Source of the DNA: Halonotius aquaticus
Lineage (GTDB): Archaea > Halobacteriota > Halobacteria > Halobacteriales > Haloferacaceae
Assembly: GCF_003605575.1 (NCBI RefSeq)
Contig: NZ_QKNY01000005.1
Coordinates: 62,001-126,000 of the forward strand
Direction: 5' to 3'
Length of the DNA stretch: 64,000 bases
The notes below the pieces were generated by a model. It ran no database searches. It was not told where the DNA came from and was given only the letters and a program-made list of their open reading frames with translations. Positions within the stretch are counted from its first letter, which is position 1; the number at the start of each line of letters is the position of its first letter. The position numbers and the translations under genes are program-made. This document shows positions 1 through 64,000 of the stretch, in pieces.

Positions 1-579
1 TTGTATGACACCTATCTGTTGGCGGCGACCGACGATGGGCTGGTGTTGATCGACCAGCATGCCGCCGACGAGCGCGTCAACTACGAACGCCTGCAGGCCG
101 CTCTCGGCGAGTCGCCGGCGACCCAGACACTCGCCGAGCCAGTTTCTCTAGAACTCACCGCCCGCGAGGCAGCCCTCTTCGAGTCGGTTGCCGACTCCCT
201 CGCTGCGATCGGCTTCCGCGCCGAGCGCGTCAGCGACCGCGAGGTTGCTGTCACCGGTGTGCCGGCGATCTTCGAGACGACACTGGAACCCGAGTTCCTT
301 CGTGACGCGCTGCTCGGTGTCGTCGAATCAGCTGATGGCGACGCAACTGTTGAAGCTGCCATCGACGAGTTGCTCGCCGATCTCGCCTGTCATCCTTCGG
401 TGACCGGCAACACCTCGCTCACTGAGGGCTCAGTTGTTGACCTGCTGTCGGCCCTCGACGACTGTGAGAATCCCTATGCCTGCCCGCATGGCCGGCCGGT
501 GCTCATCGAGATCACCCGTGAGGAGATCACCGACCGCTTCGAGCGCGACTACCCCGGCCACGGTCGGCGAGCGGAGTGA
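1..579 (+). CDS. mutL: DNA mismatch repair protein MutL, C-terminal part (5' end outside window)
   Basis: C-terminal dimerisation and endonuclease domain of MutL; the N-terminal GHKL ATPase half lies before the window. The frame is open from base 1 and the last 192 residues are present. Near the start is DQHAADERVNYE, an exact match to the metal-binding DQHA-x2-E-x4-E motif of nicking-competent MutL proteins, and near the end is CPHGRP, the second conserved metal-site motif of that class. From family knowledge the protein would nick the discontinuous strand after MutS recognises a mismatch. The next gene begins 60 nt downstream and has an unrelated role. The same window also carries nucS, an independent mismatch endonuclease. 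Confidence 0.93.
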   Translation: MYDTYLLAATDDGLVLIDQHAADERVNYERLQAALGESPATQTLAEPVSLELTAREAALFESVADSLAAIGFRAERVSDREVAVTGVPAIFETTLEPEFLRDALLGVVESADGDATVEAAIDELLADLACHPSVTGNTSLTEGSVVDLLSALDDCENPYACPHGRPVLIEITREEITDRFERDYPGHGRRAE

Positions 580-639
580 CAACGGCTGGAATTAAGAGCC
601 GTACCGCCCAACTACGCGGTATGCACGGCGGTCGATACT

Positions 640-1620
640 ATGGCTGAGTTGGTGACGTTCGGCGAGACGATGCTCCGGCTTTCGCCGCCCCGCGGCACGC
701 GGCTCGAAACGGAGGGTGAGCTGGACGCACAGGTCGGTGGCGCCGAAAGCAACGTTGCCGCCGCCGCAAGCTGTCTCGGCGTCGACGCGGCGTGGTGCTC
801 GAAGCTCCCGGCAAACCCGCTCGGTCGGCGGGTCACTCGCGCGCTTCGCGGTCATGACGTGACGCCTGCGGTTGCGTGGGATGACAGCGATACCGCCCGG
901 CTCGGCACCTACTATCTCGAATACGGGGCCGACCCACGAGAGACGACTGTCGTCTACGACCGTGCCAATGCGTCGATCACGACGGTCGGTACCGACGAAC
1001 TTGATACCGAGTCCGTCGCCGACGCTGACGTGTTCCACACCACCGGGATCACGCCCGCGCTCAGCGACGCCACCGCCGAGACGACACGCGACCTCTTAGA
1101 CATCGCTGCGGAGGCCAACACGTTGTGTTCGTTCGATCTCAACTATCGCTCGAAGCTCTGGTCACAGGAGGCGGCCGCGATCGCCTATGATAGCCTGCTG
1201 CCCCGCGTCGACCTCCTGTTTGCGCCGCTCAGAGATGCCAAAAGCATCCTCGGCTACGACGGCGACGCCGCAGCGGTCGCTCGTGAGCTGGCCGCCGACT
1301 ATGAGCTTGATGCGGTTGTCGTCACTCGCGGCGCGGATGGCTCGCTCGCACTCGTCGACGAAACGGTCATCGAAGAGGGGATCTACTCGAATGAGACGGT
1401 TGATGCCATCGGCACCGGCGACGCGTTTGTCGGCGGCTTCCTCGGTGAACTGCTCACCAACGGCGACGGCGCGTTGACGCCGGAGCATGTCGAAACCGCC
1501 CAGGCGTATGCGGCGGCGGCTGCGGCGGTCAAGCGGACGATCACGGGTGATGTGTTGGTATCGACACGCGCGGAGATCGAGTCGGTGCTTGCTGATGAGT
1601 CGGCTGGGATCGCTCGATAA
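640..1620 (+). CDS. kdgK: PfkB-family sugar kinase, probable 2-keto-3-deoxygluconate kinase
   Basis: Ribokinase/PfkB-fold kinase of 326 aa, normal length for the family. The N-terminal [11 protein letters not shown] and the sugar-binding [10 protein letters not shown] segment are typical of KDG kinases, and the C-terminal [13 protein letters not shown] is the PfkB signature, with D261 as the predicted catalytic base and the glycines forming the anion hole. It probably phosphorylates 2-keto-3-deoxygluconate in the semi-phosphorylative Entner-Doudoroff pathway, which fits gdh and gfcR 12 kb downstream and gap at the window end. Substrate is inferred from family resemblance; other ketose kinases share the fold. 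It is transcribed alone, with a short A-rich run (ttaaga, about 593) before it but no clear TATA at the leaderless distance. Confidence 0.82.
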
Positions 1621-1650
1621 GAACAAAAACCGATCGCAACTGCTGCACCG

Positions 1651-1980
1651 CACGCCTGCCCGGAATGAACTGCGGTGCCTGCCCGGAAGTCGCGTGCCGC
1701 CTGCCCGGAGACGGCCACCGCCTGCCCGGAACACGGTCAGACGGTAGCTGAACCAACACGTGCGAGCATAATAAAAATCAGGATCAGGTTCTCAAAAACT
1801 ATAATTTGAGTGTACCCATAGCACTGTTATCCTCGCTACCTTAGGTTGGATCCAATCATGATATATCCATTGTATTATTTTAATTGATATTCTAAACACC
1901 ACTTATTTATATCCCACGTCGAAATGCACAGTTGTCGCCTCGTGTCAACGACGGCGACTGTCGAACACGCCTGCCCGGAA
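1651..1980. repeat. five copies of a GCCTGCCCGGA element around an AT-rich block
   Basis: The 11-12 bp element GCCTGCCCGGAA/G occurs at 1654-1665, 1677-1688, 1699-1710, 1720-1731 and again at 1969-1980. The first four start 23, 22 and 21 bp apart, about two helical turns. The first and last copies share the exact 15-mer CACGCCTGCCCGGAA (1651-1665 and 1966-1980) and bracket a block (about 1760-1920) that is far richer in A+T than its surroundings. No convincing gene lies inside. It could be an array of protein-binding sites or the remnant of an inserted element with terminal direct repeats. Confidence 0.6.
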
Positions 1981-2125
1981 CAGGTCGGGAAGTGATACGT
2001 GCTTCCCACATCTACGCCTTTCTCGTTGGTGAATTTCACCCTCTTATCATCGTCTAGCCGCGCGCTTGTGATGCCGCGCCGGCCAGCCGCCATACGGTTT
2101 TGTAGCCGCGGGCCGACCGCCGACC
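1732..2125. other. AT-rich non-coding stretch before the disulfide reductase gene
   Basis: About 390 bp without a supportable gene. Several TATA-like words lie in the AT-rich part (for example acttatttatatc near 1900-1914), so an unrecognised promoter is possible. A 72-codon minus-strand frame at 1875-2093 exists but has Cys-rich, non-acidic composition and no family resemblance, so I do not call it. A TATA-like cggttttgta at 2095-2104 sits about 27 nt before the next start codon and probably drives that gene. Confidence 0.5.
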
Positions 2126-3538
2126 ATGCACGTCCTCGTTATCGGTGCCTACGGCAGCGCGGGGTCAGCCGTCGCTGACACCTTGACCGAGCATGTCGGC
2201 AGCGAGATCGATCGACTGACGCTCGTCGATGACGGCGACCCCGGCGGCGGGCTCTGTATTCGCAACGGCTGTATGCCCTCAAAGGAGGTGTTGTCGACGG
2301 CGGCCCACCGGTTTCAGGCTCGCGTCGACGACCGACTTGCGGGCGACCCGCCGACGATCGATCTTGACCGTGTCGTCGCCCGGAAGGACGAGCACGTCGA
2401 CCGCTTCGCAGCCCATCGCCGGGAGGCGATCCATGAGCTGACTGACCGCGCGGGCGTCGAGTTCATCCACGACACCGCCCGGTTCGTCGACGACCGCGTT
2501 ATCGATATCGACGGCGACCGCTACGAGCCCGATTACGTCGTCATCGCCACGGGCTCCTCGCCGTCCATCCCCGATCTGCCTGGTATGGACGCCGTTGAGC
2601 CGATGACGAGCAAGGACGTGCTCGCGGCGACCGATCTCCCTGACTCGGGGGTCGTCATGGGCTTTGGCTATATCGGCCTCGAACTCGTGCCGTATCTCGC
2701 TGAGGCGGGTGTCGACCTCACCGTTATCGAACACGATGCCCGGCCGATCGACGAGGCCGATCCGATTTTCGGCGACGAACTCATGACGCTCTATCGAGAG
2801 GCGTTCGGCGTCGACATCCTCACCAACACAACCGAACAGCGGATCGAATCAACCGACGATGGCGGCGTCCGTCTCTACGTCGACGACGAGGACGACCAAA
2901 CCGACGACCGGGCTATCGAAGCCGACGCACTGTTCACGTTTACCGGTCGCCGCCCCTCGATTGATCGCCTCGGCCTCGACACCACAGCGATCGACCCTGG
3001 TGCGGGCTGGGTCGACGACACGATGGCTGCTGTCGACGACGAGCAGGTGTTTGTCGTTGGCGACGCAAACGGCAAGGAACCGATCCTCCATGTCGCCAAA
3101 GAACAAGGGTTCGCTGCCGCCGAGAATATCCTCGCTCACCACGCCGGCGAGCCGATGGAGCCCTACGAAACTGTCCACCATCACGTCATCTTCTCAGGGG
3201 CCAGCGTCTATCCCTTCGCTCGGGTAGGCCACACACCCGAGACGGCCGACGCCGCCGGCCACGAGGTCGTCACCGCGACCCGGTGGGCCAAAGACGACGG
3301 CGTGTTCACCGTCAAGGATCTTCCCTACGGCCTCGCTCGCCTGACTGTCGATGCCGACACTGGCACCGTGCTTGGCTATCAGGGGCTCCATGCCCACTCC
3401 GACACGATGGCGAAAACGCTGCAGGTGCTCGTCGAGAACGAACTCGATGTCCGCGAGGTGCCGGATCGGGCCTATCACCCGACGCTGCCGGAACTGCTCG
3501 ATGGGTTACTCCGGGAGACGGCATCGAAACTGGCGTAG
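2126..3538 (+). CDS. FAD/NAD(P)-dependent disulfide reductase (mercuric reductase / Lpd family)
   Basis: Pyridine nucleotide-disulfide oxidoreductase of 470 aa, the usual length. The N-terminal dinucleotide fold is VIGAYGSAG; the redox-active disulfide is C44-x4-C49 in GGLCIRNGCMPSK; the NAD(P)-binding domain follows (GFGYIGLEL) and the C-terminal dimerisation domain ends with HPTLPE, the active-site His-Glu pair. All catalytic elements are present, so it should reduce a disulfide substrate with NAD(P)H. Substrate is not readable from sequence: options are dihydrolipoamide or, more interestingly, bis-gamma-glutamylcystine, whose halobacterial reductase belongs to this family and has been annotated as mercuric reductase. 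The variant GAYGSAG nucleotide loop differs from classic Lpd (GGGPGGY). Confidence 0.85.
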   Translation: MHVLVIGAYGSAGSAVADTLTEHVGSEIDRLTLVDDGDPGGGLCIRNGCMPSKEVLSTAAHRFQARVDDRLAGDPPTIDLDRVVARKDEHVDRFAAHRREAIHELTDRAGVEFIHDTARFVDDRVIDIDGDRYEPDYVVIATGSSPSIPDLPGMDAVEPMTSKDVLAATDLPDSGVVMGFGYIGLELVPYLAEAGVDLTVIEHDARPIDEADPIFGDELMTLYREAFGVDILTNTTEQRIESTDDGGVRLYVDDEDDQTDDRAIEADALFTFTGRRPSIDRLGLDTTAIDPGAGWVDDTMAAVDDEQVFVVGDANGKEPILHVAKEQGFAAAENILAHHAGEPMEPYETVHHHVIFSGASVYPFARVGHTPETADAAGHEVVTATRWAKDDGVFTVKDLPYGLARLTVDADTGTVLGYQGLHAHSDTMAKTLQVLVENELDVREVPDRAYHPTLPELLDGLLRETASKLA

Positions 3539-3581
3539 GTTCGGCCGCTTGGTCGACACACCGCCTTTCTCGCCACCGTAC

Positions 3582-3591
3582 GCTTTTTATT
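3582..3591 (+). promoter_or_regulatory. TATA box for the GGGP synthase gene
   Basis: The word ctttttattc stands about 28 nt before the ATG at 3616, the spacing expected when the transcript starts at or next to the start codon. No Shine-Dalgarno sequence is seen before the ATG. Confidence 0.6.
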
Positions 3592-3615
3592 CTCAGCGCG
3601 AGCATCCAATAGCCA

Positions 3616-4338
3616 ATGAGCACACCTTGGGCGGAGTGGGATCATATCCTCAAGATCGACCCCGACAAGCCCCTCGTCGAGGGCGAGACGTTCGCGGATG
3701 TCTGTCAGACCGGCACCGACGCCATCGAGATCGGCGGCACCCTCGGGATGACCGAAGACAAGATGCAGCGCGTCGTCGATGCCTGCGCTGAGTACGATGT
3801 GCCGCTCTACCAGGAGCCATCAAACCCGAGTGTCGTCATCGACTCGCCGGCTCTCGATGGCTACCTCATCCCGACGGTGTTCAACTCGACGGATCCCTTC
3901 TGGATGGTTGGGGCTCACAAAGAGTGGGTGCGCATCGAGGATGGCCTCGATTGGGATCGCACGACGACCGAGGCCTACATCGTCATGAACCCTGAAGCCT
4001 CCGTCGCCGAGTACACCGAGGCCGACTGCGACCAGTCCGCCGAGGATGTCGGCGCCTTCGCCCGCGTCGCCGAGAAGATGTTCGGCCAGGAGATCGTCTA
4101 CGTCGAATACTCCGGGACCTTCGGCGATCCCGAGATCGTCCAGGCTGCCGCCGACGGCCTCGACGACGCGACGTTGTTCTACGGCGGCGGGATCGGCGAC
4201 TACGACAGTGCCTACGAGATGGGCCAGCACGCCGACGTGATCGTCGTCGGCGACCTCCTCCACGAGGACGGCTGTGATGCGGTTCGAGAAACCGTCGAGG
4301 GTGTCACCGACGCTCACGCCGCGTCGACACCGAACTAA
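3616..4338 (+). CDS. geranylgeranylglyceryl phosphate synthase
   Basis: PcrB/GGGPS-family TIM-barrel enzyme of 240 aa that joins geranylgeranyl diphosphate to sn-glycerol-1-phosphate, the first ether bond of archaeal membrane lipids (EC 2.5.1.41). Characteristic segments are [10 protein letters not shown] at the N-terminus, the EIGGTLGMT phosphate-loop region, [17 protein letters not shown], and the C-terminal phosphate-binding [12 protein letters not shown]. The start is leaderless (see the TATA entry). It is followed by a convergent membrane protein whose stop codon overlaps its own stop region by four bases. The family assignment is firm and marks the DNA as archaeal. Confidence 0.93.
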
Positions 4339-5579
4339 TCCCCGGTTGCGTCGGCGGCTCGATCGTTTCGTAGCGGTGGTCGACGCCCGTATGTGACGGC
4401 ACGCCAGAGCCATTCGGCGGGGCCAAACCGGAAGTACCGCAGCCACAGCACCGAGAGGGCGATCTGTCCAGCCCAGATGCCAACGACGATCCCAGCCTGT
4501 TCGACGCGGGTCACACTCCCGAACAGTCCGAGGCCGTGGCCGTAGAAGATCGAGGTGGCGACCAGTGTCTGCAACAGGTAGTTACTGAAGGCGGTTCGGC
4601 CGACGGCCGACAGCGCGGTCGTCACGATCCCGCCACCAAACCGCCGACACAACAGCATGATGCCGGCGATATACGCGCCGGCCAGCAGGAGGCTCCCCCA
4701 GTAGTTGAACTGTGAGCCAAAAAACAGCGATTCGCGGGCGGCCCAGTCGACTGCCTCGGTATACCAGACGCCGGCGAGAATCAGCGCAAGTCCGCCCAAC
4801 AGGCCGCCAGCGAGGAGTCGCCGGTAGAATGACGTTGATCGTTCATTCGTGAGGACACCCCACTTGAACAGTGCCATCCCGCACAGCATCAGCCCGCTTG
4901 TCCGCCAGAAGACGACGCTGATGAAGCCGCCGGTCTGTTGGGCGAACGCTGTCGGCACGCGGTGGTCGAGCTGGGCGAGCCAGCCGCTCCGATAGGTTTC
5001 GACCTCCGCAAGCAACGTGGCTTCGGCGGGTGCCCACTGGGCGGCGACCGCCTGTGTCGACCCCGGTGAGAGCCCTGAGATAATATACAGCAGCGAGGGA
5101 ACCGCCACCAACACCAAGCCGGTTCGCGCAAGCTGTTTTGGTTCCCAATCGCGGACGAAGACGACGACCAAACCACACAGCGCGTAGGGGACGAGGATAT
5201 CGCCGTACCACAGCAGGTACGCATGCGCGAGGCCGGCGACCAGCAGAAATCCGGTTCGCCGATAGTGGAGGCCCAACACCTCGTCTTCATCCTTACCCTG
5301 GGTAAAGAGGATGATCCCAGCGCCGAACATGACGGTAAACAGGGTGATGAACTTCCGCTCGGCGACGATGTGACTCACCAGCCAGACGAGGTAGTTTGCT
5401 CCGGCAAACTCGCCGTAAGGCATTGTCGACGCGTACACTGTCGGGTTGTTCAGCGTCGTAAACGGCATCGCAAAGACCTGGATGTTGATGATGAGTATCC
5501 CAAGTAAGGCAAACCCACGGAGCACGTCGAGGCCGAGAATCCGTTCCTCGGGCGGCGTGGGAGACGGGTCGGAGGTCAC
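4335..5579 (-). CDS. DUF418 / YeiB-type polytopic membrane protein
   Basis: Integral membrane protein of about 414 aa with roughly ten hydrophobic segments. The opening [20 protein letters not shown] is the hallmark of the YeiB/DUF418 family, and the C-terminal half carries the DUF418 region ([14 protein letters not shown]). Function is unknown; members are often thought of as transporters or acyltransferase relatives. Start: the frame is open to a GTG at 5615, but a TATA-like tgtttatg centred near 5608 places a leaderless start at the GTG at 5579 ([12 protein letters not shown]), which I prefer. It follows scpA by a few dozen bases on the same strand and may also be read through from the condensin operon. 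Confidence 0.8.
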
Positions 5580-5635
5580 TGTTTCCGTGTCGGGTGAGAT
5601 GCCACATAAACACACCGCCGCTCGGTCGTCGTCAC

Positions 5636-6556
5636 TCAGTCGGCCGTTGCTTCGAGTTCTTCGTCGGGTTCCTCTTGTGCATCGTCTTCAGATCGCTGTG
5701 CGGGATCCTGCACCCAGAGGTCGCCGAAAAGATCGTCCTGCTGCAACCGGAGTTCGCCGCGGTGCGATAGGAACAACAGTGCGAGATAGGTCATGAACGG
5801 CCGGCCGCCGGCGGACTTGATTTCGGCGTACAGCACCTCGCTGCGGCCATTGTCGAACTCGGGGGTAAGCGCGGCCTGCACCTGTTCGATGACGTGGTCG
5901 ATATCTTCGGTGTGGGTGTTGGCGGTCACGTCGCCCTCGGTCGGCTCGTCGTCCTCGCGGAAATCGTCGGCCGCGCGGTAATCGACCGTCTGAGTGCCGT
6001 AGCCCCCGCCGCCGGTGTCGCTGGTGTCGTACTCCCGGCGTCGCTTCCACCAGTTGTCGCGTTCGGCCTCCCGGAGTTCGCGGACAAGTTCATCCAGTGT
6101 TTCGGGGTTGCCACGGGTGCTTTTCCGGTCGAGGCGGCGATCCATCTCGGCTTCGAGCTCGTCGACCGGGTCGAAGCCGGGCGCACCGCCCGTCTCGTCG
6201 GCGGCTCCCGCGCCGCCCTCGAAGGCCTGTTCCCACGGTTCAGGCTCGTCGTCTGGTTCGTCATCGGTGGGATCGAGCAGTTCGTCGCCTTTCATCCGCA
6301 GGAGGACGCTGGCGTAGAACAGTGCTCGCGCGCTCGTCCGCAGATCAGTTGCTTCGAGTTTCGAGAGGAAGGCGTCGGTGACCTCGACGATGTCAATATC
6401 CCACGGCTCGATCTCGCCCTCTTCGGCCAACTGCACCAGCAATTCGACGGGTTCAAGTTCGTCATTCTCGGCGGTCGGCTCGGGTGGTCGCTCGTGGTCG
6501 TCGCTGTACTCACCGCTGATCCCGTCGAGCCCGACGGCGTCGGGCAGATCAGTCAT
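5636..6556 (-). CDS. scpA: segregation and condensation protein A (kleisin)
   Basis: Kleisin subunit of the prokaryotic condensin, 306 aa. It bridges the SMC head domains. The N-terminal kleisin region contains EPVELLVQLAEEGEIEPWDI and DAFLSKLEATD, and the C-terminal winged helix ends with FMTYLALLFLSHRGELRLQQ, both typical of ScpA. A long acidic linker (about residues 100-215) is rich in Asp/Glu, as usual for halophiles. It lies 17 bp after the smc stop codon on the same strand, so the two are surely co-transcribed. No scpB homologue is seen here. Confidence 0.9.
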   Translation of the reverse strand: MTDLPDAVGLDGISGEYSDDHERPPEPTAENDELEPVELLVQLAEEGEIEPWDIDIVEVTDAFLSKLEATDLRTSARALFYASVLLRMKGDELLDPTDDEPDDEPEPWEQAFEGGAGAADETGGAPGFDPVDELEAEMDRRLDRKSTRGNPETLDELVRELREAERDNWWKRRREYDTSDTGGGGYGTQTVDYRAADDFREDDEPTEGDVTANTHTEDIDHVIEQVQAALTPEFDNGRSEVLYAEIKSAGGRPFMTYLALLFLSHRGELRLQQDDLFGDLWVQDPAQRSEDDAQEEPDEELEATAD

Positions 6557-6573
6557 TGGCTGGCACCTCCGGT

Positions 6574-9500
6574 TCAGTCATCGGCTGGCACCTCTGCATC
6601 CGCGTCGTCGCTGTCGAACTGGATGCCGGTCACCGCGCTGTAGTTGTCGTCCTGCATCGTCACGCCGATAGCGCGCTCGGAGCGTTCCAAGAGCGCGGAG
6701 CGATGGGAGACGACGACGAACTGGGCGTCGCCGGCCAGATCGTCGACCATCTCGCCGACGCGCTCGGCGTTGACCGCATCGAGGAAGGCGTCGATCTCAT
6801 CGAGGGCGTAGAACGGCGCGGGGTTGTGTCGCTGGATGGCGAAGATGAACGCCAGCGCTGTCAGCGATTTCTCGCCGCCGGACATCGCTGCGAGTCGCTG
6901 GATCGGTTTGTCCGCGGGCTGGGCCTTCATCGTTAGCCCACCCTCGAAGGGATCCTCGGGGTCTTCTAAGACGAGTTCGCCCGTGCCGTCGGAGAGCCGC
7001 GAGAAGATGTCCTGGAAGTGGCCGTTGATCGACTCGAAGGCGTCCATGAACGTCGCCTTCTTTTGGGATTCGTACTGGTCGATCCGGTCGCGGATGCCGT
7101 CGCGTTCTTCCTCAAGGGTGTCGCGGCCGTCGACGAGTTCGTCGAGGTCGGCTTCGACTTCCTCGTATTCGTCGATAGCGAGCATGTTGACCGGCTCCAA
7201 CTTTTCCATCTCGGTTTCGAGGCGGTCGATGTTGGATTCGACCTCGTCGTGATCGGGGATCTCCTCGGGGTCGTAGTCGCCGACGGCCTGTTCCAGTTCG
7301 TCGATCTCCCATTCGAGGCGGTCGCGCTCCTCGCGGGCCGACTGGAGTTTTGACTCGATTTCGCCGACGGCCTCCTTGGCCTCGTCGCGCCCGGCTTGGG
7401 CGTCTTTGACTGTCGCCTTCAGGTCTTCGCGCTCGTCTTTGAGATCGACCAACTCGGCTTCGAGCTCTTCGATGGCTTCGCGTTTCTCGTCTAGGTTGGC
7501 CTCCTTGTCCTCGATCTGGCTTTCCAACTCGCTGATCTCGTCTTGGGCGTCGGCCTTCCGGTCTTGGGCCGCTTCGACGGTGTCGTGGAGGTCGTCGATG
7601 GCCTCCTCGGCGTACTGCTGTTCGAGTTGCTGTTCGTTGAGTCGGCCCTCAAGGTCGTCCATCCGGTCTTCGTGGTCACGGATCTCCTCGCGGATCGCGT
7701 CGGCCTCGTCGGTCAACTCGGGGATCTTCGATTCTGCCAACTCGGCTTCGAGCTCCTCGATGTCGGCGTCGACTTCCTCGCGTTCGCTCTCGATCTCATC
7801 GAGTTCGGCATCGACCTCGGCCATCTCTTCTTCGACAGCCTCGCGTTCGCTCTCGATCTCGTCGAGGCGGGCTTCGAGGTCGTCAATCTCGCTTTCGGCG
7901 TCGTCGATCTCCTCGTGGGTACGTTCGATGTCGGCCTCGATGGATTGGACTTTCTCGACGGCGTCGGATTTGCGGTCGCGGGCGGCGTCGATCTGCTCCT
8001 CTAAGTCGCGGATTTCGTCTTCGTGCTGGCGGCGTTTGTCTTCGAGTTGGTCGATTTCCTCAGCGAGGCGCTCGAGTTTGCCGCCGCCCGATGCGGAAAA
8101 GGCGTAGCGGGAGCCGCCGCCGGAGCCGCCGGTCATCGCACCGCTTTTCTCGACGAGGTCGCCGTCCAACGTGACCATCCGGAACTGGCCCATGAACTCG
8201 CGGGCTGTTTCCATATCCTCGACGACGAGTGTCGAGCCGAGCACGTACGAGAAAATGCCCTCGTATTTGCTGTCGTACTCGACGAGGTTGCGCGCGAAGT
8301 CGACGACACCCGGATGGGAGGGGAGGGTCGGTAGCCCGCGGTTGTCCATCTCCGTGATGGGGAGGAAGGTCGCCCGGCCGGCGTTGCGGGATTTGAGGTA
8401 GTCGATACACTCCGAGCCGACGCCGTCGTCGTCGACGACGACGTTGGCGAGCCGGCCGCCCGCGGCGGTTTCACAGGCGGTCGCATACTCGCTGTCGACG
8501 CTACCGAGATCGCCGACCGCGCCGTGGACGCCGCGTTTGCCGGCGTTGAGGATTGTCGTCACCGACCGCGGCCACGAGCTGTCGTCGTCGCTGCGGGCCT
8601 CGATGTCGGCGTATTCGGACTGCTTCTCGCGGAGCTGCGCTTCGACCTCCTCCAACTCGGCTTTCGTCTCCTCGCGGTCATCCCGGAGCGCCCCGATTGA
8701 GGCTTCGATCTTTGATTTGTTCTTTTCGGCTTTGTCGAGTTCGCTCTGGAGGTTCGACAGTTCGGCTTTGAGATCCGGAATCGCCTCTTGGGCCTCAGTG
8801 AGATCGGCTTGGGCCTCCTCGACTTCCGTCGAGCGTCGCCGAGCGTCGTCGAGCAGGCGATCTTTTTTCCGCTGGATGTCGTTGGCCTGCGTCTTTAGCT
8901 CCTCGCGTCGCTCCTTTTTGTCGGCCAACTCGGCTTTGAGTTCGTCGAACTCGGTGTCGGCGTTGTCGATCTCGTCTTGGATCTCGGCGAGGTCGGCCTG
9001 CTTGCTCTGGATTGTGCTTTTGACCGACGCCTGCTCGACTTTGAGATCCTTGATCGTCGACTCAATCTCATCGAGTTCTTCCTGTTTGCGGTCGATCTGG
9101 ACGAAGGCCTGCCGGCGTTCGTCCTCGGCATCCTCGATCCGGCCTTCGGCGGCCTCAATCCGGCCTTCGAGGCGGTCGATCTCCCCTTTGATCGACTCCA
9201 TCTCGCGTTTGAGCCGCAACTGCTCGTCTTCGCCTTTGCGTTCGATTTCGCGGTTGAGTTCCTCCAGTTCGTCTTCCAGCCGGGTGAGGCGGCCCTGCGC
9301 GCTGTCGAGGGTCTCCTGTCGCTCAGCGAGGGTTGCCTCGTGGCTGTCGATCTGGGCTTCGATCTCGTCGAGTTCGGTGCGTTTGTCCTCCAGTTCGGCG
9401 GCTTTCAGGTAGCCCTCGTACTCCTGTTTTTCGTCGCGCAGCGATTGGTATTCGAGGGCCGTATCGCGTTCGTCAGCCAACTGGTCGAGTCGCTCTTCTT

Positions 9501-10155
9501 TTTCTTCTATTTTGAGCGTCGCCTCGTTGATCCGCTCCTCGACGGCGTCGAGTTCCTCGAAGGCTGATTCCTTCTTGGCGTCGAACTCGGCGACGCCGGC
9601 GATCTCGTCGATGATGCCGCGCCGCTGGCCGGCGGACATGTTGATGATCTCGGTCACGTCGCCCTGCATGACGACGTTGTACCCTTCGGGGGCGATGCCG
9701 GCCTGCGAAAGCAGGTCTTGGATGTCGCCGAGGTTGACGGAGCGCTCGTTGAGATAGTAGTACGAATAGTAGTTGTCGTCGGTCTGTTTGACCCGGCGTT
9801 TGATCGTGATTTCCTCGACATCGCCGACGCGGTCGGTGCCGGCGGCGGTAACGACCTGCTCTCGGGTGAGCGTCCCCGCGCTGTTGTCGAGGATGACCTC
9901 GACGCTGGCCTCGCGTGGGCCATCGTCGGTCGAGGCTTCGCCGTCGTGGCCAGGGTTGTAGATCAGATCAGTTAGCTTCTCGGCGCGGATGCCACGGGTT
10001 TTCGCGAGTCCGAGGGCAAAGAGTACGCCGTCGATGATATTCGATTTCCCCGAACCGTTTGGCCCGGTAATCACCGTAAAATCTTCGTACAGCGGAATAC
10101 GCGTCGGCCGCCCGAAACTCTTGAAACCGTCTAAGACGAGGGCTTTGATGTGCAT
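6574..10155 (-). CDS. smc: chromosome segregation ATPase SMC
   Basis: SMC protein of 1193 aa, full length. Walker A GPNGSGKSNIIDG is at about residues 32-44; long heptad-rich coiled coils follow; a flexible hinge lies at roughly 520-660 (beginning DDSSWPRSV, ending near GSTLVVEDMETA); the second coiled coil leads to the C-terminal head with the ABC signature MSGGEKS (about 1091) and Walker B/D-loop FYALDEIDAFLD. It organises and segregates the chromosome as a ring with ScpA. The start MHIKALVLDGFKSFG is the canonical N-terminus. It is second gene of the operon: a small coiled-coil protein precedes it by 39 bp, scpA follows by 17 bp. Confidence 0.96.
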   Translation of the reverse strand: MHIKALVLDGFKSFGRPTRIPLYEDFTVITGPNGSGKSNIIDGVLFALGLAKTRGIRAEKLTDLIYNPGHDGEASTDDGPREASVEVILDNSAGTLTREQVVTAAGTDRVGDVEEITIKRRVKQTDDNYYSYYYLNERSVNLGDIQDLLSQAGIAPEGYNVVMQGDVTEIINMSAGQRRGIIDEIAGVAEFDAKKESAFEELDAVEERINEATLKIEEKEERLDQLADERDTALEYQSLRDEKQEYEGYLKAAELEDKRTELDEIEAQIDSHEATLAERQETLDSAQGRLTRLEDELEELNREIERKGEDEQLRLKREMESIKGEIDRLEGRIEAAEGRIEDAEDERRQAFVQIDRKQEELDEIESTIKDLKVEQASVKSTIQSKQADLAEIQDEIDNADTEFDELKAELADKKERREELKTQANDIQRKKDRLLDDARRRSTEVEEAQADLTEAQEAIPDLKAELSNLQSELDKAEKNKSKIEASIGALRDDREETKAELEEVEAQLREKQSEYADIEARSDDDSSWPRSVTTILNAGKRGVHGAVGDLGSVDSEYATACETAAGGRLANVVVDDDGVGSECIDYLKSRNAGRATFLPITEMDNRGLPTLPSHPGVVDFARNLVEYDSKYEGIFSYVLGSTLVVEDMETAREFMGQFRMVTLDGDLVEKSGAMTGGSGGGSRYAFSASGGGKLERLAEEIDQLEDKRRQHEDEIRDLEEQIDAARDRKSDAVEKVQSIEADIERTHEEIDDAESEIDDLEARLDEIESEREAVEEEMAEVDAELDEIESEREEVDADIEELEAELAESKIPELTDEADAIREEIRDHEDRMDDLEGRLNEQQLEQQYAEEAIDDLHDTVEAAQDRKADAQDEISELESQIEDKEANLDEKREAIEELEAELVDLKDEREDLKATVKDAQAGRDEAKEAVGEIESKLQSAREERDRLEWEIDELEQAVGDYDPEEIPDHDEVESNIDRLETEMEKLEPVNMLAIDEYEEVEADLDELVDGRDTLEEERDGIRDRIDQYESQKKATFMDAFESINGHFQDIFSRLSDGTGELVLEDPEDPFEGGLTMKAQPADKPIQRLAAMSGGEKSLTALAFIFAIQRHNPAPFYALDEIDAFLDAVNAERVGEMVDDLAGDAQFVVVSHRSALLERSERAIGVTMQDDNYSAVTGIQFDSDDADAEVPADD

Positions 10156-10194
10156 GGATGAACTCGGGCGACAGCCTAGGTCGTCGCCGGTCGG

Positions 10195-10536
10195 TTAGGC
10201 GACGATGATGTCGTCGGTCGACTCGTTGGACTCCTCCTCAGTTGTGTCTTCCGTTTCAACAGCCTCGTCGATCGGATCGGCCTCCGACTCGGTTGCCGCC
10301 AGCGAGTCGGTGGCGACGTCGACATCGTCTTGCTCCTGTTCGACGACAACGACGTGATCGTCGCTTTTCGTCGGCGTTTCGGTCTCCGGGGTCGGTGTCT
10401 CGGCGTCAGTGGCTGCGGCCTCGGCTTCGAGTTCACGAACCCGGTCTTTCGTCTCAACGAGTTCCTCGGTGAGACCGTTGACTGCGGCGCGGAGCTCTGC
10501 GAGCTGTCCTTCGAGTTCATCGACCCGATTACTCAT
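10195..10536 (-). CDS. small acidic coiled-coil protein, first gene of the smc operon
   Basis: 113 aa. Residues 1-38 form heptads (VDELEGQLAELRAAVNGL) consistent with a short coiled coil; the rest is a Ser/Thr/Glu/Asp-rich tail likely disordered. I recognise it only as a haloarchaeal conserved hypothetical. Its start codon lies about 28 nt from a TATA box (10560-10568), so it heads a leaderless transcript continuing into smc and scpA. Position suggests a role with condensin, for example binding coiled coils, but nothing in the sequence proves it. Confidence 0.75.
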   Translation of the reverse strand: MSNRVDELEGQLAELRAAVNGLTEELVETKDRVRELEAEAAATDAETPTPETETPTKSDDHVVVVEQEQDDVDVATDSLAATESEADPIDEAVETEDTTEEESNESTDDIIVA

Positions 10537-10559
10537 ACCATGACAACCGTTCTGTCTCT

Positions 10560-10588
10560 GTATAAAACTGTGTCAGACACATGTCTGA
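10560..10588 (-). promoter_or_regulatory. promoter and inverted-repeat operator of the smc operon
   Basis: Read on the minus strand, the TATA element gttttatac (10560-10568) is 28 nt before the first start codon of the operon. Directly upstream of it, at 10573-10588, is TCAGACACATGTCTGA: two perfect 7-bp arms TCAGACA/TGTCTGA around CA. Placement next to the TFB-recognition position makes it a plausible regulator site. The regulator is unknown. Confidence 0.55.
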
Positions 10589-10640
10589 TTCCCGACCGAT
10601 GATCGACGCGAGGTGTGCCGATCGAGCCGTCGCTGCACTG

Positions 10641-10650
10641 GTTATTTATA
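10641..10650 (+). promoter_or_regulatory. TATA box of the propeller gene
   Basis: gttatttata lies about 27 nt upstream of the ATG at 10675, which supports that start and a leaderless transcript. Confidence 0.6.
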
Positions 10651-10674
10651 TGAAAACTTGCAATAGTGTTACTG

Positions 10675-11814
10675 ATGGCGTACCATGAGCCGCTGGGGGA
10701 CGGCACGTATCGTCCGAGCCGCCGCACACTGTTGAAATCGGTTGTCGGCGTCGGACTCGCCACGGGGGTTGCTGCGTCGTGGGCGAGTGCACAACCAGGC
10801 GACCGACAACGGTGGGCGGTCGACACCGACAACGCCGTTGCATCCTCGCCAACCGTCGTCGACGAGACGGTCTTTGTTGGCAGCGGGGATGGCAACATCT
10901 ACGCGCTGGACGCTGCAACCGGCGACACGCAGTGGACGGCCGAAACGGGGGGTTACGTCTACGCATCGCCGACAGTCGCCGACGGGACGGTCTTTATCGG
11001 TAGCGATGACGGCAGCCTGTACGCGCTGGACGCTGCAACCGGCGACCAGCAGTGGACATTCGACACCGGCGACAGCGTCGGCTCCTCGCCGACCGTCGTC
11101 GATGGCACGGTCTTCGTCGGCAGCAACGACGCCTCGATCTACGCGGTCGACGCCGCGACCGGCGACCAGCAGTGGGCTGTCGACACCGGCGATCACGTGA
11201 CGTCGTCGCCGACAGTTGTCGACGAGACGGTCTTTGTCGGCAGCGATGACGGCACGCTCTATGCCCTAGCTGCCGCGACTGGCGACAGCCAATGGACGGT
11301 TGAGACCGACCGGAAGATCGAGTCGTCGCCGACGGTCGCCGATGGGACGGTCTTCGTCGGTGGCTGGGAGCAGTTGCATGCCATTGATGCTGCAACCGGC
11401 GACGAACAGTGGCGTGTCGATGCGACCGTTGTCTCCTCGCCAACCGTCGCCGACGGCACGGTCTTCGTTACCGGTGCTGGCGGGTTGCTCTACGCCCTCT
11501 CGGCGGCAACCGGCGACCGCGAGTGGGCCTTTGAGACGAAGAGTTCGCTGCACTCCTCGCCGACGGTCGCCGACGAGACGGTCTTTTTCGAATCCTTACG
11601 CAAGGTCTACGCTGTCGATGCGGCCACCGGTGCCCAGCAGTGGAGCCTCCCGATCGGTGGTCGTTCCTCGCCGACGGTTGTCGACGGCACCCTGTTTGTT
11701 GGCAGCGACGACACACACATCTACGCGCTGCGGGCCGGCGTCGAGGGCTCCAGCACCGGCTCGCGGGTTCGGCTGGGCACCCTTGGCCACCACGGGGATC
11801 GACGCGTCGTGTGA
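10675..11814 (+). CDS. Tat-exported PQQ-like beta-propeller repeat protein
   Basis: About 379 aa. The N-terminus has a twin-arginine signal (SRRTLLKSVVGVG, then a hydrophobic stretch to ASA-QP), so it is exported folded. The mature part is eight near-identical 38-40-residue repeats of the form SSPTVVDGTVFVGS-x-DG-x-IYALDAATGD-x-QW, the PQQ-like/outer membrane assembly factor propeller. No catalytic motif is visible; the lack of a PQQ-binding set argues for a structural or binding role on the cell surface. The start ATG at 10675 is 27 nt after a TATA element; a GTG at 10666 in frame is the alternative. It stands alone between the smc operon (divergent) and gatB. Confidence 0.8.
   Translation: MAYHEPLGDGTYRPSRRTLLKSVVGVGLATGVAASWASAQPGDRQRWAVDTDNAVASSPTVVDETVFVGSGDGNIYALDAATGDTQWTAETGGYVYASPTVADGTVFIGSDDGSLYALDAATGDQQWTFDTGDSVGSSPTVVDGTVFVGSNDASIYAVDAATGDQQWAVDTGDHVTSSPTVVDETVFVGSDDGTLYALAAATGDSQWTVETDRKIESSPTVADGTVFVGGWEQLHAIDAATGDEQWRVDATVVSSPTVADGTVFVTGAGGLLYALSAATGDREWAFETKSSLHSSPTVADETVFFESLRKVYAVDAATGAQQWSLPIGGRSSPTVVDGTLFVGSDDTHIYALRAGVEGSSTGSRVRLGTLGHHGDRRVV
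10838..11735 (+). repeat. tandem ~120-bp coding repeats (8 units)
   Basis: The propeller gene consists of eight direct repeats of roughly 110-120 bp. Words such as tcctcgccgaccgtcgtcga and gctgcaaccggcgac recur with few changes, so units are nearly identical at the DNA level, not just in protein. That degree of sameness suggests recent duplication or gene conversion and makes repeat-number variation likely between strains. Confidence 0.8.
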
Positions 11815-11886
11815 TGCTTTCGCGGCGTTAGCAGTCGATCCCGTGGCTCCGTTAGGCTTTAGCGGGCGGGCAGCAAATCCTGGCCA

Positions 11887-13377
11887 ATGACAGCGCAGGC
11901 CGTCCAAACCGACGAACACGCGGTCGTCATCGGGCTGGAGGTGCACGTCCAGCTTGAGACGGCCACCAAGATCTTCTGTGGCTGCTCGACTGCGGCCGAT
12001 GATGACGAGGAACCGAACAGCCGAACCTGCCCGGTCTGTCTCGGCTTGCCGGGCGCACTGCCGGTGCTCAACGAGGGCGCGGTCGAAGCCGCCGTCAAGA
12101 TCGGGAAGGCACTCTCCGCCGACATCCCCGAGCGCACCACGTTCCACCGGAAGAACTACTACTACCCCGACCTCCCCAAAAATTTCCAGCTCACGCAGTA
12201 CGACGCGCCGATCTGCCAGGAGGGCGAACTCGAAATCAGCGTCGAGGGCGACCGCCGGGAGATCGGGATCACCCGTGCACACCTCGAAGAGGATCCCGGC
12301 AGCCTCCAGCACAAGGGCGGCAGCATCGACACCGCCGAGGCGACGCTGATCAACTACAACCGCGCGGGGACGCCACTGGTCGAAATCGTCACCGAGCCGG
12401 ATTTCCGCTCGCCGGCCGAAACGCGGGCCTTCCTCGCGAAACTCGAAGAAGTCCTCGAATATCTCGGCGTCTTCGATGCGACCCGCGACGGCAGCCTCCG
12501 CGTTGACGCCAACATTTCGCTTGTTGATGCCGACGAAGTCGACGAGGAGGGCGCGATCGACGACAGCGTCCTCGAAGACGCAAATCGCACCGAGGTCAAG
12601 AATATCTCCAGTCACAAAGCCGCCGAGAAGGCCCTCGCCTACGAGGTCAGCCGGCAGAAGAACGCCGTCAAGCGTGGCCGCGCCCTCAAAACCGAGACCC
12701 GCCACTGGGACGAATCCCGCGGGATCACCGTCTCGATGCGCTCAAAGGAATCAGAAGCCGACTATCGGTACTTCCGGGAAGCCGACCTTCCGCCGCTGGA
12801 AGTCGCCGACTGGAAGGACAAAATCGACATCCCGGAACTCCCCGACGCTCGACGGGAGCGATTCGTTGCCGACTACGGCCTCGACAGCGAGGCCGCCTCA
12901 AAACTTACCTCGACGAAGGAAGTCGCGGACTTCTTCGAGGCTGTCGCCGAGCAGTTCGATCCCAACGTGGCTGCGACGTGGGTCGCCGACAACCTGCTGG
13001 GCGAACTCAACTACCGCGATATGCTGATCACCGACATCGAGGGCCGCCTCGACGAATTTTCGCGGCTCATCGAACTCGTCGAAAACGACGAACTCACGGT
13101 CAAAAACGCCGAGGAGGTCGTCCTTCGGTCGATGCTCGACGACGGCGACGACCCCGAGACGATCATCGACCGCGAAGGCCTCGGCAAGGCCGACGACGAC
13201 GCCATCGCCGACTTCGTGGTCGAAGCCATCGACGAGAACCCCGACGCTGTCGACGACTACCACAGCGGCGAGGACGGCGCGCTGAACTTCCTCGTCGGCC
13301 AGGTCATGCAGAAATCCGGCGGCTCGGCTGATCCCGGCAGCGTCAATCAACTGCTGCGCGAGGAACTCGACGCCTGA
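11887..13377 (+). CDS. gatB: aspartyl/glutamyl-tRNA amidotransferase subunit B
   Basis: GatB of 496 aa. It phosphorylates and amidates Asp-tRNA(Asn)/Glu-tRNA(Gln) as part of the GatCAB complex, giving the correctly charged tRNA in organisms without the direct synthetase. Signature segments: GLEVHVQLET at the start, a Cys-rich zinc site (CGCS ... CPVCLG), RKNYYYPDLPKNFQLTQYD, and the C-terminal YqeY-like tail (NFLVGQVMQKSGGSADP). Starts with MTAQAVQ at 11887. Stand-alone here; gatA and gatC are not in the window. Confidence 0.95.
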   Translation: MTAQAVQTDEHAVVIGLEVHVQLETATKIFCGCSTAADDDEEPNSRTCPVCLGLPGALPVLNEGAVEAAVKIGKALSADIPERTTFHRKNYYYPDLPKNFQLTQYDAPICQEGELEISVEGDRREIGITRAHLEEDPGSLQHKGGSIDTAEATLINYNRAGTPLVEIVTEPDFRSPAETRAFLAKLEEVLEYLGVFDATRDGSLRVDANISLVDADEVDEEGAIDDSVLEDANRTEVKNISSHKAAEKALAYEVSRQKNAVKRGRALKTETRHWDESRGITVSMRSKESEADYRYFREADLPPLEVADWKDKIDIPELPDARRERFVADYGLDSEAASKLTSTKEVADFFEAVAEQFDPNVAATWVADNLLGELNYRDMLITDIEGRLDEFSRLIELVENDELTVKNAEEVVLRSMLDDGDDPETIIDREGLGKADDDAIADFVVEAIDENPDAVDDYHSGEDGALNFLVGQVMQKSGGSADPGSVNQLLREELDA

Positions 13378-13428
13378 GACAGCCGCCGTTACGACCGATC
13401 CGCGTTTCATTCGCGCGTGTGAAATTCT

Positions 13429-13444
13429 TACTCACAGAAGAGTA
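13429..13444 (+). promoter_or_regulatory. TrmB-type operator in front of gdh
   Basis: TACTCACAGAAGAGTA fits exactly the TACT-N7-GAGTA recognition sequence reported for the sugar-responsive regulator TrmB of Halobacterium. It ends 33 nt before the gdh ATG at 13478, so it lies just upstream of, or overlapping, the promoter. Presence of the site is read directly; TrmB control is inferred. Confidence 0.65.
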
Positions 13445-13477
13445 ACGCTATTGAGCCGTGGGATCATCCGACACGGT

Positions 13478-14551
13478 ATGCACGCTATCGCGGTCTACGA
13501 GGGCGAATCGGAGCCCGAACTCATCGACCTGCCGCGACCCGATCCCGACGCCGGCGAGGCACTGGTTCGGACGCTGCGGGTCGGCGTCGACGGCACCGAC
13601 CACGAAGTCATCAGCGGCGGCCACGGCGGTTATCCGGCCGACACCGACCACATGGTGTTGGGCCACGAGGCCGTCGGCGTCGTCGAGGATGCAAACGGCA
13701 CCGACCTTAGCGAGGGCGATGTCGTCGTCCCAACCGTCAGACGGCGACCCAACGGCGACAACGCCTACTTCGAGCGCGGCGAGCCGGATATGGCACCCGA
13801 CGGCCAGTACCACGAGCGCGGCATCGTCGGCGCACATGGCTTCATGGCCGAGTATTTCACCAGTCCCGCCGAGTTTCTCGTCACGGTGCCACCAGAGTTG
13901 GCCGAACTGGGCTTTCTTGTTGAGCCGATCTCCATTACCGAAAAGGCGGTCGAACACGCCGACGCCAGCCGGTCGGCCTTCGAGTGGAACCCCGACGCAG
14001 CCCTCGTGCTCGGCAACGGCAGCCTCGGACTCATCACGCTGGCCATGTTCGAACAGCGGTTCGACCGCACCTACTGTCTGGGTCGGCGTGAGCGACCCGA
14101 TCCGACCATCGATATCATCGAATCGCTGGGGAGCACCTACGTCAACAGCACCGAGACACCGGTGCCTGAGATCCCCGACGTCCACGAGGCACCCGATCTG
14201 ATCTACGAGTCGACGGGGTATGCGAAACACCCCTTCGAATCGATCGAAGCGCTCGCGCCAAACGGCGTCCTCGCGGCGCTCGGCATTCCGGGCGACTGGG
14301 ACTTCGAGATCGAGGGCGGGAAGCTCCACCGCGAACTGGTGTTGCACAACAAAGCTGTCGTCGGCAGCGTCAACTCCCATGTCGGCCACTTCGAGGCCGC
14401 TGTCGACACGCTTGCGTCGCTGTCGGACTCGTTCCTCGACGATCTCGTGACTGGAATTTTCGAGCTCGACGACTACGAAGCCGCCTTCGTCGACGACGAC
14501 AGGACTATCAAAAACGCGATTCAATTCAGCGAGTATGAAAAACGTCGATAA
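13478..14551 (+). CDS. gdh: glucose 1-dehydrogenase
   Basis: Zinc-dependent medium-chain dehydrogenase of 357 aa that oxidises glucose to gluconolactone with NAD(P)+, the first step of the semi-phosphorylative Entner-Doudoroff route. It closely matches the haloarchaeal enzyme: GVDGTDHEVISGGHGG, LGHEAVGVV (zinc/active-site region), RGIVGAHGFMAE, EPISITEKA, the nucleotide motif GNGSLGLITLA, and LHNKAVVGSVNSH. The start MHAIAVYEG at 13478 matches the known N-terminus; a TTG 27 nt upstream in frame is unlikely. The last codons overlap gfcR by 17 nt, so the two are translationally linked. Confidence 0.95.
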   Translation: MHAIAVYEGESEPELIDLPRPDPDAGEALVRTLRVGVDGTDHEVISGGHGGYPADTDHMVLGHEAVGVVEDANGTDLSEGDVVVPTVRRRPNGDNAYFERGEPDMAPDGQYHERGIVGAHGFMAEYFTSPAEFLVTVPPELAELGFLVEPISITEKAVEHADASRSAFEWNPDAALVLGNGSLGLITLAMFEQRFDRTYCLGRRERPDPTIDIIESLGSTYVNSTETPVPEIPDVHEAPDLIYESTGYAKHPFESIEALAPNGVLAALGIPGDWDFEIEGGKLHRELVLHNKAVVGSVNSHVGHFEAAVDTLASLSDSFLDDLVTGIFELDDYEAAFVDDDRTIKNAIQFSEYEKRR

Positions 14552-15173
14552 CCTCATCGAGAGCGCGACCGAGTTGGCGGGGCGGGGGCTCTCCCGCGGC
14601 GAGATCGCCGATGAACTCAACGTCTCTCGGGAGACCGCAAGCTGGCTCGTCGAGCGCGGCGGGGTCGAACACGAAGCCGACCAAGAACCGCGTGCGACCG
14701 CCAGTCCACAGGATATCCACGTCGACTGGAGTGCGATCGGCCGCGACAGCCGGCGGCTCACCCACGTCAGCCACGCGATGGCCGACCTGATCTCGAAGGA
14801 TGACACCGATGTCGGGCTGACCGTCGGCATCGAGAAGGCCGGCGTTCCGCTGGCGACGGTCATCGCCAACGAACTCGACACCGATATCGCGGCCTACGGC
14901 CCCGCAAAACACCAGTGGGAGGAAGGCGATATCGACGAGATCGACGGCGGCTTCTCCCAGAATTTCTCGGCCGTCTCCGATCAGCACTGCTACATCATCG
15001 ATGACATCATCACTTCGGGGACGACGATGCGGGAGACGATCACGGCCGTCCGCGAGCACGGCGGCACCCCGGTCGGCTGTGTCGTCCTCGTCGACAAACA
15101 GGGTCTCGATGAGATCGACGGCGTCCCCGTCTCCTCGCTGATGAACGTCGTCAGCGTCGCCCCCGAGGAATGA
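14535..15173 (+). CDS. gfcR: transcriptional regulator GfcR (HTH + phosphoribosyltransferase-like)
   Basis: 212 aa. Residues 1-45 form a helix-turn-helix (RGLSRGEIADELNVSRETA), followed by a type I phosphoribosyltransferase fold with the PRPP loop YIIDDIITSGTTM. This PurR-like architecture is GfcR, shown in Haloferax volcanii to activate glucose and fructose breakdown genes and encoded next to gdh there too. It begins inside gdh and its stop overlaps the next start (ATGA), so gdh, gfcR, hyuA and hyuB look like one transcript. The PRTase fold probably senses a sugar-pathway metabolite. Confidence 0.92.
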   Translation: MKNVDNLIESATELAGRGLSRGEIADELNVSRETASWLVERGGVEHEADQEPRATASPQDIHVDWSAIGRDSRRLTHVSHAMADLISKDDTDVGLTVGIEKAGVPLATVIANELDTDIAAYGPAKHQWEEGDIDEIDGGFSQNFSAVSDQHCYIIDDIITSGTTMRETITAVREHGGTPVGCVVLVDKQGLDEIDGVPVSSLMNVVSVAPEE

Positions 15174-17221
15174 CGCCGCCGCCAGCGATCGACCCAACCC
15201 GGATCGGCGTCGACGTCGGTGGTACCTTCACCGATGTCGTTCTCGTCGTCGACGGCGACCGCTACACCGCGAAAGTGCCGACGACGGCCGACCAGAGCGT
15301 CGGCATCCTCAACGGAATTCAAAAGGCCTGCGACGCCGCCGGCATCGACCCCGCCGCAATCGATGCCTTCGCGCATGCGATGACCGTCTCTGTCAACACC
15401 CTCTTAGAGCGCGACGGCGCGAAAACCGCACTGGTCACGACCGCAGGCTTCCGCGACGTGCTGGAGATCGCCCGACAGGATCGCCCGGATCTCTACGATC
15501 TCAACGCCACCAAGGCCGACCCGCTCGTCCCCCGCAACCGCCGCTTCGAGATCGACGAACGCGCGACGACCGAGGGCATCGAGCAGCCGATCGACCCCGA
15601 CGATGTGCGCGATCTTGCCCGCGAAATCGCCGCGACCGACGCCGAAAGCGTCGCGGTCTGTCTGCTCCACGCCTACGCCCATCCGGAAAACGAACAGCGG
15701 GTCGCCGACAGCCTCCGAGAAACACTCGACGTGCCAGTCTCGGCCTCTCACGAGGTGCTCCCGGAGTTTCGGGAGTTCGAGCGTACCGCCACAACCGCCG
15801 TCGACGCCTACGTCACACCGGCGATCCGCGGGTATCTGAACCGACTTACCGAGAAAGCGACTGACGCCGGTGTGCCGGAACCGCGAATCATGCAGGCCAA
15901 CGGCGGGATCGCCGACAGCGAGACCGTCAGCGACCGCGCCGTCTCGACGACGCTCTCGGGCCCCGCGGCTGGCGTCGTCGGCGCGGCGGCGACAGCCGCC
16001 GAATCGGATGCGACCACCGCCCCCAGCGTCGTCACCTTCGATATGGGCGGCACCTCAAGCGACGTGAGCCTCGTTCGCGACGGCCAGGCCGAACGCACGA
16101 CCGCGGCCGACATCGACGGGATCCCGATCCGGACGCCGATGGTCGACGTGACGACCGTCGGCGCGGGCGGCGGCTCGATCGCGTGGGTCGACAGCGGCGG
16201 CGCGCTCCGTGTCGGTTCCGAGTCCGCGGGTGCTGAGCCTGGCCCCGCATGCTACGGCCGTGGCGGCGACCGCCCGACCGTGACCGACGCCAACGTCGTC
16301 CTCGGCTACATCGGCGATGACACCGCCCTCGGCGGCGAACTCACGCTGGATGTCGAGGCCGCCCACGCTGTGCTCGACGATCTCGCTTACGAGGCCGACC
16401 TCCCGGATGCTGAGGCGGCCGCCCGCGGCGTCGTCAGAGTCGCCAACGCGACGATGACACGGGCAATCCGGGCGACGACCGTCGAGCGCGGCCACGACCC
16501 CCGCGAGTTCGACCTCGTCGCCTTCGGCGGCGCGGGGCCGATGCACGCCGCCGCGCTCGCCGCCGACCTCGGGATGGATCGCGTCGTCGTTCCCGCGCCG
16601 GCTGGCGTCCTCTCGGCGTACGGCCTGCTCGCGGCCGACGAAACTCACGACGCCGTCCGCACCGTCACCCAGCCGCTCGCCGATAGCGATCCCGAAGAAA
16701 TCGACGCGATGTACGACGAATTGGTTGAGTCCGTGCTGGCAGACGCCTCCGAACCGGCGGCCGCCACGATCGAGCGCGCCGCCGACTGCCGGTACGACGG
16801 TCAGAGCTTCGAACTCACCGTCTCGGTCGATCATTTTTCTCCGGAATCGGTCGCCGAGGCCTTCGACGCAGCCCACGAGCGCGCGTACGGCTATACCCTC
16901 TCCGCGCCGGTCGAACTCGTCAATCTCCGGGTGACCGCGACCATCGAGGGGTCGCCACCCGCGATCAGCCACGACGGCGCGGGCGACGCAGTCGTCGGGA
17001 GCCGCGAGGCGATCTTTCCGACGGCGGACGGCGATACCGGAGCGCGCGTGTCGGCGACCGTCTACGACCGCCCGGAACTCGCCGCCGAGGCGGCGATAGC
17101 CGGCCCGGCGATTCTCGAACAGGCCGAAAGCACGACCGTCGTCCCGCCTGGCTGGCGGGGCCGAATTCGAAGTGACGGCGCGCTCGTGATGCGGCGGCAC
17201 GAGGAGGAGAGAAACCAATGA
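15170..17221 (+). CDS. hyuA: hydantoinase/oxoprolinase family protein, subunit A
   Basis: 683 aa, the HyuA (N-methylhydantoinase A / 5-oxoprolinase N-terminal half) family of ATP-dependent cyclic-amide hydrolases. The N-terminal ASKHA-like phosphate loop is GVDVGGTFTDVVL; further motifs are MTVSVNTLLER, QANGGIADSET, LSGPAAGVVGAA, TFDMGGTSSDVSL and GGAGPMHAAALAADLG. Substrate cannot be read: hydantoins, 5-oxoproline, or acetone-carboxylase-like chemistry share the fold. The start codon overlaps the gfcR stop by 4 nt and its own stop overlaps hyuB, so A and B are made together. Confidence 0.88.
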   Translation: MTPPPAIDPTRIGVDVGGTFTDVVLVVDGDRYTAKVPTTADQSVGILNGIQKACDAAGIDPAAIDAFAHAMTVSVNTLLERDGAKTALVTTAGFRDVLEIARQDRPDLYDLNATKADPLVPRNRRFEIDERATTEGIEQPIDPDDVRDLAREIAATDAESVAVCLLHAYAHPENEQRVADSLRETLDVPVSASHEVLPEFREFERTATTAVDAYVTPAIRGYLNRLTEKATDAGVPEPRIMQANGGIADSETVSDRAVSTTLSGPAAGVVGAAATAAESDATTAPSVVTFDMGGTSSDVSLVRDGQAERTTAADIDGIPIRTPMVDVTTVGAGGGSIAWVDSGGALRVGSESAGAEPGPACYGRGGDRPTVTDANVVLGYIGDDTALGGELTLDVEAAHAVLDDLAYEADLPDAEAAARGVVRVANATMTRAIRATTVERGHDPREFDLVAFGGAGPMHAAALAADLGMDRVVVPAPAGVLSAYGLLAADETHDAVRTVTQPLADSDPEEIDAMYDELVESVLADASEPAAATIERAADCRYDGQSFELTVSVDHFSPESVAEAFDAAHERAYGYTLSAPVELVNLRVTATIEGSPPAISHDGAGDAVVGSREAIFPTADGDTGARVSATVYDRPELAAEAAIAGPAILEQAESTTVVPPGWRGRIRSDGALVMRRHEEERNQ

Positions 17222-18822
17222 TCAGCACAAGCGACATCGATCCGGTCACGCTCGAAGTCCTCCGAAATCAGTTCGAGAGCGTCGCTGACGAGATGGGCCA
17301 GGTACTCATTCGCGGCGCGTACTCGCCGAACATCACCGAACGCCAGGATTGCTCAACGGCGATTTTCGACGCCGACGGCCGGATGGTGGCTCAGGCCGAA
17401 CACATCCCCGTCCACCTCGGCGCGATGCCCGAGGCCGTCGACGCCGTTCTCGATCACGACCCCGCGCCAGGTGACGTGTTCATCCTCAACGATCCCTTCG
17501 CCGGCGGGACACACCTCCCAGACGTGACGTTAGTCGCGCCCATCGCGCCGCGCGAGGAGATCCTCGGCTACGCCGTCTCGCGAGCCCACCACGCCGACAT
17601 CGGCGGGATGACACCCGGCAGCATGCCCGCGGGCGCGGAGGAAATCTATCAGGAAGGTCTGCGGCTCCCCCCGACGCGCCTCGTCGACGCTGGCGAGCGC
17701 AACGAGGAACTGTTCTCGCTGATTCTCGCCAACGTTCGCAATCCCGACCAGCGACGGGCCGATTTCCGTGCTCAACTCGCGGCTACTGAGCGCGCCGAGG
17801 CGCGACTCGCTGAGCTGATCGACGACCACGGGCACGACCGCATCCGCGATGGCTTCGACGCCGTCATCGACTACTCGCGTGAGCGGATTCGGGATTCCAT
17901 CACGGAGTTGCCGGACGGCACCTACCGCGCCACCGACGTGCTGGAAGGCGACGGGGTAACTGACGACGACATCGAGATCCAGGCGGCCGTCACCGTCGAC
18001 GGCGCGACGATCACTGTCGATTTCGACGGGACGGATGCCCAACTCGACGGCAATCTCAATGCCCCGCTGGCGGTCGCCAAAAGCGCGGTCTACTTCGTGA
18101 TTCGCTGCATCACAGATCCCGAAATCCCGCCGAATCACGGCTGCTACGAGCCGGTGACGGTCGAGGCACCTGAGGGCTGTCTGCTGAACCCCGAGCCGCC
18201 CGCCGCCGTCGTCGGTGGCAACGTCGAGACCAGCCAGCGCGTGACCGACGTGGTCTTCCTCGCGCTCGCCGAGGCCGCACCCGACAGCGTGCCCGCACAG
18301 GGCCAGGGGACGATGAACAACCTCATCATCGGCGGTCGCGGCGGCGAGTTCGCCTATTATGAAACTATTGGCGGCGGATTCGGCGGCCGCGCGAGTGCTG
18401 ACGGAATGGACGGCGTGCAGGTCGGGATGACGAACACGTTGAACACGCCAATCGAGGCACTGGAAGCCGAGTACCCGCTACGGGTCGAACGCTACGCGTT
18501 GCGGCCCGACTCTGGCGGTGACGGCACCCATCGCGGCGGCCTCGGCCTCGAACGTCGCCTGCGCGTTCAGCAGGACGCGACCGTCTCACTCCTCACTGAG
18601 CGACGCCGCCACGCACCGCAGGGTGTTGACGGCGGCGAGCCAGGATCGACTGGCGAGAATCTGCTCCAGTTGCCGGACGAGAGCGAGAAATCGGTGGCAG
18701 CAAAAACGACGGTTGACGTGCCGGCCGATACCGTGGTTACGGTGCGAACGCCGGGCGGCGGCGGGCATGGCGATCCGGGCGAGCGCGACGCTGGGAAGCG
18801 GGAGCAAGACCGAATCGACTGA
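17218..18822 (+). CDS. hyuB: hydantoinase/oxoprolinase family protein, subunit B
   Basis: 534 aa, HyuB / hydantoinase B family, the obligate partner of HyuA. Family segments include [90 protein letters not shown] and the C-terminal GGGGHGDP. Starts by a 4-nt overlap with hyuA. The ending is followed after 60 bp by the vapBC pair with its own promoter, so hyuB closes the gdh operon. Confidence 0.9.
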
Positions 18823-18856
18823 AAAACGGGCGAGGACAGCGCGGAGTAACAGTTAT

Positions 18857-18882
18857 TGCATACGCATACGTATGTGCATACA
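18857..18882 (+). promoter_or_regulatory. palindromic operator at the vapB start
   Basis: A 26-bp dyad centred on CATACGTATG (perfect 10-bp core) with matching flanks (TGCATAC on the left, GTGCATACA on the right; 20 of 26 positions symmetric) runs into the vapB start codon. Toxin-antitoxin operons are normally self-repressed by the antitoxin at such sites, so this is the likely autoregulatory operator. Confidence 0.6.
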
Positions 18883-19103
18883 TGAGTGACACCTCGATTC
18901 GTGTCTCAAACGAGACGAAACAGCGGCTTGAACTCCACAAACGCGACGACGAGAGCTATGATGAGGTGATTCATCGCCTGACTGAGGACGACAAATGGGC
19001 GGGCTTCGGCGCGCTTGCCGACTCGGATATTCGCTCTGGAATGGAAGCAATGCGTGAACAGACGCGGTCGGGAATGGACGAGCGGATTGAGGATCTGGAG
19101 TAA
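18882..19103 (+). CDS. vapB: VapB-type antitoxin
   Basis: 73 aa. The N-terminus SDTSIRVSNETKQRLELHK is a ribbon-helix-helix/AbrB-like haloarchaeal antitoxin start, followed by YDEVIHRLTEDDKW and an acidic C-terminal helix that would wrap the toxin. Its stop codon overlaps the start of vapC by one base (TAATG), giving coupled translation. The dyad at its start codon is probably its own binding site. Confidence 0.82.
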   Translation: MSDTSIRVSNETKQRLELHKRDDESYDEVIHRLTEDDKWAGFGALADSDIRSGMEAMREQTRSGMDERIEDLE

Positions 19104-19507
19104 TGCTCCTGCTCGATAATACGATTCTTAGCGATTATCTGGCTGGTGTTGATACCGCTCGCCAGTTCTTAGAACAGTATGAACAGGATGTTTGGGCCGT
19201 TTCGTCTCTCGTTCTTTATGAAGCGTACATGGGATGTGCGCATGGGTACATTGACGCAACACCGGCGATGGTCAGGCAAGCCGTCAACACGTCGATGACT
19301 GTGGTTGATGTTACGTCACAGACGGCTGCCGAAGCCGAGACGCTTCAGCGGGAACTGTTGGACTCCGGCGTTCCTGCCGACAGTCCAGATATTCTGATCG
19401 CGGCGACAGCCCGAGAACACGGTGGGACGTTTGCAACCGCGGACAAACACTTCTGGAAACCGGAAATAGAAGAGGTGCTCTCAATCGCACAGTATGATCC
19501 GTACTGA
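19103..19507 (+). CDS. vapC: VapC-type PIN-domain toxin ribonuclease
   Basis: 134 aa PIN domain. The four acidic residues of the metal-dependent RNase site are all present: D5 (LLLDNTILSDYL), E40 (LVLYEAYMG), D96 (DSPDILIAA) and D114 (FATADKHF). Expected action is cleavage of tRNA or rRNA when VapB is degraded. Translation is coupled to vapB. The pair ends against the convergent guaA-type gene with only 2 bp between stops. Confidence 0.88.
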   Translation: MLLLDNTILSDYLAGVDTARQFLEQYEQDVWAVSSLVLYEAYMGCAHGYIDATPAMVRQAVNTSMTVVDVTSQTAAEAETLQRELLDSGVPADSPDILIAATAREHGGTFATADKHFWKPEIEEVLSIAQYDPY

Positions 19508-19509
19508 TT

Positions 19510-20061
19510 CTACTGCTCGCAGATATCCCGGAAGTTCTCGAAGACCTCCTCGCCGCGTTCGGTGTGGATCACTTCGGGATGCCACTGGACGCCGTAGAGG
19601 TTGCGGTCGGTGTCGCTCATGGCTTCGATCCCACACACGTCGGAGGTGCCGGTGCGGCTGAAGCCCTCGGGGAGCGTTTTTACTTCGTCGGCGTGGCTGG
19701 CCCAGACGCGGGTTTCCGGGGCGAGCGAGCCGATCAGTGGGTCGTCGTCGTCGGTGATATCGACGGTGACGTCGGCGTAGCCGCCGTACTCGCCGCCGCC
19801 GACGCTGCCGCCGAGCTCGTCGGCGATGAGTTGCATGCCGAGACAGATGCCAAGGACGGGTTCGTCGCGGTCGAGGTATTCTGCTGATCGGCCCACGCGA
19901 TCCATATCGGGGCCACCGGAGAGAACGAAGCCGTCGGCCTCGACCTCTCCGGGGTCGACATCGTTGTCGACGAGGTCGGCGTCGACGCCGAGATCCCGGA
20001 GCGCGCGCTGCTCCAGATGGGTAAACTGCCCGTGGTTGTCGATGACCGCAATGCGAGTCAT
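19510..20061 (-). CDS. guaAA: GMP synthase glutamine amidotransferase subunit
   Basis: 183 aa class I glutamine amidotransferase. Catalytic triad: C73 in GICLGMQ, H161 and E163 in QWHPEV. As in most archaea, GMP synthase is split: this subunit releases ammonia from glutamine and a separate ATP pyrophosphatase subunit (not in the window) aminates XMP. N-terminus MTRIAVIDNHGQFTHL is characteristic. It shares direction with the next amidotransferase 93 bp upstream, but the two need not be one transcript. Confidence 0.92.
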   Translation of the reverse strand: MTRIAVIDNHGQFTHLEQRALRDLGVDADLVDNDVDPGEVEADGFVLSGGPDMDRVGRSAEYLDRDEPVLGICLGMQLIADELGGSVGGGEYGGYADVTVDITDDDDPLIGSLAPETRVWASHADEVKTLPEGFSRTGTSDVCGIEAMSDTDRNLYGVQWHPEVIHTERGEEVFENFRDICEQ

Positions 20062-20154
20062 GGGCAGCCTTCGCTGCTGGGACTCAAAAGGAAACCGAAA
20101 CCGGACGCGAAACTGGGTGTTTGGGCAGCTACCTCCCAGTACGGCGGCCAGCCC

Positions 20155-20856
20155 TCAGTCGGCAGCAACCCGGTCGCCGCGGATCTCGGCGACGTACGCG
20201 AGGAAATTGTCGAAGAGTTGCTTGGCCTCACAGGCTGCCGCGTAGTTTGATTCGGTGATCCCATCCAGCACCTGTTGAACCCGTTCCTCGGAGAGTTCGT
20301 CCTTGCCGGTGGTCACGGTTTCGGCGGTCTGCATGTCATACTCGGGGTGAAACTGCACGCCGATGGCGCGATCCTTGCGGAAGCCGTGGATTCCGTAGTC
20401 GTTTTCGGCGAAGACGGTCGCGCCCGGCGGTGGTTCGGCGACGCGATCTGAGTGGGTCGTGAAAACAGTCATCGACTCGTCGATACCGGCCAGCAGGCGA
20501 TTGTCGCCGTTGTGTTCGACGGTGCGGTAGCCGATCTCGTACTCGCCCATGTCCTCGACGCGGCCACCGAGTACGTCGGCCAGTAGTTGGTGACCGTAAC
20601 AGACGCCGAGGGCCGGGAGACCGGCTTCGACAGCGCCGCCAACCCACGTTTTCAGTCGACCGATCCATTCCTTGTCCCAGTAGACTGACGCGCTGGAGCC
20701 GGTGACAACGAAGCCGTCGAACGCGAAGTCATCGGGGAACTCGCCGGCCGGACAGCGAAATTCGACAACGTCAGCGTCGAGTTCGCGGACGAAGTTCCGT
20801 TCGGTGTCGTCGGCCGCGTGTGCCGCATTCAACAGAGCGATCTTGGGCCGACTCAT
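20155..20856 (-). CDS. class I glutamine amidotransferase-like protein
   Basis: 233 aa from the ATG at 20856 (MSRPKIALLN; an earlier in-frame ATG at 20871 adds five residues). Triad C86 in GVCYGHQLL, H170 and E172 in QFHPEYD. It resembles the GuaA-like/YfeJ group of free-standing amidotransferases, in which the amination partner is unknown. The C-terminal extension after the triad, ending LFDNFLAYVAEIRGDRVAAD, is longer than in GuaA. Confidence 0.85.
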   Translation of the reverse strand: MSRPKIALLNAAHAADDTERNFVRELDADVVEFRCPAGEFPDDFAFDGFVVTGSSASVYWDKEWIGRLKTWVGGAVEAGLPALGVCYGHQLLADVLGGRVEDMGEYEIGYRTVEHNGDNRLLAGIDESMTVFTTHSDRVAEPPPGATVFAENDYGIHGFRKDRAIGVQFHPEYDMQTAETVTTGKDELSEERVQQVLDGITESNYAAACEAKQLFDNFLAYVAEIRGDRVAAD

Positions 20857-20941
20857 GCACCTGTTTCGCACATACTGGAGTGAAAAGCTGTTGCGTTGCT
20901 TCGATTCTCTTGACGAACGTTTGGTTTCATCTGGTGCTGGA

Positions 20942-22042
20942 TTAATCTGCTGTCATCGCGGGCGACTGCCGGACATCCTCGCGGAGCCGCGTCGCATACT
21001 CCAGCCGGAGTTGGCGGGCCGTTTCGCGGTCGATCGGCCCGTCGTGGTCGAAGGTATCTGCGATCGGGTCGAAGGCGTCCGGCTCAAAGCCCATCCGCGA
21101 GAGGTACGCCGCCAGCGACTCGGTCAACCCTTCCTCGATCGCGGTGTCGACGTAGTCGCTGACGGTCTCAAAGTCGGGGAGGACGATGCGCTCGTCGTCG
21201 ACGCAGGGAGTGTTACCGCCGATGTCGACAGGGCGACCGTCCAGTTCACCAGCAACCTCGGCGAGAGTGTCAGCCAACGCAACGGTTCGGCTCGGCAACG
21301 TCGTGTCCGGCGATCGCCACTCGACGGTGCCGAATTCCTCGCGGAGCTGTACCGGCGTCCACACCGCGCTTTCGGGATCGAAACACGACTCGAAGGTCGA
21401 TTCGTCGATGCCGGCGGCGATGGCTTGCTCGCGGAACCGATCGTAACACGTCTGCAGGCGTCGATTCCAGTCTTCGCGATCATCGACGTAGGGCCACAGT
21501 TCGCCCTGGTTCCGGAGATTGTCGTAGGCGAGCCATCGGTAACATTTCGAGCGCGCGCCCGGTGCCATCGCGTTCCCCCGGAAGTGTCGCGCCGAGTTGA
21601 CCAACGCTAACGCGGGATCGAGTGCGATCAGCGTGTTGAGTTGGTCGACTGCTCTGCCGGGCTGTTGTTCGATGTGGATGTGGGTGCCGGCGCAGTGGCG
21701 GACGTACTGGAAGTCCTCGCCGACGACCTCGTTTTGAATCCGCGTTCGGTCGCAGGGGATCTCGCGGATCGCCTCGTGATTTAGTGGCGTTGCCAGCGGG
21801 ACAAGCTGTTTGCCGAACTCCTTGCCTCGATCCAGCGCGGCTCTGACCCGCTCGAAGAGTTCTCCGCGGAGTTCGGCGGTCGACGTACAGGGCGTCGTCT
21901 TGATCTCAACCATCGGTTCGACGAACTCGCGTTCGGCACCCGGGAGGTCGATCAACGAGCCTGGTTGGGTGAGATACCCCGCCTCGTTGACGACCCAGTA
22001 TTCGACCTCGATACTCCGCTTGAGTGATGGGGTAGATGACAT
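20942..22042 (-). CDS. GCS2-family glutamate-cysteine ligase-like protein
   Basis: 366 aa of the carboxylate-amine ligase / GCS2 family (YbdK-like). Recognisable parts: SIEVEYWVVNEAGYL (the E-x-E metal/ATP site), VEIKTTPCTSTAELR, HCAGTHIHIEQQ and EEFGTVEWRSPDTT. Such enzymes make gamma-glutamyl amides; haloarchaea use gamma-glutamylcysteine as main thiol, but the classical haloarchaeal GshA starts differently (LGVEEEF-type), so this is probably a paralogue of unknown substrate. Start is the ATG at 22042. Confidence 0.8.
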   Translation of the reverse strand: MSSTPSLKRSIEVEYWVVNEAGYLTQPGSLIDLPGAEREFVEPMVEIKTTPCTSTAELRGELFERVRAALDRGKEFGKQLVPLATPLNHEAIREIPCDRTRIQNEVVGEDFQYVRHCAGTHIHIEQQPGRAVDQLNTLIALDPALALVNSARHFRGNAMAPGARSKCYRWLAYDNLRNQGELWPYVDDREDWNRRLQTCYDRFREQAIAAGIDESTFESCFDPESAVWTPVQLREEFGTVEWRSPDTTLPSRTVALADTLAEVAGELDGRPVDIGGNTPCVDDERIVLPDFETVSDYVDTAIEEGLTESLAAYLSRMGFEPDAFDPIADTFDHDGPIDRETARQLRLEYATRLREDVRQSPAMTAD

Positions 22043-22099
22043 GAGGGGTAGGCGGTGCTCGGCGTCAGTGTCGCACCAGTTCGTGTGCCGTGTTCACAT

Positions 22100-22366
22100 G
22101 CAACTGTAAGCCGTGGTCGCCTACAAAAAAATTTGGACAATCAACTCAATATATCCTTAAATAGTATCCAGACACAATAGAAAATTCCAAATTTTGGCTA
22201 ATATAGGATTTAAACTGGTTAATATAGTCTATGTATGAATTCTGATTAGATACAACCAGCAGAACGGACAAATGCCCACTACTCGATCGCTACCGCCCAG
22301 GACACATTGCGTCGACAGCACTATTGCCGCCAGCCACGCGGTCGCTGTCGGTGTTATCCCGCCCGG
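22100..22366. other. AT-rich intergenic block
   Basis: Between the GCS2 gene and the VOC gene lie 324 bp, of which 22110-22260 is markedly AT-rich and contains a perfect small dyad CCAAATTTTGG (about 22189-22199) and several TATA-like words. No gene or RNA is recognised. It probably holds the promoter of the GCS2 gene (minus strand). Confidence 0.45.
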
Positions 22367-22792
22367 CTACAGTGCCATCGGATCGAACTGTGTATTTTCG
22401 CCGTTCCACTGCTCGCCATTGTCGTCGCGGGTGTCGATGTAGAGCTCGACGCCGTTACCGTCGGGATCGTCGAAGTACAGCGATTTGCTGATGCCGTGGT
22501 CGACCGGCTGAGCCTCGGTCTCTCGCTCCTGCAGCGACTCGTAACACGCCCGGAGGGCAGCCGGCGTGTCAAGTTCGAAGGCGACGTGGTAGAGCCCGCG
22601 GCTGTTCGGCGGTGGCGACGAGGCCTCGGGGCGGGCCTGCAGCGCGAGATCGTGGTGGTGGTCGCCAAACGAGAGGAAGGCGTAGTTGGCTTGCTGTTCG
22701 GTGACTGACAGCCCAAGCAGATCGGTGTAAAACGAGATCGCCCGGTCGAGGTCGCTGACGATCACATGAACGTGACCGAGGTGCGAGGCCAT
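22367..22792 (-). CDS. VOC-superfamily protein (glyoxalase/bleomycin-resistance fold)
   Basis: 141 aa, two beta-alpha-beta-beta-beta modules. The opening HLGHVHVIVSDLDRAISFYTDLLGL and the later YFDDPDGNGVELY are the standard metal-binding halves of the fold, with His and Glu ligands in place. Substrate unknown: glyoxalase I, dioxygenase or antibiotic-binding relatives are all possible. It sits between unrelated genes on the same strand. Confidence 0.85.
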   Translation of the reverse strand: MASHLGHVHVIVSDLDRAISFYTDLLGLSVTEQQANYAFLSFGDHHHDLALQARPEASSPPPNSRGLYHVAFELDTPAALRACYESLQERETEAQPVDHGISKSLYFDDPDGNGVELYIDTRDDNGEQWNGENTQFDPMAL

Positions 22793-22837
22793 ACGCGTTA
22801 CAGGAACCGGACGCGTGATAGAACTACTGCTGGCGGA

Positions 22838-23374
22838 TTATTCCTCGAACCGATCGCGCGCGGACTGGAACCCCAACTCCTCGGCTTCGGCTGCCTGTCG
22901 TTGTTCCCGTTCGGCGACCGCTTCGGGGTCGGGGTCGACATCGTCGTCGATGCGGGCAAACGACTGGTGCACTTTCGCGTGACACCACCGACACAGCGCG
23001 ACCGTGAGTTCGTGGCTGGCGTCGACACTCTCCGAATCGCCGTCGCCGGTGTCCGCGTCGGCATATGACAAGTGGTGTTCCTCGATCAGCGGCCGGCTGT
23101 CGTCGTGGGCGAGCCGGAGTTCTTCGAGCCCGCATCGCCGACACTCGTCGTCGGTGGTCGTCCAGCGGTAGTGCGGGCAGCCACGCCACTCGTCGGCCTC
23201 TCCGACGTGACAGGCGTAGTCGTTGGCCGCCCGCTCCTCGGCGAACTCGGGGTCGACGCCGGCGTGGTTGAGGGCGAACCGACACCGGCCGTCGTCGGTG
23301 AGGTGGTCACAGAGCCCCGCGATGTCGTAGGGGTCGTCGACGCCGACGGGCGTGCCCTCGGGCGTCTCTTCCAT
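22838..23374 (-). CDS. zinc-binding, HNH-nuclease-like protein
   Basis: 178 aa from the ATG at 23374 (MEETPEGTPVGV; upstream in-frame codons lie before the promoter). Two metal-site halves are visible: CRRCG followed by EEHHLSY, then CRWCHAKVH, the pattern H-H ... C-x2-C-H-x3-H of HNH endonucleases. An upstream set (CDHLTDDGRCRF ... CHVGEADEWRGCPHY) adds further Cys/His ligands. Nuclease activity is plausible but unproven. It shares a 50-bp divergent promoter with the DUF192 gene. Confidence 0.7.
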   Translation of the reverse strand: MEETPEGTPVGVDDPYDIAGLCDHLTDDGRCRFALNHAGVDPEFAEERAANDYACHVGEADEWRGCPHYRWTTTDDECRRCGLEELRLAHDDSRPLIEEHHLSYADADTGDGDSESVDASHELTVALCRWCHAKVHQSFARIDDDVDPDPEAVAEREQRQAAEAEELGFQSARDRFEE

Positions 23375-23397
23375 GGCCAGCCTCGGCCCCCCAGAGC

Positions 23398-23404
23398 TAA
23401 ATAT
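23398..23404. promoter_or_regulatory. shared TATA box of a 50-bp divergent promoter
   Basis: TAAATAT at 23398-23404 reads as ATATTTA on the other strand. It is about 24 nt from the GTG start at 23425 (plus) and about 27 nt from the ATG start at 23374 (minus). One symmetric TATA element may therefore serve both leaderless genes. Confidence 0.5.
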
Positions 23405-23424
23405 CGTCCGCCCGACCGTCCTGT

Positions 23425-23775
23425 GTGCAGCTTGTTCACCGGCCCGAATCGGGTGGCGGCAGTCAGGTACTCGCCAGCGACATCGAGATCGCGGATTCAT
23501 TTCTCGCACAGGCCCGCGGGCTGATGTTCCGGCGGTCGCTGGCCGAGGACAGCGCGCTCGTCTTTCAGTTCGATAGTGCGGCGAAACGCGACGTTCACAT
23601 GCTGTTCGTTCCGTTCGCTATCGACGCGCTGTGGCTCGTTGACAACGAGGTCGTGGCAAAAAAGCGGCTGAAACCGTGGATCGGCCTCGGTCGCGAAACT
23701 GCTGAGACGCTGGTGGAACTGCCAGCCGGCGCGGCTGACGATGTCGCGGTCGGCGACCGCGTGACACTTGAGTAG
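23425..23775 (+). CDS. DUF192 (COG1430) family protein
   Basis: 116 aa. Core segments ADSFLAQARGLMFRR, LVFQFDS, HMLFVPFAIDALWLVDNEVV, KPWIGLGRETAETLVELPAG match DUF192, a small beta-rich fold of unknown function, often exported in bacteria but without signal peptide here. Start is a GTG 24 nt from the shared TATA box. Its stop is next to the leader region of the LeuA/CimA gene. Confidence 0.85.
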   Translation: MQLVHRPESGGGSQVLASDIEIADSFLAQARGLMFRRSLAEDSALVFQFDSAAKRDVHMLFVPFAIDALWLVDNEVVAKKRLKPWIGLGRETAETLVELPAGAADDVAVGDRVTLE

Positions 23776-23819
23776 TGTCGACCGCTGCGAACACCCGGTC
23801 ACGGCGACGGAGACGGCAG

Positions 23820-23939
23820 CTTTATTTTGTTGTGCGTATGAAGAATTATGCACAATGGAGCATTCAGCCTCCAACGAGGATAGAGGAAGTCGGGGCGACC
23901 CGGCTGGCCGCGAAATTCTCCGGTGACAGGTATTCATCC
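23820..23939 (+). promoter_or_regulatory. promoter and short-ORF leader of the LeuA/CimA gene
   Basis: The TATA element ctttattttg (about 23820-23828) predicts a transcript start near 23850. Two short frames begin right there: 23848-23883 (11 codons, MHNGAFSLQRG) and 23855-23926 (23 codons, acidic, ending EILR). The second stops 13 nt before the GTG at 23940. The arrangement looks like a leader-peptide or translational-coupling device; it has no run of Leu or Ile codons typical of classical attenuation. Confidence 0.45.
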
Positions 23940-25490
<1,551 letters not shown>

Positions 25491-25570
25491 TCTCTATCCG
25501 TTTTTGCGGTTCAATCTGAGCAGGCAAGCAGGTGGGCCGGCCGGCCGATCAACCGACTTCCTGGCGGACT

Positions 25571-25789
25571 GAAAGGGCGAGGCTCTCCCGGCGAACCCGG
25601 ACGTTCACGAGAGCTTGCTCTCGTGAGCCAACCAGAAATCTTCGATTTCTGGTGACGACGCAAGCACCGCAGTGAGCGAAGCGAGTGAGGAGCGCAGCGA
25701 GTCCCGGGAGTTCTGCGAGCGAAGCGAGCAGAACCTCGAAAGACGAGCGCAAGCGAGTCTTTCGGCGGCCGAGAGAGCCGAGGGCTTTC
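25571..25789. repeat. 220-bp non-coding element with four nested hairpins
   Basis: Hairpins with near-perfect stems lie at 25605-25626 (tcacgagagc / gctctcgtga), 25631-25653 (accagaaatc / gatttctggt), 25710-25734 (gttctgc / gcagaac) and 25737-25764 (cgaaagac / gtctttcg). GAGCG-N-AGCGAG words recur between them (four times). The outer edges, gaaag..ggctctc (25571-25587) and gagagcc..ctttc (25773-25789), are imperfect inverted repeats. Such GAGCGAAGCGAG-rich sequences are frequent in haloarchaeal intergenic DNA. It may be a mobile repeat, or a termination/RNA-processing element after the LeuA/CimA gene. Confidence 0.6.
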
Positions 25790-25860
25790 TATACCTATTT
25801 CTCGCATCCGAATCCGTATCGAACCCGTACGTCTAAGAGCGATGCCGCTGAAACGTCGCT

Positions 25861-26181
25861 GTGGCGTACGTCGTCGAAATCAAACCCTCTGCGCGCAAGC
25901 GAAACCCCGAGGTCGGGCGGACGATCAACACTGAGGGATCGACTCACCGCTTCGCGGATCGAGACGCTGCTGAGGGGTGGGCCGAGGAGTTGACCGGCGG
26001 GGGACGGGATCATGTCTGGATTCAGTCCGCTCACCCACAGGACAACTCCGCGGTCGACGCGTATCTCGTCTCGCGGAATACGCGTGGTGAGTTAGAACGT
26101 GCCTTCGACAAGCGGCGGCGTCGACTTCGCGGCGGCGACAGCAGTCAACAGCAGGGGCTGGCTGAGCAGTTTTCCGAGTAA
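25861..26181 (+). CDS. small orphan haloarchaeal protein
   Basis: 106 aa with GTG start (VAYVVEIKPSARKRNPEVGR). Mixed charge, rather basic, with a C-terminal Arg-rich helix (ERAFDKRRRRLRGG) that could bind nucleic acid. No known domain recognised. It lies between a hairpin cluster and duplicated tRNA-Ser ends, so it may belong to an inserted element. Codon use looks haloarchaeal (high G/C at third positions), which supports that it is translated. Confidence 0.55.
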   Translation: MAYVVEIKPSARKRNPEVGRTINTEGSTHRFADRDAAEGWAEELTGGGRDHVWIQSAHPQDNSAVDAYLVSRNTRGELERAFDKRRRRLRGGDSSQQQGLAEQFSE

Positions 26182-26224
26182 TTTGGTTGTATCGCTGTCG
26201 ACGTCGCAATGCGATTTTAGGAGC

Positions 26225-26381
26225 GATTTGAACTACGGTCACCTCGCTCGCGTTGCTCGCTTGTTCTCTCATTCAAATCTCTCGACTCTCCGATACCCAC
26301 TCGCGGTAACCGAGAGCCACAGAGGGCTCTTGGCGTGTTGCTCGCGGTAGAAACGCCGAGGGAGAGATTTGAACTACGGTC
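26225..26381. repeat. direct repeats related to the tRNA-Ser 3' end
   Basis: The 16-mer GATTTGAACTACGGTC occurs at 26225-26240 and 26366-26381. The second copy is embedded in 26349-26375, which matches the tRNA-Ser 3' region at 26484-26510 in 26 of 27 positions (acceptor end plus T arm). These are partial tRNA duplications of the sort left by integrases that use a tRNA gene as attachment site. Each copy is followed by an inverted ttcaaat-type word, suggesting a small stem-loop. Confidence 0.65.
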
Positions 26382-26488
26382 GCTCCCGGTGGTCGCTCCC
26401 TCGTTCAAATTCCCGACTACCGTTCGCGGGGACACGGGGTCGCGGCGCGACAAGACGCGCCGCTAAGTGATTTGTGTCCGCGCAGAAA

Positions 26489-26573
26489 CGCCGAGGGGGA
26501 GATTTGAACTCCCGAGTCCGAATGGACAGTAGATTTCGAATCTACCGCCTTGGCCAGGCTAGGCTACCTCGGC
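26489..26573 (-). tRNA. tRNA-Ser (anticodon CGA)
   Basis: 85 nt on the minus strand without intron and without encoded CCA. The acceptor GCCGAGG pairs with CCTCGGC followed by discriminator G; anticodon stem GTAGA/TCTAC encloses loop TTCGAAA, reading UCG codons; a long variable arm (TGTCCATTCGGACTC) is diagnostic of serine tRNA; the T arm is GGGAG-TTCAAAT-CTCCC. Confidence 0.95.
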
Positions 26574-26642
26574 TCACTTCCTCTTCGCCTGTGCCGAAAG
26601 TAAAAGATTCCGATGTGGCCGCCTTCGGCCGATTCATCGCCG

Positions 26643-29075
26643 CTACGCCGCCCCGAGTGTGATGCGAGCAGTTGTCCCGCCGCTGTTGTCGAATGTAAGC
26701 TGCCCATCGGAGTAGTCGACGATCCGATCGATCAGCCAGAGGCCAACCCCACTGCCGTGTTCTAACTCTGATTCGTCGTGGCCGTCGATGACGGTGAGTT
26801 CGGTACTCGGGATACCGGGCCCATTGTCGCTGACCTCGATGACAACGTCGTCGCCGGCTTCGGTGGCCGTCACCCGGATCTCACCGCCGTCGTCGACAGC
26901 GTGTTCCAGCGCGTTTTCGATGAGTTGCGTGATGGCAACCGGGAGCTTCGGGTGGGCGAGAACCGACGCCGCTGTCTCGCTGTCGACGCTGACGTCGACA
27001 GCCGCCGGTGGGTCAGGCGCCATCTCGACTGCATCCTCGACAACGGTGTTGATCGCGACCCGGTGTCGCTGTTCCCGTGTCTGGACGACTTCACGCATTG
27101 TCCGCGCGTTGGTTGCGGTACGTTCGAGATTCTCACAGTGCTCGATGATATCGGCTGCGTAGGCGGCTGTCTCACAGTCCTCGGCGATGGCGTTGGCGTA
27201 CCCTTTGATCACCGTCAGATCATTCCGGAGGTTATGCCTGAGCACCCGGTCGAACACCGCCTCAAGCAGCTGGAGCTCCTCGCGGTTGTCGACCAGCTGG
27301 ATCGCCGTTTCAAGGTTCGAGGTCAGCGTTTCGGCGATACTCCGGTCGGCGTCGGTCAGATTCTGTGGTCGGACGGTGCCGGCCATCAGGATGCCAAACT
27401 CGCCGATCGGGGCGATAACCTCCGAGCGAACCACGCTATCCTCGTTGTAGGCGTCGGGCCGGGCGGCGACATCGCCGACGAGTTCGGTTTCGCCGCGCTC
27501 GAATGCGTCCCACGCGATCCCGTCACCGCGCTCGAATGCCGGCGGTGATCGAAAGAGATCGAAGGCCGGATCGGTCATCCCCAGTGGGGTGAGCCGGTCG
27601 TCGATCTGATCGTACTCCCACACCCCCGTGATCGGAAAGTTGAGCGCCGTCGGAAGCTGCTCAAGCACCGCATCGATCATCGCCGGCTTCGCTTCGGCGG
27701 TCACGGCTTCCTGGGTGATCGTCTGGACGGCTTCGAGGCTCTGGGTTCGCTGGGCCCGGGTGAGGCCGATATTCCCGAGTGTGCTCAACAGCCGGCCAAG
27801 TTGTCTGTCGGTCTCATCGAAAGCCCCTGGCCGCTCGTCGCCGATCACAAGCACGCCGTGGTCGCTGAGCGGACACAGCAGGACGCTTTCAATTTCCGGG
27901 CCTGCGTGGGCGATCGAGTCGTCGGCCGTCGACAGTTGATCGATACACCGGGTCTCCCCGCCGTAGACCGCCCACAGCGGTGTTTCGTCGTCGCCGCTGG
28001 CGGCCGCAAACATCGGCTCGTCGGCCGTCGTCGCCGCCGGTGTGAGGGCGTCGGTAGCCCGATCGTAGAGGTGTACCTCCGCGACTGACGCGTCGATGAC
28101 GGCCATCGCCGTTTCGATCGTCCGCTCGCAGGCCGTCTGTCGATCCTCGCTTGTCAACACCGCCTGTGACTCCGCATACAGCGATGCCAGGGTTCGGCGG
28201 CGTCGTTTCTCGTCGGTGATATCGACATAGAGCAGGAAAAACTCCCGGCCGGCTGCGATCGTGATCGGGACAGCCCGCAGCAGGAAGTCGCCGCTGCCGG
28301 TTGTGGTCTGTCGGCTGACCTCCGCGGTCACCGGCTGGCCGTCGGTGAGTTGGGCGTCGATATCGGCTGTCCCTCCCTCGTCGCTTGCGGCTGTCTCCTC
28401 GCTGTCAGTCGCCGGGATCGTGGGTTCGAGCCGACTCCCCTCCGTCGTCGAGGTGGCGTCGCCGAAGGTCGTCTCGAAGGCCTCGTTTCGGCGGGTGATC
28501 GTCGCCGTCCCATCGGTGGGAGAGACGGTCACCATCGGCTCTTGGATGGTCGTAAACAGGGCCTCAAACCGCCGTCGCTCGTTGCGAAGGGTTGCTTCGG
28601 CCGCCGTGGCCGTACACGCGGTTGCAAGCTTGTCGTTGAGCGGCCCGAGAGCGTCGATGACTGCCGTGGGAAGCCCCGACCCGCGCGTGCCGAGCAGCAA
28701 GACGCCGAACTCACAGAGCTCAAAGAGGTAGTAGTGGCCGTCTTCGCCGACCTCGCCGACGATCGGGAACGACTCGGCGTTGGTGCTTTCCTCGCCGCCC
28801 GTGTCGTTCTCGCCCTCGGTGTCGCCCGCTGTCCGTTCGGTGAGCCGAGCGCGTGCAGCGAGATAGACCGGATCGTCGACGGCGGCCGCAGGCTGGGAGA
28901 CGACCCGATCGTAGCCGCCATCCTCGTGGCGGCTAAAGACGCCGCCGACCGTACAGTTCAGTTTCTGGAGATACGCCTGTAGGGCGGTTTTAGCGGTCGA
29001 TTCCAGCGTTTCCCCCGGCGAGATCGCCAGTGAAATTTCATGGAGGATTTGGGTTCGGTGGGGGTGGTCAGCCAT
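26643..29075 (-). CDS. multi-GAF/PAS sensor histidine kinase
   Basis: 810 aa, soluble (no membrane segment). N-terminal GAF-like region (about 15-170), a PAS domain (about 185-300, ending LLYVDITDEKRRRR), two further GAF domains (about 310-590), then a haloarchaeal-type kinase core: phospho-acceptor H614 in VLRHNLRNDLTV, N-box NALEHA (N721), G1 box DNGPGIP (about 750) and a glycine-rich G2 (SGVGLWLIDRIV). It should autophosphorylate in response to a cytoplasmic cue. A FIST-domain gene precedes it by 24 bp on the same strand. No cognate receiver gene is adjacent. Confidence 0.9.
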   Translation of the reverse strand: MADHPHRTQILHEISLAISPGETLESTAKTALQAYLQKLNCTVGGVFSRHEDGGYDRVVSQPAAAVDDPVYLAARARLTERTAGDTEGENDTGGEESTNAESFPIVGEVGEDGHYYLFELCEFGVLLLGTRGSGLPTAVIDALGPLNDKLATACTATAAEATLRNERRRFEALFTTIQEPMVTVSPTDGTATITRRNEAFETTFGDATSTTEGSRLEPTIPATDSEETAASDEGGTADIDAQLTDGQPVTAEVSRQTTTGSGDFLLRAVPITIAAGREFFLLYVDITDEKRRRRTLASLYAESQAVLTSEDRQTACERTIETAMAVIDASVAEVHLYDRATDALTPAATTADEPMFAAASGDDETPLWAVYGGETRCIDQLSTADDSIAHAGPEIESVLLCPLSDHGVLVIGDERPGAFDETDRQLGRLLSTLGNIGLTRAQRTQSLEAVQTITQEAVTAEAKPAMIDAVLEQLPTALNFPITGVWEYDQIDDRLTPLGMTDPAFDLFRSPPAFERGDGIAWDAFERGETELVGDVAARPDAYNEDSVVRSEVIAPIGEFGILMAGTVRPQNLTDADRSIAETLTSNLETAIQLVDNREELQLLEAVFDRVLRHNLRNDLTVIKGYANAIAEDCETAAYAADIIEHCENLERTATNARTMREVVQTREQRHRVAINTVVEDAVEMAPDPPAAVDVSVDSETAASVLAHPKLPVAITQLIENALEHAVDDGGEIRVTATEAGDDVVIEVSDNGPGIPSTELTVIDGHDESELEHGSGVGLWLIDRIVDYSDGQLTFDNSGGTTARITLGAA

Positions 29076-29099
29076 CCTTACCCGCTCCCCGCGGCTCGC

Positions 29100-30182
29100 T
29101 CAGAGGCCATCGATTGCTCCGACGACCGCGGTTTTATTGTAGTATTCGAGATGGCCCCGCCCGTCGTTGGCGATCTCACCGATGGTGAGCGCGCCGATCG
29201 TGTTGGCCGTCTGACTGAGGGCTGCTAGCTCCCGGTCGAAGTCGGCGTCGAGATACTGTGCCCGTGAGAGACAATCGAAGGTGACCATCGCGCTGTCGGT
29301 GTGTGCTCCCTCGCTGGCGGCCGCGTGGGCGCGGTCGGCCGCCGCGACGAGCGTTTCGGGGTCGCCCTGGAGGATGTGGACGAACTCACCTTCGGGGAGG
29401 TCGCCGAAACACTGCAGCGAGCCGTCGTCGTCGACCGCAAAGGGGTCGCGGACGATCCGCTCGGCGCCCAACCGACTGATGCCGAAGGGATGTGAGGTGG
29501 CGATCTCGGCGAAGGTTTCTGTCGTCACCGTCCGGTCGGTCTCGGCGTCGATGATGGCGGCGTAGCGGTCGTAGGCCGGCTGGCCGTCGAGGGTTTCGAG
29601 TCGGCGGCCGTCGGCGGCAGTGATCTCGAAGGGGCCGCCGATATCCGTCCAGCCGTGTTCGACGCCGATGGTGCTTTCGGCGGCGACCATCGCCACCACG
29701 GCGGCGTCGCCGACGAGCCCTTCAGGGGTGAACAGACAGTGGCGTCTGTCGCCGTCGAACGTGCCGGCGCCGCCGCCGATGTAGGTGTACTCGACGCCGT
29801 AGGTGTTGAACAGCTGTTGGACGAACTGGTCGCCGGCGTCGGCGTAGGCATCGACGAACACGAACGCTGTTTCGTCGTCGCCGTCCGCGTCGGCCTCAAG
29901 CGGTTCGTCGGTGGTGGTGATCGGTTCGACTGTCGGCTCAACATCCAGGCCGGCGACGACCGCGCCGTCGGCGCGGACCGCGCCGTCGTAGATGACCTTC
30001 GGGAACAGGCCGCCGAACACCGGCGTTGAAAGCCTTCGAAGCGTCTCATCGACAGCCGCCGGGGTAAACGCGTCGTCTGGTGTCGCAAGCACGAGGAGTC
30101 CGTCGATATCAGGGTCGGCGTCGAACTCTCGGAGCGTCGTGTGAAACTCGCTGCCGGTCGTCCGGCAGTACGCAGCCTCCAT
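29100..30182 (-). CDS. FIST-domain sensory protein
   Basis: About 360 aa with FIST_N (residues 1-190) and FIST_C (200-350). This pair is a predicted ligand-binding sensor often encoded next to histidine kinases, as here. Start: the minus-strand TATA-like gactttttatc centred at 30209 puts the leaderless transcript start on the ATG at 30182 (MEAAYCRTTGSEF); the further upstream ATGs at 30191 and 30218 overlap the promoter. The histidine kinase follows 24 bp after its stop, so the two probably form one signalling unit. Confidence 0.83.
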   Translation of the reverse strand: MEAAYCRTTGSEFHTTLREFDADPDIDGLLVLATPDDAFTPAAVDETLRRLSTPVFGGLFPKVIYDGAVRADGAVVAGLDVEPTVEPITTTDEPLEADADGDDETAFVFVDAYADAGDQFVQQLFNTYGVEYTYIGGGAGTFDGDRRHCLFTPEGLVGDAAVVAMVAAESTIGVEHGWTDIGGPFEITAADGRRLETLDGQPAYDRYAAIIDAETDRTVTTETFAEIATSHPFGISRLGAERIVRDPFAVDDDGSLQCFGDLPEGEFVHILQGDPETLVAAADRAHAAASEGAHTDSAMVTFDCLSRAQYLDADFDRELAALSQTANTIGALTIGEIANDGRGHLEYYNKTAVVGAIDGL

Positions 30183-30270
30183 GACTGCCATCCACACCGG
30201 CCGCGATAAAAAGTCCACCGTCGGGGTGGGTGGTGGCGGGATCGCCTCGGTGCGGTGCTGGCGGCACTGA

Positions 30271-30414
30271 TCAGCCGCGGCGCGTGCTCAGCCAGACCCA
30301 CACCGTGGCGAACACGATGAGCAGGGTGACAACGGCGACGGCGACGTAGAACCCGGCTGCGGCATCGAACTCTGCCAGTCCGATGGTGATTGAGGGGTGC
30401 TGGAGGCCAGGCAT
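30271..30414 (-). CDS. 47-aa single-span membrane peptide
   Basis: A small gene from the ATG at 30414: starts MPGLQHPSITIGLAEF, then a hydrophobic segment (about residues 20-42, GFYVAVAVVTLLIVF ATVWVW) and ends STRRG. One predicted transmembrane helix with a positive C-terminal end. Not recognised in any family. It sits between the FIST gene and tRNA-Val. Codon use and clean composition suggest a real gene, but there is no other proof. Confidence 0.55.
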   Translation of the reverse strand: MPGLQHPSITIGLAEFDAAAGFYVAVAVVTLLIVFATVWVWLSTRRG

Positions 30415-30449
30415 AGTGGTATTGCGCTTCGGTACGAGAAATCAGAAAG

Positions 30450-30524
30450 TGGGTTTGGGCAGATTTGAACTGCCGGCCTCCTCCATGTCAAGGAGGTGTC
30501 ATAACCAGACTAGACCACAAACCC
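30450..30524 (-). tRNA. tRNA-Val (anticodon GAC)
   Basis: 75 nt on the minus strand. Acceptor GGGTTTG pairs with CAAACCC followed by A; anticodon stem CCTCC/GGAGG encloses TTGACAT (anticodon GAC, codons GUC/GUU); T arm GGCAG-TTCAAAT-CTGCC. No intron, CCA not encoded. Confidence 0.95.
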
Positions 30525-30697
30525 GTGCTGGTTGTGCGTTCTGACGCACTCGTCAGTATCCGGGGGACGTAATTGAAGCTTTCGAAGCGCGGCCCCGCTG
30601 GCGGTTCCCGACGTGTCCGCTTGCTGTCGGTCGTCGTGTGTTCGTCCCGTCGTCGTCGACATCCGGGTCGCGCTGTCGGTCGATAGCCTTTTAGCGA

Positions 30698-30720
30698 TGT
30701 ACAGACGTGTACATTATAAG
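30698..30720 (+). promoter_or_regulatory. trp operon promoter with two TGTACA boxes
   Basis: TGTACAGACGTGTACA (30698-30713) contains two TGTACA hexamers whose centres are 10 bp apart, one helical turn. It directly abuts the TATA element TTATAAG (30714-30720), about 30 nt before the trpD ATG. TGTACA is the reported TRP-box recognised by the tryptophan regulator TrpY in Methanothermobacter. Binding next to TATA would block or guide TFB/TBP. The same logic in a haloarchaeon is inference. Confidence 0.65.
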
Positions 30721-30746
30721 CCGAACTCATACACTGGTGACTAACA

Positions 30747-31769
30747 ATGCAGGACTATATCGAACGTGTGGCCGACGGTGAGGATTTGGGGCTCGACGAG
30801 GCGCGGGATGCCGCCCGCCTCGTGTTCGAGGAAGCAACCGAGGCGCAGATCGGCGCGCTGCTGTCTGCGTTACGGGCCAAGGGCGAGACCGAAACCGAGA
30901 TTGCCGGCTTCGCACAGGGGATGCGCGACGCCGCCCGCACCATCGAGCCCAACCGCTCGCCGCTGGTCGATACCTGCGGCACCGGCGGCGACGACTACGA
31001 TACGATCAACGTCTCGACGACGAGTGCTATCGTCGCCGCGGGCGCGGGCGTCCCCATCGCCAAACACGGCAACTACTCCGTCTCTTCATCCTCCGGTAGC
31101 GCGGACGTCCTCGAAGTCGCTGGCGTCACCGTCGACGCCGAACCGCCCGCTGTCGAGGACGCGATCAACGACGAGGGGATCGGGTTCATGCTCGCCACCG
31201 TCTTCCACCCCGCGATGAAGGCCGTCATCGGCCCGCGGAAGGAACTCGGCATGCGAACCATCTTCAACGTCCTCGGCCCGCTCACGAATCCCGCCGCCGC
31301 GGACGCCCAACTGCTCGGCGTCTACGATCCCGACCTCGTGCCCGTCATCGCCCGCGCGCTCACCGAGATGGAGGTCGAACGCGCGCTCGTCGTCCACGGC
31401 GCGGGGATGGACGAGATTGCCCTCCACGACGCAACGACCGTCGCCGAAGTCGATGGCGACGAGGTCACCGAGTTCACGCTCACGCCTGACGATCTCGGGC
31501 TCGACGCGGCTCCCATCGAAGACGTTGCTGGCGGCACCCCCGAAGCAAACGCCGCCGACCTCGAAGCGATCCTCACCGGCGAAGAAACCGGCCCGAAACG
31601 CGACCTCATCCTCGCCAACGCGGGCGCGGCAATCTACGTCGCTGGCGAAGCCGAGTCGCTGGAAGCCGGCGTCGAAGCGGCCGCCGAGGCCATCGAGTCG
31701 GGTGACGCCGCAGCCAAACTCGACGCCTTACGCGAGTCGACTGCCGCACCGGAGGCCGGGGACGCCTGA
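30747..31769 (+). CDS. trpD: anthranilate phosphoribosyltransferase
   Basis: 340 aa, normal length. Transfers phosphoribose from PRPP to anthranilate (tryptophan pathway step 2). PRPP/pyrophosphate loop DTCGTGGDDYDTIN, anthranilate-site KHGNYSVSSSSGSADVLE, RTIFNVLGPLTNPA and the C-terminal NAGAAIYVAGEAESL are all present. First gene of trpDFEG; its stop overlaps the trpF start (TGATG). The ATG lies about 30 nt after a TATA with two TGTACA boxes. Confidence 0.96.
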   Translation: MQDYIERVADGEDLGLDEARDAARLVFEEATEAQIGALLSALRAKGETETEIAGFAQGMRDAARTIEPNRSPLVDTCGTGGDDYDTINVSTTSAIVAAGAGVPIAKHGNYSVSSSSGSADVLEVAGVTVDAEPPAVEDAINDEGIGFMLATVFHPAMKAVIGPRKELGMRTIFNVLGPLTNPAAADAQLLGVYDPDLVPVIARALTEMEVERALVVHGAGMDEIALHDATTVAEVDGDEVTEFTLTPDDLGLDAAPIEDVAGGTPEANAADLEAILTGEETGPKRDLILANAGAAIYVAGEAESLEAGVEAAAEAIESGDAAAKLDALRESTAAPEAGDA

Positions 31770-32416
31770 TGGCACGCACCAAGATCTGCGGCATTACGAA
31801 CCGCGCTGACCTCCAAGCCGCCATCGAAGCCGGCACTGACGCCGTCGGGATCATCTCGGCGGTCGACGTGGCGACGACACGGGAGGTCGACCGCAGCACG
31901 GCCGCCGAGTTGGTCGCCGCGGTGCCGCCGTTTGTCACCGCCACGCTCGTCTCGATGCCCGAGGACGCCGACCACGCCGTCGAGCTCGTCAAAGCGATCC
32001 AGCCCGACGCGCTCCAACTCCACGGCGAGTTCGACGCCGACGACCTCGGCTACATCCGCGCCGAAACCGGCGTCAAAGTCATCGCCGCTGTTGACCACGA
32101 GGATACCGACCGAGCCAGCGCGCTTGACGGCGTCGCCGACGCCCTGCTCATCGACTCGACGACCGAAGAGGGCGCGGGCGGCACCGGCGACCCCCACGAC
32201 TGGGAGGCGACCGCCGACCTCGCCGATACGCTGACGACCCCGGTGATCCTCGCCGGCGGCCTCACCCCCGAGAACGTCGCCGAGGCGATCCGGGTGGCCG
32301 CGCCGTTCGGCGTCGATGTCGCCTCCGGCGTTGAACGCTCGGAGGGCAGCAAGGATCACACCGCCGTCGCCACCTTCGTCCGGAACGCCGGCCGCGAAAT
32401 CGAGGTGCCAGCATGA
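31769..32416 (+). CDS. trpF: phosphoribosylanthranilate isomerase
   Basis: 215 aa TIM barrel performing the Amadori rearrangement of phosphoribosylanthranilate. Motifs: KICGITNRADLQAAIEAG (catalytic Cys in KICG), PDALQLHGEF, LLIDSTTEEGAGGTG (catalytic Asp) and PVILAGGLTPENVAEAI phosphate site. Overlaps trpD by one base and trpE by four, so expression is tightly coupled. Confidence 0.95.
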   Translation: MARTKICGITNRADLQAAIEAGTDAVGIISAVDVATTREVDRSTAAELVAAVPPFVTATLVSMPEDADHAVELVKAIQPDALQLHGEFDADDLGYIRAETGVKVIAAVDHEDTDRASALDGVADALLIDSTTEEGAGGTGDPHDWEATADLADTLTTPVILAGGLTPENVAEAIRVAAPFGVDVASGVERSEGSKDHTAVATFVRNAGREIEVPA

Positions 32417-34100
32417 CAACCGGCGAGACGGCGAGCGATGACCCGGCCGACGCAGCCGCCGCCGACAGCGACCTATTCAGCTTCGACCGCGACCGCGATG
32501 AGTACGCCGCCCTCGTTGCCGACGACCGCGAGGAGCCGGTCGTCGCCCGCGCGGCCGCAACGCTCGAACTCGATACCTCGCCGCTCGCCGCCTACGCCGC
32601 CCTCGCCGACCGCAGCGAGTACAATTTCCTCCTGGAGAGTGCCGAAAAGGTCGCCTCCTCGGATCCCGACGGCGCGTTCACCGCGGCGACCGACGCCGAA
32701 CGCCACGCGCGGTACTCCTTCGTCGGCTACGACCCCGAAGCGATCATCTCGGTGTATCCGACCCGAACCGAGGTCGACCGCCTCGGCGACGCCGGTGACC
32801 TCGTCGTCGACGCCTACCGCGGCGACGCCGCGACCGACGGCGACGTGCTCGACCGCCTCCGGCGCGGCCTCCCAGCGGTCGACCGCCGCGGCTTCCCCGA
32901 TGTCGACCGCCGCACGCTCTCGGGCGGCCTCGTCGGGTTTCTCGCGCATGAAGCCGTCTACGATCTGGTGCTTGAAGAAGTCGGCCGCGAGCGACCCGAC
33001 ACCGACCTCCCGGACGCCCAGTTCGCGCTGACGACCCGGACGCTCGTCTTCGACGACGCCGAAGGGACGGTCGAACTCGTCTTTACCCCCGTCATCGGGC
33101 CCGACGACGACCCCGGCGAGTGCTACGACGACCTCGTGTCCGAAGCCGCCGACGTTGCCGCGACGCTCGCCGCGGCCGACGAACCCGAACCGACCGGCTT
33201 CCAGCGAACGGACGAGACCGCCGGCTCCCAAGCCGACTACGAGGACGCTGTCCGCACGGCCAAACAACACGTCCTCGACGGCGACATCTATCAGGGTGTC
33301 ATCTCGCGTCGCCGCCAACTCGCCGGCGACATCGACCCGATCAGCTTCTATGAGGCCCTTCGCTCGGTCAACCCCTCGCCGTACATGTATCTCATGCGCC
33401 ACGACGATCTCTCCATCGTCGGCGCGAGCCCCGAAACGCTCGTTTCTGTCGAGGGCGACCGCATCGTCTCGAACCCGATTGCAGGCACCTGCCCCCGAGG
33501 GTCGAGCCCCGTCGAAGACCGCCGACTCGCTGGTGAGATGCTTGCCGACGGGAAAGAGCGCGCCGAGCACACGATGCTCGTCGACCTCGCGCGCAACGAC
33601 GTGCGCCGGGTCGCCGATCCCGGCAGCGTCGAAGTCGAGGAGTTCATGAGCGTCCTGAAATACAGCCACGTCCAGCATATCGAATCGACCGTCACCGCCC
33701 GCGTCGCCGACGAGTACGACGCCTTCGATGCTGCCCGTGTGACCTTCCCCGCGGGGACGCTCACCGGCGCGCCGAAGGTTCGCGCCATGGAGATCATCGA
33801 CGACCTCGAAGCCGCACCGCGTGGCGTATACGGCGGCGGGGTCGGCTACTTCTCGTGGAGCGGCGACGCCGATTTTGCGATCGTGATCCGCACCGCGACC
33901 GTCGAACACGGGGGTGCCGACGGCGACAGTGTGGACGGCGATCTCGCCGGCGCAAGCGAGGGTGACGACCTGATTACCGTCCAAGCCGGCGCGGGCCTCG
34001 TCGCCGACAGCGATCCCACCTCGGAGTACGAGGAGACCGAACAGAAGATGGACGGCGTGTTGACCGCCATTGAGCGGCTTGAATCGCCGGAGGGCGAGCA

Positions 34101-34104
<4 letters not shown>
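32413..34104 (+). CDS. trpE: anthranilate synthase component I
   Basis: 563 aa chorismate-using enzyme; with TrpG it makes anthranilate. The C-terminal chorismate-binding domain (about 260-540) has DIYQGVISRRRQLAGDI, NPIAGTCPRG, LVDLARNDVRRVADPGSV, TFPAGTLTGAPKVRAMEIID and YGGGVGYFSWSGDADFAI. Near the N-terminus YNFLLESAE is the region used for tryptophan feedback inhibition (LLES motif). An acidic, variable insertion lies near residues 495-525. Overlaps trpF and trpG by four bases each. Confidence 0.95.
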
Positions 34105-34751
<647 letters not shown>

Positions 34752-34775
34752 TCGACGCTGCTCTGATCGTATTGG

Positions 34776-35660
34776 TTAGCCGCCAAACACGCGAAAAGAG
34801 AGCGTTTCCAGTAGTCCGCCGCCGCCACCGCTTTCGTTGTCTCCGCCATCATCGCCTCCGCCATCATTACTTCCACCATCATCGCCTCCGGCACCGCCAA
34901 TATCGACGACATCATCGGGATTACTGACGTCAACGCCGGTTTGGTTGGTTGGATCGGTCGGCTCCGTGCCGGCGTCCGACGCTGTCGATTCGTCGGCTGT
35001 GGGCTCGTCGCTCCCGCTTTCGCCAGCCGTCTCGGCGTCACCGGACTGGCCACCGTTGTTGTTGGCTTCGTCAGTTGTTTCTGGTTGAACTTCGACGGCA
35101 GCATCAGCACCACCATCGGGTGTGGCGGGGCCATCCTTCTCAATCCCCTTGCGGAATGCGCGGCCGGAAAACGCCGCAAGCACCGTGTACTCGCCGTTGG
35201 GTACTCGACCGCGGATCACAAACTCGGAGATGTTGTCGACCGCGTTGTAGAGGTCAAATACGTTGTCGAGACGGAGTTTTATCGTTCGCTCGAATGTTGC
35301 GGGGATATCTTTCCACGTGTCGTCGGTGCCGAGGGTGTCATTCGCGCTGACGGCATCTGCTTTCAGTCGCACCCGCTCGTTGTTCTGCTCGGATTCGTTT
35401 TCAAGCTCAACAAACGTGGTAATCCCGACGTGTTCCTCGTAGCGGAGATATATCTGGCCGACCGTGTATCCGGGGAGCCCGCTCGGGTCGTCCTCGTTGT
35501 CCGCGCTCGACGACCCGTCGTCGCCGGACGCGTCGCTATCCGACGCCGTCTCGTCGTTTGATTGGGCGTCGGCAGGCGCAACGAGGCCGCCCCAGCGGAG
35601 CCCTCCGAACACGGAAAGGGTGCCGGCAACCCCACGAAGGAGTTGACGGCGGCTCGTCAT
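34776..35660 (-). CDS. Tat-signal secreted protein with low-complexity acidic tail
   Basis: 294 aa. Twin-arginine signal at the start (TSRRQLLRGVAG ... ADAQS), so folded export is predicted. A compact middle region (about 58-175, VGQIYLRYEEHVGITTFVELE ... VPNGEYTVLAAFSGRAFRKGI) may be a beta-sandwich; the C-terminal 100 residues are Gly/Asp/Ser/Asn-rich (GDDGGSNDGGG). Not assigned to a family. The tail arises from trinucleotide-type DNA repeats at about 34845-34895. Confidence 0.7.
   Translation of the reverse strand: MTSRRQLLRGVAGTLSVFGGLRWGGLVAPADAQSNDETASDSDASGDDGSSSADNEDDPSGLPGYTVGQIYLRYEEHVGITTFVELENESEQNNERVRLKADAVSANDTLGTDDTWKDIPATFERTIKLRLDNVFDLYNAVDNISEFVIRGRVPNGEYTVLAAFSGRAFRKGIEKDGPATPDGGADAAVEVQPETTDEANNNGGQSGDAETAGESGSDEPTADESTASDAGTEPTDPTNQTGVDVSNPDDVVDIGGAGGDDGGSNDGGGDDGGDNESGGGGGLLETLSFRVFGG
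34841..34900. repeat. microsatellite-like repeats in the secreted protein tail
   Basis: Units related to ccatcatcgcctccg recur about three times (34845-34893), coding on the minus strand for GGDDGG/SNDGG. Such repeats can change length by slippage. Confidence 0.55.
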
Positions 35661-35849
35661 AGCCGCTGGCTACCTCGGTTCGCAGTGTTGAACATGGATG
35701 CCTGCGGGCGATCCCACAGGTGGTGTGTAAACGTACTCCCCTCTCTCCTCTTAAAATGCGCCCCACAAATATCAGCCGAGATAACTGGCTGCGGTGTCGC
35801 TCCCGAGTCTGTTGATTCGGCCTAGTCGTCCTCGTGATATTGCCGGCAG
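35661..35849. other. intergenic DNA upstream of the secreted protein gene
   Basis: About 190 bp with no supported gene; an A/T-rich patch near 35745-35775 (ttaaaatgcgccccacaaatatc) could hold the minus-strand promoter. Nothing else is apparent. Confidence 0.4.
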
Positions 35850-36053
35850 CTACAACAGCCCGAACTGCACAAGAATGAGCAGCGCGCCGACGACAACGAC
35901 GCCGATGGTGACGAGCCGCCAGGCGATCTTGAGGACGATCCGCCCCACGATGAGGACGACAAGCATCCCGATGAGGACGATCAGCAGCTGCGGGAGGCTC
36001 AGCCCGGCGATCCCGCCGCTTGCGAGTCCGCCGATGAGCGCGAGGGGTGACAT
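35850..36053 (-). CDS. 67-aa two-span membrane protein
   Basis: Starts MSPLALIGGLASGGIAG at the ATG 36053; a minus-strand TATA-like gcttattcc (36076-36084) is 27 nt away, supporting a leaderless start. Two hydrophobic helices (about 19-42 and 46-66) occupy most of the protein with Arg/Lys between (GRIVLKIAWR). No family recognised; a longer in-frame extension upstream has atypical composition and is rejected. Confidence 0.6.
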   Translation of the reverse strand: MSPLALIGGLASGGIAGLSLPQLLIVLIGMLVVLIVGRIVLKIAWRLVTIGVVVVGALLILVQFGLL

Positions 36054-36439
36054 ATCCTGAGCGAGACACCGAATCGGAATAAGCTTGTGGGGACTACGTT
36101 CGATTCCAACATATCGGGCAGTACGGCAGTAATCGCCACGTATCGGCCGCCCAGCCAGCCGCGGTCGTCGTTTCACTTTCAGTCCGGTTTGGGCATGCTT
36201 ATACCAGATCAGTCCCATCACACAATAGCTACCGGACGCGGACAGAACCGACCCTCTCCAGACCGCAGCACAGCGAGCGGCAGCACTCAACAGTGCAATT
36301 CTGCTTGTGCTACCGCAACCGTAGCTGTTATGAGGGTGCCATCGGTATCACAGTCCCGTCTTTCGCTACGGAGTACACAGATGCGCCACCAGACCAAAAC
36401 CACCATCCGACACGCCGACGCACCGCAGGGGGCCGACGA
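36054..36439. other. 386-bp region upstream of nrdJ
   Basis: No confident gene. A TATA-like cttatacc is near 36198-36205 and another weak site may drive nrdJ, leaving a leader of about 200 nt. A short frame (36330-36443, or from 36381) runs into the nrdJ start with a 4-nt overlap, but its basic composition argues against a functional peptide. I do not see the conserved boxes of a cobalamin riboswitch. Confidence 0.4.
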
Positions 36440-39400
36440 ATGAGCCGCGCGGAGCTCTCCGCCGACGAACTCGAACTCCCGATCAAACGAACCACCGGCG
36501 ATACGCTCGAAGACCGACTGACGAGCAACGCCTACAACAATATCCTCCCCGCCCGGTATCTCCGCAAGGATGCCGACGGCAACGTCGACGAAAGCCAAGA
36601 GGAGCTGTTCGAACGCGTCGCCCAAAACGTCGCCCTCGCCGAAGCCGTCTTCGAGGCCGACAAACAGGACACCGAGATCACGGTCACGCCCGACCAGATC
36701 AAGCCCGACCACCCACGGCGCGACGAACTCGCGGCGGAGGTCTTTGGCAAAGGGACGACCGCCGCGGACGACGCCGAAACGACGCTGTCGGTCTACAACG
36801 TCAACAAGTTCTCGTACGAAACGATCGTCCCCGAACTTCCTGACGATATCCAAAGCCACGTTGAGAGTGTTGCCGACGAGTTCGAGGAGCTGATGACCCA
36901 GCTCTCGTTCATGCCGAACTCGCCGACGCTGATGAACGCTGGCGACGAACTCCAGCAGCTGTCGGCCTGTTTCGTCGACTCGCCCGGCGACGATATCACG
37001 GATATTCACCAGACCGCAAAGGAGGCCGCTGAGGTCTTCCAGTCCGGTGGTGGCATGGGGTATGCGTTCTGGAAGCTCCGCCCGTACGGCGATTCGGTCG
37101 GCTCGACCGGCGGCATCGCCTCCGGGCCGATCACGTTCATGCGTACCTACGACCAGATGTGTGAGACCATCGCCCAAGGTGGCGCGCGACGCGGCGCGCA
37201 GATGGGTGTCATGCGGGTCTCCCACCCTGACGTGATCCAGTTCATCCACGCCAAGAACAAGGATGTCTCGCTGGCGCACTCACTGCGGCTCAACGACCCC
37301 GACGACTTCACGCACAACTCCTTCGCCGAGGCGCTCGAAGAGGCCCGCGAGCTGATCGACGAGGAAGGCCGTGTCCCCGAACACCTCCGCAACGCCGTCG
37401 AGGGCCATCTCTCGAATTTCAACATCTCCGTCGGCGTCACCGACGACTTCATGGAGGCCCTGTTCAACGGCGAGGAGTTCACGTTCACGAACCCCCGTAC
37501 CGAGGAACCCCACATCGCCACCCCCGAGACCAAGGAACTGTACGACCTCCACGGCCTCGGCGAGTACGTCGAGGTCGGCGAGGAGCTTTCGGTTCCCGCC
37601 GAGGAACTCTGGGATCACATCGTCAACGGCGCCTACGAGAACGGCGAACCGGGCGTCATCTATCTCGAACGCGTCAACAAACAGCACTCCTTCGACGTCG
37701 AGGAACACCCTGACCACGAGATTCTCGCCACCAACCCCTGCGGCGAGCAGCCGCTTGAGGAGTACGAGGCCTGCAACCTCGGCCACATCAACCTTTCAAC
37801 ACTGGCTGACAAGGACGCCCCCGACTGGCGCGTCTGGTACGACAACAACGGCGACCAGTATGACTCACTTGAGGCGGCCGCCGAGGCGTTCATGCACGAG
37901 GCTGTCGACATGGACGCGTTCAACCGCCGGATCGAGTCCGGGACGCGCTTCCTCGAAAACGTCGTCACGATGTCGGACTTCCCGGTCGACGAGATCGAGC
38001 AAAAAGTCCGCGAGATGCGGAAGATCGGCCTCGGGATCATGGGCCTGGCCCAGCTCTACATCCAGATCGGCGTCCGCTACGGCTCCGACGAAGCCAACGC
38101 CATCGCCGAGCAGTTGATGACCCATATCAACCACGAGTCCAAGTGGGCCTCTCACGAACTCGCCGAGGAACGCGGCCCCTTCTCGGACTACGCGGACTCG
38201 AAGTACGCCGACCCGACCGAGTACCGCGAGTGGTTCGAACACCACACCGGTCTCGATGCCGACGAGTGGGCCGACGGCTTCCCGATCCGCAACCACAACA
38301 CGACGACCATCGCGCCGACCGGCACGACCTCGATGATCGGCAACACCACCGGCGGCTGCGAGCCGATCTACAACGTCGCCTACTACAAGAACGTCTCCGA
38401 CGACGTGCAAGGCGACGAGATGCTCGTCGAGTTTGACGACTACTTCCTCCGCGTCCTGGAGGAGAACGACATCGACGTTGACGCTGTCAAGCAGGAAGCC
38501 CAAGAGCAGATGGCCGAAAACGAGTTCGACGGCGTCGAAGGCCTTGAGACCGTCCCGAAGGCCATCGGCGAACTGTTCGTCGTCACCTCCGACCTCTCCG
38601 GGAAGGAACACGCTGGCGTTCAGTGTGCCTGCCAAACCGGCGTCGACTCCGCCATCTCGAAAACGTGTAACTTCCCGAACTCGGCGACCGCCGAGGACAT
38701 GGATGAGGTCTACCGCTATATCTACGAGAACGGCGGGAAAGGCGTCACCGTTTACCGCGACGGCACCCGCTCGAAGCAGGTGCTCACGACGCGCGCGAAG
38801 AACACCGAGTTCGCCGACGACGGCGAGGCTGCCGAACAGATTACCACCCAGATCGAGGAGGTCTTCGGCGGCATCGAGGGCTTCCTCGACAACGAGGAGG
38901 TGCGCGCCGAACTCGGCGCCGAACTCGACGAGCTGTTCACCCAACCCGAGACGACCGAGGAAGGCCTCGGCAAGAAACGCCCGCGACCGGACGTGCTCTA
39001 CGGCGTCACCCAACGGGTCGACACCGGCTACGGCAAGGTCTACGTCAACATCAACGAAGACGAGCAGGGCCGGCCGTTCGAACTGTTCGCCAACATCGGC
39101 AACTCCGGTGGGTTCACGGCCTCCTTCACCGAGGCCCTCGCCAAGACGATCTCGACCGCGCTGCGCTCGGGCGTCGACCCCGAGGAGATCGCCGGCGAAC
39201 TGAACGGGATTCGATCGCCGAAGGTCGCCTGGGACAAAGGCGAGCAGATCAACTCCATCCCCGATGCTATCGGCACCGCGCTCCGCCGCTACCTCGACGG
39301 CGATATCGAGGAGCCGTACCCGAAACAGCAGAACCTCTCTGAGCTCAACGAGAGCGACGAGGAATCGGAGCGACAGCCGACCGCACCCGAAACCGACGGC

Positions 39401-39607
39401 GGCGCGGCCGTCTCGGCGGGCGCGAGCAGCGGCGCGACGACGGATTCGATGACCGAGCCGCCGGCCGATGAGGCGGCCACCGACGACGCGACCGAGGAGC
39501 TCCTCGCGGCCGGCGAATCGCCGGAATGCCCCGAGTGTGGCAGCATGTCGCTGTACTTCTCGGAAGGCTGCAAGACCTGCGAGTCCTGCGGCTGGTCGGA
39601 GTGTTAG
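36440..39607 (+). CDS. nrdJ: adenosylcobalamin-dependent (class II) ribonucleotide reductase
   Basis: 1055 aa from MSRAELSADELELP. Makes deoxyribonucleotides with a B12-generated thiyl radical. C434 in NPCGEQPL is the radical cysteine and C445 in EACNLG, 11 residues on, is a redox partner as in class II enzymes; C177 in LSACFVDSP is the other redox cysteine. GGGMGYAFWKLRPYG and APTGTTSMIGNTTGGCEPI are substrate loops. The C-terminus has a zinc-ribbon-like ECPECG ... CKTCESCGWSEC for thioredoxin-type regeneration. No intein interrupts the gene, although many archaeal nrdJ genes carry one. Upstream in-frame extension to 36293 is not expected to be translated. Confidence 0.95.
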   Translation: MSRAELSADELELPIKRTTGDTLEDRLTSNAYNNILPARYLRKDADGNVDESQEELFERVAQNVALAEAVFEADKQDTEITVTPDQIKPDHPRRDELAAEVFGKGTTAADDAETTLSVYNVNKFSYETIVPELPDDIQSHVESVADEFEELMTQLSFMPNSPTLMNAGDELQQLSACFVDSPGDDITDIHQTAKEAAEVFQSGGGMGYAFWKLRPYGDSVGSTGGIASGPITFMRTYDQMCETIAQGGARRGAQMGVMRVSHPDVIQFIHAKNKDVSLAHSLRLNDPDDFTHNSFAEALEEARELIDEEGRVPEHLRNAVEGHLSNFNISVGVTDDFMEALFNGEEFTFTNPRTEEPHIATPETKELYDLHGLGEYVEVGEELSVPAEELWDHIVNGAYENGEPGVIYLERVNKQHSFDVEEHPDHEILATNPCGEQPLEEYEACNLGHINLSTLADKDAPDWRVWYDNNGDQYDSLEAAAEAFMHEAVDMDAFNRRIESGTRFLENVVTMSDFPVDEIEQKVREMRKIGLGIMGLAQLYIQIGVRYGSDEANAIAEQLMTHINHESKWASHELAEERGPFSDYADSKYADPTEYREWFEHHTGLDADEWADGFPIRNHNTTTIAPTGTTSMIGNTTGGCEPIYNVAYYKNVSDDVQGDEMLVEFDDYFLRVLEENDIDVDAVKQEAQEQMAENEFDGVEGLETVPKAIGELFVVTSDLSGKEHAGVQCACQTGVDSAISKTCNFPNSATAEDMDEVYRYIYENGGKGVTVYRDGTRSKQVLTTRAKNTEFADDGEAAEQITTQIEEVFGGIEGFLDNEEVRAELGAELDELFTQPETTEEGLGKKRPRPDVLYGVTQRVDTGYGKVYVNINEDEQGRPFELFANIGNSGGFTASFTEALAKTISTALRSGVDPEEIAGELNGIRSPKVAWDKGEQINSIPDAIGTALRRYLDGDIEEPYPKQQNLSELNESDEESERQPTAPETDGGAAVSAGASSGATTDSMTEPPADEAATDDATEELLAAGESPECPECGSMSLYFSEGCKTCESCGWSEC

Positions 39608-39961
39608 CCTCCCGGCACGGTTTCGTTTCGCCCCGTCGACATCACATCTCGTAGTAGCGATCTCCACTGTCGGGGGCGTTCCGCCCTGATAACTTATTTT
39701 GCTGCAACCCGATGTAGTGGTAATGATAGGTCGCAGCTTTCGCCGAATCCCCACACCTGGGGGCAACTCACCACCAGTAGTGGTTTCTATCGGGGTATCG
39801 ACACACACGCCGCCGTCCGGTTCTGCAGTTCCCGCGCACCTCCGTCGTATCGCTGACCGTAGTCCAGCAGCCCGTCGCGAAGCGCTCCGTCCGGCTACTG
39901 CGTCTACTGCCGCAGCCCCAGTGGTGCAGTTGTCCACTGCGGCCCGTCGGTGGGATCGTGT
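39608..39961 (+). other. leader region of the LOV regulator gene with a possible short ORF
   Basis: A good TATA element (ataacttattttg, 39690-39702) predicts a transcript start near 39723, where an ATG opens an 80-codon frame (39723-39965) ending in a TGA that overlaps the LOV gene ATG by four bases. The encoded peptide (MIGRSFRRIPTPGGNSPP...) is basic and Pro/Ser/Ala-rich, unlike haloarchaeal proteins, so I keep it as a possible leader ORF. A dyad ACCACCAGTAGTGGT is at 39770-39784. Confidence 0.4.
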
Positions 39962-42900
39962 ATGACACCCACGGATGGTCAGCAGCAGGCAACGATCGGC
40001 GTTGTCGTCAGTGGTTCTCAGGCGGATCCAGTACCGACTGAGCTGTGTGACGGGTATGCCCTGATCGACTGTGACGACAGCGTACCGGCTGTTGTTGATC
40101 TGTGTCTCGTTGATGCGGAAACGATCCAGACACAGCCCGCACTCGTCGCCGACTGGCGAGCACAGCAATCGCCGGTTTTTGCCCCGATTGTGCTGCTCGC
40201 CGATCCCGCATCGCAGACAGACCAAGGCGTAGACACTGAGGCTCCCGTTCGATACGATGACGTTATTGAGACGTCGACACCGACGGCGGCACTCACCCGT
40301 CGGATTGATAACCTCTTCCAGCGGCGGAGGCTCTCACAGGAGCTCGCCGACACAAAACAGCTCACCGGGTCGATCTTCGAGTCAAGCCCGCTGGCGAAGC
40401 TCATCGTGGGGGCTGATGGGACGATTGAACGGGCGAATACGCGTGCCGGCGAGCTGTTTGATATCTCTCCCACCGAACTCGTTGGGCAGTCCTACAACGC
40501 GGATGGCTGGATCACACTTGACGACGGGACAAAACTGAGCGTCGAAAACGGGGTTCCGTTCGCCGACGTGATCGATACAGCCGACCCGATCTCCGAGCAT
40601 GAATGTACGATCACACGACCGCACGACGACGATGTCGTGGCCTCGGTGAATGCCGTACCGATCCAGACTGACGACGCTGCGGTCGAGCGGGTCTTACTGA
40701 CGCTTACCGATATCACGGCTCGCCGCGCACACGCCAACGCACGTGATCGACAGGTCGATCTCTTCACAAAAGCCCAGGATATCGCCAACGTCGGCGCCTG
40801 GGAGTATGACCTGCGAACAGCTGATCTCTATTGGACTGACGAGGTATACCAGATATACGGGCTCTCGACGGATGTTACGATCACCAGCGAGCGCGCTATC
40901 GCGGCGTATCACCCTGCTGATCGCCCCGCGATCGAAGATGCCTTCGAGCGGGCGGTTGCCGACGGGGACGCCTATGATCTCGAACTGCGGCTGATCGACG
41001 ACACCGATACGGTTCGCTGGGTGAGAACGCGTGGCGAACCACAGTCCGACGACGGTGACGTGATTCGCGTTCGGGGCACGATACAGGATATCACTGAGCG
41101 AAAAACCCGCGAAGGAGAACTTCAACAGATGCGCAACGCTGTCGACAAGGCTCCGATCGGGATCGTGGTCAGTGATCCGACACAGGACGACAACCCACTC
41201 GTCTATGTGAACAATGGCTTCGTCGAGCAGACGGGATATACACGACAGGAGGCTACCGGCCAAAACTGTCGATTTCTACAGGGGGAGGATACCGACGAGG
41301 AGACTGTCGCGGAACTGCGAGCGGCGATCGATGCCGCGGAGCCGGCGTCAGCAACGATCCGCAACTATCGCGCCGACGGCTCACCGTTCTGGAATCATCT
41401 TGAGATCGTACCCGTCACCGACGAGTCGGGAACCGTGGCCAACTACATCGGTTTCCAGCAGGATGTTACCGAACGAAAAGAACGCCAGGAAGCACTCAAA
41501 GAAACACAGCAACGGCTTGCGTTGGTGCTTTCGGAGACACATACCGGCGTGTGGACATTCCACCCAGAGTCGGAGACGATTACCCCGATTGAGTTCCCGG
41601 ATGGGCTCGGGCTTGCAGAACACGCGAGTGATGTCGACGCCTACCTAGAACAGATTCACCCAGCGGATCGAGACGTTGTCAAAGACCGCATTGGATCGGC
41701 GATCGACTCACACGAGGAGTTTGACGTTGAGTTTCGGCTTGATACCGACGAGTACGAACGGTGGCTGCGCTCACACGGTACCGTCGTCACCGACTCCGAC
41801 GGCAGCGACCGCGTTGTCGGGATTACAACGGAGATCACTGAACGCGTCCATCGGATGACCGCACTCGAAAAGCGCGAACGGTTGCTCCGGGAACTACACA
41901 CGGCAACGCGCCACCACTACCCACTCGAATCACAACAGGCACTCGCCGAATTCGTCATTGCGTTTCTGGAAACCGCGTTGGATCTCACCTACGCGAGCAT
42001 GAAGCTGTTTGACGACGACGCCGGTGTCCTCCGATCGGTTTGCGACTCAGCTGCCTTCGGGGAGCGTCCAGGCTCGCTTGCGACCGTTGCTCCGGGCGAC
42101 AATCCTGTGTGGGAGGCATATCGGAGCGGGGAATCACACCGTGTCAACACGCCACAGTTCGATGGCGTGGCTACGGAGCTACCTGTCACCTTCACCCAAC
42201 TCGTAGCTGTCCCTGTCGGCGATTTCGGTGTTGTCGTTGTCTACCTTCCCGAGGCGACGGAGTTCACCAACGTCGATACCGATATCGTCGAGGTCGTTGC
42301 GACAAACGCCGAAGCCGTGCTTCGTGGGTTCGAAAGTGCCGAGAGTCAGGCCCAACTCGCTGACCAACTCTCGATCCAACGGGCACACATCGACACGTTA
42401 CAGGCCGTCGTTGACACAACTCAGGCGATCCAAGACCGTATCTCACAGGCTGACACCCAATCAGCACTCGATACCGCTGTCTGTGCAGAGCTCGCGACAC
42501 CAGCCCCGATTGAGTTTGTGTGGATCGGCCGGCCACGCGCGACAGAGACAGCACTGACAGTGACAGCGTCAGCCGGTGGTGGCGAGCAGTATCTTGACAC
42601 TGTCCGCTCGGCACACGGCGCGTGCTCGCTTCCAGCACATATCGCGGCAACGGAACGCGAACTGTTCAGCAGCAACGCGATCTCCCAGCACGTCCGAGAC
42701 ACGGATTGGGCAAAAGAAGCACTCTCATATGGATACAGTGCCGTGTTGAGCATCCCGCTTGTTCATAACGACGTGCTGTACGGCGTGCTCACCGCCTACT
42801 CCTCACACGACGATGCCTTCGATGAGATGTATACGAATCTGCTCACCGATGCGGCGTCACTCCTGTTGAATCACACCCGCGTGCTTGATCAACGGTCGCT

Positions 42901-43588
42901 TGGATCGAATCAAACGCCGACGACGGTGACGTTCAAACTTGCCGATGGCTCCTGTCCGCTGCAACGACTTGCCGCGGCGACAGCAAGCGAGATTCGGCTC
43001 AAAACGATCGTCCGTGCCACGGACGACACGGTGACAGTGGTGGCAGAGATCATCGACGGCGACCGCCAGGCGGTGTGTGAGTATGCATCGACGGCAACAG
43101 GGATCAACTCGGCTACGCCCTTCGGCACCGATGATTCCACACAGATCCTGCTTGAACTGCCGAGGCCGTTCTTGGCTACGGCTGTCGAACAGTACGGCGG
43201 GCAACTCCTCACCGCAACCGCGACCCCAGCGTCGACCCGGATTCAGCTTCGGATCACGAGCGGTGTCTCGCGGCGGCCACTCTTCGAGTTTATCACCACA
43301 CAGTTCGAGCACGCCGAGTTGATCGCCCAAGAAGAGAGACCGGATGCAGCAATGGACGACAGGGCGGCCCTCGACGAACTGACCGAGCGCCAGCGGGAAA
43401 TCTTGAATGCAGCCTACTATGGCGGCTACTATGAAATACCACGGACGGTAACGGGTGAAGAGCTCGCAGCAAGTTTCGACATCTCAAGCCCGGCGGTCTA
43501 CAAACACCTGCAGGCTGCACACAAAAAGCTCCTCAAACAGCTACTCACACACGAGTACCCTCCACACGAAGGTGGGTTAGACAGTTAA
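39962..43588 (+). CDS. LOV/PAS/GAF sensor regulator with Bat-type HTH
   Basis: 1208 aa, soluble. Order: receiver-like N-terminal region (1-115), PAS (about 120-255), PAS (265-385), LOV domain (about 390-500), PAS (510-625), two GAF-type modules (640-970) and a C-terminal HTH_10 (about 1135-1200, DELTERQREILNAAYYGGYY). The LOV core GQNCRFLQ has the flavin-bonding cysteine at C436, with YVNNGFVEQTGY before and GFQQDVTERK after, so blue-light sensing is expected. Bat, the bacterio-opsin activator of Halobacterium, has the same PAS-GAF-HTH_10 layout and also controls phytoene synthase. A transducer and cheD follow. Confidence 0.87.
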   Translation: MTPTDGQQQATIGVVVSGSQADPVPTELCDGYALIDCDDSVPAVVDLCLVDAETIQTQPALVADWRAQQSPVFAPIVLLADPASQTDQGVDTEAPVRYDDVIETSTPTAALTRRIDNLFQRRRLSQELADTKQLTGSIFESSPLAKLIVGADGTIERANTRAGELFDISPTELVGQSYNADGWITLDDGTKLSVENGVPFADVIDTADPISEHECTITRPHDDDVVASVNAVPIQTDDAAVERVLLTLTDITARRAHANARDRQVDLFTKAQDIANVGAWEYDLRTADLYWTDEVYQIYGLSTDVTITSERAIAAYHPADRPAIEDAFERAVADGDAYDLELRLIDDTDTVRWVRTRGEPQSDDGDVIRVRGTIQDITERKTREGELQQMRNAVDKAPIGIVVSDPTQDDNPLVYVNNGFVEQTGYTRQEATGQNCRFLQGEDTDEETVAELRAAIDAAEPASATIRNYRADGSPFWNHLEIVPVTDESGTVANYIGFQQDVTERKERQEALKETQQRLALVLSETHTGVWTFHPESETITPIEFPDGLGLAEHASDVDAYLEQIHPADRDVVKDRIGSAIDSHEEFDVEFRLDTDEYERWLRSHGTVVTDSDGSDRVVGITTEITERVHRMTALEKRERLLRELHTATRHHYPLESQQALAEFVIAFLETALDLTYASMKLFDDDAGVLRSVCDSAAFGERPGSLATVAPGDNPVWEAYRSGESHRVNTPQFDGVATELPVTFTQLVAVPVGDFGVVVVYLPEATEFTNVDTDIVEVVATNAEAVLRGFESAESQAQLADQLSIQRAHIDTLQAVVDTTQAIQDRISQADTQSALDTAVCAELATPAPIEFVWIGRPRATETALTVTASAGGGEQYLDTVRSAHGACSLPAHIAATERELFSSNAISQHVRDTDWAKEALSYGYSAVLSIPLVHNDVLYGVLTAYSSHDDAFDEMYTNLLTDAASLLLNHTRVLDQRSLGSNQTPTTVTFKLADGSCPLQRLAAATASEIRLKTIVRATDDTVTVVAEIIDGDRQAVCEYASTATGINSATPFGTDDSTQILLELPRPFLATAVEQYGGQLLTATATPASTRIQLRITSGVSRRPLFEFITTQFEHAELIAQEERPDAAMDDRAALDELTERQREILNAAYYGGYYEIPRTVTGEELAASFDISSPAVYKHLQAAHKKLLKQLLTHEYPPHEGGLDS

Positions 43589-43657
43589 CTACCCCGTTGG
43601 AACCCACGTTAGTAGTTTAGCTAGTCTGTTGAACCTGTCTGCAGTGCAAGAAGTGAT

Positions 43658-46120
43658 ATGGGTCTGACACACTCTCTTCGGCTTGATCGGTTGAATCTCC
43701 GTGCCAAGTTGATCGCGACATTCGTCGTCGTCGCACTCCTTGTCGGCGTGACAGGAGCGGTTGGCTACCAAGGCGCGTCAGCCCTCGATCACGAGGCACA
43801 TCTCATCGCACAGAACGGCGAAAACATGGATCATGCCGCCGAGATGCTCGTCGGCATCGAAAAGCAACAGGTCGCTGTCCAGGCAACTGAGCTCGGTGAG
43901 TCTGGCGCACAGGCTGAGTTCGAGGATGGAAACACGCTATTCACCGATCACGCGGCCGCGATGGCTCCCGACGCCGCGGGGGAGACGTCCGGTGAGTTGG
44001 AGACCCAACTTGCCGAGATACAGTCAACACACGACGAGTACAACGCGCTTGCGGCCACATACTTCGACGCCAAGGCAACCGGCAACGAGGAGCGTGCGGC
44101 CCAGACGCTGGCGGAAATGGGCACACTCCGCACTGAGCTAGAGGAGCAGGCACACACGCTTGAAGCGCTGTCAGGTGATGCGATGGCCGCCCAGGTTGCG
44201 GCCGCCGACAGCACGACACAAACCGTCCACATGGAGATCATCGGGCTAACCCTCGTGGCGTTTCTGCTCGCGATCGGGCTCGGTGTCCTCCTGAGTCGAC
44301 ACATGACACCGCCGATCAAACAGCTCGCCGCGTCTGCCACCGATATCAGCGACGGCAAACTCGATACGGAGCTACCGACGCATTCGATGGGCGACGAGAT
44401 CGGGCAGATGGTGGATGCCTTCGGCGACATGCAGCGAAACTTGGAGAATATGTTTGCTGATCTCCACGACGTGAGCCGGAACCTCAAGACGGGCGATCTC
44501 GACCAGGAGATCAGCACCGACTACCCGGGCACCTACGGCGACATCATGACCGGTGTCGACGAGGGGACTGATCAGCTGACAGCCAGTTTCGCGGATATCG
44601 AGGACGCCAGTGAGGCACTCCGAACCGGCCAACTTGAGCAGACGATCAACACGGATCGGCCGGGGCAGTACGGGGCTGTCCTGACGGACTTCAAACGCGG
44701 CAGCGATCAACTCGCCGATAGCTTCGGTCAGATCTCGACGGCCAGCCAGCAGCTCAAACGCGGCAACCTCGATCAGTCGATCGACGACGACTACCCCGGC
44801 GAGTACGGGACTGTGCTGACAAATCTCGGCGATGGAATCGCCCAGTTGCGGTCGAGTGTCCGGGAGGTACAGACGGTTGCCGACGATGTTGCCGTCGCCG
44901 CAGAAGAGGTATCGGCCAGCACCGAGGAGATCAAAACCGCAAGCACCGATGTCGCCGAGTCGGTCGAAGAGATCTCACGCGGTGCCGACGATCAAAGCGA
45001 TGATCTCGCCACCGTCTCGAATGAGATGAACGATATGTCAGCCACCGTCGAGGAGATCGCCTCCTCGGCTGAAGAGGTCGCCGCAACGGCACACACGGCT
45101 GTCGAACGGAGTGACACCGGCAGCGACAATGCCGGGGCCGCAAAAACAGAGATCGCCGCGATCGAATCGCAGGCCCAGGCTGCCTCCTCGCAGGTACAGT
45201 CGCTGGACGACGAGATGGAGGCGATCGGCGACATCGTCGATATGATCTCGGATATCGCCGAACAGACCAACATCCTCGCGTTGAACGCCTCGATCGAAGC
45301 CGCGAAAGCCGATGGTGCTGGCGACGGCTTCGCGGTCGTGGCCAGAGAGGTCAAAACGCTCGCCGAGGAAGCCGGCGAGGCCACCGCGGAGATCGAAGGC
45401 CGCATCGAGGAGATCCAATCGATGACCGGCGAAACGGTCGACGACATCGAGTCGATGAACGACCAGGTGCAGTCGGGTGCCGACACGATCGAGGGTGCCA
45501 TCGAGATGTTCGATGAGATCGCCGATGCCGTCGACGAAGCCGAACGCGGCATCGACGAGATCAGCCGCGCGACCGACGATCAGGCCGCCTCAACCGAGGA
45601 GGTTGTCTCGATGGTTGAGGAAGTTTCGGCTGTCAGCCAACAGACCGCGGCTGAGGCAACCGATGTCTCCGCGGCAACCGAGGAAACAGCCTCCTCACTG
45701 TCGGAGGCAGCGACAAACGTCCAACAGCTCTCACAACTTGCCGATGATCTGCACGACAACGTCGCTGACTTCAGTGTCGGCGGCCCAGCGGCAGCGAGCA
45801 GCGATCCTACGGCCGCGACTGCAACACCACCAACAGCAGCCCAAGAGTCACATGCAGGCGAGTCAGCGACGACATCGCCAGCGACCGGCTCCTCGGGCGG
45901 TCAAGCGCCGTCGTCCGATGACGCCACACCGAGGGCTGCCGAGAACGGCACCACCGCAGCCGCAGGCGGAACCGCACAACTGACAACCCGGGATTCGGAG
46001 TCAGCCGAGTCAGCAGCCAACGGGCATGTCGAATGGACTGATGTCAGCGGATCGCCATCGGACGAACTCCCCCACAGCAACGGCTCAGGGGACGATGCGA
46101 CCGACACCGACGAACTGTAG
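43658..46120 (+). CDS. methyl-accepting transducer (Htr-like) with tandem HAMP-like modules
   Basis: 820 aa. TM1 (about 20-42), extracellular helical domain (45-190), TM2 (192-212), HAMP (213-265), then three repeats of the type LKTGDLDQEI-x-DYPGTYGDI (about 283-395), which look like further HAMP-type units. The methyl-accepting signalling hairpin follows, with tip ILALNASIEAAKADGAGDGF and REVKTLAEEA. An unusually long Ala/Ser/Thr/Gly and acidic tail (about 700-820) ends in TDTDEL. It should signal to CheA/CheW; ligand unknown. It starts 69 bp after the LOV gene and is followed by cheD. Confidence 0.9.
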   Translation: MGLTHSLRLDRLNLRAKLIATFVVVALLVGVTGAVGYQGASALDHEAHLIAQNGENMDHAAEMLVGIEKQQVAVQATELGESGAQAEFEDGNTLFTDHAAAMAPDAAGETSGELETQLAEIQSTHDEYNALAATYFDAKATGNEERAAQTLAEMGTLRTELEEQAHTLEALSGDAMAAQVAAADSTTQTVHMEIIGLTLVAFLLAIGLGVLLSRHMTPPIKQLAASATDISDGKLDTELPTHSMGDEIGQMVDAFGDMQRNLENMFADLHDVSRNLKTGDLDQEISTDYPGTYGDIMTGVDEGTDQLTASFADIEDASEALRTGQLEQTINTDRPGQYGAVLTDFKRGSDQLADSFGQISTASQQLKRGNLDQSIDDDYPGEYGTVLTNLGDGIAQLRSSVREVQTVADDVAVAAEEVSASTEEIKTASTDVAESVEEISRGADDQSDDLATVSNEMNDMSATVEEIASSAEEVAATAHTAVERSDTGSDNAGAAKTEIAAIESQAQAASSQVQSLDDEMEAIGDIVDMISDIAEQTNILALNASIEAAKADGAGDGFAVVAREVKTLAEEAGEATAEIEGRIEEIQSMTGETVDDIESMNDQVQSGADTIEGAIEMFDEIADAVDEAERGIDEISRATDDQAASTEEVVSMVEEVSAVSQQTAAEATDVSAATEETASSLSEAATNVQQLSQLADDLHDNVADFSVGGPAAASSDPTAATATPPTAAQESHAGESATTSPATGSSGGQAPSSDDATPRAAENGTTAAAGGTAQLTTRDSESAESAANGHVEWTDVSGSPSDELPHSNGSGDDATDTDEL

Positions 46121-46131
46121 TTCCCGGTACG

Positions 46132-46653
46132 ATGCACCAGAGAAACGAGGCCCCCGACGCTGCCGCAGCCACCCAGCCACCTCGCCGGCATGTCAGCATC
46201 GGGGAGTACGCGGTCACAGAGACGGGTTGTGAGCTGGCCACCTATGGGCTGGGGTCGTGTCTGGGTGTTGTGCTCTCCGACGCGCAGGCCGGTGTTGGCG
46301 GCTTAGCACATATTAAACGTCCGCGTGCAACGGAGCAGCAGGCCACACCCGATGCTGTGTTTGCCGACACTGGGATCGAGGTACTGTACAGGGAGGTGCA
46401 ATCCGCCGGTGCGACGCGTCGCCACACGGTGGCGAAACTCGCTGGCGGCATCGACATGCGAAACGATTCGGCTGCTGTCGGGCGGGGGATCGGTGACCGA
46501 AATATCGAACAGGCAATCGCAACGCTGAGCACGCTCGATATCACGGTTGCAGCCATGGATGTCGGTGGGGAAGTGGTTCGCTCGGTATACCTTGATGGTG
46601 CTACTGGAGCGGTGACCATCGAAACGACGTGCGGTGACCGATACCGTCTCTGA
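46132..46653 (+). CDS. cheD: chemoreceptor glutamine deamidase CheD
   Basis: 173 aa. The catalytic pair is C43 in GLGSCLGVVL and H60 in GGLAHIK, spaced 17 residues as in characterised CheD. It deamidates glutamines on transducers and links to CheC. It begins 11 bp after the transducer stop, so it is probably co-transcribed and specific to or shared with that receptor. In most haloarchaea cheD sits in the main che operon; a copy attached to a single transducer is less usual. Confidence 0.92.
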   Translation: MHQRNEAPDAAAATQPPRRHVSIGEYAVTETGCELATYGLGSCLGVVLSDAQAGVGGLAHIKRPRATEQQATPDAVFADTGIEVLYREVQSAGATRRHTVAKLAGGIDMRNDSAAVGRGIGDRNIEQAIATLSTLDITVAAMDVGGEVVRSVYLDGATGAVTIETTCGDRYRL

Positions 46654-46775
46654 GGTCTTTCTTGCCGTTTCGTCTACTATTTTTGACAGCGGGTTACTCT
46701 GCGTGTCGTGATACGAGCAACTGCCTCACAGACAGCCGACTGAGCTCACGCGGCACCGCTGACACGCTCGACCAG

Positions 46776-47075
46776 TCACCCAAAGAGGCTCCCCCGTTGC
46801 CTAGTATCCTGCTGGGTGAGTGCGCCTGCACGCGGGAGGTGCGTTGCACAGCCACCACAGTAGCGGTAATCGGCGTCGTTGGCGGTACCGCAGTCAGGAC
46901 ACTCAACAACACCGTTCTCGACGGACACCGACGTTGTGGTGTCGGCCGCAGCCGCGTTGTCGGCTGTCTGCTGGCGGCGGTACACTCCGTATAGCACCAC
47001 GAGGTGGAGCACGGTGCCGGCGAGCAGCACGCCGACGTACCACTGACTGTCGAGCATGGTTGCCTCCATCAGCAT
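46776..47075 (-). CDS. membrane-anchored zinc-ribbon protein
   Basis: 99 aa. One transmembrane helix near the N-terminus (about 11-32) and a C-terminal zinc ribbon CPDCG ... YRYCGGCATHL (four Cys in two C-x2-C pairs). Start choice: a minus-strand TATA-like element near 47105 favours the ATG at 47075, while a GGAGG word sits 5 nt before the internal ATG at 47057; either is possible. Function unknown. Confidence 0.7.
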   Translation of the reverse strand: MLMEATMLDSQWYVGVLLAGTVLHLVVLYGVYRRQQTADNAAAADTTTSVSVENGVVECPDCGTANDADYRYCGGCATHLPRAGALTQQDTRQRGSLFG

Positions 47076-47128
47076 CTACGACCGCAATACACAAACGAGT
47101 AGCTATTTCTTTCAGCCCCCAACTCAAT

Positions 47129-47776
47129 TCAAGATTCGAACGCAAGCCCGTCGACCGCGGCATCGAGATCGGTGGCCGTAATATCGCCGTGTCGCAGGAT
47201 CGTCGGCTCCATGTCGGTGAGGTCGACGATGGTACTCGACTGTGTTGTTCCTTGGGCCTCGCCGTCGAGGATGTAGTCGACGCGATCGCCGACCTGCTCG
47301 ATGGCGAGGTCAAGATCGACGAGTTGCCCGTCGGCCTGCCCCGTGAGATTCGCGGAGGTCATACAGAGCGGCTGGTCGACTGCCGCCGAAAGCCCCCGCC
47401 ACGTCGGATTGCTGAGACAGCCGAGGGCGACCGTTTCGCCGCCGGCAACGACGCGGTCGGGCACACGTTCGGTCTTTTCGAGAATGATGTTGAGCGGGCC
47501 GGGCCAGAAGGCGTCGACGAGCGTGTCGACAGCGGCCTCGCGGTCGGTCGTCGCCCACCGCTCCCAGTCGGCTGGATCGCGGATAAACAGTGTCAGGGGA
47601 TCGGTCGGCTCGCGGTTTTTGATCCGGAAGGCGCGTTCGATGGCCGCCTCGTTCCATGGATCGAGCGTGAGTGCAAGGTTGGTGTCGCTGGGCGCGACGA
47701 CCACGCCGCCGTCGCAAATGCAGTCGGCCGCGGTTTCGATCCCCTCGGGTGTCGGTTCGAGTCGGGAGCCGCTCAT
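47129..47776 (-). CDS. Sua5/YciO/YrdC family protein (threonylcarbamoyl-AMP synthase type)
   Basis: 215 aa from MSGSRLEPTPEG (an earlier in-frame start at 47827 has poor composition). The YrdC fold shows GVVVAPSDTNLALTLD, FRIKNREPTDPLTLFI (the Lys-Arg ATP/threonine site) and CMTSANLTGQADGQ. Family role: first step of the t6A tRNA modification, making threonylcarbamoyl-AMP. Whether this is the main Sua5 or a YciO-like paralogue is undecided, as it lacks the C-terminal Sua5 domain. Confidence 0.82.
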   Translation of the reverse strand: MSGSRLEPTPEGIETAADCICDGGVVVAPSDTNLALTLDPWNEAAIERAFRIKNREPTDPLTLFIRDPADWERWATTDREAAVDTLVDAFWPGPLNIILEKTERVPDRVVAGGETVALGCLSNPTWRGLSAAVDQPLCMTSANLTGQADGQLVDLDLAIEQVGDRVDYILDGEAQGTTQSSTIVDLTDMEPTILRHGDITATDLDAAVDGLAFES

Positions 47777-47839
47777 GGCTCGTCGTGCGGGCCGATCCTG
47801 TTTGGTGGTTGTGCTTGCGCTTCGCAACCCGATTGCAGT

Positions 47840-48289
47840 CTACTCTGCGTGTCGGACGATGTGGACGTCGTACTCCGGATCCTTCGACAGCGGGCTGCCG
47901 ACACTCGTCACCGGCGTCGAGATCCGTCCGGCGTTCTCCGTCCCGATGAAGATGATCGAGACATCCAGTTCGCCGGCGACACGGCGAACGGTGCGGGTGA
48001 TATCGTCGATAGCGGTTGCGGTCAGGGCGTCGCTTTCGGCTGGGGTTTCACACCGGAACCGCGCCTCGGGGGCGAGCTCGGCGACGCGCTGTTCGAAGTT
48101 CTCACAGAGTTGGTCGATATCGAACGGCTCGCCGGCGTTGATCCAGCCACGTTCGACCGCAAAGGAGCTATCGTCGGGGACGACAGTCAGGACGACAACT
48201 TCCTCACCGCGGGTCTCGCCGAACTCGGTGGCGCGCGTGAGTGCGGTCACTGCCAGATCTGAGCCATCGAATGGGACGAGTAGCGTCAT
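47840..48289 (-). CDS. universal stress protein (UspA) family
   Basis: 149 aa single UspA domain: MTLLVPFDGSDLAVTALTRA at the start and IGTENAGRISTPVTSVGSPL at the end. The nucleotide-binding glycine loop (G-x2-G-x9-G-S) is only partly kept, so ATP binding is doubtful. Stand-alone between the Sua5-like gene and crtB. Confidence 0.88.
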   Translation of the reverse strand: MTLLVPFDGSDLAVTALTRATEFGETRGEEVVVLTVVPDDSSFAVERGWINAGEPFDIDQLCENFEQRVAELAPEARFRCETPAESDALTATAIDDITRTVRRVAGELDVSIIFIGTENAGRISTPVTSVGSPLSKDPEYDVHIVRHAE

Positions 48290-48352
48290 AGCTCGCGGTT
48301 CAGCATGCAGGCGGTTATACCTCGTGTTGATCCCCGGCGTGTGAGAATCGCC

Positions 48353-49306
48353 TTACCGTACCGGAAGCCGGTCGACGAGCTTCGCACCGCGGGTGAACAT
48401 CCCGCCGCCGCTATCGCCGGTGACCGCCCAGAAGACGGCTTCGGGATCCTTGTTCCAGATCCACCGCCACCGCGTTTTGGCCAGCAGATAGAGCTTGCGA
48501 GCGGTGCCCAGTTGTGGTGTCGCCGACAACACGTCATAGTCGCGTGTGCGGATCAGCCGATGGTGGTCGGCATACAGCACCGCCGCGAGCAACACCGCCA
48601 GTTGGCAGTCCTCAGGGAGGTATTTGATCCCCGCAACACCCTTCTCATAGAGCTCCTCGGCGCGTTGGAGTTCGGTCTGCATGGCTGCCGCGAAGCTCTC
48701 ATCCATCTCGAAGTTCCGGATCTGGTCGTTGGTGACGCCGTGTTGGGCCAGCGTCGACTGTGGCAGGTAGATCCGGTCGCGCTCGACGATATCCTCTCGA
48801 ACATCCCGCAGAAAGTTGGTGAGTTGGAAGGCTTCGCCGAGTGCGGTCGCATGCGGGAGGGCTTTCTCGGGATCGTCGGGGTTCATGACGTCGGTCATCA
48901 TCCGACCGACTGCTGAGGCTGAGCCGTCCATGTAAGCCTCTAACTCGTCGTAGGTGGCGTACTCGTCGGTGTCGATATCCGACACCATCGCATCGATGAA
49001 GACCTCGATGTCCTCGTCGTTGAGGTCGTACTCCTTGCGGAGCTCGGAGAAGGCCGCGAGGACGGGGTCGTCGGTCTCGCGCTCGCCGAGGGCGGCCGCC
49101 CGAATTCGTTCGAGTTCGGCGCGCTGCTCGGCGGGGGCGACCCCGTCGGCGTCGTCGACGACCTCGTCGGCAACGCGGAAGAAGGCATACAGGACGTAGG
49201 TCGCCTCACGGACGCGTTCGGGGAGCAACCGCGTGGCGAGATGGAAGGTCTTGCCCGTGCGCTGTTGGATGGTCTTACTCCGGGCGATTTGGTCGTCGTC
49301 TACCAT
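48353..49306 (-). CDS. crtB: phytoene synthase
   Basis: 317 aa. Condenses two geranylgeranyl diphosphates to phytoene, first step of carotenoid synthesis. Both Asp-rich metal sites are present: AFFRVADEVVDD and NFLRDVREDIVERDRIYLP, and HATALGEAFQLTNF. Last gene of the bacterioruberin cluster, separated by about 190 bp from the zinc-finger gene, with a minus-strand TATA-like ctatatgc (about 49365-49372), so it may be transcribed separately. Start at the ATG 49306. Confidence 0.95.
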   Translation of the reverse strand: MVDDDQIARSKTIQQRTGKTFHLATRLLPERVREATYVLYAFFRVADEVVDDADGVAPAEQRAELERIRAAALGERETDDPVLAAFSELRKEYDLNDEDIEVFIDAMVSDIDTDEYATYDELEAYMDGSASAVGRMMTDVMNPDDPEKALPHATALGEAFQLTNFLRDVREDIVERDRIYLPQSTLAQHGVTNDQIRNFEMDESFAAAMQTELQRAEELYEKGVAGIKYLPEDCQLAVLLAAVLYADHHRLIRTRDYDVLSATPQLGTARKLYLLAKTRWRWIWNKDPEAVFWAVTGDSGGGMFTRGAKLVDRLPVR

Positions 49307-49497
49307 GTCAATTGGGGGGTAGTCGGGGGCCAGTCATCGGTCTCGTCGGCCGGTTCCGGCGGCACAGCATATAGCCACAATACGGCCGCAAGCGACATAA
49401 CAGTTCGTACACAATCCGGGTTCCTTGGTATTCGTTCACGCCGAGTGCGGCCTCGGATTCAACTCAACTGCGTGTCGGCACTGAGCGACAGGACGGC

Positions 49498-49626
49498 TCA
49501 GTAGAATGTATCGGCACAGTCGTAGACGACGCCGTGGGTCGGACAGATGTACTTGCAGTGGCGGTGTTGCATCGACTCGCCACACAGCGGACAGGGCCGG
49601 CCGGGTGGCGTCTCGCTGTCGGCCAT
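49498..49626 (-). CDS. 42-aa zinc-finger protein in the carotenoid cluster
   Basis: Tiny gene from the ATG 49626, 24 bp after cruF on the same strand. It reads MADSETPPGRPCPLCGESM and continues with HCKYICPTHGVVYDCADTFY. Cys/His pairs C-x2-C and C-x3-H-x6-C form a zinc site. Haloarchaea have many such small zinc proteins, and one in this same position between cruF and crtB is, as I recall, also found in Haloferax. Its role in pigment synthesis is unknown. Confidence 0.75.
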   Translation of the reverse strand: MADSETPPGRPCPLCGESMQHRHCKYICPTHGVVYDCADTFY

Positions 49627-49650
49627 ACCGGATCACGGAGAGCCAGCCAA

Positions 49651-50616
49651 TTAGCTTTCGCGGTCGACGACCCGCGGGAGATACACGCCCGTCGAGGGCC
49701 GGAGCAGCCCCACATCGAACCGCTTGGCTCGGAGGATCCCGAGCCCGAAGCCGGTAGCCACGACCACCGGCAGCCAGTTGCCGAACCACGCGTTGATCGC
49801 CCCCCAGAGGATGACGAAGCTGACCATGTCGTCGAGCATGAAGTCACAGGCGTCGAGGCGATCGAACAGCCCCGACTGATCGAGGGCAAAATCAAGGACA
49901 CCGACGGCGACCGTCGCGCTCACCACCCAGCCCGCGAAGTTCGACAGCGGTACGTCGTAGAAGACGCCGCCGGCGTCGTAGGTCCAGAATCCAAGTGAGA
50001 CGGCCGCCGGATCAAGCACGAGATCCATCGTCACGACCGCCGGGATCACCACGGCCAGCCGCGCCAGCCGGGAGCCTGCCCGGTCGCCGAGCAACAACAG
50101 ACACAGCAGATAGGCGTTCAACACGAGCGGGATGAAGAAGACGGGGAGCGCGGCGGGGATCCCGCCGACCATCGGGCCAAGACTGACACCGTACTCGAAG
50201 AAGCCGTAGGGCCAGCCGGCTGTGACGCCGACGTACTCGATCAGGTAGGTGTAGGTCGTCAGCAGCCCCAGTCCGGCAACGCCCCGGCGGCCGAGCGTCG
50301 GGAGCACGCCGACGAGCATCGGCGCGGCCATCACGACTGTTCCGAACACGAGGAACGGCGGATTAAACCGGAGCGGCTCGGGAACCATCGCCCAGCCTTC
50401 CGCGCTGCCGACGAGCATGAGCGCGCCGACCAGTGGGAAGAAGACAGCGATCGTAAACCGGTTACCGTCAACGAGGGCGTCAAGCCACGGTTCGACCTCG
50501 CAACGATTTTTCGGCACCCCGGCGACCGCATCGGCAAGCCCGTCGGCTTCGGTGATCTGCGGTCGCTCGGCTGCCGGCGACTTAGAGACCGCGGACGACT
50601 CAGCAACGTTGCTCAC
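49651..50616 (-). CDS. cruF: bisanhydrobacterioruberin hydratase (CruF family)
   Basis: 321 aa with about eight membrane spans. Adds the last hydroxyl groups in bacterioruberin synthesis. Family segments: GWPYGFFEYG, GGIPAALPVFFIPLVLNAYLL, MDLVLDPAAVSLGFWTYD, and FYDVPLSNFAGW. The GTG start at 50616 overlaps the lyeJ stop by 4 nt (GTGA), so they are coupled; a longer open frame upstream is inside lyeJ and ignored. Confidence 0.9.
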   Translation of the reverse strand: MSNVAESSAVSKSPAAERPQITEADGLADAVAGVPKNRCEVEPWLDALVDGNRFTIAVFFPLVGALMLVGSAEGWAMVPEPLRFNPPFLVFGTVVMAAPMLVGVLPTLGRRGVAGLGLLTTYTYLIEYVGVTAGWPYGFFEYGVSLGPMVGGIPAALPVFFIPLVLNAYLLCLLLLGDRAGSRLARLAVVIPAVVTMDLVLDPAAVSLGFWTYDAGGVFYDVPLSNFAGWVVSATVAVGVLDFALDQSGLFDRLDACDFMLDDMVSFVILWGAINAWFGNWLPVVVATGFGLGILRAKRFDVGLLRPSTGVYLPRVVDRES

Positions 50617-51500
50617 GGCAGCACCTCCGTTGGCGGGACGATCCGCCAAAGTAATCCGAGCGTAAACAGCGTCCCAACAGCCGTGTTGAGCGCGGGGAAC
50701 CACCAGTAGGCGCGGTCGACGGCGACCGAACTGGTCGCCACCCACGCGACAAAGACAGGGTAGACAGCCATGAGCACGCCGAGACGTAGATCAACGACCG
50801 CGAAGGCACCAGCAGCGGCGAGCCAGCAGGCCGCAACATAGCCGTAGGTACGTCGCTTCCCGAGCCACGTCGCTGTCGTCCGAATCCCGGCTCGTCGATC
50901 GGGGTCGATATCGGGAATTGCTGAGAATGTGTGCATCCCCATCGTCCAGAGCCACGCGCCGACAACCGCCATCGCGGGCGGTTGGGTTCCGGCGACGGCG
51001 GCGTAGGCGGCGATCCCGGGGAGGATGTAGAGCCCATTGGAAAGCGAGTCGAGCAGTGGCGTCGTTTTGAACCGCGCGGGCGGCGCGCTGTATTCGACAG
51101 CCAGCAGAAGGAACCCGGCGATCCATGGCCACGCGGCTGTGGATGCGATGGCGAACAGCGGCACCGCAAGCAGCCCGCTGGCGACGACGCTGGCGATGAC
51201 GGCGGGGCCGCCCTGCCAGCGCGCCTCGCGCTCGGTTTTTTTCGGGTTCTCAGTGTCGATGTCGGCATCGAAGATGTCGTTGACGCCGTACAGCAGGACG
51301 TTCGCCGGCAGCAGGAAGTAGCCGAATAAGGCGAAGCCGACCGGCAAAAAGAGGTCAGGCACGGTCTCGGCGGCCGCAGCGACGCCGACGACGACGGGGC
51401 CGGCGAGGTAGAACCAGAATCGTGGCCGCGAGAGGATCAGCAGGTAGCGGAGGCCGTCGGTTGCCGTGCTGTTCGACTGGTCGGTGCCCACGGCGGTCAT
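50613..51500 (-). CDS. lyeJ: lycopene elongase/hydratase (UbiA family)
   Basis: 295 aa UbiA prenyltransferase fold with about nine membrane spans. Adds C5 units to lycopene and hydrates, toward C50 bacterioruberin. The first Asp motif is GVNDIFDADIDTENPKK, and the second is SAIPDIDPDRRAGIRTTAT. The ATG at 51500 overlaps the crtD stop (ATGA). Middle gene of a coupled crtD-lyeJ-cruF transcript. Confidence 0.92.
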   Translation of the reverse strand: MTAVGTDQSNSTATDGLRYLLILSRPRFWFYLAGPVVVGVAAAAETVPDLFLPVGFALFGYFLLPANVLLYGVNDIFDADIDTENPKKTEREARWQGGPAVIASVVASGLLAVPLFAIASTAAWPWIAGFLLLAVEYSAPPARFKTTPLLDSLSNGLYILPGIAAYAAVAGTQPPAMAVVGAWLWTMGMHTFSAIPDIDPDRRAGIRTTATWLGKRRTYGYVAACWLAAAGAFAVVDLRLGVLMAVYPVFVAWVATSSVAVDRAYWWFPALNTAVGTLFTLGLLWRIVPPTEVLP

Positions 51501-53041
51501 CACTCCTCGATCGCTTCGGCGGTGTGTTGGCCGCTGATCAGACACATCGGGACGCCGATCCCCGGCGTCGTATACGAGCCGGTGAAATACAGCCCATCGA
51601 CCTCCGTCGATTTGCGGTTCGGCCGCAGGAGGGCGGTCTGTGGGAGGGTGTGGGCCATCCCGAGGGCGGTGCCGTGCATCGAGTTGTAGCGGTCGCTGAA
51701 GTCGTTGACACAGAAGGATTCCTCGAAGACGATGCGGTCGCGCAGCTCGACGCCGGTGTTGGCGGCGATGTCGTCAAGGACGAGTTCGCGGAACTCCTCA
51801 CGGAGTTCGGGCGTATCGTTGAGGTTTGCGGCGATCGGGACGAGCGCAAAGAGGTTGCTGTGGCCCTCGGGGGCGACGCTGTCGTCAGTTTTTGAGGGGA
51901 CACAGAGGTAGTAGGCGGGATCGTCGGGCCACTGTGGGTCGTCGAAGATGGTTTCGAAGTGGTCGTCCCAGTCGGTCGGCAGAACGAGTGTGTGGTGTTC
52001 GAGTGGCTCCACGTCGCCTTCGACACCGAGATAGAGCAGATAGGCGGAGGGCGCGTAGGTGCGGCTTTCCCAATAGTCTTCGCTGTATTGCCGTTTTTCG
52101 GCCGGCAGGAGTTCCTGCTCGGTGTGGGCGTAGTCGGCGTTCGAGACAACGTAGTCGGCGAGGTATTCCTCGCCGTGTTCGGTTCTGACCGCAAAGCCGC
52201 CTTTTCGGCCGGCGATTTCGGTGACGGGCTGGTCGGTGATGTATTCGACGCCGAGTTCCTCGCCGAGCTCAACCATCGCGTCCACCAGTGACCGAAGCCC
52301 ACCCTCTGGGTAGTAGACGCCCATGTTGAAATCGACGTGGCTCATCAGGTTGTAGAGCGCGGGTGTGTTGCTTGGCGAGCCACCGAGGAAGACCAGGGTG
52401 TACTGCATGATCTGCTGCAGTTTGGGGTGCTCAAAGTAGTCTGCAACGTGGCCTTGCATCTTCCCGAGCAGCGACAGCCCCCACGAGTAGCGGAACACGT
52501 CGGTATCGATGTAATCTCGCAGTCGGGGGCGATCTTCGTAGACGAAGTGTTCCATCCCGACGTTGTAGGTGTACTCAGATTTGTCGAGATACCGATCTAG
52601 GGCGTCGCCTGCGCCGGGTTCATACCCCTCAAAGATCTCCTTGTTCGTTTCGAGGTCGGGTACCATATCGACCTGATCGCCGTCCTTGAAGAAGATGCGG
52701 TAGTGGGGATCGAGCTGTGTGAGCTCGTAGTAGTCACTCGGCTGTTTGCCGAAGTGGCCGAAAAACCGCTCGAAGACGTCGGGCATGAGATACCACGAGG
52801 GGCCCATATCGAAGGTGAACCCCTCCGCGTTGAGTTGGCTGGCCCGGCCGCCAAGCTGTTCGTTTTTTTCGACGACCGTCACGTTCGCGCCGGCGTCGGC
52901 GAGATAGCAGGCCGTTGACAGCCCGCCAAAGCCGCTGCCGACGATCACGATATCGTCGCCGTCGACCGGGATTTCGCCGTCGTAGCGGCCCTCGTCGCCG
53001 CCGTGTGTCACTGCTGTGTCGTCGTCGCTGGCGGTCGCCAT
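51500..53041 (-). CDS. crtD: carotenoid 3,4-desaturase
   Basis: 513 aa phytoene-desaturase-family FAD enzyme. FAD fold VIVGSGFGGLSTACYLAD, EKNEQLGGRASQL, DMGPSWYLMPDVFERFF near the N-terminus and GLYFTGSYTTPGIGVPMCL at the C-terminus. In bacterioruberin synthesis CrtD introduces the 3,4 double bonds after each C5 addition. First gene of the operon; a minus-strand TATA-like ctttatttg is about 31 nt upstream, with a CTCTAGAG dyad between TATA and start. Confidence 0.92.
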   Translation of the reverse strand: MATASDDDTAVTHGGDEGRYDGEIPVDGDDIVIVGSGFGGLSTACYLADAGANVTVVEKNEQLGGRASQLNAEGFTFDMGPSWYLMPDVFERFFGHFGKQPSDYYELTQLDPHYRIFFKDGDQVDMVPDLETNKEIFEGYEPGAGDALDRYLDKSEYTYNVGMEHFVYEDRPRLRDYIDTDVFRYSWGLSLLGKMQGHVADYFEHPKLQQIMQYTLVFLGGSPSNTPALYNLMSHVDFNMGVYYPEGGLRSLVDAMVELGEELGVEYITDQPVTEIAGRKGGFAVRTEHGEEYLADYVVSNADYAHTEQELLPAEKRQYSEDYWESRTYAPSAYLLYLGVEGDVEPLEHHTLVLPTDWDDHFETIFDDPQWPDDPAYYLCVPSKTDDSVAPEGHSNLFALVPIAANLNDTPELREEFRELVLDDIAANTGVELRDRIVFEESFCVNDFSDRYNSMHGTALGMAHTLPQTALLRPNRKSTEVDGLYFTGSYTTPGIGVPMCLISGQHTAEAIEE

Positions 53042-53128
53042 ACTACCTCTCTAGAGGGTCGTCAGTCAAATAAAGGGACGGACTCGGCGGGCGCAGTAGT
53101 TTTACTTGTGGCTTCGCCAAGAGTATTC

Positions 53129-53701
53129 ATGCAGCCACGCGGCGTCTTCTGGTCGATCTATCGGGAGGCGCTGCCGGTGTTGGCCATCGCGCTGCTCGGT
53201 GGGCTCTGTTCCGGCCTTGTGCTGTCGGGGCTACTCGATAGCGTCGCCGACTTTCCGGGTCTGTTGGTGATGGTGCCGGTGTTTCTGGCAACCCGGGGCA
53301 ACGTCTATGGCTCGCTTGGCGGTCGGATCGCCACCGGGCTCCATCAAGGTCTCATTCAGCCCCGTTTCGAGTGGAACGACCGCTTGGTCAACGCGATCAT
53401 CGCCTCGGGAATCAACGCTATCGGCATCTCGATCGTCATCGGCTCGCTCTCATGGGGCGTGTTGACGCTGCTTGGCCGGGAGCCGGCACCACTGCGCGTG
53501 CTCGTTGGGATCGTACTCATCGCTAGCCTGTTGACCGCGGTTGTGATGATCGGTGGGCTGCTCACACTGCTGTTTGCCGGCTACAAGGCCGGCCGCGATC
53601 CGGACAACCTTGTCGGCCCGATCGTGACGACGCTGGGCGATGTTTTCGGGATGGCGTTTCTGTTTCTTGCGGTGCTGATTGTCGAGGTGCTTGTCTCGTG
53701 A
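53129..53701 (+). CDS. MgtE/SLC41-type cation transporter half, first subunit
   Basis: 190 aa with five predicted helices, the transmembrane domain of the MgtE family: VPVFLATRGNVYGSLGGRIAT and GPIVTTLGDVFGMAFLF are the conserved Mg2+-pathway segments. No N or CBS domains. The start ATG at 53129 (MQPRGVFW) follows a TATA-like tttacttg about 28 nt upstream. The second half follows immediately, so transport needs both. Confidence 0.85.
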   Translation: MQPRGVFWSIYREALPVLAIALLGGLCSGLVLSGLLDSVADFPGLLVMVPVFLATRGNVYGSLGGRIATGLHQGLIQPRFEWNDRLVNAIIASGINAIGISIVIGSLSWGVLTLLGREPAPLRVLVGIVLIASLLTAVVMIGGLLTLLFAGYKAGRDPDNLVGPIVTTLGDVFGMAFLFLAVLIVEVLVS

Positions 53702-53718
53702 GTCGATCCCACCAACGA

Positions 53719-53725
53719 GGAGGTG
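53719..53725 (+). promoter_or_regulatory. strong Shine-Dalgarno for the second MgtE half
   Basis: GGAGGTG lies 7 nt before the GTG at 53733 and decides this start. Strong sites like this are uncommon in this window, where most transcripts appear leaderless; it fits an internal operon gene. Confidence 0.65.
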
Positions 53726-53732
53726 GTCGCTG

Positions 53733-54314
53733 GTGGCGCTGCTGACCGACGCCGACCTCGGCAGTTGGGGAACCGGTCACATCGTCCGGACGATGTTCCC
53801 GCTGTTGGTCGTGCTGTGTGCGATTGTCCTCTGGGCCGGGATCACCCTGGAAGATGCCGGCGACCTGCTGGATCGCTACGGGCTATTGGCGGTGATGGTG
53901 CCGGCGATGATCGGGATGGGTGGCAACCTTGGCTCGATCTTGAGCGCGCGGCTCTCGACGCGGCTCCATCTCGGCACGACGACGTTCGATCCGACCGACC
54001 GGCTGCTGTGGGCGAATGTGGCGGCTATCTTCGCGCTGGCGGCGACGATTTTCACTGCCCTGGCGGTTACCGTCTGGCTGTTTGGCATGGTCGTCGGAGC
54101 TTCGCTGACGCTCGGCCAACTGCTTGTAATCTCGCTTCTCAGCGGGCTGTCGGTCGCCGCTATCGCCGTCGTCGCCAGCGTCGTCGCCACCTATGGCTCC
54201 TACCGACTCGGGATCGATCCCGACGACACCACGATCCCGATCGTCACCAACGTCGTCGACGTCTTCGGGATGCTCGTCTTCCTTGCCGTCTCGCGGTGGG
54301 TGCTGGTGGGCTGA
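53733..54314 (+). CDS. MgtE/SLC41-type cation transporter half, second subunit
   Basis: 193 aa from the GTG at 53733 (VALLTDADLGSWG), 31 bp after the first half. Five helices; MVPAMIGMGGNLGSILSARLS and PIVTNVVDVFGMLVF mirror the conserved segments of its neighbour, so the pair forms the two-fold pore. An upstream in-frame TTG at 53679 overlaps the first gene and lacks a ribosome site. Confidence 0.85.
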   Translation: MALLTDADLGSWGTGHIVRTMFPLLVVLCAIVLWAGITLEDAGDLLDRYGLLAVMVPAMIGMGGNLGSILSARLSTRLHLGTTTFDPTDRLLWANVAAIFALAATIFTALAVTVWLFGMVVGASLTLGQLLVISLLSGLSVAAIAVVASVVATYGSYRLGIDPDDTTIPIVTNVVDVFGMLVFLAVSRWVLVG

Positions 54315-54776
54315 TCACGCCGCGTCGCTATCGAGTTCGAACTGCTCGTGTTCTTTCACCGCGTTGAGCACGACACTCGTGTTTGATTCGTTGATGTCGA
54401 CATCGGCCAGCAGGCTCTTGATCTGTTCGTTCATCCCGTCGGTGTCTTCGAACTTGCCGACGGCGATGATGTCGTAATCGCCGGTCGCCTCGTAGACGCT
54501 GCTCATCTGTTTCTGTTCTCGGAGGCGATCTGTTAGTGCCGTCATCGCACTCCCCTCAACTTTCAGGTGGATGATCGCGGTCACGTCATAGCCAAGCTCG
54601 TTGTAGTCGATGATCGGGGTATAGCCGTCGATGATCCCCTCGGCTTCGAGTGCCTCAAGATGATTTGAGACGGTTGTCACCGAAACATCGAGCTCCTCCC
54701 CAAGACTTCGGAGACTCGCCCGCCCATCGCCAAGGAGTTCGTTCAGCAACTCCGCATCAAGATTTTCATACGTCAT
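54315..54776 (-). CDS. Lrp/AsnC-family transcriptional regulator
   Basis: 153 aa from the ATG 54776 ([19 protein letters not shown]). N-terminal helix-turn-helix ([22 protein letters not shown]) and C-terminal RAM ligand-binding domain ([11 protein letters not shown] ... [17 protein letters not shown]). The minus-strand TATA tattttaag (54799-54807) is 27 nt upstream, a leaderless start. Ligand and targets unknown; it is convergent with the transporter pair. Confidence 0.92.
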
Positions 54777-54933
54777 GTCTTCGCGTAGGTATGGTGTTGA
54801 ACTTAAAATACTAGCTTCAAACAGCACGCTCGGCTCATAGTGAGTGATCTGCTGTCAATCGTGGTCACAACAGGACACTCCACGCTGCTGGTTTTGGACT
54901 GTGGGTAAACGATTGTCTTTCATATACTGAAAA

Positions 54934-54956
54934 ACAAAACAAACGTCTTGTTTTGT
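54934..54956. promoter_or_regulatory. perfect inverted repeat between the Lrp and metalloprotease genes
   Basis: ACAAAACAA and TTGTTTTGT, perfect 9-bp arms around ACGTC. It lies about 158 bp upstream of the Lrp start and 78 bp upstream of the metalloprotease start. A TATA-like tcatatactg (54919-54928) just before it suggests it overlaps the rightward transcription start. Possible operator for the adjacent Lrp protein. Confidence 0.5.
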
Positions 54957-55033
54957 GATGGCTGCTCTCCCCGCGCGCTGTTCCGTCGTTTGGAGCCGTA
55001 CGTTCATGTGCCCCGAGGCGGTTGCATCGGTCG

Positions 55034-55732
55034 ATGACTGGGCGCGGTTTCGGTGTGCTGGGACGCCGGCGACGCTCGCTGCTGTTTCGGCTGGCGACAG
55101 CACCGGGGATCGTCCTCCACGAACTCGCCCATCGCCTCACCTGTCTGGTGGCGGGCGTGCCGGTGCAGTCAGCCGTGTATTTTCAATTGACGGGGCCGCC
55201 CGGCTATGTCCAGCATGCGACGCCGAGCCGATGGTCGACAACTGCGCTGATCGCGCTGGCGCCACTGGGTGTCAACGTCGGCGTTGCAGCCGTGCTGCTC
55301 GAATACTCGCTGGCAACCTACACCGGGAGCGGTATCGACGCGGTCGCCGCCGGGGCGTTGTTGTGGTGGGTCGGTGTCGCCGCGCTCATCCATAGCCTCC
55401 CGAGTTCGACCGATCTCGGGACGGTGTGGGCCGCCACCACCACGCGGTGGTATCGGCTTCCGCTGGCGGTCGTCGTCGGCCCGCTGTACGCGCTCCGCCG
55501 GCTGGCCGGCGTCGTTGGCACCTACCGACTCACCGTCCCGCTGTCGCTTGTTGCGCTCGTCGGGATGATCGCCCTTCATGACCTGTCGCCGGCCGCGTTT
55601 CTCGACTGTGTTCTCGCCGGTCAGTGGGGCTGTTGGGACGGCTCGCCACGGCTGGGGGCGGTGCTCTCGATGGTGCTTCTCGACCTTCTTGATCGACTTC
55701 GAGCAATGGGTCTGTTTATGTACGTCTCATAA
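55034..55732 (+). CDS. membrane metalloprotease-like protein (HExxH)
   Basis: About 232 aa with five to six membrane spans. HELAH in LATAPGIVLHELAHRLTC is the zinc-binding HExxH motif, on the first helix, as in DUF3267/M50-like proteins. A later ALAPLGVNVGVAAVL could hold the conserved Pro region. Proteolysis is inferred from motif only. The ATG 55034 (MTGRGFGVLG) is chosen; an in-frame TTG is 12 nt upstream. Confidence 0.72.
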   Translation: MTGRGFGVLGRRRRSLLFRLATAPGIVLHELAHRLTCLVAGVPVQSAVYFQLTGPPGYVQHATPSRWSTTALIALAPLGVNVGVAAVLLEYSLATYTGSGIDAVAAGALLWWVGVAALIHSLPSSTDLGTVWAATTTRWYRLPLAVVVGPLYALRRLAGVVGTYRLTVPLSLVALVGMIALHDLSPAAFLDCVLAGQWGCWDGSPRLGAVLSMVLLDLLDRLRAMGLFMYVS

Positions 55733-55764
55733 CTCCCGTCGATCTGTGTGGCCCACGCCCGGCT

Positions 55765-56217
55765 TCAGCCGCCGAGCAGCCCCTCAAGCACCGGGCCAGC
55801 GGTTCGACGCAGGTTGTCGCCGACCGGCAGGCTGTCGATGAGCCCGCCGAGCAGCGAGCCGCCACCGCTCCCGCCGAGTTGCGACAGGAGAAACAGCACC
55901 CCGATCGGGACGGCGATCGTAGCGATCAGTGCCACCAAGAGGGTTATCGCCCCGCCGCCGAGGTTCAGCCGCTCGAAAACCATATAGAGCGTGGCGCTGA
56001 CGACGAGTACCACCGTCGCTGCGACCACTGTGGCCCCGATCAACAACACGACAGATCCGGTGTCGCTGCCGCCAACGTTAGTAAAGACCAACAGCCCAAA
56101 TGCGGCGAGCACCACGAGCCACAGCCCGACGCCGATGATGGTGAGCCACCGGCTCGATCCGTACCCCGTCCCCTGTTCAGGAGGTAGGGTGTCGCCCGGT
56201 GACCCTGACTGTGCCAT
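55765..56217 (-). CDS. 150-aa membrane protein
   Basis: From the ATG 56217 (MAQSGSPGDTLPPEQG). Three hydrophobic segments (about 25-45, 53-78, 86-110), then a Gly-rich stretch (QLGGSGGGSLLGGLIDSL). No family recognised. A longer open frame upstream overlaps hemE and is not real. Confidence 0.65.
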   Translation of the reverse strand: MAQSGSPGDTLPPEQGTGYGSSRWLTIIGVGLWLVVLAAFGLLVFTNVGGSDTGSVVLLIGATVVAATVVLVVSATLYMVFERLNLGGGAITLLVALIATIAVPIGVLFLLSQLGGSGGGSLLGGLIDSLPVGDNLRRTAGPVLEGLLGG

Positions 56218-56358
56218 GGCTGATCGAACGGTCGACACCAGCAAAAGCATTGGTGCCACCGTCCCCGTGGTGTCGCTGCCGCGGCCTCCCGGTGTCGCCC
56301 CCGGATTCAGTCGGCCCCTTTCACAAGTATTAGGCGGCCACTCGGCGTATGCCCACCC

Positions 56359-57363
56359 ATGAACGATCTCTTCCGGAAGGCGGTACGGGGCGAGCCGGTT
56401 GACCGCCCGCCGGTCTGGATGATGCGCCAAGCCGGCCGGTATCTTCCGGAGTACCGTGAGATCCGGGAGTCGCATTCCTTTCAGGAGGCCATCTCGACGC
56501 CCGATATCGCCACCGAGATCTCGCTGCAGCCCTACGAGCGGTTCCAGCCCGACGGGGTCGTCATGTACTCCGACATCCTCACCGTCCTCGAACCGCTGGG
56601 GTTCAGCTACCATATCGAATCCGGCGTCGGCCCGGTGATCGAAAATCCGGTTTCGTCGCCGGCGGATACCCACCGCGAGGTCGGCGACGTGCGGGAGCAA
56701 CTCTGGTATGTCGGCGAACTCATTGAGCGGCTGACCGCCACCCTCGGCGACGAGGCGGCCGTGCTGGGCTTCGCTGGCGGCCCGTTTACGCTGGCGGCGT
56801 ATGCCTGTGAGGGCAGCACCTCTCGATCCTTCATGGCTGTCCGCCGGCTCCGGGCGGAGGCCCCGGCGGCCTTCGAGCGACTGCTCGATGCGTTTACCGA
56901 TGTGTTGATCGAGTACTGTCAGTATCAGGAGGACGCCGGTGCCGACGTGATCCAACTGTTTGATACCTACGCCGGCCTGTTGTCGCCGACCGACTACGCC
57001 GAGTACATCGTCCCCCGCCATCAGCGCATCCTTGACGCGGTCGACGTGCCGACGATCGTCTTCGTCCGCAACATGAGCGGCAATCTTGAGTTGCTGGCCG
57101 ACAGCGGCGCGGACGTGGTCTCACTGGACTGGACAGTCGACATCGACACTGCCCGCGACCAACTCGGCGATGTGGCGATCCAGGGCAATCTCGATCCGGC
57201 GTTGCTCTACGGCGACCCCGAAACTGTCCGTGAGCGAACCCGGGAGGTTATCGACGCCGCTGGCGACACCGGTCACATTCTCAACCTCGGCCACGGCGTC
57301 GACCGCAACACGCCGGTCGAAAACGTCGCGGCCTTTTTCGAAACCGCAAAAGAGTCGCGTTAG
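56359..57363 (+). CDS. hemE: uroporphyrinogen decarboxylase
   Basis: 334 aa. Converts uroporphyrinogen III to coproporphyrinogen III. Signature segments PPVWMMRQAGRYLPEYRE and GFAGGPFTLAAYACEG, plus YSDILTVLEPLG (catalytic Asp region) and GNLDPALLYG. Starts 30 nt after a TATA-like agtattagg. It is convergent with hemH (stops overlap by four bases). This is the bacterial protoporphyrin/coproporphyrin branch, not the siroheme-dependent route usual in archaea. Confidence 0.94.
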   Translation: MNDLFRKAVRGEPVDRPPVWMMRQAGRYLPEYREIRESHSFQEAISTPDIATEISLQPYERFQPDGVVMYSDILTVLEPLGFSYHIESGVGPVIENPVSSPADTHREVGDVREQLWYVGELIERLTATLGDEAAVLGFAGGPFTLAAYACEGSTSRSFMAVRRLRAEAPAAFERLLDAFTDVLIEYCQYQEDAGADVIQLFDTYAGLLSPTDYAEYIVPRHQRILDAVDVPTIVFVRNMSGNLELLADSGADVVSLDWTVDIDTARDQLGDVAIQGNLDPALLYGDPETVRERTREVIDAAGDTGHILNLGHGVDRNTPVENVAAFFETAKESR

Positions 57364-58427
57364 GCGTCCTGTGGCGGCAGCTCGGCGTTGAAACAGTAGG
57401 TGCCTTCCTCGTCGCGGCACTGACACTGCCGGAGCTGGTAGTACGACGGCGCAAACTGTGAGAGGAACGGCTCGGTGATATCCGCCAGCAGCTCCGGGAA
57501 CCGCGGATCGTCGTGGGGGACAGGCACTCGATACAGGTCAAGGCCAACCTCGGCGGCATCCTCGGCGAGGTCGACATCGAGTTCGACGAGCGTCTCCGAC
57601 TGCTCGTGCATGAAGCTCATCGGTTCGACGACCACGCGCTCGAAGTCCTCGCCGAGTCCCTCGACGACCTCTTCGGTTTCGGGGGCTGTCCACTCGATGC
57701 CACGGTTGGCGTGGTTCTGGTAGCCGATCTCGTAGTCGTCGATGCCGACGATCCCGGCGACGGCCTCGGCGTGTTCCTCGACATACTGGTCGTATCTGAA
57801 CCCCTCGTCGAGATATTTCATCGGCGTGCCGTGCGCCGAGAAGACAAACGCCGTGTCGGGATCGTTCGGGTCGATATCGTTCTCCTCAAGGAACGAGCCG
57901 ATCGACTCCGCGCGGATTCGGTTGTACGTCGGGGCGCGGTGCCAGCCGGTGATCGCGCTGAATGCGGGGTCGTAGTCGTCGTGGTCGTCGATGGCCTCTT
58001 CCAGGGAATCGATCGACGAGACAGTTGTCGAGGGGCCACACAGCGGGTAGATCGGCAGGGCGATGACCTCGTCGATACCGTCGTCGGCCAGCGTTGCGGG
58101 GATGTCGTCGATCAGCGGCTCCATGAACTGCATCGCGTGGTAGATCTCAACGTCGTGACCACGATCGGCCAGCGTCGCCTCCAGTGAGTCGGCCTGGTCG
58201 CCTGCTTGGCCTTGCAGCGGCGAGCCACCGATCTCCTCGTACTCCTCCATCAGCCCGGGGAGGCGGCGCTGAGCGAGTTCGCGGGAGCGCTCCCAGGCTT
58301 CTTCCTCGGATTCGGCATCCTCTAGGGAGGCGTTGTCGTAGAAGATCCGCGTCAGGTATTCGAGGACGGTTTCTCGGTCGGGGTCTGCTGGCTCACCGAA
58401 GTTTAACAGGACAATCGCAGTTGCCAT
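57360..58427 (-). CDS. hemH: ferrochelatase (possibly coproporphyrin ferrochelatase, Fe-S type)
   Basis: 355 aa from MATAIVLLNFGEP (ATG 58427). Inserts iron into the porphyrin. Catalytic His in VFSAHGTPMKYLDE and Glu in ANRGIEWTAPE. Four cysteines, C130 (YPLCGPSTT) and C335, C337, C345 in the tail (QCQCRDEEGTYCF), resemble the ligand set of [2Fe-2S] ferrochelatases of actinobacteria, though the C-terminal spacing is different. Substrate (coproporphyrin or protoporphyrin) is not determined. Promoter region with a dyad lies upstream. Confidence 0.92.
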   Translation of the reverse strand: MATAIVLLNFGEPADPDRETVLEYLTRIFYDNASLEDAESEEEAWERSRELAQRRLPGLMEEYEEIGGSPLQGQAGDQADSLEATLADRGHDVEIYHAMQFMEPLIDDIPATLADDGIDEVIALPIYPLCGPSTTVSSIDSLEEAIDDHDDYDPAFSAITGWHRAPTYNRIRAESIGSFLEENDIDPNDPDTAFVFSAHGTPMKYLDEGFRYDQYVEEHAEAVAGIVGIDDYEIGYQNHANRGIEWTAPETEEVVEGLGEDFERVVVEPMSFMHEQSETLVELDVDLAEDAAEVGLDLYRVPVPHDDPRFPELLADITEPFLSQFAPSYYQLRQCQCRDEEGTYCFNAELPPQDA

Positions 58428-58466
58428 ACGAGCGGTTGGGGCGTCGCCGGTAAAGCAACTTCGCAT

Positions 58467-58524
58467 GTGACAGTTGTACCACTGCTGTCACGGCGTTTGC
58501 CCTGCTTTTGTGGCACAAAAATAA
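58467..58524 (-). promoter_or_regulatory. hemH promoter region with GTGACAG dyad
   Basis: GTGACAG-N11-CTGTCAC (58467-58491) has perfect 7-bp arms. A strong minus-strand TATA-like gcttatttttg (58514-58524, inside the small dyad TTTTGTGGCACAAAA at 58506-58520) predicts a start near 58493, at the dyad edge; a weaker TATA (about 58451-58456) is also possible. An iron- or heme-responsive operator is plausible. Confidence 0.5.
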
Positions 58525-58602
58525 GCGGGTGTCAGCGTCGCGTTGCGGTCGGGCTGTGTTGTGCTAATTTATTCGATGGGTTCGCGGAACCGACCGCGCC
58601 CG

Positions 58603-58758
58603 CTATTCGAGTGATTTCGCGCGATTGGTGAACTGCCCACCACATTCACACGTATTCGGGTGTGCGTCCGACTCAACGATTGCACCGCACTGGAGGCATT
58701 CATACGTAGATGCGCTTTCGGGGTCGTTCGAATGTTCAACGTCGTTTCCCTGAGGCAT
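58603..58758 (-). CDS. 51-aa rubredoxin-like zinc/iron peptide
   Basis: From the ATG 58758 (MPQGNDVEHSNDPESAS). Contains YECLQCGAIVESD and NTCECGGQF, two C-x(1-2)-C pairs of a rubrerythrin/rubredoxin-like ribbon. A minus-strand TATA ttatattcc lies 27 nt upstream, so it is a leaderless gene of its own. Placement between hemH and hemY may reflect iron or redox handling, which is inference. Confidence 0.7.
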   Translation of the reverse strand: MPQGNDVEHSNDPESASTYECLQCGAIVESDAHPNTCECGGQFTNRAKSLE

Positions 58759-58868
58759 GCACCGGCGATATGCCGCGAAGGAATATAATATTAATTGTAA
58801 TAGGGAATATATACGCGCCTCGATTCTATCCGCTTCTGCGGAATACGGCGCCGCCCTGCCGGTACTAC

Positions 58869-60188
58869 TCACTCACGCTCGTCGATCTCGCGGGCGATTC
58901 GCTTCGCGCTGCGGATTCGCCCGGGAATCCCGGGTCGGCCGACGAAGTTCGCACAGAAACGCAGTCCGTCAGGCGGCTGAAGGTCGTCCATCGCTGTCCA
59001 GGAGCCGTCGTAGGCCGGCATCCCCGGTGTCCACGTGTGGACGCCGATCGGTGTCGCCGCCGCGCCGGTCAACTCCTCGAAGGCGTCGGCAGCCAACTCG
59101 CCGACCTCCTCGTCGGTGCGGTTCGGCAGCTCCGGATCGCTGTTCGGGTCGACATAGCAGGTGAACAGCCGGTCTCGATCCAGAAAGCTCGCGTTCCAGG
59201 TGGTGCCACTGATCGGTAGTTCGCCGTCCGGCGGCACCAACGCGCCGATCCCCTCCTGATCGAAGCCAGAATCGAGAAACACCATCGTGATCTGGTTGTA
59301 TCGGAACTCCTCCAGTGTTGCTGCGAGGTCGCTGTCGAGTGGGTCGACCAACTTTGCGCTCGTTGGTGCCGGTGTCGTCACCACTACCTCGTCGACGATC
59401 TCGCTGCCGGCGTCGGTGACGATCTCGAAGCCGCTGGGGTCGTCGTTGTCAACGCTGCTGACCTCTCCGCTGCTGTCGACGCCACCGCCGTGGGGCTTGA
59501 TTTCGACTGCAGCGGTGTCGAGGTCGATCACGTCGCTGTGGGCTTCGTACAGCGCGTCGGTCAGCGTGCCCAGCCCGTCGTCGAACGTACAGATCGGCGG
59601 GGCCTCTCGCCCGTCGACGACGCGTTTCGCCACCCACCACAGCAGACTGCGGCCAACGCCTGCGTTGTCGAGTGCCCGCCCCAGCGAGTATTCGTGCAGC
59701 ATCTCGCGGGGATCGGTGCCGTACAAGCCGCTGTACAGCGGGCCCATGTACCGCCGGGCAGCCTGCTTCCCAAACCGCCGAACGAGAAACTCGTCGACCG
59801 TCTCGCCCGGCTTGGCGGGGGCGGTCAGCGGCTCGGCGAGAATCCGCAGCTTACCCAGTGGGCTCAACAGGCTCGTCGTCACCGCCTCCCTGGTCGACAG
59901 CGGCGCGACCCGGAGGGCGTTGTCGTGGTAGATGTACAGCGGCTGGTCGTCGTCGCCGATGCGAAGCCCCTCGCGGAGACCGAGGTCGTCGACCAGCGCT
60001 TCGATACTTGGGGTGAGCCGGAGCCGCTGGGGGCCGAGTTCGACGACCCGGCCATCCATTCGCTGACTGCGAACGATGCCGCCGGCCTCGGCGCGTGACT
60101 CGACGGCGACAACGTCGACCCCGCGGTCGACAAGCGCATCGACGAGGGTGAGCCCGGAGATGCCGGCACCGACAACGCCGACCCGCAT
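58869..60188 (-). CDS. hemY: protoporphyrinogen/coproporphyrinogen oxidase (HemY/HemG type)
   Basis: 439 aa from MRVGVVGAGISGLTLVDAL (ATG 60188). FAD-binding Rossmann motif GAGISG, then ESRAEAGGIVRSQRMDG and ELGPQRLRL typical of PPOX; the C-terminal FAD segment GLRFCANFVGRPGIPG closes the fold. It oxidises the porphyrinogen with oxygen. With hemE and hemH it forms the set seen as hemEHY in Gram-positive bacteria; here hemE is on the other strand. Confidence 0.87.
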   Translation of the reverse strand: MRVGVVGAGISGLTLVDALVDRGVDVVAVESRAEAGGIVRSQRMDGRVVELGPQRLRLTPSIEALVDDLGLREGLRIGDDDQPLYIYHDNALRVAPLSTREAVTTSLLSPLGKLRILAEPLTAPAKPGETVDEFLVRRFGKQAARRYMGPLYSGLYGTDPREMLHEYSLGRALDNAGVGRSLLWWVAKRVVDGREAPPICTFDDGLGTLTDALYEAHSDVIDLDTAAVEIKPHGGGVDSSGEVSSVDNDDPSGFEIVTDAGSEIVDEVVVTTPAPTSAKLVDPLDSDLAATLEEFRYNQITMVFLDSGFDQEGIGALVPPDGELPISGTTWNASFLDRDRLFTCYVDPNSDPELPNRTDEEVGELAADAFEELTGAAATPIGVHTWTPGMPAYDGSWTAMDDLQPPDGLRFCANFVGRPGIPGRIRSAKRIAREIDERE

Positions 60189-60315
60189 TGTCAGCTTCCT
60201 CGTGGCCGGCGTCGGTCGGCCGCTCGGCCAGCGCGGCCGAGATATGTCCACGGCTGTCGATTCATTGTGGGGACGCTAGCCGCGCTCGGCGAATAACGCT
60301 TCCGCGTTGGGGCGC

Positions 60316-60750
60316 TCACGCCGCTTCGATCTTGGCTTTGAGATTCGCCAGCGTCGACTCCAACTCGCCTTTGTTGTACCGCCGGACGAACGGCTCGATG
60401 ACCTTGGCGATCACTTGCCCGGGGATCGTGTACTCGGCGGTGTAGGTGACCCAACTCCCGTCGTCGGTGGTCTCGATATCGAAGGTCAGCTCCCCCGAGA
60501 GCCCGCCGTCCATCGCAAACCGGTGGCAGGTCGGCGGCTCGTGGACGGTCTGGACGAGATGCCCCTCGACTTCGACGGCGACCATCCGATAGGTGAAATC
60601 AAGCTCTTTGCCGCCGTTGTCCAGGGGTTCAATATCAGAGATCCCGGTGATCGCCGGCGTGATCGTCCGGTGGTTGGCCGGCTCATCGAGGTACTCGAAG
60701 ACCGTCTCTGGAGGTGCGTCGATCGCGATCCCATCGCTTACCGCTACCAT
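60316..60750 (-). CDS. SRPBCC / polyketide-cyclase-fold protein
   Basis: 144 aa. START-like fold with IDAPPETVFEYLDEPANHRTITPAI at the N-terminus and the typical WVTYTAEYTIPGQVIAKVIEP helix region at the C-terminus. Binds a hydrophobic ligand in known relatives; ligand unknown here. Divergent from nucS. Confidence 0.82.
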   Translation of the reverse strand: MVAVSDGIAIDAPPETVFEYLDEPANHRTITPAITGISDIEPLDNGGKELDFTYRMVAVEVEGHLVQTVHEPPTCHRFAMDGGLSGELTFDIETTDDGSWVTYTAEYTIPGQVIAKVIEPFVRRYNKGELESTLANLKAKIEAA

Positions 60751-60842
60751 AGCGACCCTACGACGAGGCAGGCCTTAGTGATTCCGTGCGTCTGTCGCCG
60801 TCGCCCGGCCGTTTTTGTCCCTCCCGGCTGTAATCGTCAGCA

Positions 60843-61727
60843 GTGACCGCGACGACCGTCCACCAGCCGACCCACCGGGAAGCCCTCTGGGCGCTTGAGG
60901 ACGCCTTCGAGCGCGGCGACCTCATCACGGTGTTTGGCCGCTGCACCGTCGAGTACGACGGCCGAGCAGCTTCCTCACTCGGCGTGGGTCGTCGGCTGCT
61001 GGTCCTCAAACCGGATGGGACGGCGCTGGTGCACACCGACGAGAATCAAAAGCCGGTCAACTGGCAGCCGCCGGGATCGGAGCACCACGCTGCCGTCCGC
61101 GATGGTCGACTTCGGGTTCGCAGCGTCCACACCTCACCCGACGAAACGCTGGCTGTCCGTTTCGAGACGGTCGAACAGCTGTCAGCGATGTCGGTCAGCG
61201 GCCGCCGCGACCTCTCCGTCACTGGCAGCGAGGCCGACCTGCGAAACGCCCTGCTCGATCGCCCCGCGCTCATCGAATCCGGCTTCGAGCCGCTGGCGAC
61301 CGAGCGGCCGACCGACGCCGGCCCGATCGACCTCTTCGGCCGCGACAGCGATGGCCGGCCCGTTGTCGTCGAACTCAAACGCCGCCGGGTCGGTCCGAGC
61401 GCCGCGAGTCAACTCCAGCGATACGTCGCGGCCATTGAGCGTGAAGAAGGCGATAACGCCGCGGTGAGAGGGATCTTGGTCGCGCCGTCGGTGACCGATC
61501 GGGCTCGGCGATTGCTTGCGGAACACGAGTTGGAGTTTGTTGCTGTCGAACCGCCGTCGTCGACTGGCGACGCTGGTGAAAATAACACCCTCGACACCGA
61601 ACCTGCTGAAACCAACGCCTTCGACCTCGCTGTCGACGATTCCGCACACGACTCCGCTGGCGACGCTACTGGGAACGATGAGAGCGAGGCCGCTGGAACG
61701 GTGCCCGCCGACGAGGAGTCAAACTGA
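60843..61727 (+). CDS. nucS: mismatch-specific endonuclease NucS/EndoMS
   Basis: 294 aa, GTG start. N-terminal beta-rich DNA-binding domain ([25 protein letters not shown]) and C-terminal PD-(D/E)xK nuclease with D163 (PIDLFGRD), E177 and K179 ([11 protein letters not shown]) and QLQRYV. It cuts both strands at mismatches. The last 60 residues are an acidic low-complexity extension beyond the family core; a PCNA-interacting motif is not obvious. mutL is also present in the window. Confidence 0.93.
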
Positions 61728-61821
61728 CGAATTTGGCCGTGTCAACGCCTCACAGACGTCGCCAGTGGGCTGTATTCGAAGGCTTTATTCGGGCCAGCGG
61801 CGTTCGCCACGACAAGTAACC

Positions 61822-62352
61822 ATGGGAGAGAAACCAGCCTCGATGTACAGGGATATCGACAAGCCCTCGTACACACGACGTGAGTACATCACCGGGATTC
61901 CAGGTTCGAAGATCGCCCAACACGATATGGGTGACCTGCAGGCTGATCCGGACGACTACCCGGTCAAGATCACCCTCGAATCCGAGGAATCTGTCCAGCT
62001 TCGCCACGGCTCCCTTGAGTCCTCGCGGCTCTCGGCGAACCGCCACCTGTTGAAGGAACTCGGGGAGGGCGAGTACAAGATGCAGCTCCGAAAGTTCCCC
62101 CACCAGGTCATCCGGGAGAACAAACAGGCAACCGGTGCCGGGGCCGACCGTGTCTCCGACGGGATGCGACAGTCCTTCGGGAAGATCGTCGGCACCGCCG
62201 CCCGCATCGGCGCTGACGAGCCGATCTTTACCGCCTACTGTACCGCCGAGCAGGCGCCGGTCGTCAAGGAAGCGTTCCGTCGCGCGTACAACAAGATCTC
62301 CCCGCCATGCCGGATCAACGTTGAACGCGGCGAGGAACTGCTCGTCTCCTAA
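61822..62352 (+). CDS. rpl10e: 50S ribosomal protein L10e (uL16 family)
   Basis: 176 aa from [20 protein letters not shown]. Conserved L10e segments: [48 protein letters not shown]. Binds near the A-site of the large subunit. A TATA-like gctttattc (about 61782-61790) precedes it by about 35 nt. A longer open frame upstream overlaps nucS and is not used. Confidence 0.96.
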
Positions 62353-62395
62353 GCGGATCGACACCCCTTTTCGCTGTTCTCACTAACGCCAGCGT

Positions 62396-63298
62396 ATGCT
62401 TCGGCTGGCGGTCACGACAACTGCTGAAACGTTCCACCGTCTGCGTGAGCCGTTGGCTGACCGCGGGATCGCCGCCGCTCATCTCCAGGCGAAAGAACGG
62501 GCGATCCCACTGACCGACGATGCTGTCGCTGCCACCCCTGCGGCTGACGACGACACCGCTGTCACCGAGTTCGACGTTGGGCTTGTCTATCCTGGCCGGC
62601 TGATGGAGGGGGCGGCGATCACCGCCGGACTCGACATCCCGTGGGTTAACGGCCGAGAGGCTGTCCTCACCTCCCGAAACAAAAGCGGTGTTCTCGCCGC
62701 CCTCGATGCGGCCGACATCCCGGTTCCCCACTCGGTAATGCTCTCGAATCCGGTCGCTGAGTCGGCCGTTGTCGACGCTGTCGCCGAGCTCTCCTTCCCG
62801 GTTGTCGTCAAACCAAACTCGGCGACCCGCGGTGTCGGTGTCGCCAAAGCCAGCGACATCGACTCGCTGCTCGGCGTCGTCGACTATCTCGATCTGATCC
62901 ACGATTTTCGCGCCACCGGTGACAAATCCTATCTCATTCAGGAGTATCTGCCCGACGCCCGTGATTACCGGGCGATGGTGATCGACGGCGACTGCGTCGG
63001 CGGCGTCCAGCGTCGCCTGCCCGACGACCTCGCTGAGGGTCGATGGAAACACAACGTCCACCGCGGGGCCGAGGCCACCGGTGTCGACCTGCCGGATGCT
63101 CACCGCCAGCGTGCCGAACGAGCGGCTGCCACACTCGACATCCCGTATCTTGGTGTTGACCTGTTGGCAACCGACGAGCGACTCGTCGTCAACGAAACAA
63201 ACGCCCGCCCAACGATCGATACCGCCGATAAGTACGACGATGGATTCTATGATCGACTCGCCGAACGCATTCGTGAGACTGCCGAAAACAGGTCGTAA
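62396..63298 (+). CDS. RimK-like ATP-grasp ligase
   Basis: 300 aa. ATP-grasp domain: VNGREAVLTSRNKSGVLAAL, PVVVKPNSATRGVGV, LIQEYLPDARDYRAMVIDG, and LVVNETNARPTIDTADKY with the metal-binding Glu-x-Asn. The family joins a carboxylate to an amine (RimK, LysX, MptN/CofF types). The HNVHRGAEATGVDLP segment matches RimK-like enzymes. Substrate unknown. It starts 43 bp after rpl10e on the same strand. Confidence 0.87.
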   Translation: MLRLAVTTTAETFHRLREPLADRGIAAAHLQAKERAIPLTDDAVAATPAADDDTAVTEFDVGLVYPGRLMEGAAITAGLDIPWVNGREAVLTSRNKSGVLAALDAADIPVPHSVMLSNPVAESAVVDAVAELSFPVVVKPNSATRGVGVAKASDIDSLLGVVDYLDLIHDFRATGDKSYLIQEYLPDARDYRAMVIDGDCVGGVQRRLPDDLAEGRWKHNVHRGAEATGVDLPDAHRQRAERAAATLDIPYLGVDLLATDERLVVNETNARPTIDTADKYDDGFYDRLAERIRETAENRS

Positions 63299-63658
63299 CT
63301 ACTCGACGTCGATCGCCGCAGACGCTTCCGCCCGATCAAACGTGACCTCCAAGACGCCGTTGTTGAACGTCGCGTCCGCGGAGTGTTCGTCGACCGTCGC
63401 CGGCAGGCGGACGCGCTCGTCGTACTCTCGGTGGCCGGTTGTCGCTTGGATCGTGAGTGTCGTGCCGTCACACTGGAGTGTGAGATCGCCTTTGTCGACC
63501 CCGGGGAGATCCGCGACGAGCCGGACGGCGTCGTCGGTCTCATAGACATCGATGTGCGTGTCGGCCCCCGCCTCATCGGGGCCGTTCATTTCGCCCATCA
63601 TCCGCTCGATCTCATCGAAGATATCGCCGAACGGGTCGTCGCGGTCGTCGCTATGCAT
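63299..63658 (-). CDS. small heat-shock protein, Hsp20 family
   Basis: 119 aa from the ATG 63658 (MHSDDRDDPFGDIFDEIE). Alpha-crystallin domain: HIDVYETDDAVRLVADLPGV, KGDLTLQCDGTTLTIQA, and NNGVLEVTFDR. The C-terminal I-x-I/V anchor is only AAIDVE. ATP-independent holdase. Divergent from gap with about 230 bp between. Confidence 0.9.
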   Translation of the reverse strand: MHSDDRDDPFGDIFDEIERMMGEMNGPDEAGADTHIDVYETDDAVRLVADLPGVDKGDLTLQCDGTTLTIQATTGHREYDERVRLPATVDEHSADATFNNGVLEVTFDRAEASAAIDVE

Positions 63659-63889
63659 ACACCAATGTATCGTTCCCCCTCGACAAAAGCGTTCTGTCCC
63701 CGCTGAGCAGAAATGTGTGTTTTGCACTATACCGATGACAGCTGTTGCCTCGGGATCGCCACCGAGGGCCGTGTGTGGTCGTTGTCACCGGGTAGCTATT
63801 GCTAGCTCAGGAGCTATTTATTGTGATTTGTTCACACACGCCGCGACGATCCGGGCTATTTTAAGTAGCTGTAGAATCGCTATTCGCGT
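63659..63889. promoter_or_regulatory. divergent hsp20-gap promoter region
   Basis: The gap side has TATA ttttaag (63859-63865), 28 nt before its ATG. A dyad TGTGATTTGTTCACA (63822-63836) lies about 23 bp further upstream, and repeated gctatt/gagcta words are near 63794-63818. These could be sites for a sugar regulator such as GfcR or TrmB, but no TACT-N7-GAGTA is present. Confidence 0.5.
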
Positions 63890-64000
63890 ATGAGTAAATC
63901 ATATCTAGATGCTGGTGCGGAAGTCGCCGAAGACGACGTGGTTCGTGTCGGCCTGAACGGATTCGGTCGAATCGGTCGCAACACGTTCCGTGCGATTCTC
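63890..64000 (+). CDS. gap: glyceraldehyde-3-phosphate dehydrogenase, N-terminal part (3' end outside window)
   Basis: Only the first 37 codons are inside: MSKSYLDAGAEVAEDDVVRV followed by GLNGFGRIGRNTFRAIL, the NAD(P)-binding Rossmann start of GAPDH. About 18 residues precede the usual N-terminus, as in some haloarchaeal Gap enzymes. Leaderless start 28 nt after a TATA element. Catalytic cysteine region is beyond the window, so glycolytic versus gluconeogenic type is undetermined. Confidence 0.92.
   Translation, partial: MSKSYLDAGAEVAEDDVVRVGLNGFGRIGRNTFRAIL

Follow-up and report, generated by a model that had tools for sequence, protein, structure and literature searches.

The stretch of Halonotius aquaticus DNA analyzed here (64,000 nt; referred to as the window) contains a trpDFEG operon. 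The genes of the operon, with their profile matches, and a neighboring tRNA gene are as follows:

30747..31769, plus strand: trpD, anthranilate phosphoribosyltransferase, first gene of the operon (TIGR01245, 418.7 bits; cut-off, 199)
31769..32416, plus strand: trpF, phosphoribosylanthranilate isomerase (NF002298, E value of 2.3e-49, below its curated cut-off)
32413..34104, plus strand: trpE, anthranilate synthase component I (TIGR01820 TrpE-arch, 556 bits; cut-off, 512)
34101..34751, plus strand: trpG, anthranilate synthase component II (NF041322 Anth_synII_Halo, 361.5 bits; cut-off, 320)
30449-30524: tRNA-Val, beside the trp operon

Two minus-strand open reading frames (ORFs) of 810 and 372 amino acids also lie beside the operon (26643-30218). 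By eye, they resemble a sensor histidine kinase and a FIST-type sensor, respectively, the latter without an NCBIfam match at 1e-20.

The trpD promoter contains two TGTACA hexamers with a start-to-start distance of 10 bp (spacer, 4 bp), as a first-pass annotation of the window had claimed, and a weaker fourth slot in the same phase, which that annotation had missed. The promoter features are the following:

30688..30693, plus strand: TATA-like element CTTTTA, part of the core CGAcAggCTTA that precedes box 1 and is conserved (alignment of 30 haloarchaeal trpD promoters)
30698..30703, plus strand: box 1, TGTACA (mean information, 1.55 bits per column; 30 relatives)
30708..30713, plus strand: box 2, TGTACA, at a 10-bp distance from box 1 (1.79 bits of information per column on average; 30 relatives)
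30718..30723, plus strand: phase slot 3, AAGCCG, with no TGTACA box in trpD (conserved AAgaCGAA in relatives)
30728..30733, plus strand: fourth slot in phase, with CATACA as a degenerate box (1.39 bits of information per column on average; supported by the 20- and 30-bp spacing peaks)

Positions 30688-30717 read CTTTTA-gcga-TGTACA-gacg-TGTACA-ttat, and the trpD ATG follows about 30 bp downstream, at 30747. In many relatives, slot 4 is CGTACA or another GTACA-containing word. The first-pass annotation had taken TTATAA (30714-30719), which follows the boxes, for the TATA box of trpD. This word is not conserved, relatives having ATTACAAG, ATCGTAAG, and similar sequences there, whereas the position upstream of the boxes (30688-30693) reads CTTTTA or CTTAAG and is conserved, with CTTA preceded by CGAcA in trpD promoters or CGCAAG in trpC promoters. 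We infer that CTTTTA acts as the TATA box of trpD. From the distance to this element, transcription probably starts at about 30718..30723, and the boxes would span the region from the TATA element to that start. The trpD leader 3' of the boxes (30718-30746; AAgaCGAAc...GGTGacta.cAATG) is also conserved in haloarchaea. Its GGTG could base-pair with the end of 16S rRNA; Haloferax is described in one report (PMC3986360) as not using the 16S rRNA pairing mechanism at leaders.

Single TGTACA words are close to chance number in the window (6 versus 3.63 expected, with 12 of 100 shuffles reaching 6). The pair, however, is rare. Mismatch-free TGTAC-N5-TGTAC occurs at two places in the whole genome (2,468,392 bases), namely, the trpD and trpC promoters, and these two exact sites thus mark both trp operons; a whole-genome pattern scan found the exact pair at no non-trp promoter. 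The second site came from this genome scan:

G000:C12:79834-79858: second array, upstream of trpC, with trpB next downstream

This array consists of four box-like words at 10-bp intervals (TGTACA, CGTACA, TGTACA, and TGAACG). Slots 1 to 3 are box-like in the trpC promoter, where a few bases separate the third from the start codon, and slots 1, 2, and 4, not slot 3, are box-like in the trpD array. With one mismatch allowed, a three-box GTAC pattern recovered only the trpC array in this genome. The 26 one-mismatch box pairs inspected in the same genome (L035-L060) were mostly intragenic and included no further convincing target.

Conservation was assessed in 60 haloarchaeal relatives, in which trpD and trpC were located at high identity in 56 and 59 genomes, respectively. 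The promoters were divided into a first set (30 trpD and 30 trpC) and a second set (26 trpD and 28 trpC, one too-short trpC fragment being excluded), and each was scored by its best 10-bp-spaced box pair (matches out of 12; threshold, at least 10). The first-pass annotation had named a lack of conserved boxes upstream of trpD in relatives as grounds for refutation; its proposal withstood this check, as 53 of 56 trpD promoters contain a pair scoring 10 to 12 (30/30 in the first set and 23/26 in the second). The corresponding count for trpC is 46/58 (27/30 and 19/28), and scores of at least 10 occur in 0.8% and 0.5% of shuffled trpD and trpC promoters, respectively. In the first set, the score has its maxima at spacings of exactly 10, 20, and 30 bp and is at background level for 9, 11, 19, 21, 29, and 31 bp, and this result was repeated in the second set. 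Thirty haloarchaeal trpY promoters, used as a control, gave a flat spacing profile (i.e., no phased boxes). Among the 49 places with exact TGTAC-N5-TGTACA in the 60 relatives, 36 are at trp starts (28 trpD, 6 trpC, and 2 trpB), and a reversed control pattern gave 8 rows; the 13 remaining pairs revealed no recurring gene among the matches listed.

Three trpD promoters score below 10 (L286, L290, and L291). Three trpC promoters without an array (L317, L319, and L320) count against conservation. In two of these three genomes, those of the divergent haloarchaea G045 and G058, the array stands at trpB instead. These three-box arrays lie between trpC and trpB, directly 5' of trpB:

L128 (G058), about 1466-1491: three-box array
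L129 (G045), about 1576-1601: three-box array

The first-pass annotation had also called for a search for a TrpY-like gene; this genome encodes one, as do nearly all relatives:

G000:C10:331546-332034: TrpY-family gene (NF053754), directly behind a hisB-like gene (by eye)

The encoded helix-turn-helix (HTH)-ACT protein matches the TrpY family profile over positions 1-163 of 163 (232.2 bits; cut-off, 180). Above this cut-off, the family is present as a single copy in each of 56/60 haloarchaeal relatives, including 46/46 genomes with a completeness of 90% or more; the four genomes without a hit are incomplete. In a sample of 119 genomes from the phylum, 118 have a match, 117 of them above the cut-off. 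XRE/HTH_3 proteins of the H. aquaticus genome, which had been considered as candidate regulators, were dropped once TrpY was found. For TrpY relatives, a structure search yielded no solved example.

The haloarchaeal gene is located in a his cluster and does not adjoin trp; at L202 (88-1998), it stands behind hisA-like and hisB-like genes. This position raises the possibility of a tie between histidine and tryptophan control. The H. aquaticus gene is neither divergent from trpE nor preceded by boxes. Its assignment to the TrpY family is compatible with this, because divergence from trpE and autoregulation belong to the Methanothermobacter gene arrangement and are not features of the family.

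To examine more distant archaea, we located trpE in 115 of the 119 genomes and read 20 loci from 15 families, to which four Methanobacteriaceae loci were added (24 distant trp loci). Each locus was scanned for three boxes at 0, 10, and 20 bp, and the best array was compared with the trp upstream zones. The top array was strictly inside a zone in 16/24 loci (expected, 2.2; P = 9e-12, with zones that cover 2 to 18% of the sequence and were defined from ORF lists when the arrays had already been viewed once). Six further loci were tied inside and outside the zone (three at noise level), and two had no top array in a zone. Family f21 accounts for three of the clear misses; the others are one f24 locus and one Methanobrevibacter locus.

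Three Methanobacteriaceae loci (L165, L166, and L167) have box pairs with 10-bp spacing at or in the trpY-trpE gap, and they carry an HTH-ACT gene of about 167 codons that is divergent from trpE and exceeds the NF053754 cut-off. This is the arrangement described for Methanothermobacter TrpY in the available part of PMC6737238. Three further families have their best array in front of a gene that adjoins trpE and by eye encodes a TrpB-like beta subunit (trpB2-like):

L142, 9859-9895: array upstream of the trpB2-like gene
L146, 9724-9769: array upstream of the trpB2-like gene
L141, 5403-5438: array upstream of the trpB2-like gene

At the f24 locus (L139, 10757-10830), a TrpY-family gene is divergent from trpC across a gap of about 50 bp without a TGTACA array. 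The protein appears to have been retained there beside the operon, with the boxes gone or changed. We also considered family f21 as Thermococcus-like, against which stand split RNA polymerase B genes beside the trp operon (by eye) and no Tar-like sites.

The putative recognition helices of 29 proteins were compared in their HTH regions, and the pattern is a correlation among few lineages. They read DRRVVDSTT in haloarchaea, DRR(T/S)I(R/K)(A/S)T in Methanobacteriaceae, and DRKVV(V/I)(S/M)AI in f21 and f24, so that DRR is common to lineages with arrays and DRK occurs in those without. In a TrpY tree, the array-less group joins Methanobacteria, a placement that carries a long-branch warning, and haloarchaea group with other methanogens. 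Because arrays occur on both sides of this split, the tree suggests that the association of TrpY with the array is old.

TGTACA is reportedly the consensus of the TRP box in the original work on Methanothermobacter TrpY. To our knowledge, TrpY, a tryptophan-sensing repressor, has been studied so far only in distant methanogens. We consider the conserved, exactly phased boxes of this two-operon regulon to be the operator of a TrpY-type tryptophan repressor, with a probability of roughly 0.86. The first-pass annotation had proposed the same type of site, and its proposal gains support from the TrpY-family gene in the genome and from the phased boxes in the trpY-trpE gap of Methanobacteriaceae. 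As judged from sequence, haloarchaeal TrpY would bind the boxes, tryptophan would be its ligand, and the effect would be repression. Each TGTACA palindrome would form one site, and since the sites recur every 10 bp, all would lie on one face of the helix. TrpY molecules could then bind next to one another along the DNA, starting at the TATA element and continuing through the transcription start. Tryptophan bound to the C-terminal ACT domain would cause TrpY to fill the array, and the filled array would keep TBP/TFB or RNA polymerase off the promoter. With plentiful tryptophan, trpDFEG in the window and trpCBA behind the second array would be shut together.

A shared operator at both operons predicts co-induction of the kind seen in Halobacterium salinarum, in which omission of aromatic amino acids induces all seven trp genes (operons trpCBA-OE1472F and trpD1FE1G1; PMC4162585). 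The same study reports induction of other aro genes and proposes LrpA2 as a regulator (PMC4162585); TrpY therefore need not be the sole regulator. This proposal and the position of the trpY gene in the his cluster, away from trp, are among the points that we count against TrpY.

An unlikely alternative is that the boxes are a genuine trp operator read by another regulator, such as LrpA2 (Trh1) of the Lrp/AsnC family. This family also binds multiple sites, and the H. salinarum data available in PMC4162585 give a 14.9-fold induction of LrpA2 without aromatic amino acids. Halobacterium Lrp/AsnC proteins resemble the system described here as haloarchaeal regulators linked to amino acids, LrpA2 responding to a shortage of aromatic ones, but they belong to another family, and the accessible parts of PMC2894021 and PMC4162585 do not link TGTACA boxes to them. 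A term search of the available Halobacterium Lrp text (PMC2894021) found mention of neither LrpA2 nor tryptophan. Two further observations favor TrpY over LrpA2: in Methanobacteriaceae, the TGTACA arrays are located at the trpY gene itself, and the TrpY family is present in all 46 of the haloarchaeal genomes of good quality.

Much less probable still is that the conserved sequence serves as part of the core promoter, as an initiator, or in an RNA leader, with no regulator site. The position between the TATA element and the start codon and the conservation of the downstream trpD leader (AAgaCGAA...GGTG) would suit such a role. Measured from the start of the TATA-like element, however, the array begins at a distance of 10 bp in trpD and of 4 bp in trpC. 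Because of this 6-bp shift, the boxes are in phase with each other and not with the core promoter, and the array is no core-promoter element; the confinement of exact pairs to trp promoters in this genome also argues against such an element. Most of the trpC boxes would lie outside the transcript, since they follow the TATA element and the start codon comes soon after them, which counts against a leader element. Chance, or shared ancestry without constraint, would fit the near-chance number of lone TGTACA words but is refuted for practical purposes, as 25/30 trpD and 24/30 trpC promoters beat all 100 of their dinucleotide shuffles and as information is 0.19 bits per column just upstream of the trpD promoter (-40 to -21; 30 relatives) versus 1.55 and 1.79 in the boxes.

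The operator that we assign to TrpY shares several properties with the M. thermautotrophicus system, i.e., boxes over the trp promoter and a trp operon as the target (as described in part of PMC6737238), an HTH-ACT regulator of the same NCBIfam family, and, in Methanobacteriaceae relatives, the same 10-bp phase. It differs in that the haloarchaeal regulator gene lies behind a hisB-like gene and not beside the trp operon, the trpY promoter has no boxes, and the arrays stand on two separate operons. Tar (TK0271) of Thermococcus kodakarensis likewise regulates trp along with other aromatic operons in an archaeon, but it is an activator, a different protein, and has its own site, TGGACA-N8-TGTCCA, whereas the H. 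aquaticus trpD promoter shows TGTACA boxes; outside Thermococcales, Tar is reported in a limited number of genomes (available sections of PMC6737238). These sections also state that the T. kodakarensis TrpY homologue does not specifically bind the trp promoter and that haloarchaeal homologues exist whose function could not be estimated (PMC6737238). The presence of the protein alone is thus no proof of the pairing, because f21 and f24 have TrpY without arrays and the T. kodakarensis homologue lacks specific binding to the trp promoter. Searches of an open-access literature library listed no report of TRP boxes or TrpY function in haloarchaea.

The first-pass annotation had left conservation and convergence across Euryarchaeota as alternatives. 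Conservation fits better than convergence, because arrays occur in many families in between. It seems reasonably likely that TrpY and the phased TGTACA array are a pair inherited from the ancestor of Methanobacteria, Methanosarcina-like methanogens, and haloarchaea; that word and phase were kept while operon structure, regulator position, and genome composition changed; and that loss or rewiring of the pair affected only some lineages (f21, f24, and, according to PMC6737238, Thermococcus). The operator assignment extends a known regulator-operator type to haloarchaea, a large group, and describes the operator more sharply. It names the likely switch of haloarchaeal tryptophan synthesis, which is directly testable in the genetically tractable Haloferax, and it offers a case of an unusually old conserved regulator-operator pair; lineages that have the protein but lack the boxes provide natural controls for studying changes in the target of a regulator. 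In some methanogen families, single TGTACA boxes stand 5' of the TrpY-family gene (L228, L233, L235, L242, and L243), with additional TATACA-like words upstream in L243, and these single boxes may point to autoregulation.

Follow-up and report, generated by a model that had tools for sequence, protein, structure and literature searches.

A LOV-Bat Regulator Gene Paired with a Taxis Transducer Gene Across an Operator-Like Palindrome in Haloarchaea

Here, we describe a pair of genes that recurs in several haloarchaeal genera spanning at least two families: a LOV-Bat regulator gene followed by a transducer gene, with a conserved operator-like palindrome between them. That the pair recurs with this site supports the view that LOV regulator and transducer form a unit. 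In the 64,000-nucleotide stretch of DNA analyzed (the window), which derives from a Halonotius-type haloarchaeon, the pair forms a forward-strand block with a third gene. Specifically, the regulator lies at 39962-43588, the membrane transducer at 43658-46120, and a second cheD at 46132-46653. Judging from sequence, we consider it probable that the block is a regulator–receptor cassette in which LOV-Bat acts, via the palindrome, on the adjacent transducer operon in a light- or redox-responsive manner. A preliminary description had given these positions and this order, with gaps of 69 bp (regulator–transducer) and 11 bp (transducer–cheD), all of which are correct. It had called the genes fused by location; the arrangement is better put as regulator, operator, then receptor operon. 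Linkage in related genomes, which it had named as a test, holds across genera for the LOV regulator and transducer but not for cheD.

Proteins of the Block

The regulator (1208 aa) runs from a degenerate receiver-like N-terminus through PAS, PAS, LOV, PAS, GAF, GAF, and BAT to HTH_10; Pfam detects three PAS domains, two GAF domains, BAT, and HTH_10, and related proteins carry a recognizable Response_reg domain at the N-terminus. The LOV domain (41114-41485, forward strand) contains the motif GQNCRFLQ, with the adduct-forming Cys encoded at 41267-41269. With the ATG at 39962 as the start, this Cys is residue 436; the alternative GTG start at 39950 makes it residue 440. A PDB search matched regulator residues 389-526 to the YtvA LOV domain (E 4e-34), and, in the alignment, all of the YtvA flavin-site residues (G59, N61, C62, R63, F64, L65, Q66, N94, N104, and Q123) are present. 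The same residues are kept in 10 LOV-Bats, the exception being L65M in genome G348. BAT and HTH_10 (42923-43537, forward strand) score 62.6 bits (PF15915) and 63 bits (PF04967; cut-off 23), both past their cut-offs, and BAT followed by a C-terminal HTH_10 places the protein in the Bat family. Thus, Pfam and the YtvA alignment bear out the earlier claim of a true LOV core with C436 set among PAS and GAF domains ahead of an HTH_10 output. The protein is Bat-like rather than the bacterio-opsin activator itself, an identity that we rejected because no rhodopsin match, and hence no linked bacterio-opsin gene, was found in the block. The genome's three rhodopsins are on other contigs, where one adjoins a second, canonical Bat with a Cys-less LOV (GRNPRLLQ).

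The second gene encodes a halobacterial (methyl-accepting) transducer of 820 aa, in which TM helices, HAMP, and the MCP signaling domain were all found (Pfam HAMP and MCPsignal). Between two TM helices (43769-44227, forward strand), an AlphaFold2 model of moderate confidence (mean pLDDT 70; ectodomain mostly about 76-91) predicts an extracellular four-helix-bundle sensor. Foldseek matched the predicted ectodomain to 4k0d (TMt 0.84) and PcaY_PP (0.77), consistent with a periplasmic-type four-helix fold. The HAMP region (44288-44857, forward strand) comprises a canonical HAMP (residues 211-263) followed by three tandem 45-residue HAMP-like units with PGxYG at 290, 335, and 380; orthologs differ in how many extra units they carry. 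The MCP signaling domain lies at 45125-45634 on the same strand (PF00015, 137 bits). The three extra units and the long tail had been noted previously and stand; the tail (residues 701-820) is of low complexity but is not acidic as described, containing 16% D+E versus 19% for the whole protein. The transducer's ortholog clade spans about 47 haloarchaeal loci. Its signaling-region Gln pair is conserved whether or not a CheD gene is linked, so the sequence gives no hint that CheD is dedicated to this receptor.

The block CheD (173 aa; 46132-46653, forward strand; Pfam CheD, 76 bits) aligns its C43, H60, and T37 with C27, H44, and T21 of Thermotoga CheD (2f9z). The Cys-His-Thr site is therefore present, in agreement with the C43/H60 pair proposed earlier. 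This CheD is 63% identical to the copy in genome A07HN63 and about 40% identical to its own genome's che-cluster copy. In the CheD tree, the Halonotius pair forms a separate long branch, a position that rejects its origin by recent duplication of the che-cluster gene. We also rejected cheD as a conserved third member of the block: among the 14 known pairs, cheD follows only in two Halonotius genomes, CheW follows in 6, and neither follows in the other 6. In the 6 CheW pairs, the CheW start overlaps the transducer end by a few bp or not at all, and thus the Che helper is probably co-expressed with the transducer.

The Pairing and the Palindrome

We searched 392 genomes at 40% identity or more with the C-terminal half of the regulator alone (GAF-GAF-BAT-HTH_10). 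This search returned 10 members, including the window's, and a transducer of the clade is the next gene in 10/10. By comparison, 0/17 generic Bat-like genes have any MCP gene within 1.5 kb downstream. The LOV-Bat/transducer pairing is not chance. The adduct-forming Cys is intact in 10 of the 14 partner Bats; the LOV motif is lost in the other four, which argues that the cassette does not depend on light.

The candidate operator in the window, GGTTAGACAGTTAACT (43575-43590), departs by one mismatch from the palindromic consensus GGGTTA-N6-TAACC. It overlaps the stop codon of bat, and 67 bp separate its end from the transducer ATG; this distance is 67-69 bp in 9 pairs. A degenerate second site, CGTTAGTAGTTTAGCT (43607-43622), lies 32 bp downstream and ends 35 bp before the ATG, and several pairs have similar second copies at a spacing of 32-33 bp. 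With at most one mismatch, GGTTA-N6-TAACC occurs in 11/14 intergenic regions versus a mean of 0.08 (maximum 1) in shuffles. Among all 5-mer/spacer combinations it is the top dyad, exact in 7/14 regions versus at most 1 in 200 shuffles. The palindrome was discovered in the same intergenic regions that were later scored, a bias that this dyad count, a control set, and a whole-genome scan lessen rather than abolish. Specifically, 0/40 transducer relatives without this Bat have the palindrome in the upstream 200 bp, and in 5/8 partner genomes the sole exact site is this intergenic one. In several pairs the palindrome overlaps the last bat codons, and there coding constraint may contribute.

The palindrome was found neither upstream of bat itself nor in other Bat–MCP pairs (L085, L103, L116, and L219); the soluble-MCP pairs L222 and L223 have just a 2-mismatch site. 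Three pairs (Halohasta, LUM.21, and G172) have a weak palindrome or none. The only exact match in the window's genome lies outside the block (C18:184412), in AT-rich, gene-like sequence, and we set it aside as a likely chance occurrence.

A Possible Route from Light to a Taxis Receptor, and Its Rivals

A blue-light regulator gene that repeatedly precedes a receptor gene, with a common DNA switch between them, suggests that light sets the amount of receptor. The notion is that LOV-Bat would sense blue light via a flavin adduct on C436, and possibly redox as well, with its PAS and GAF domains adding inputs of their own. Its HTH_10 would act on one dedicated operator, GGGTTA-N6-TAACC, upstream of the transducer gene. 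LOV-Bat could thereby raise or lower the amount of the transducer and of a putatively co-transcribed Che helper, CheD here and CheW elsewhere. The transducer, with its own predicted extracellular sensor, would feed the normal CheA/CheY–archaellum pathway, and CheD probably deamidates or tunes it. If so, light would shift the weight of one taxis input and would not itself be the taxis signal. Parts of this route have precedents. In Halobacterium, the bop cluster is a target of Bat, and the dms operon is activated by the Bat-like DmsR (PMC1447603). HVO_1357 (REC-GAF-BAT-HTH_10) affects Haloferax motility (PMC7824242), and a LOV domain from Halonotius undergoes a blue-light photocycle (PMC12202551).

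We weighed three other explanations. First, the genes could travel jointly as a mobile or transferred cassette with no joint light function, LOV being a passenger or a redox sensor. The block's GC3 is 0.64-0.72 versus 0.80-0.85 in its neighbors, the pair is patchy (13/392 genomes), and the block is missing, its site empty, in 3/4 Halonotius relatives. In three block-less relatives nrdJ directly adjoins the crt cluster, and thus the block looks like an insertion; no insertion-flanking repeats were found around it. Moreover, the Cys-less LOV of the genome's canonical Bat is of a kind shown to be redox-responsive (PMC4682037). Transfer, however, leaves the conserved operator position and the strict pairing unexplained, and the adduct Cys is kept in 10/14 pairs. 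We regard this explanation as unlikely.

Second, LOV-Bat could dock on the transducer's cytoplasmic HAMP array and signal directly, forming a flavin-based phototaxis receptor comparable to the sensory rhodopsins with HtrI and HtrII. The gene beside a halobacterial transducer gene often codes for its sensor partner, as in sopII–htrII, and in the window's own genome a rhodopsin gene adjoins an MCP gene (C12:135-136 kb). The clade transducers L117, L131, and L154 adjoin LOV or PAS histidine kinases that lack any HTH. A LOV domain lies within 8 kb of 14/36 clade transducers versus 7/135 other MCPs, a statistic uncorrected for shared ancestry; the LOV-neighbor label needs at least 8-9 changes on the transducer tree, with gains and losses not separable. 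Yet the transducer has its own predicted sensor, and four partner Bats lack LOV. Docking needs neither BAT-HTH_10 nor a conserved operator, and partner Bats keep both. Partner transducers also belong to different sub-clades (47-80% identity to the window transducer), yet the Bat and the operator are retained. Direct signaling is, we judge, slightly less likely still.

Least likely of the three is that LOV-Bat is a wider regulator controlling carotenoid genes as well, in line with the pigment link proposed in the preliminary description: crtB and crtD lie 2-7 kb from the block, phytoene-desaturase-like and beta-carotene dioxygenase genes adjoin the LOV-less pair in Halobellus sp. Atlit-31R, and Halobacterium has reported UAS sites close to crtB1 and brp (PMC1447603), but the link fails as incidental given the nrdJ–crt adjacency in block-less relatives, the location of the A07HN63 block elsewhere, the lack of a palindrome with at most one mismatch near the crt genes, the single exact site in most partner genomes, and the presence in the same genome of another, canonical Bat whose gene adjoins that of a rhodopsin.

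Relation to Known Systems

To our knowledge, light-guided movement in archaea has been described almost wholly via retinal-based sensory rhodopsins. In SRI–HtrI and SRII–HtrII, as in the window block, a photoreceptor gene adjoins a transducer gene. SRI and SRII are retinal membrane proteins that act directly on the transducer, whereas the window encodes a predicted soluble, flavin-type DNA-binding protein and an operator-like site before the transducer gene. We tentatively propose, at somewhat under even confidence, a patchy, multi-genus haloarchaeal cassette in which a Cys-type LOV regulator controls one taxis receptor, along with its helper (CheW or CheD), via a single dedicated operator, such that blue light re-weights the chemosensory array independently of sensory rhodopsins. 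If true, light-dependent gene expression would be linked to the make-up of that array.

A literature search found no account of a LOV-Bat/transducer cassette, an absence that is not proof, and archaeal LOV-HTH proteins are listed, as far as we found, with no known target gene. The comparison names a specific target, a taxis receptor, together with a DNA site and a group of genomes, which opens the function of such a transcription factor to direct testing. The window LOV-Bat shares its architecture class with surveyed archaeal LOV-HTH (Bat-like) proteins, (RR/GAF/PAS)+LOV+nPAS+kGAF+HTH, which make up about 30% of halobacterial LOV proteins (PMC4844311). That survey treats single proteins, and its text does not mention chemotaxis or MCPs; the present comparison adds the transducer pairing and the operator.

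Bat of Halobacterium and BAT-LOV* of Halorubrum likewise combine LOV or PAS with GAF, BAT, and HTH_10, but they reportedly lack the reactive Cys (Pro in Halorubrum), and their ties are to genes of the bop cluster (PMC4682037, PMC1447603). The window LOV-Bat, in contrast, is a longer, transducer-linked protein that retains the Cys; its genome has both kinds. DmsR is also a Bat-like HTH regulator that controls an operon, but its target is anaerobic respiration rather than a taxis receptor, and no LOV link is described (PMC1447603). HVO_1357 of Haloferax volcanii shares the BAT-HTH_10 output and is known to affect motility, with no LOV domain described (PMC7824242). Finally, ALovD-1, a Halonotius LOV histidine kinase, has a canonical haloarchaeal LOV domain whose photocycle was shown in high salt; its output is a kinase, whereas that of the window LOV-Bat is HTH_10 (PMC12202551).

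The proposed cassette and its three genes

The best-supported account of the sequence is a regulator–operator–receptor cassette, in which a LOV-Bat protein would set the expression of one taxis receptor and of that receptor's Che helper. The three genes of the block are present as the preliminary description had them. Specifically, P0001 (39962-43588) encodes a regulator with PAS domains, LOV, GAF domains, BAT, and HTH_10; its LOV domain matches YtvA (E 4e-34), with every flavin-site residue and the adduct cysteine present. P0002 (43658-46120) encodes a membrane transducer in which a canonical HAMP is followed by three HAMP-like units of 45 residues each and by an MCP signaling domain. Its tail, previously called long and acidic, is indeed long, but its acidity is not specially high. 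P0003 (46132-46653) encodes a CheD with a Cys-His-Thr site.

The individual components have precedents: Bat and DmsR (PMC1447603), a protein of Bat-like type that affects motility in Haloferax (PMC7824242), and a Halonotius LOV domain shown to work (PMC12202551). LOV-HTH proteins of the P0001 build are already known in haloarchaea (PMC4844311); we found no description, in the literature searched, of their pairing with a transducer.

The AlphaFold2 model of P0002 (mean pLDDT 70, extracellular part better) contains a four-helix-bundle sensor domain resembling 4k0d, a histidine-kinase sensor domain (TMt 0.84), and the PcaY_PP ligand-binding domain (0.77); Aer2 poly-HAMP is also among the structural matches. 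Because of this modeled extracellular sensor, P0002 probably has its own extracellular stimulus. This favors control of transducer amount over direct light signaling.

Bat–transducer pairing and a candidate operator

A family search with the transducer N-terminal part defined an ortholog clade of P0002. A LOV domain lies within 8 kb of at least 14 of 36 clade transducers; for MCPs of these genomes outside the clade, the figure is at least 7 of 135. Both counts are made among the LOV and MCP matches listed, up to 150 of each, and still carry the effect of shared ancestry. Fourteen pairs have a member of one particular Bat family immediately before the clade transducer. To avoid selection by transducer, only the GAF-GAF-BAT-HTH_10 half was used to search 392 genomes from the order, and the partner family (at least 373 bits) stood clearly apart from generic Bats (at most 228 bits). 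Each of the ten Bats at 40% identity or more, the window's among them, precedes a clade transducer; at 37-39% identity, another MCP comes next in G336 and none in G205 and G180. No MCP lies within 1.5 kb after any of 17 generic Bats. The other four pairs (A07HN63, Atlit-31R, LUM.21, and Halapricum) were found via the transducer instead. Bat and transducer identity matrices are correlated (r 0.58, Mantel p 0.0004). Ten of the 14 pairs retain an intact LOV motif with its Cys; G076, Atlit-31R, G435, and G172 lack it. The third gene is CheW in six pairs, CheD in two (both Halonotius genomes), and neither in six.

The intergenic regions of the pairs have in common a palindrome, GGTTA-N6-TAACC, which the Bat protein is inferred to bind. 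It is the commonest inverted 5-mer dyad (spacers 0-14), exact in 7 of 14 intergenics, while across 200 shuffles every dyad was limited to at most one sequence per shuffle. When one mismatch is allowed, 11 of the 14 pairs carry it, compared with a mean of 0.08 and a maximum of 1 after shuffling; at the same stringency it occurs in none of 40 transducer relatives lacking a partner Bat, searched over 200 bp upstream. Exactly one exact copy exists in each of five whole genomes (G348, G401, G459, G409, and G076), namely the pair's intergenic one; G385 has that copy plus one more, and a reversed control pattern was present in 1 of 8 genomes. The window copy (43575-43590), with a single mismatch, extends across the bat stop codon; in six pairs the palindrome is wholly outside coding sequence. 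In nine of the 11 pairs it ends 67-69 bp before the transducer ATG, and in several it is followed 32-33 bp downstream by a degenerate second copy. Its distance is fixed relative to the transducer start, not the bat stop, which argues for a transducer promoter element.

Other gene sets accompany clade transducers. In Halorientalis, Halovenus, and others, a KaiC-like ATPase (PF06745, 505 aa) and, slightly overlapping, a LOV-PAS histidine kinase (~740 aa) lie downstream (L135:11573-15309, L137:14278-18077, L138:11576-15312, L155:11514-15250, L158:13357-17093). In Halorubrum sp. SD626R (L142:4645-8817), the gene upstream of the transducer, in divergent orientation, encodes a LOV histidine kinase that carries GQNPRFLQ, a Cys-to-Pro LOV variant.

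Origin of the block

Closeness to the carotenoid genes had been read as possibly meaningful. In same-genus relatives G057, G058, and G060, no P0002-type transducer was found, and nrdJ directly abuts the crt cluster. Comparison of window 39608-47100 with L227, L228, and L229 shows the empty site, with nrdJ against usp/crtB in the three related genomes, pointing to insertion of ~7 kb, block included, in the window genome. The block of A07HN63 occupies a different gene neighborhood, and block GC3 is 0.64-0.72 versus 0.80-0.85 for its neighbors. On these observations, the block is most likely an insertion and its carotenoid proximity incidental. Flanking repeats were looked for around the block and not found. 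Separately, the Bat–transducer pair of Halobellus sp. Atlit-31R (L133:12949-15627) is adjoined by phytoene-desaturase-like and beta-carotene 15,15'-dioxygenase (PF15461) genes.

Other light and taxis genes

The ~2.47-Mb Halonotius aquaticus genome, whose genus-mate G059 is uncultured archaeon A07HN63, encodes 11 MCPs, 9 HTH_10 proteins, 2 CheDs, 3 rhodopsins, and ~9 LOV domains. At C12:135-136 kb, an MCP adjoins one rhodopsin in the usual sensory rhodopsin–transducer arrangement. On C13 (L226:7458-10520), a canonical Bat is divergent from another rhodopsin gene; Pro replaces Cys in its LOV domain (GRNPRLLQ), a likeness to the Cys-less Halorubrum BAT-LOV* (PMC4682037). P0001 is therefore an additional, cysteine-bearing Bat. 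At C10:375-381 kb (L085:6910-12940), a histidine kinase, an unknown gene, REC-GAF-BAT-HTH_10, a soluble MCP, and CheW lie in a row, the last three at 377-381 kb; this is a second regulator–transducer–Che helper set, from which the operator is absent. A GAF-GAF histidine kinase (810 aa) in the window (26643-29075, minus strand) has no linkage to the block. The genome's other cheD is, as read from the sequences, surrounded by archaellum-type and che genes. Finally, another orphan cheD, convergent to an MCP gene, occurs in a different genus (L094, G169:C1:957000-976000, ~7743-9837).
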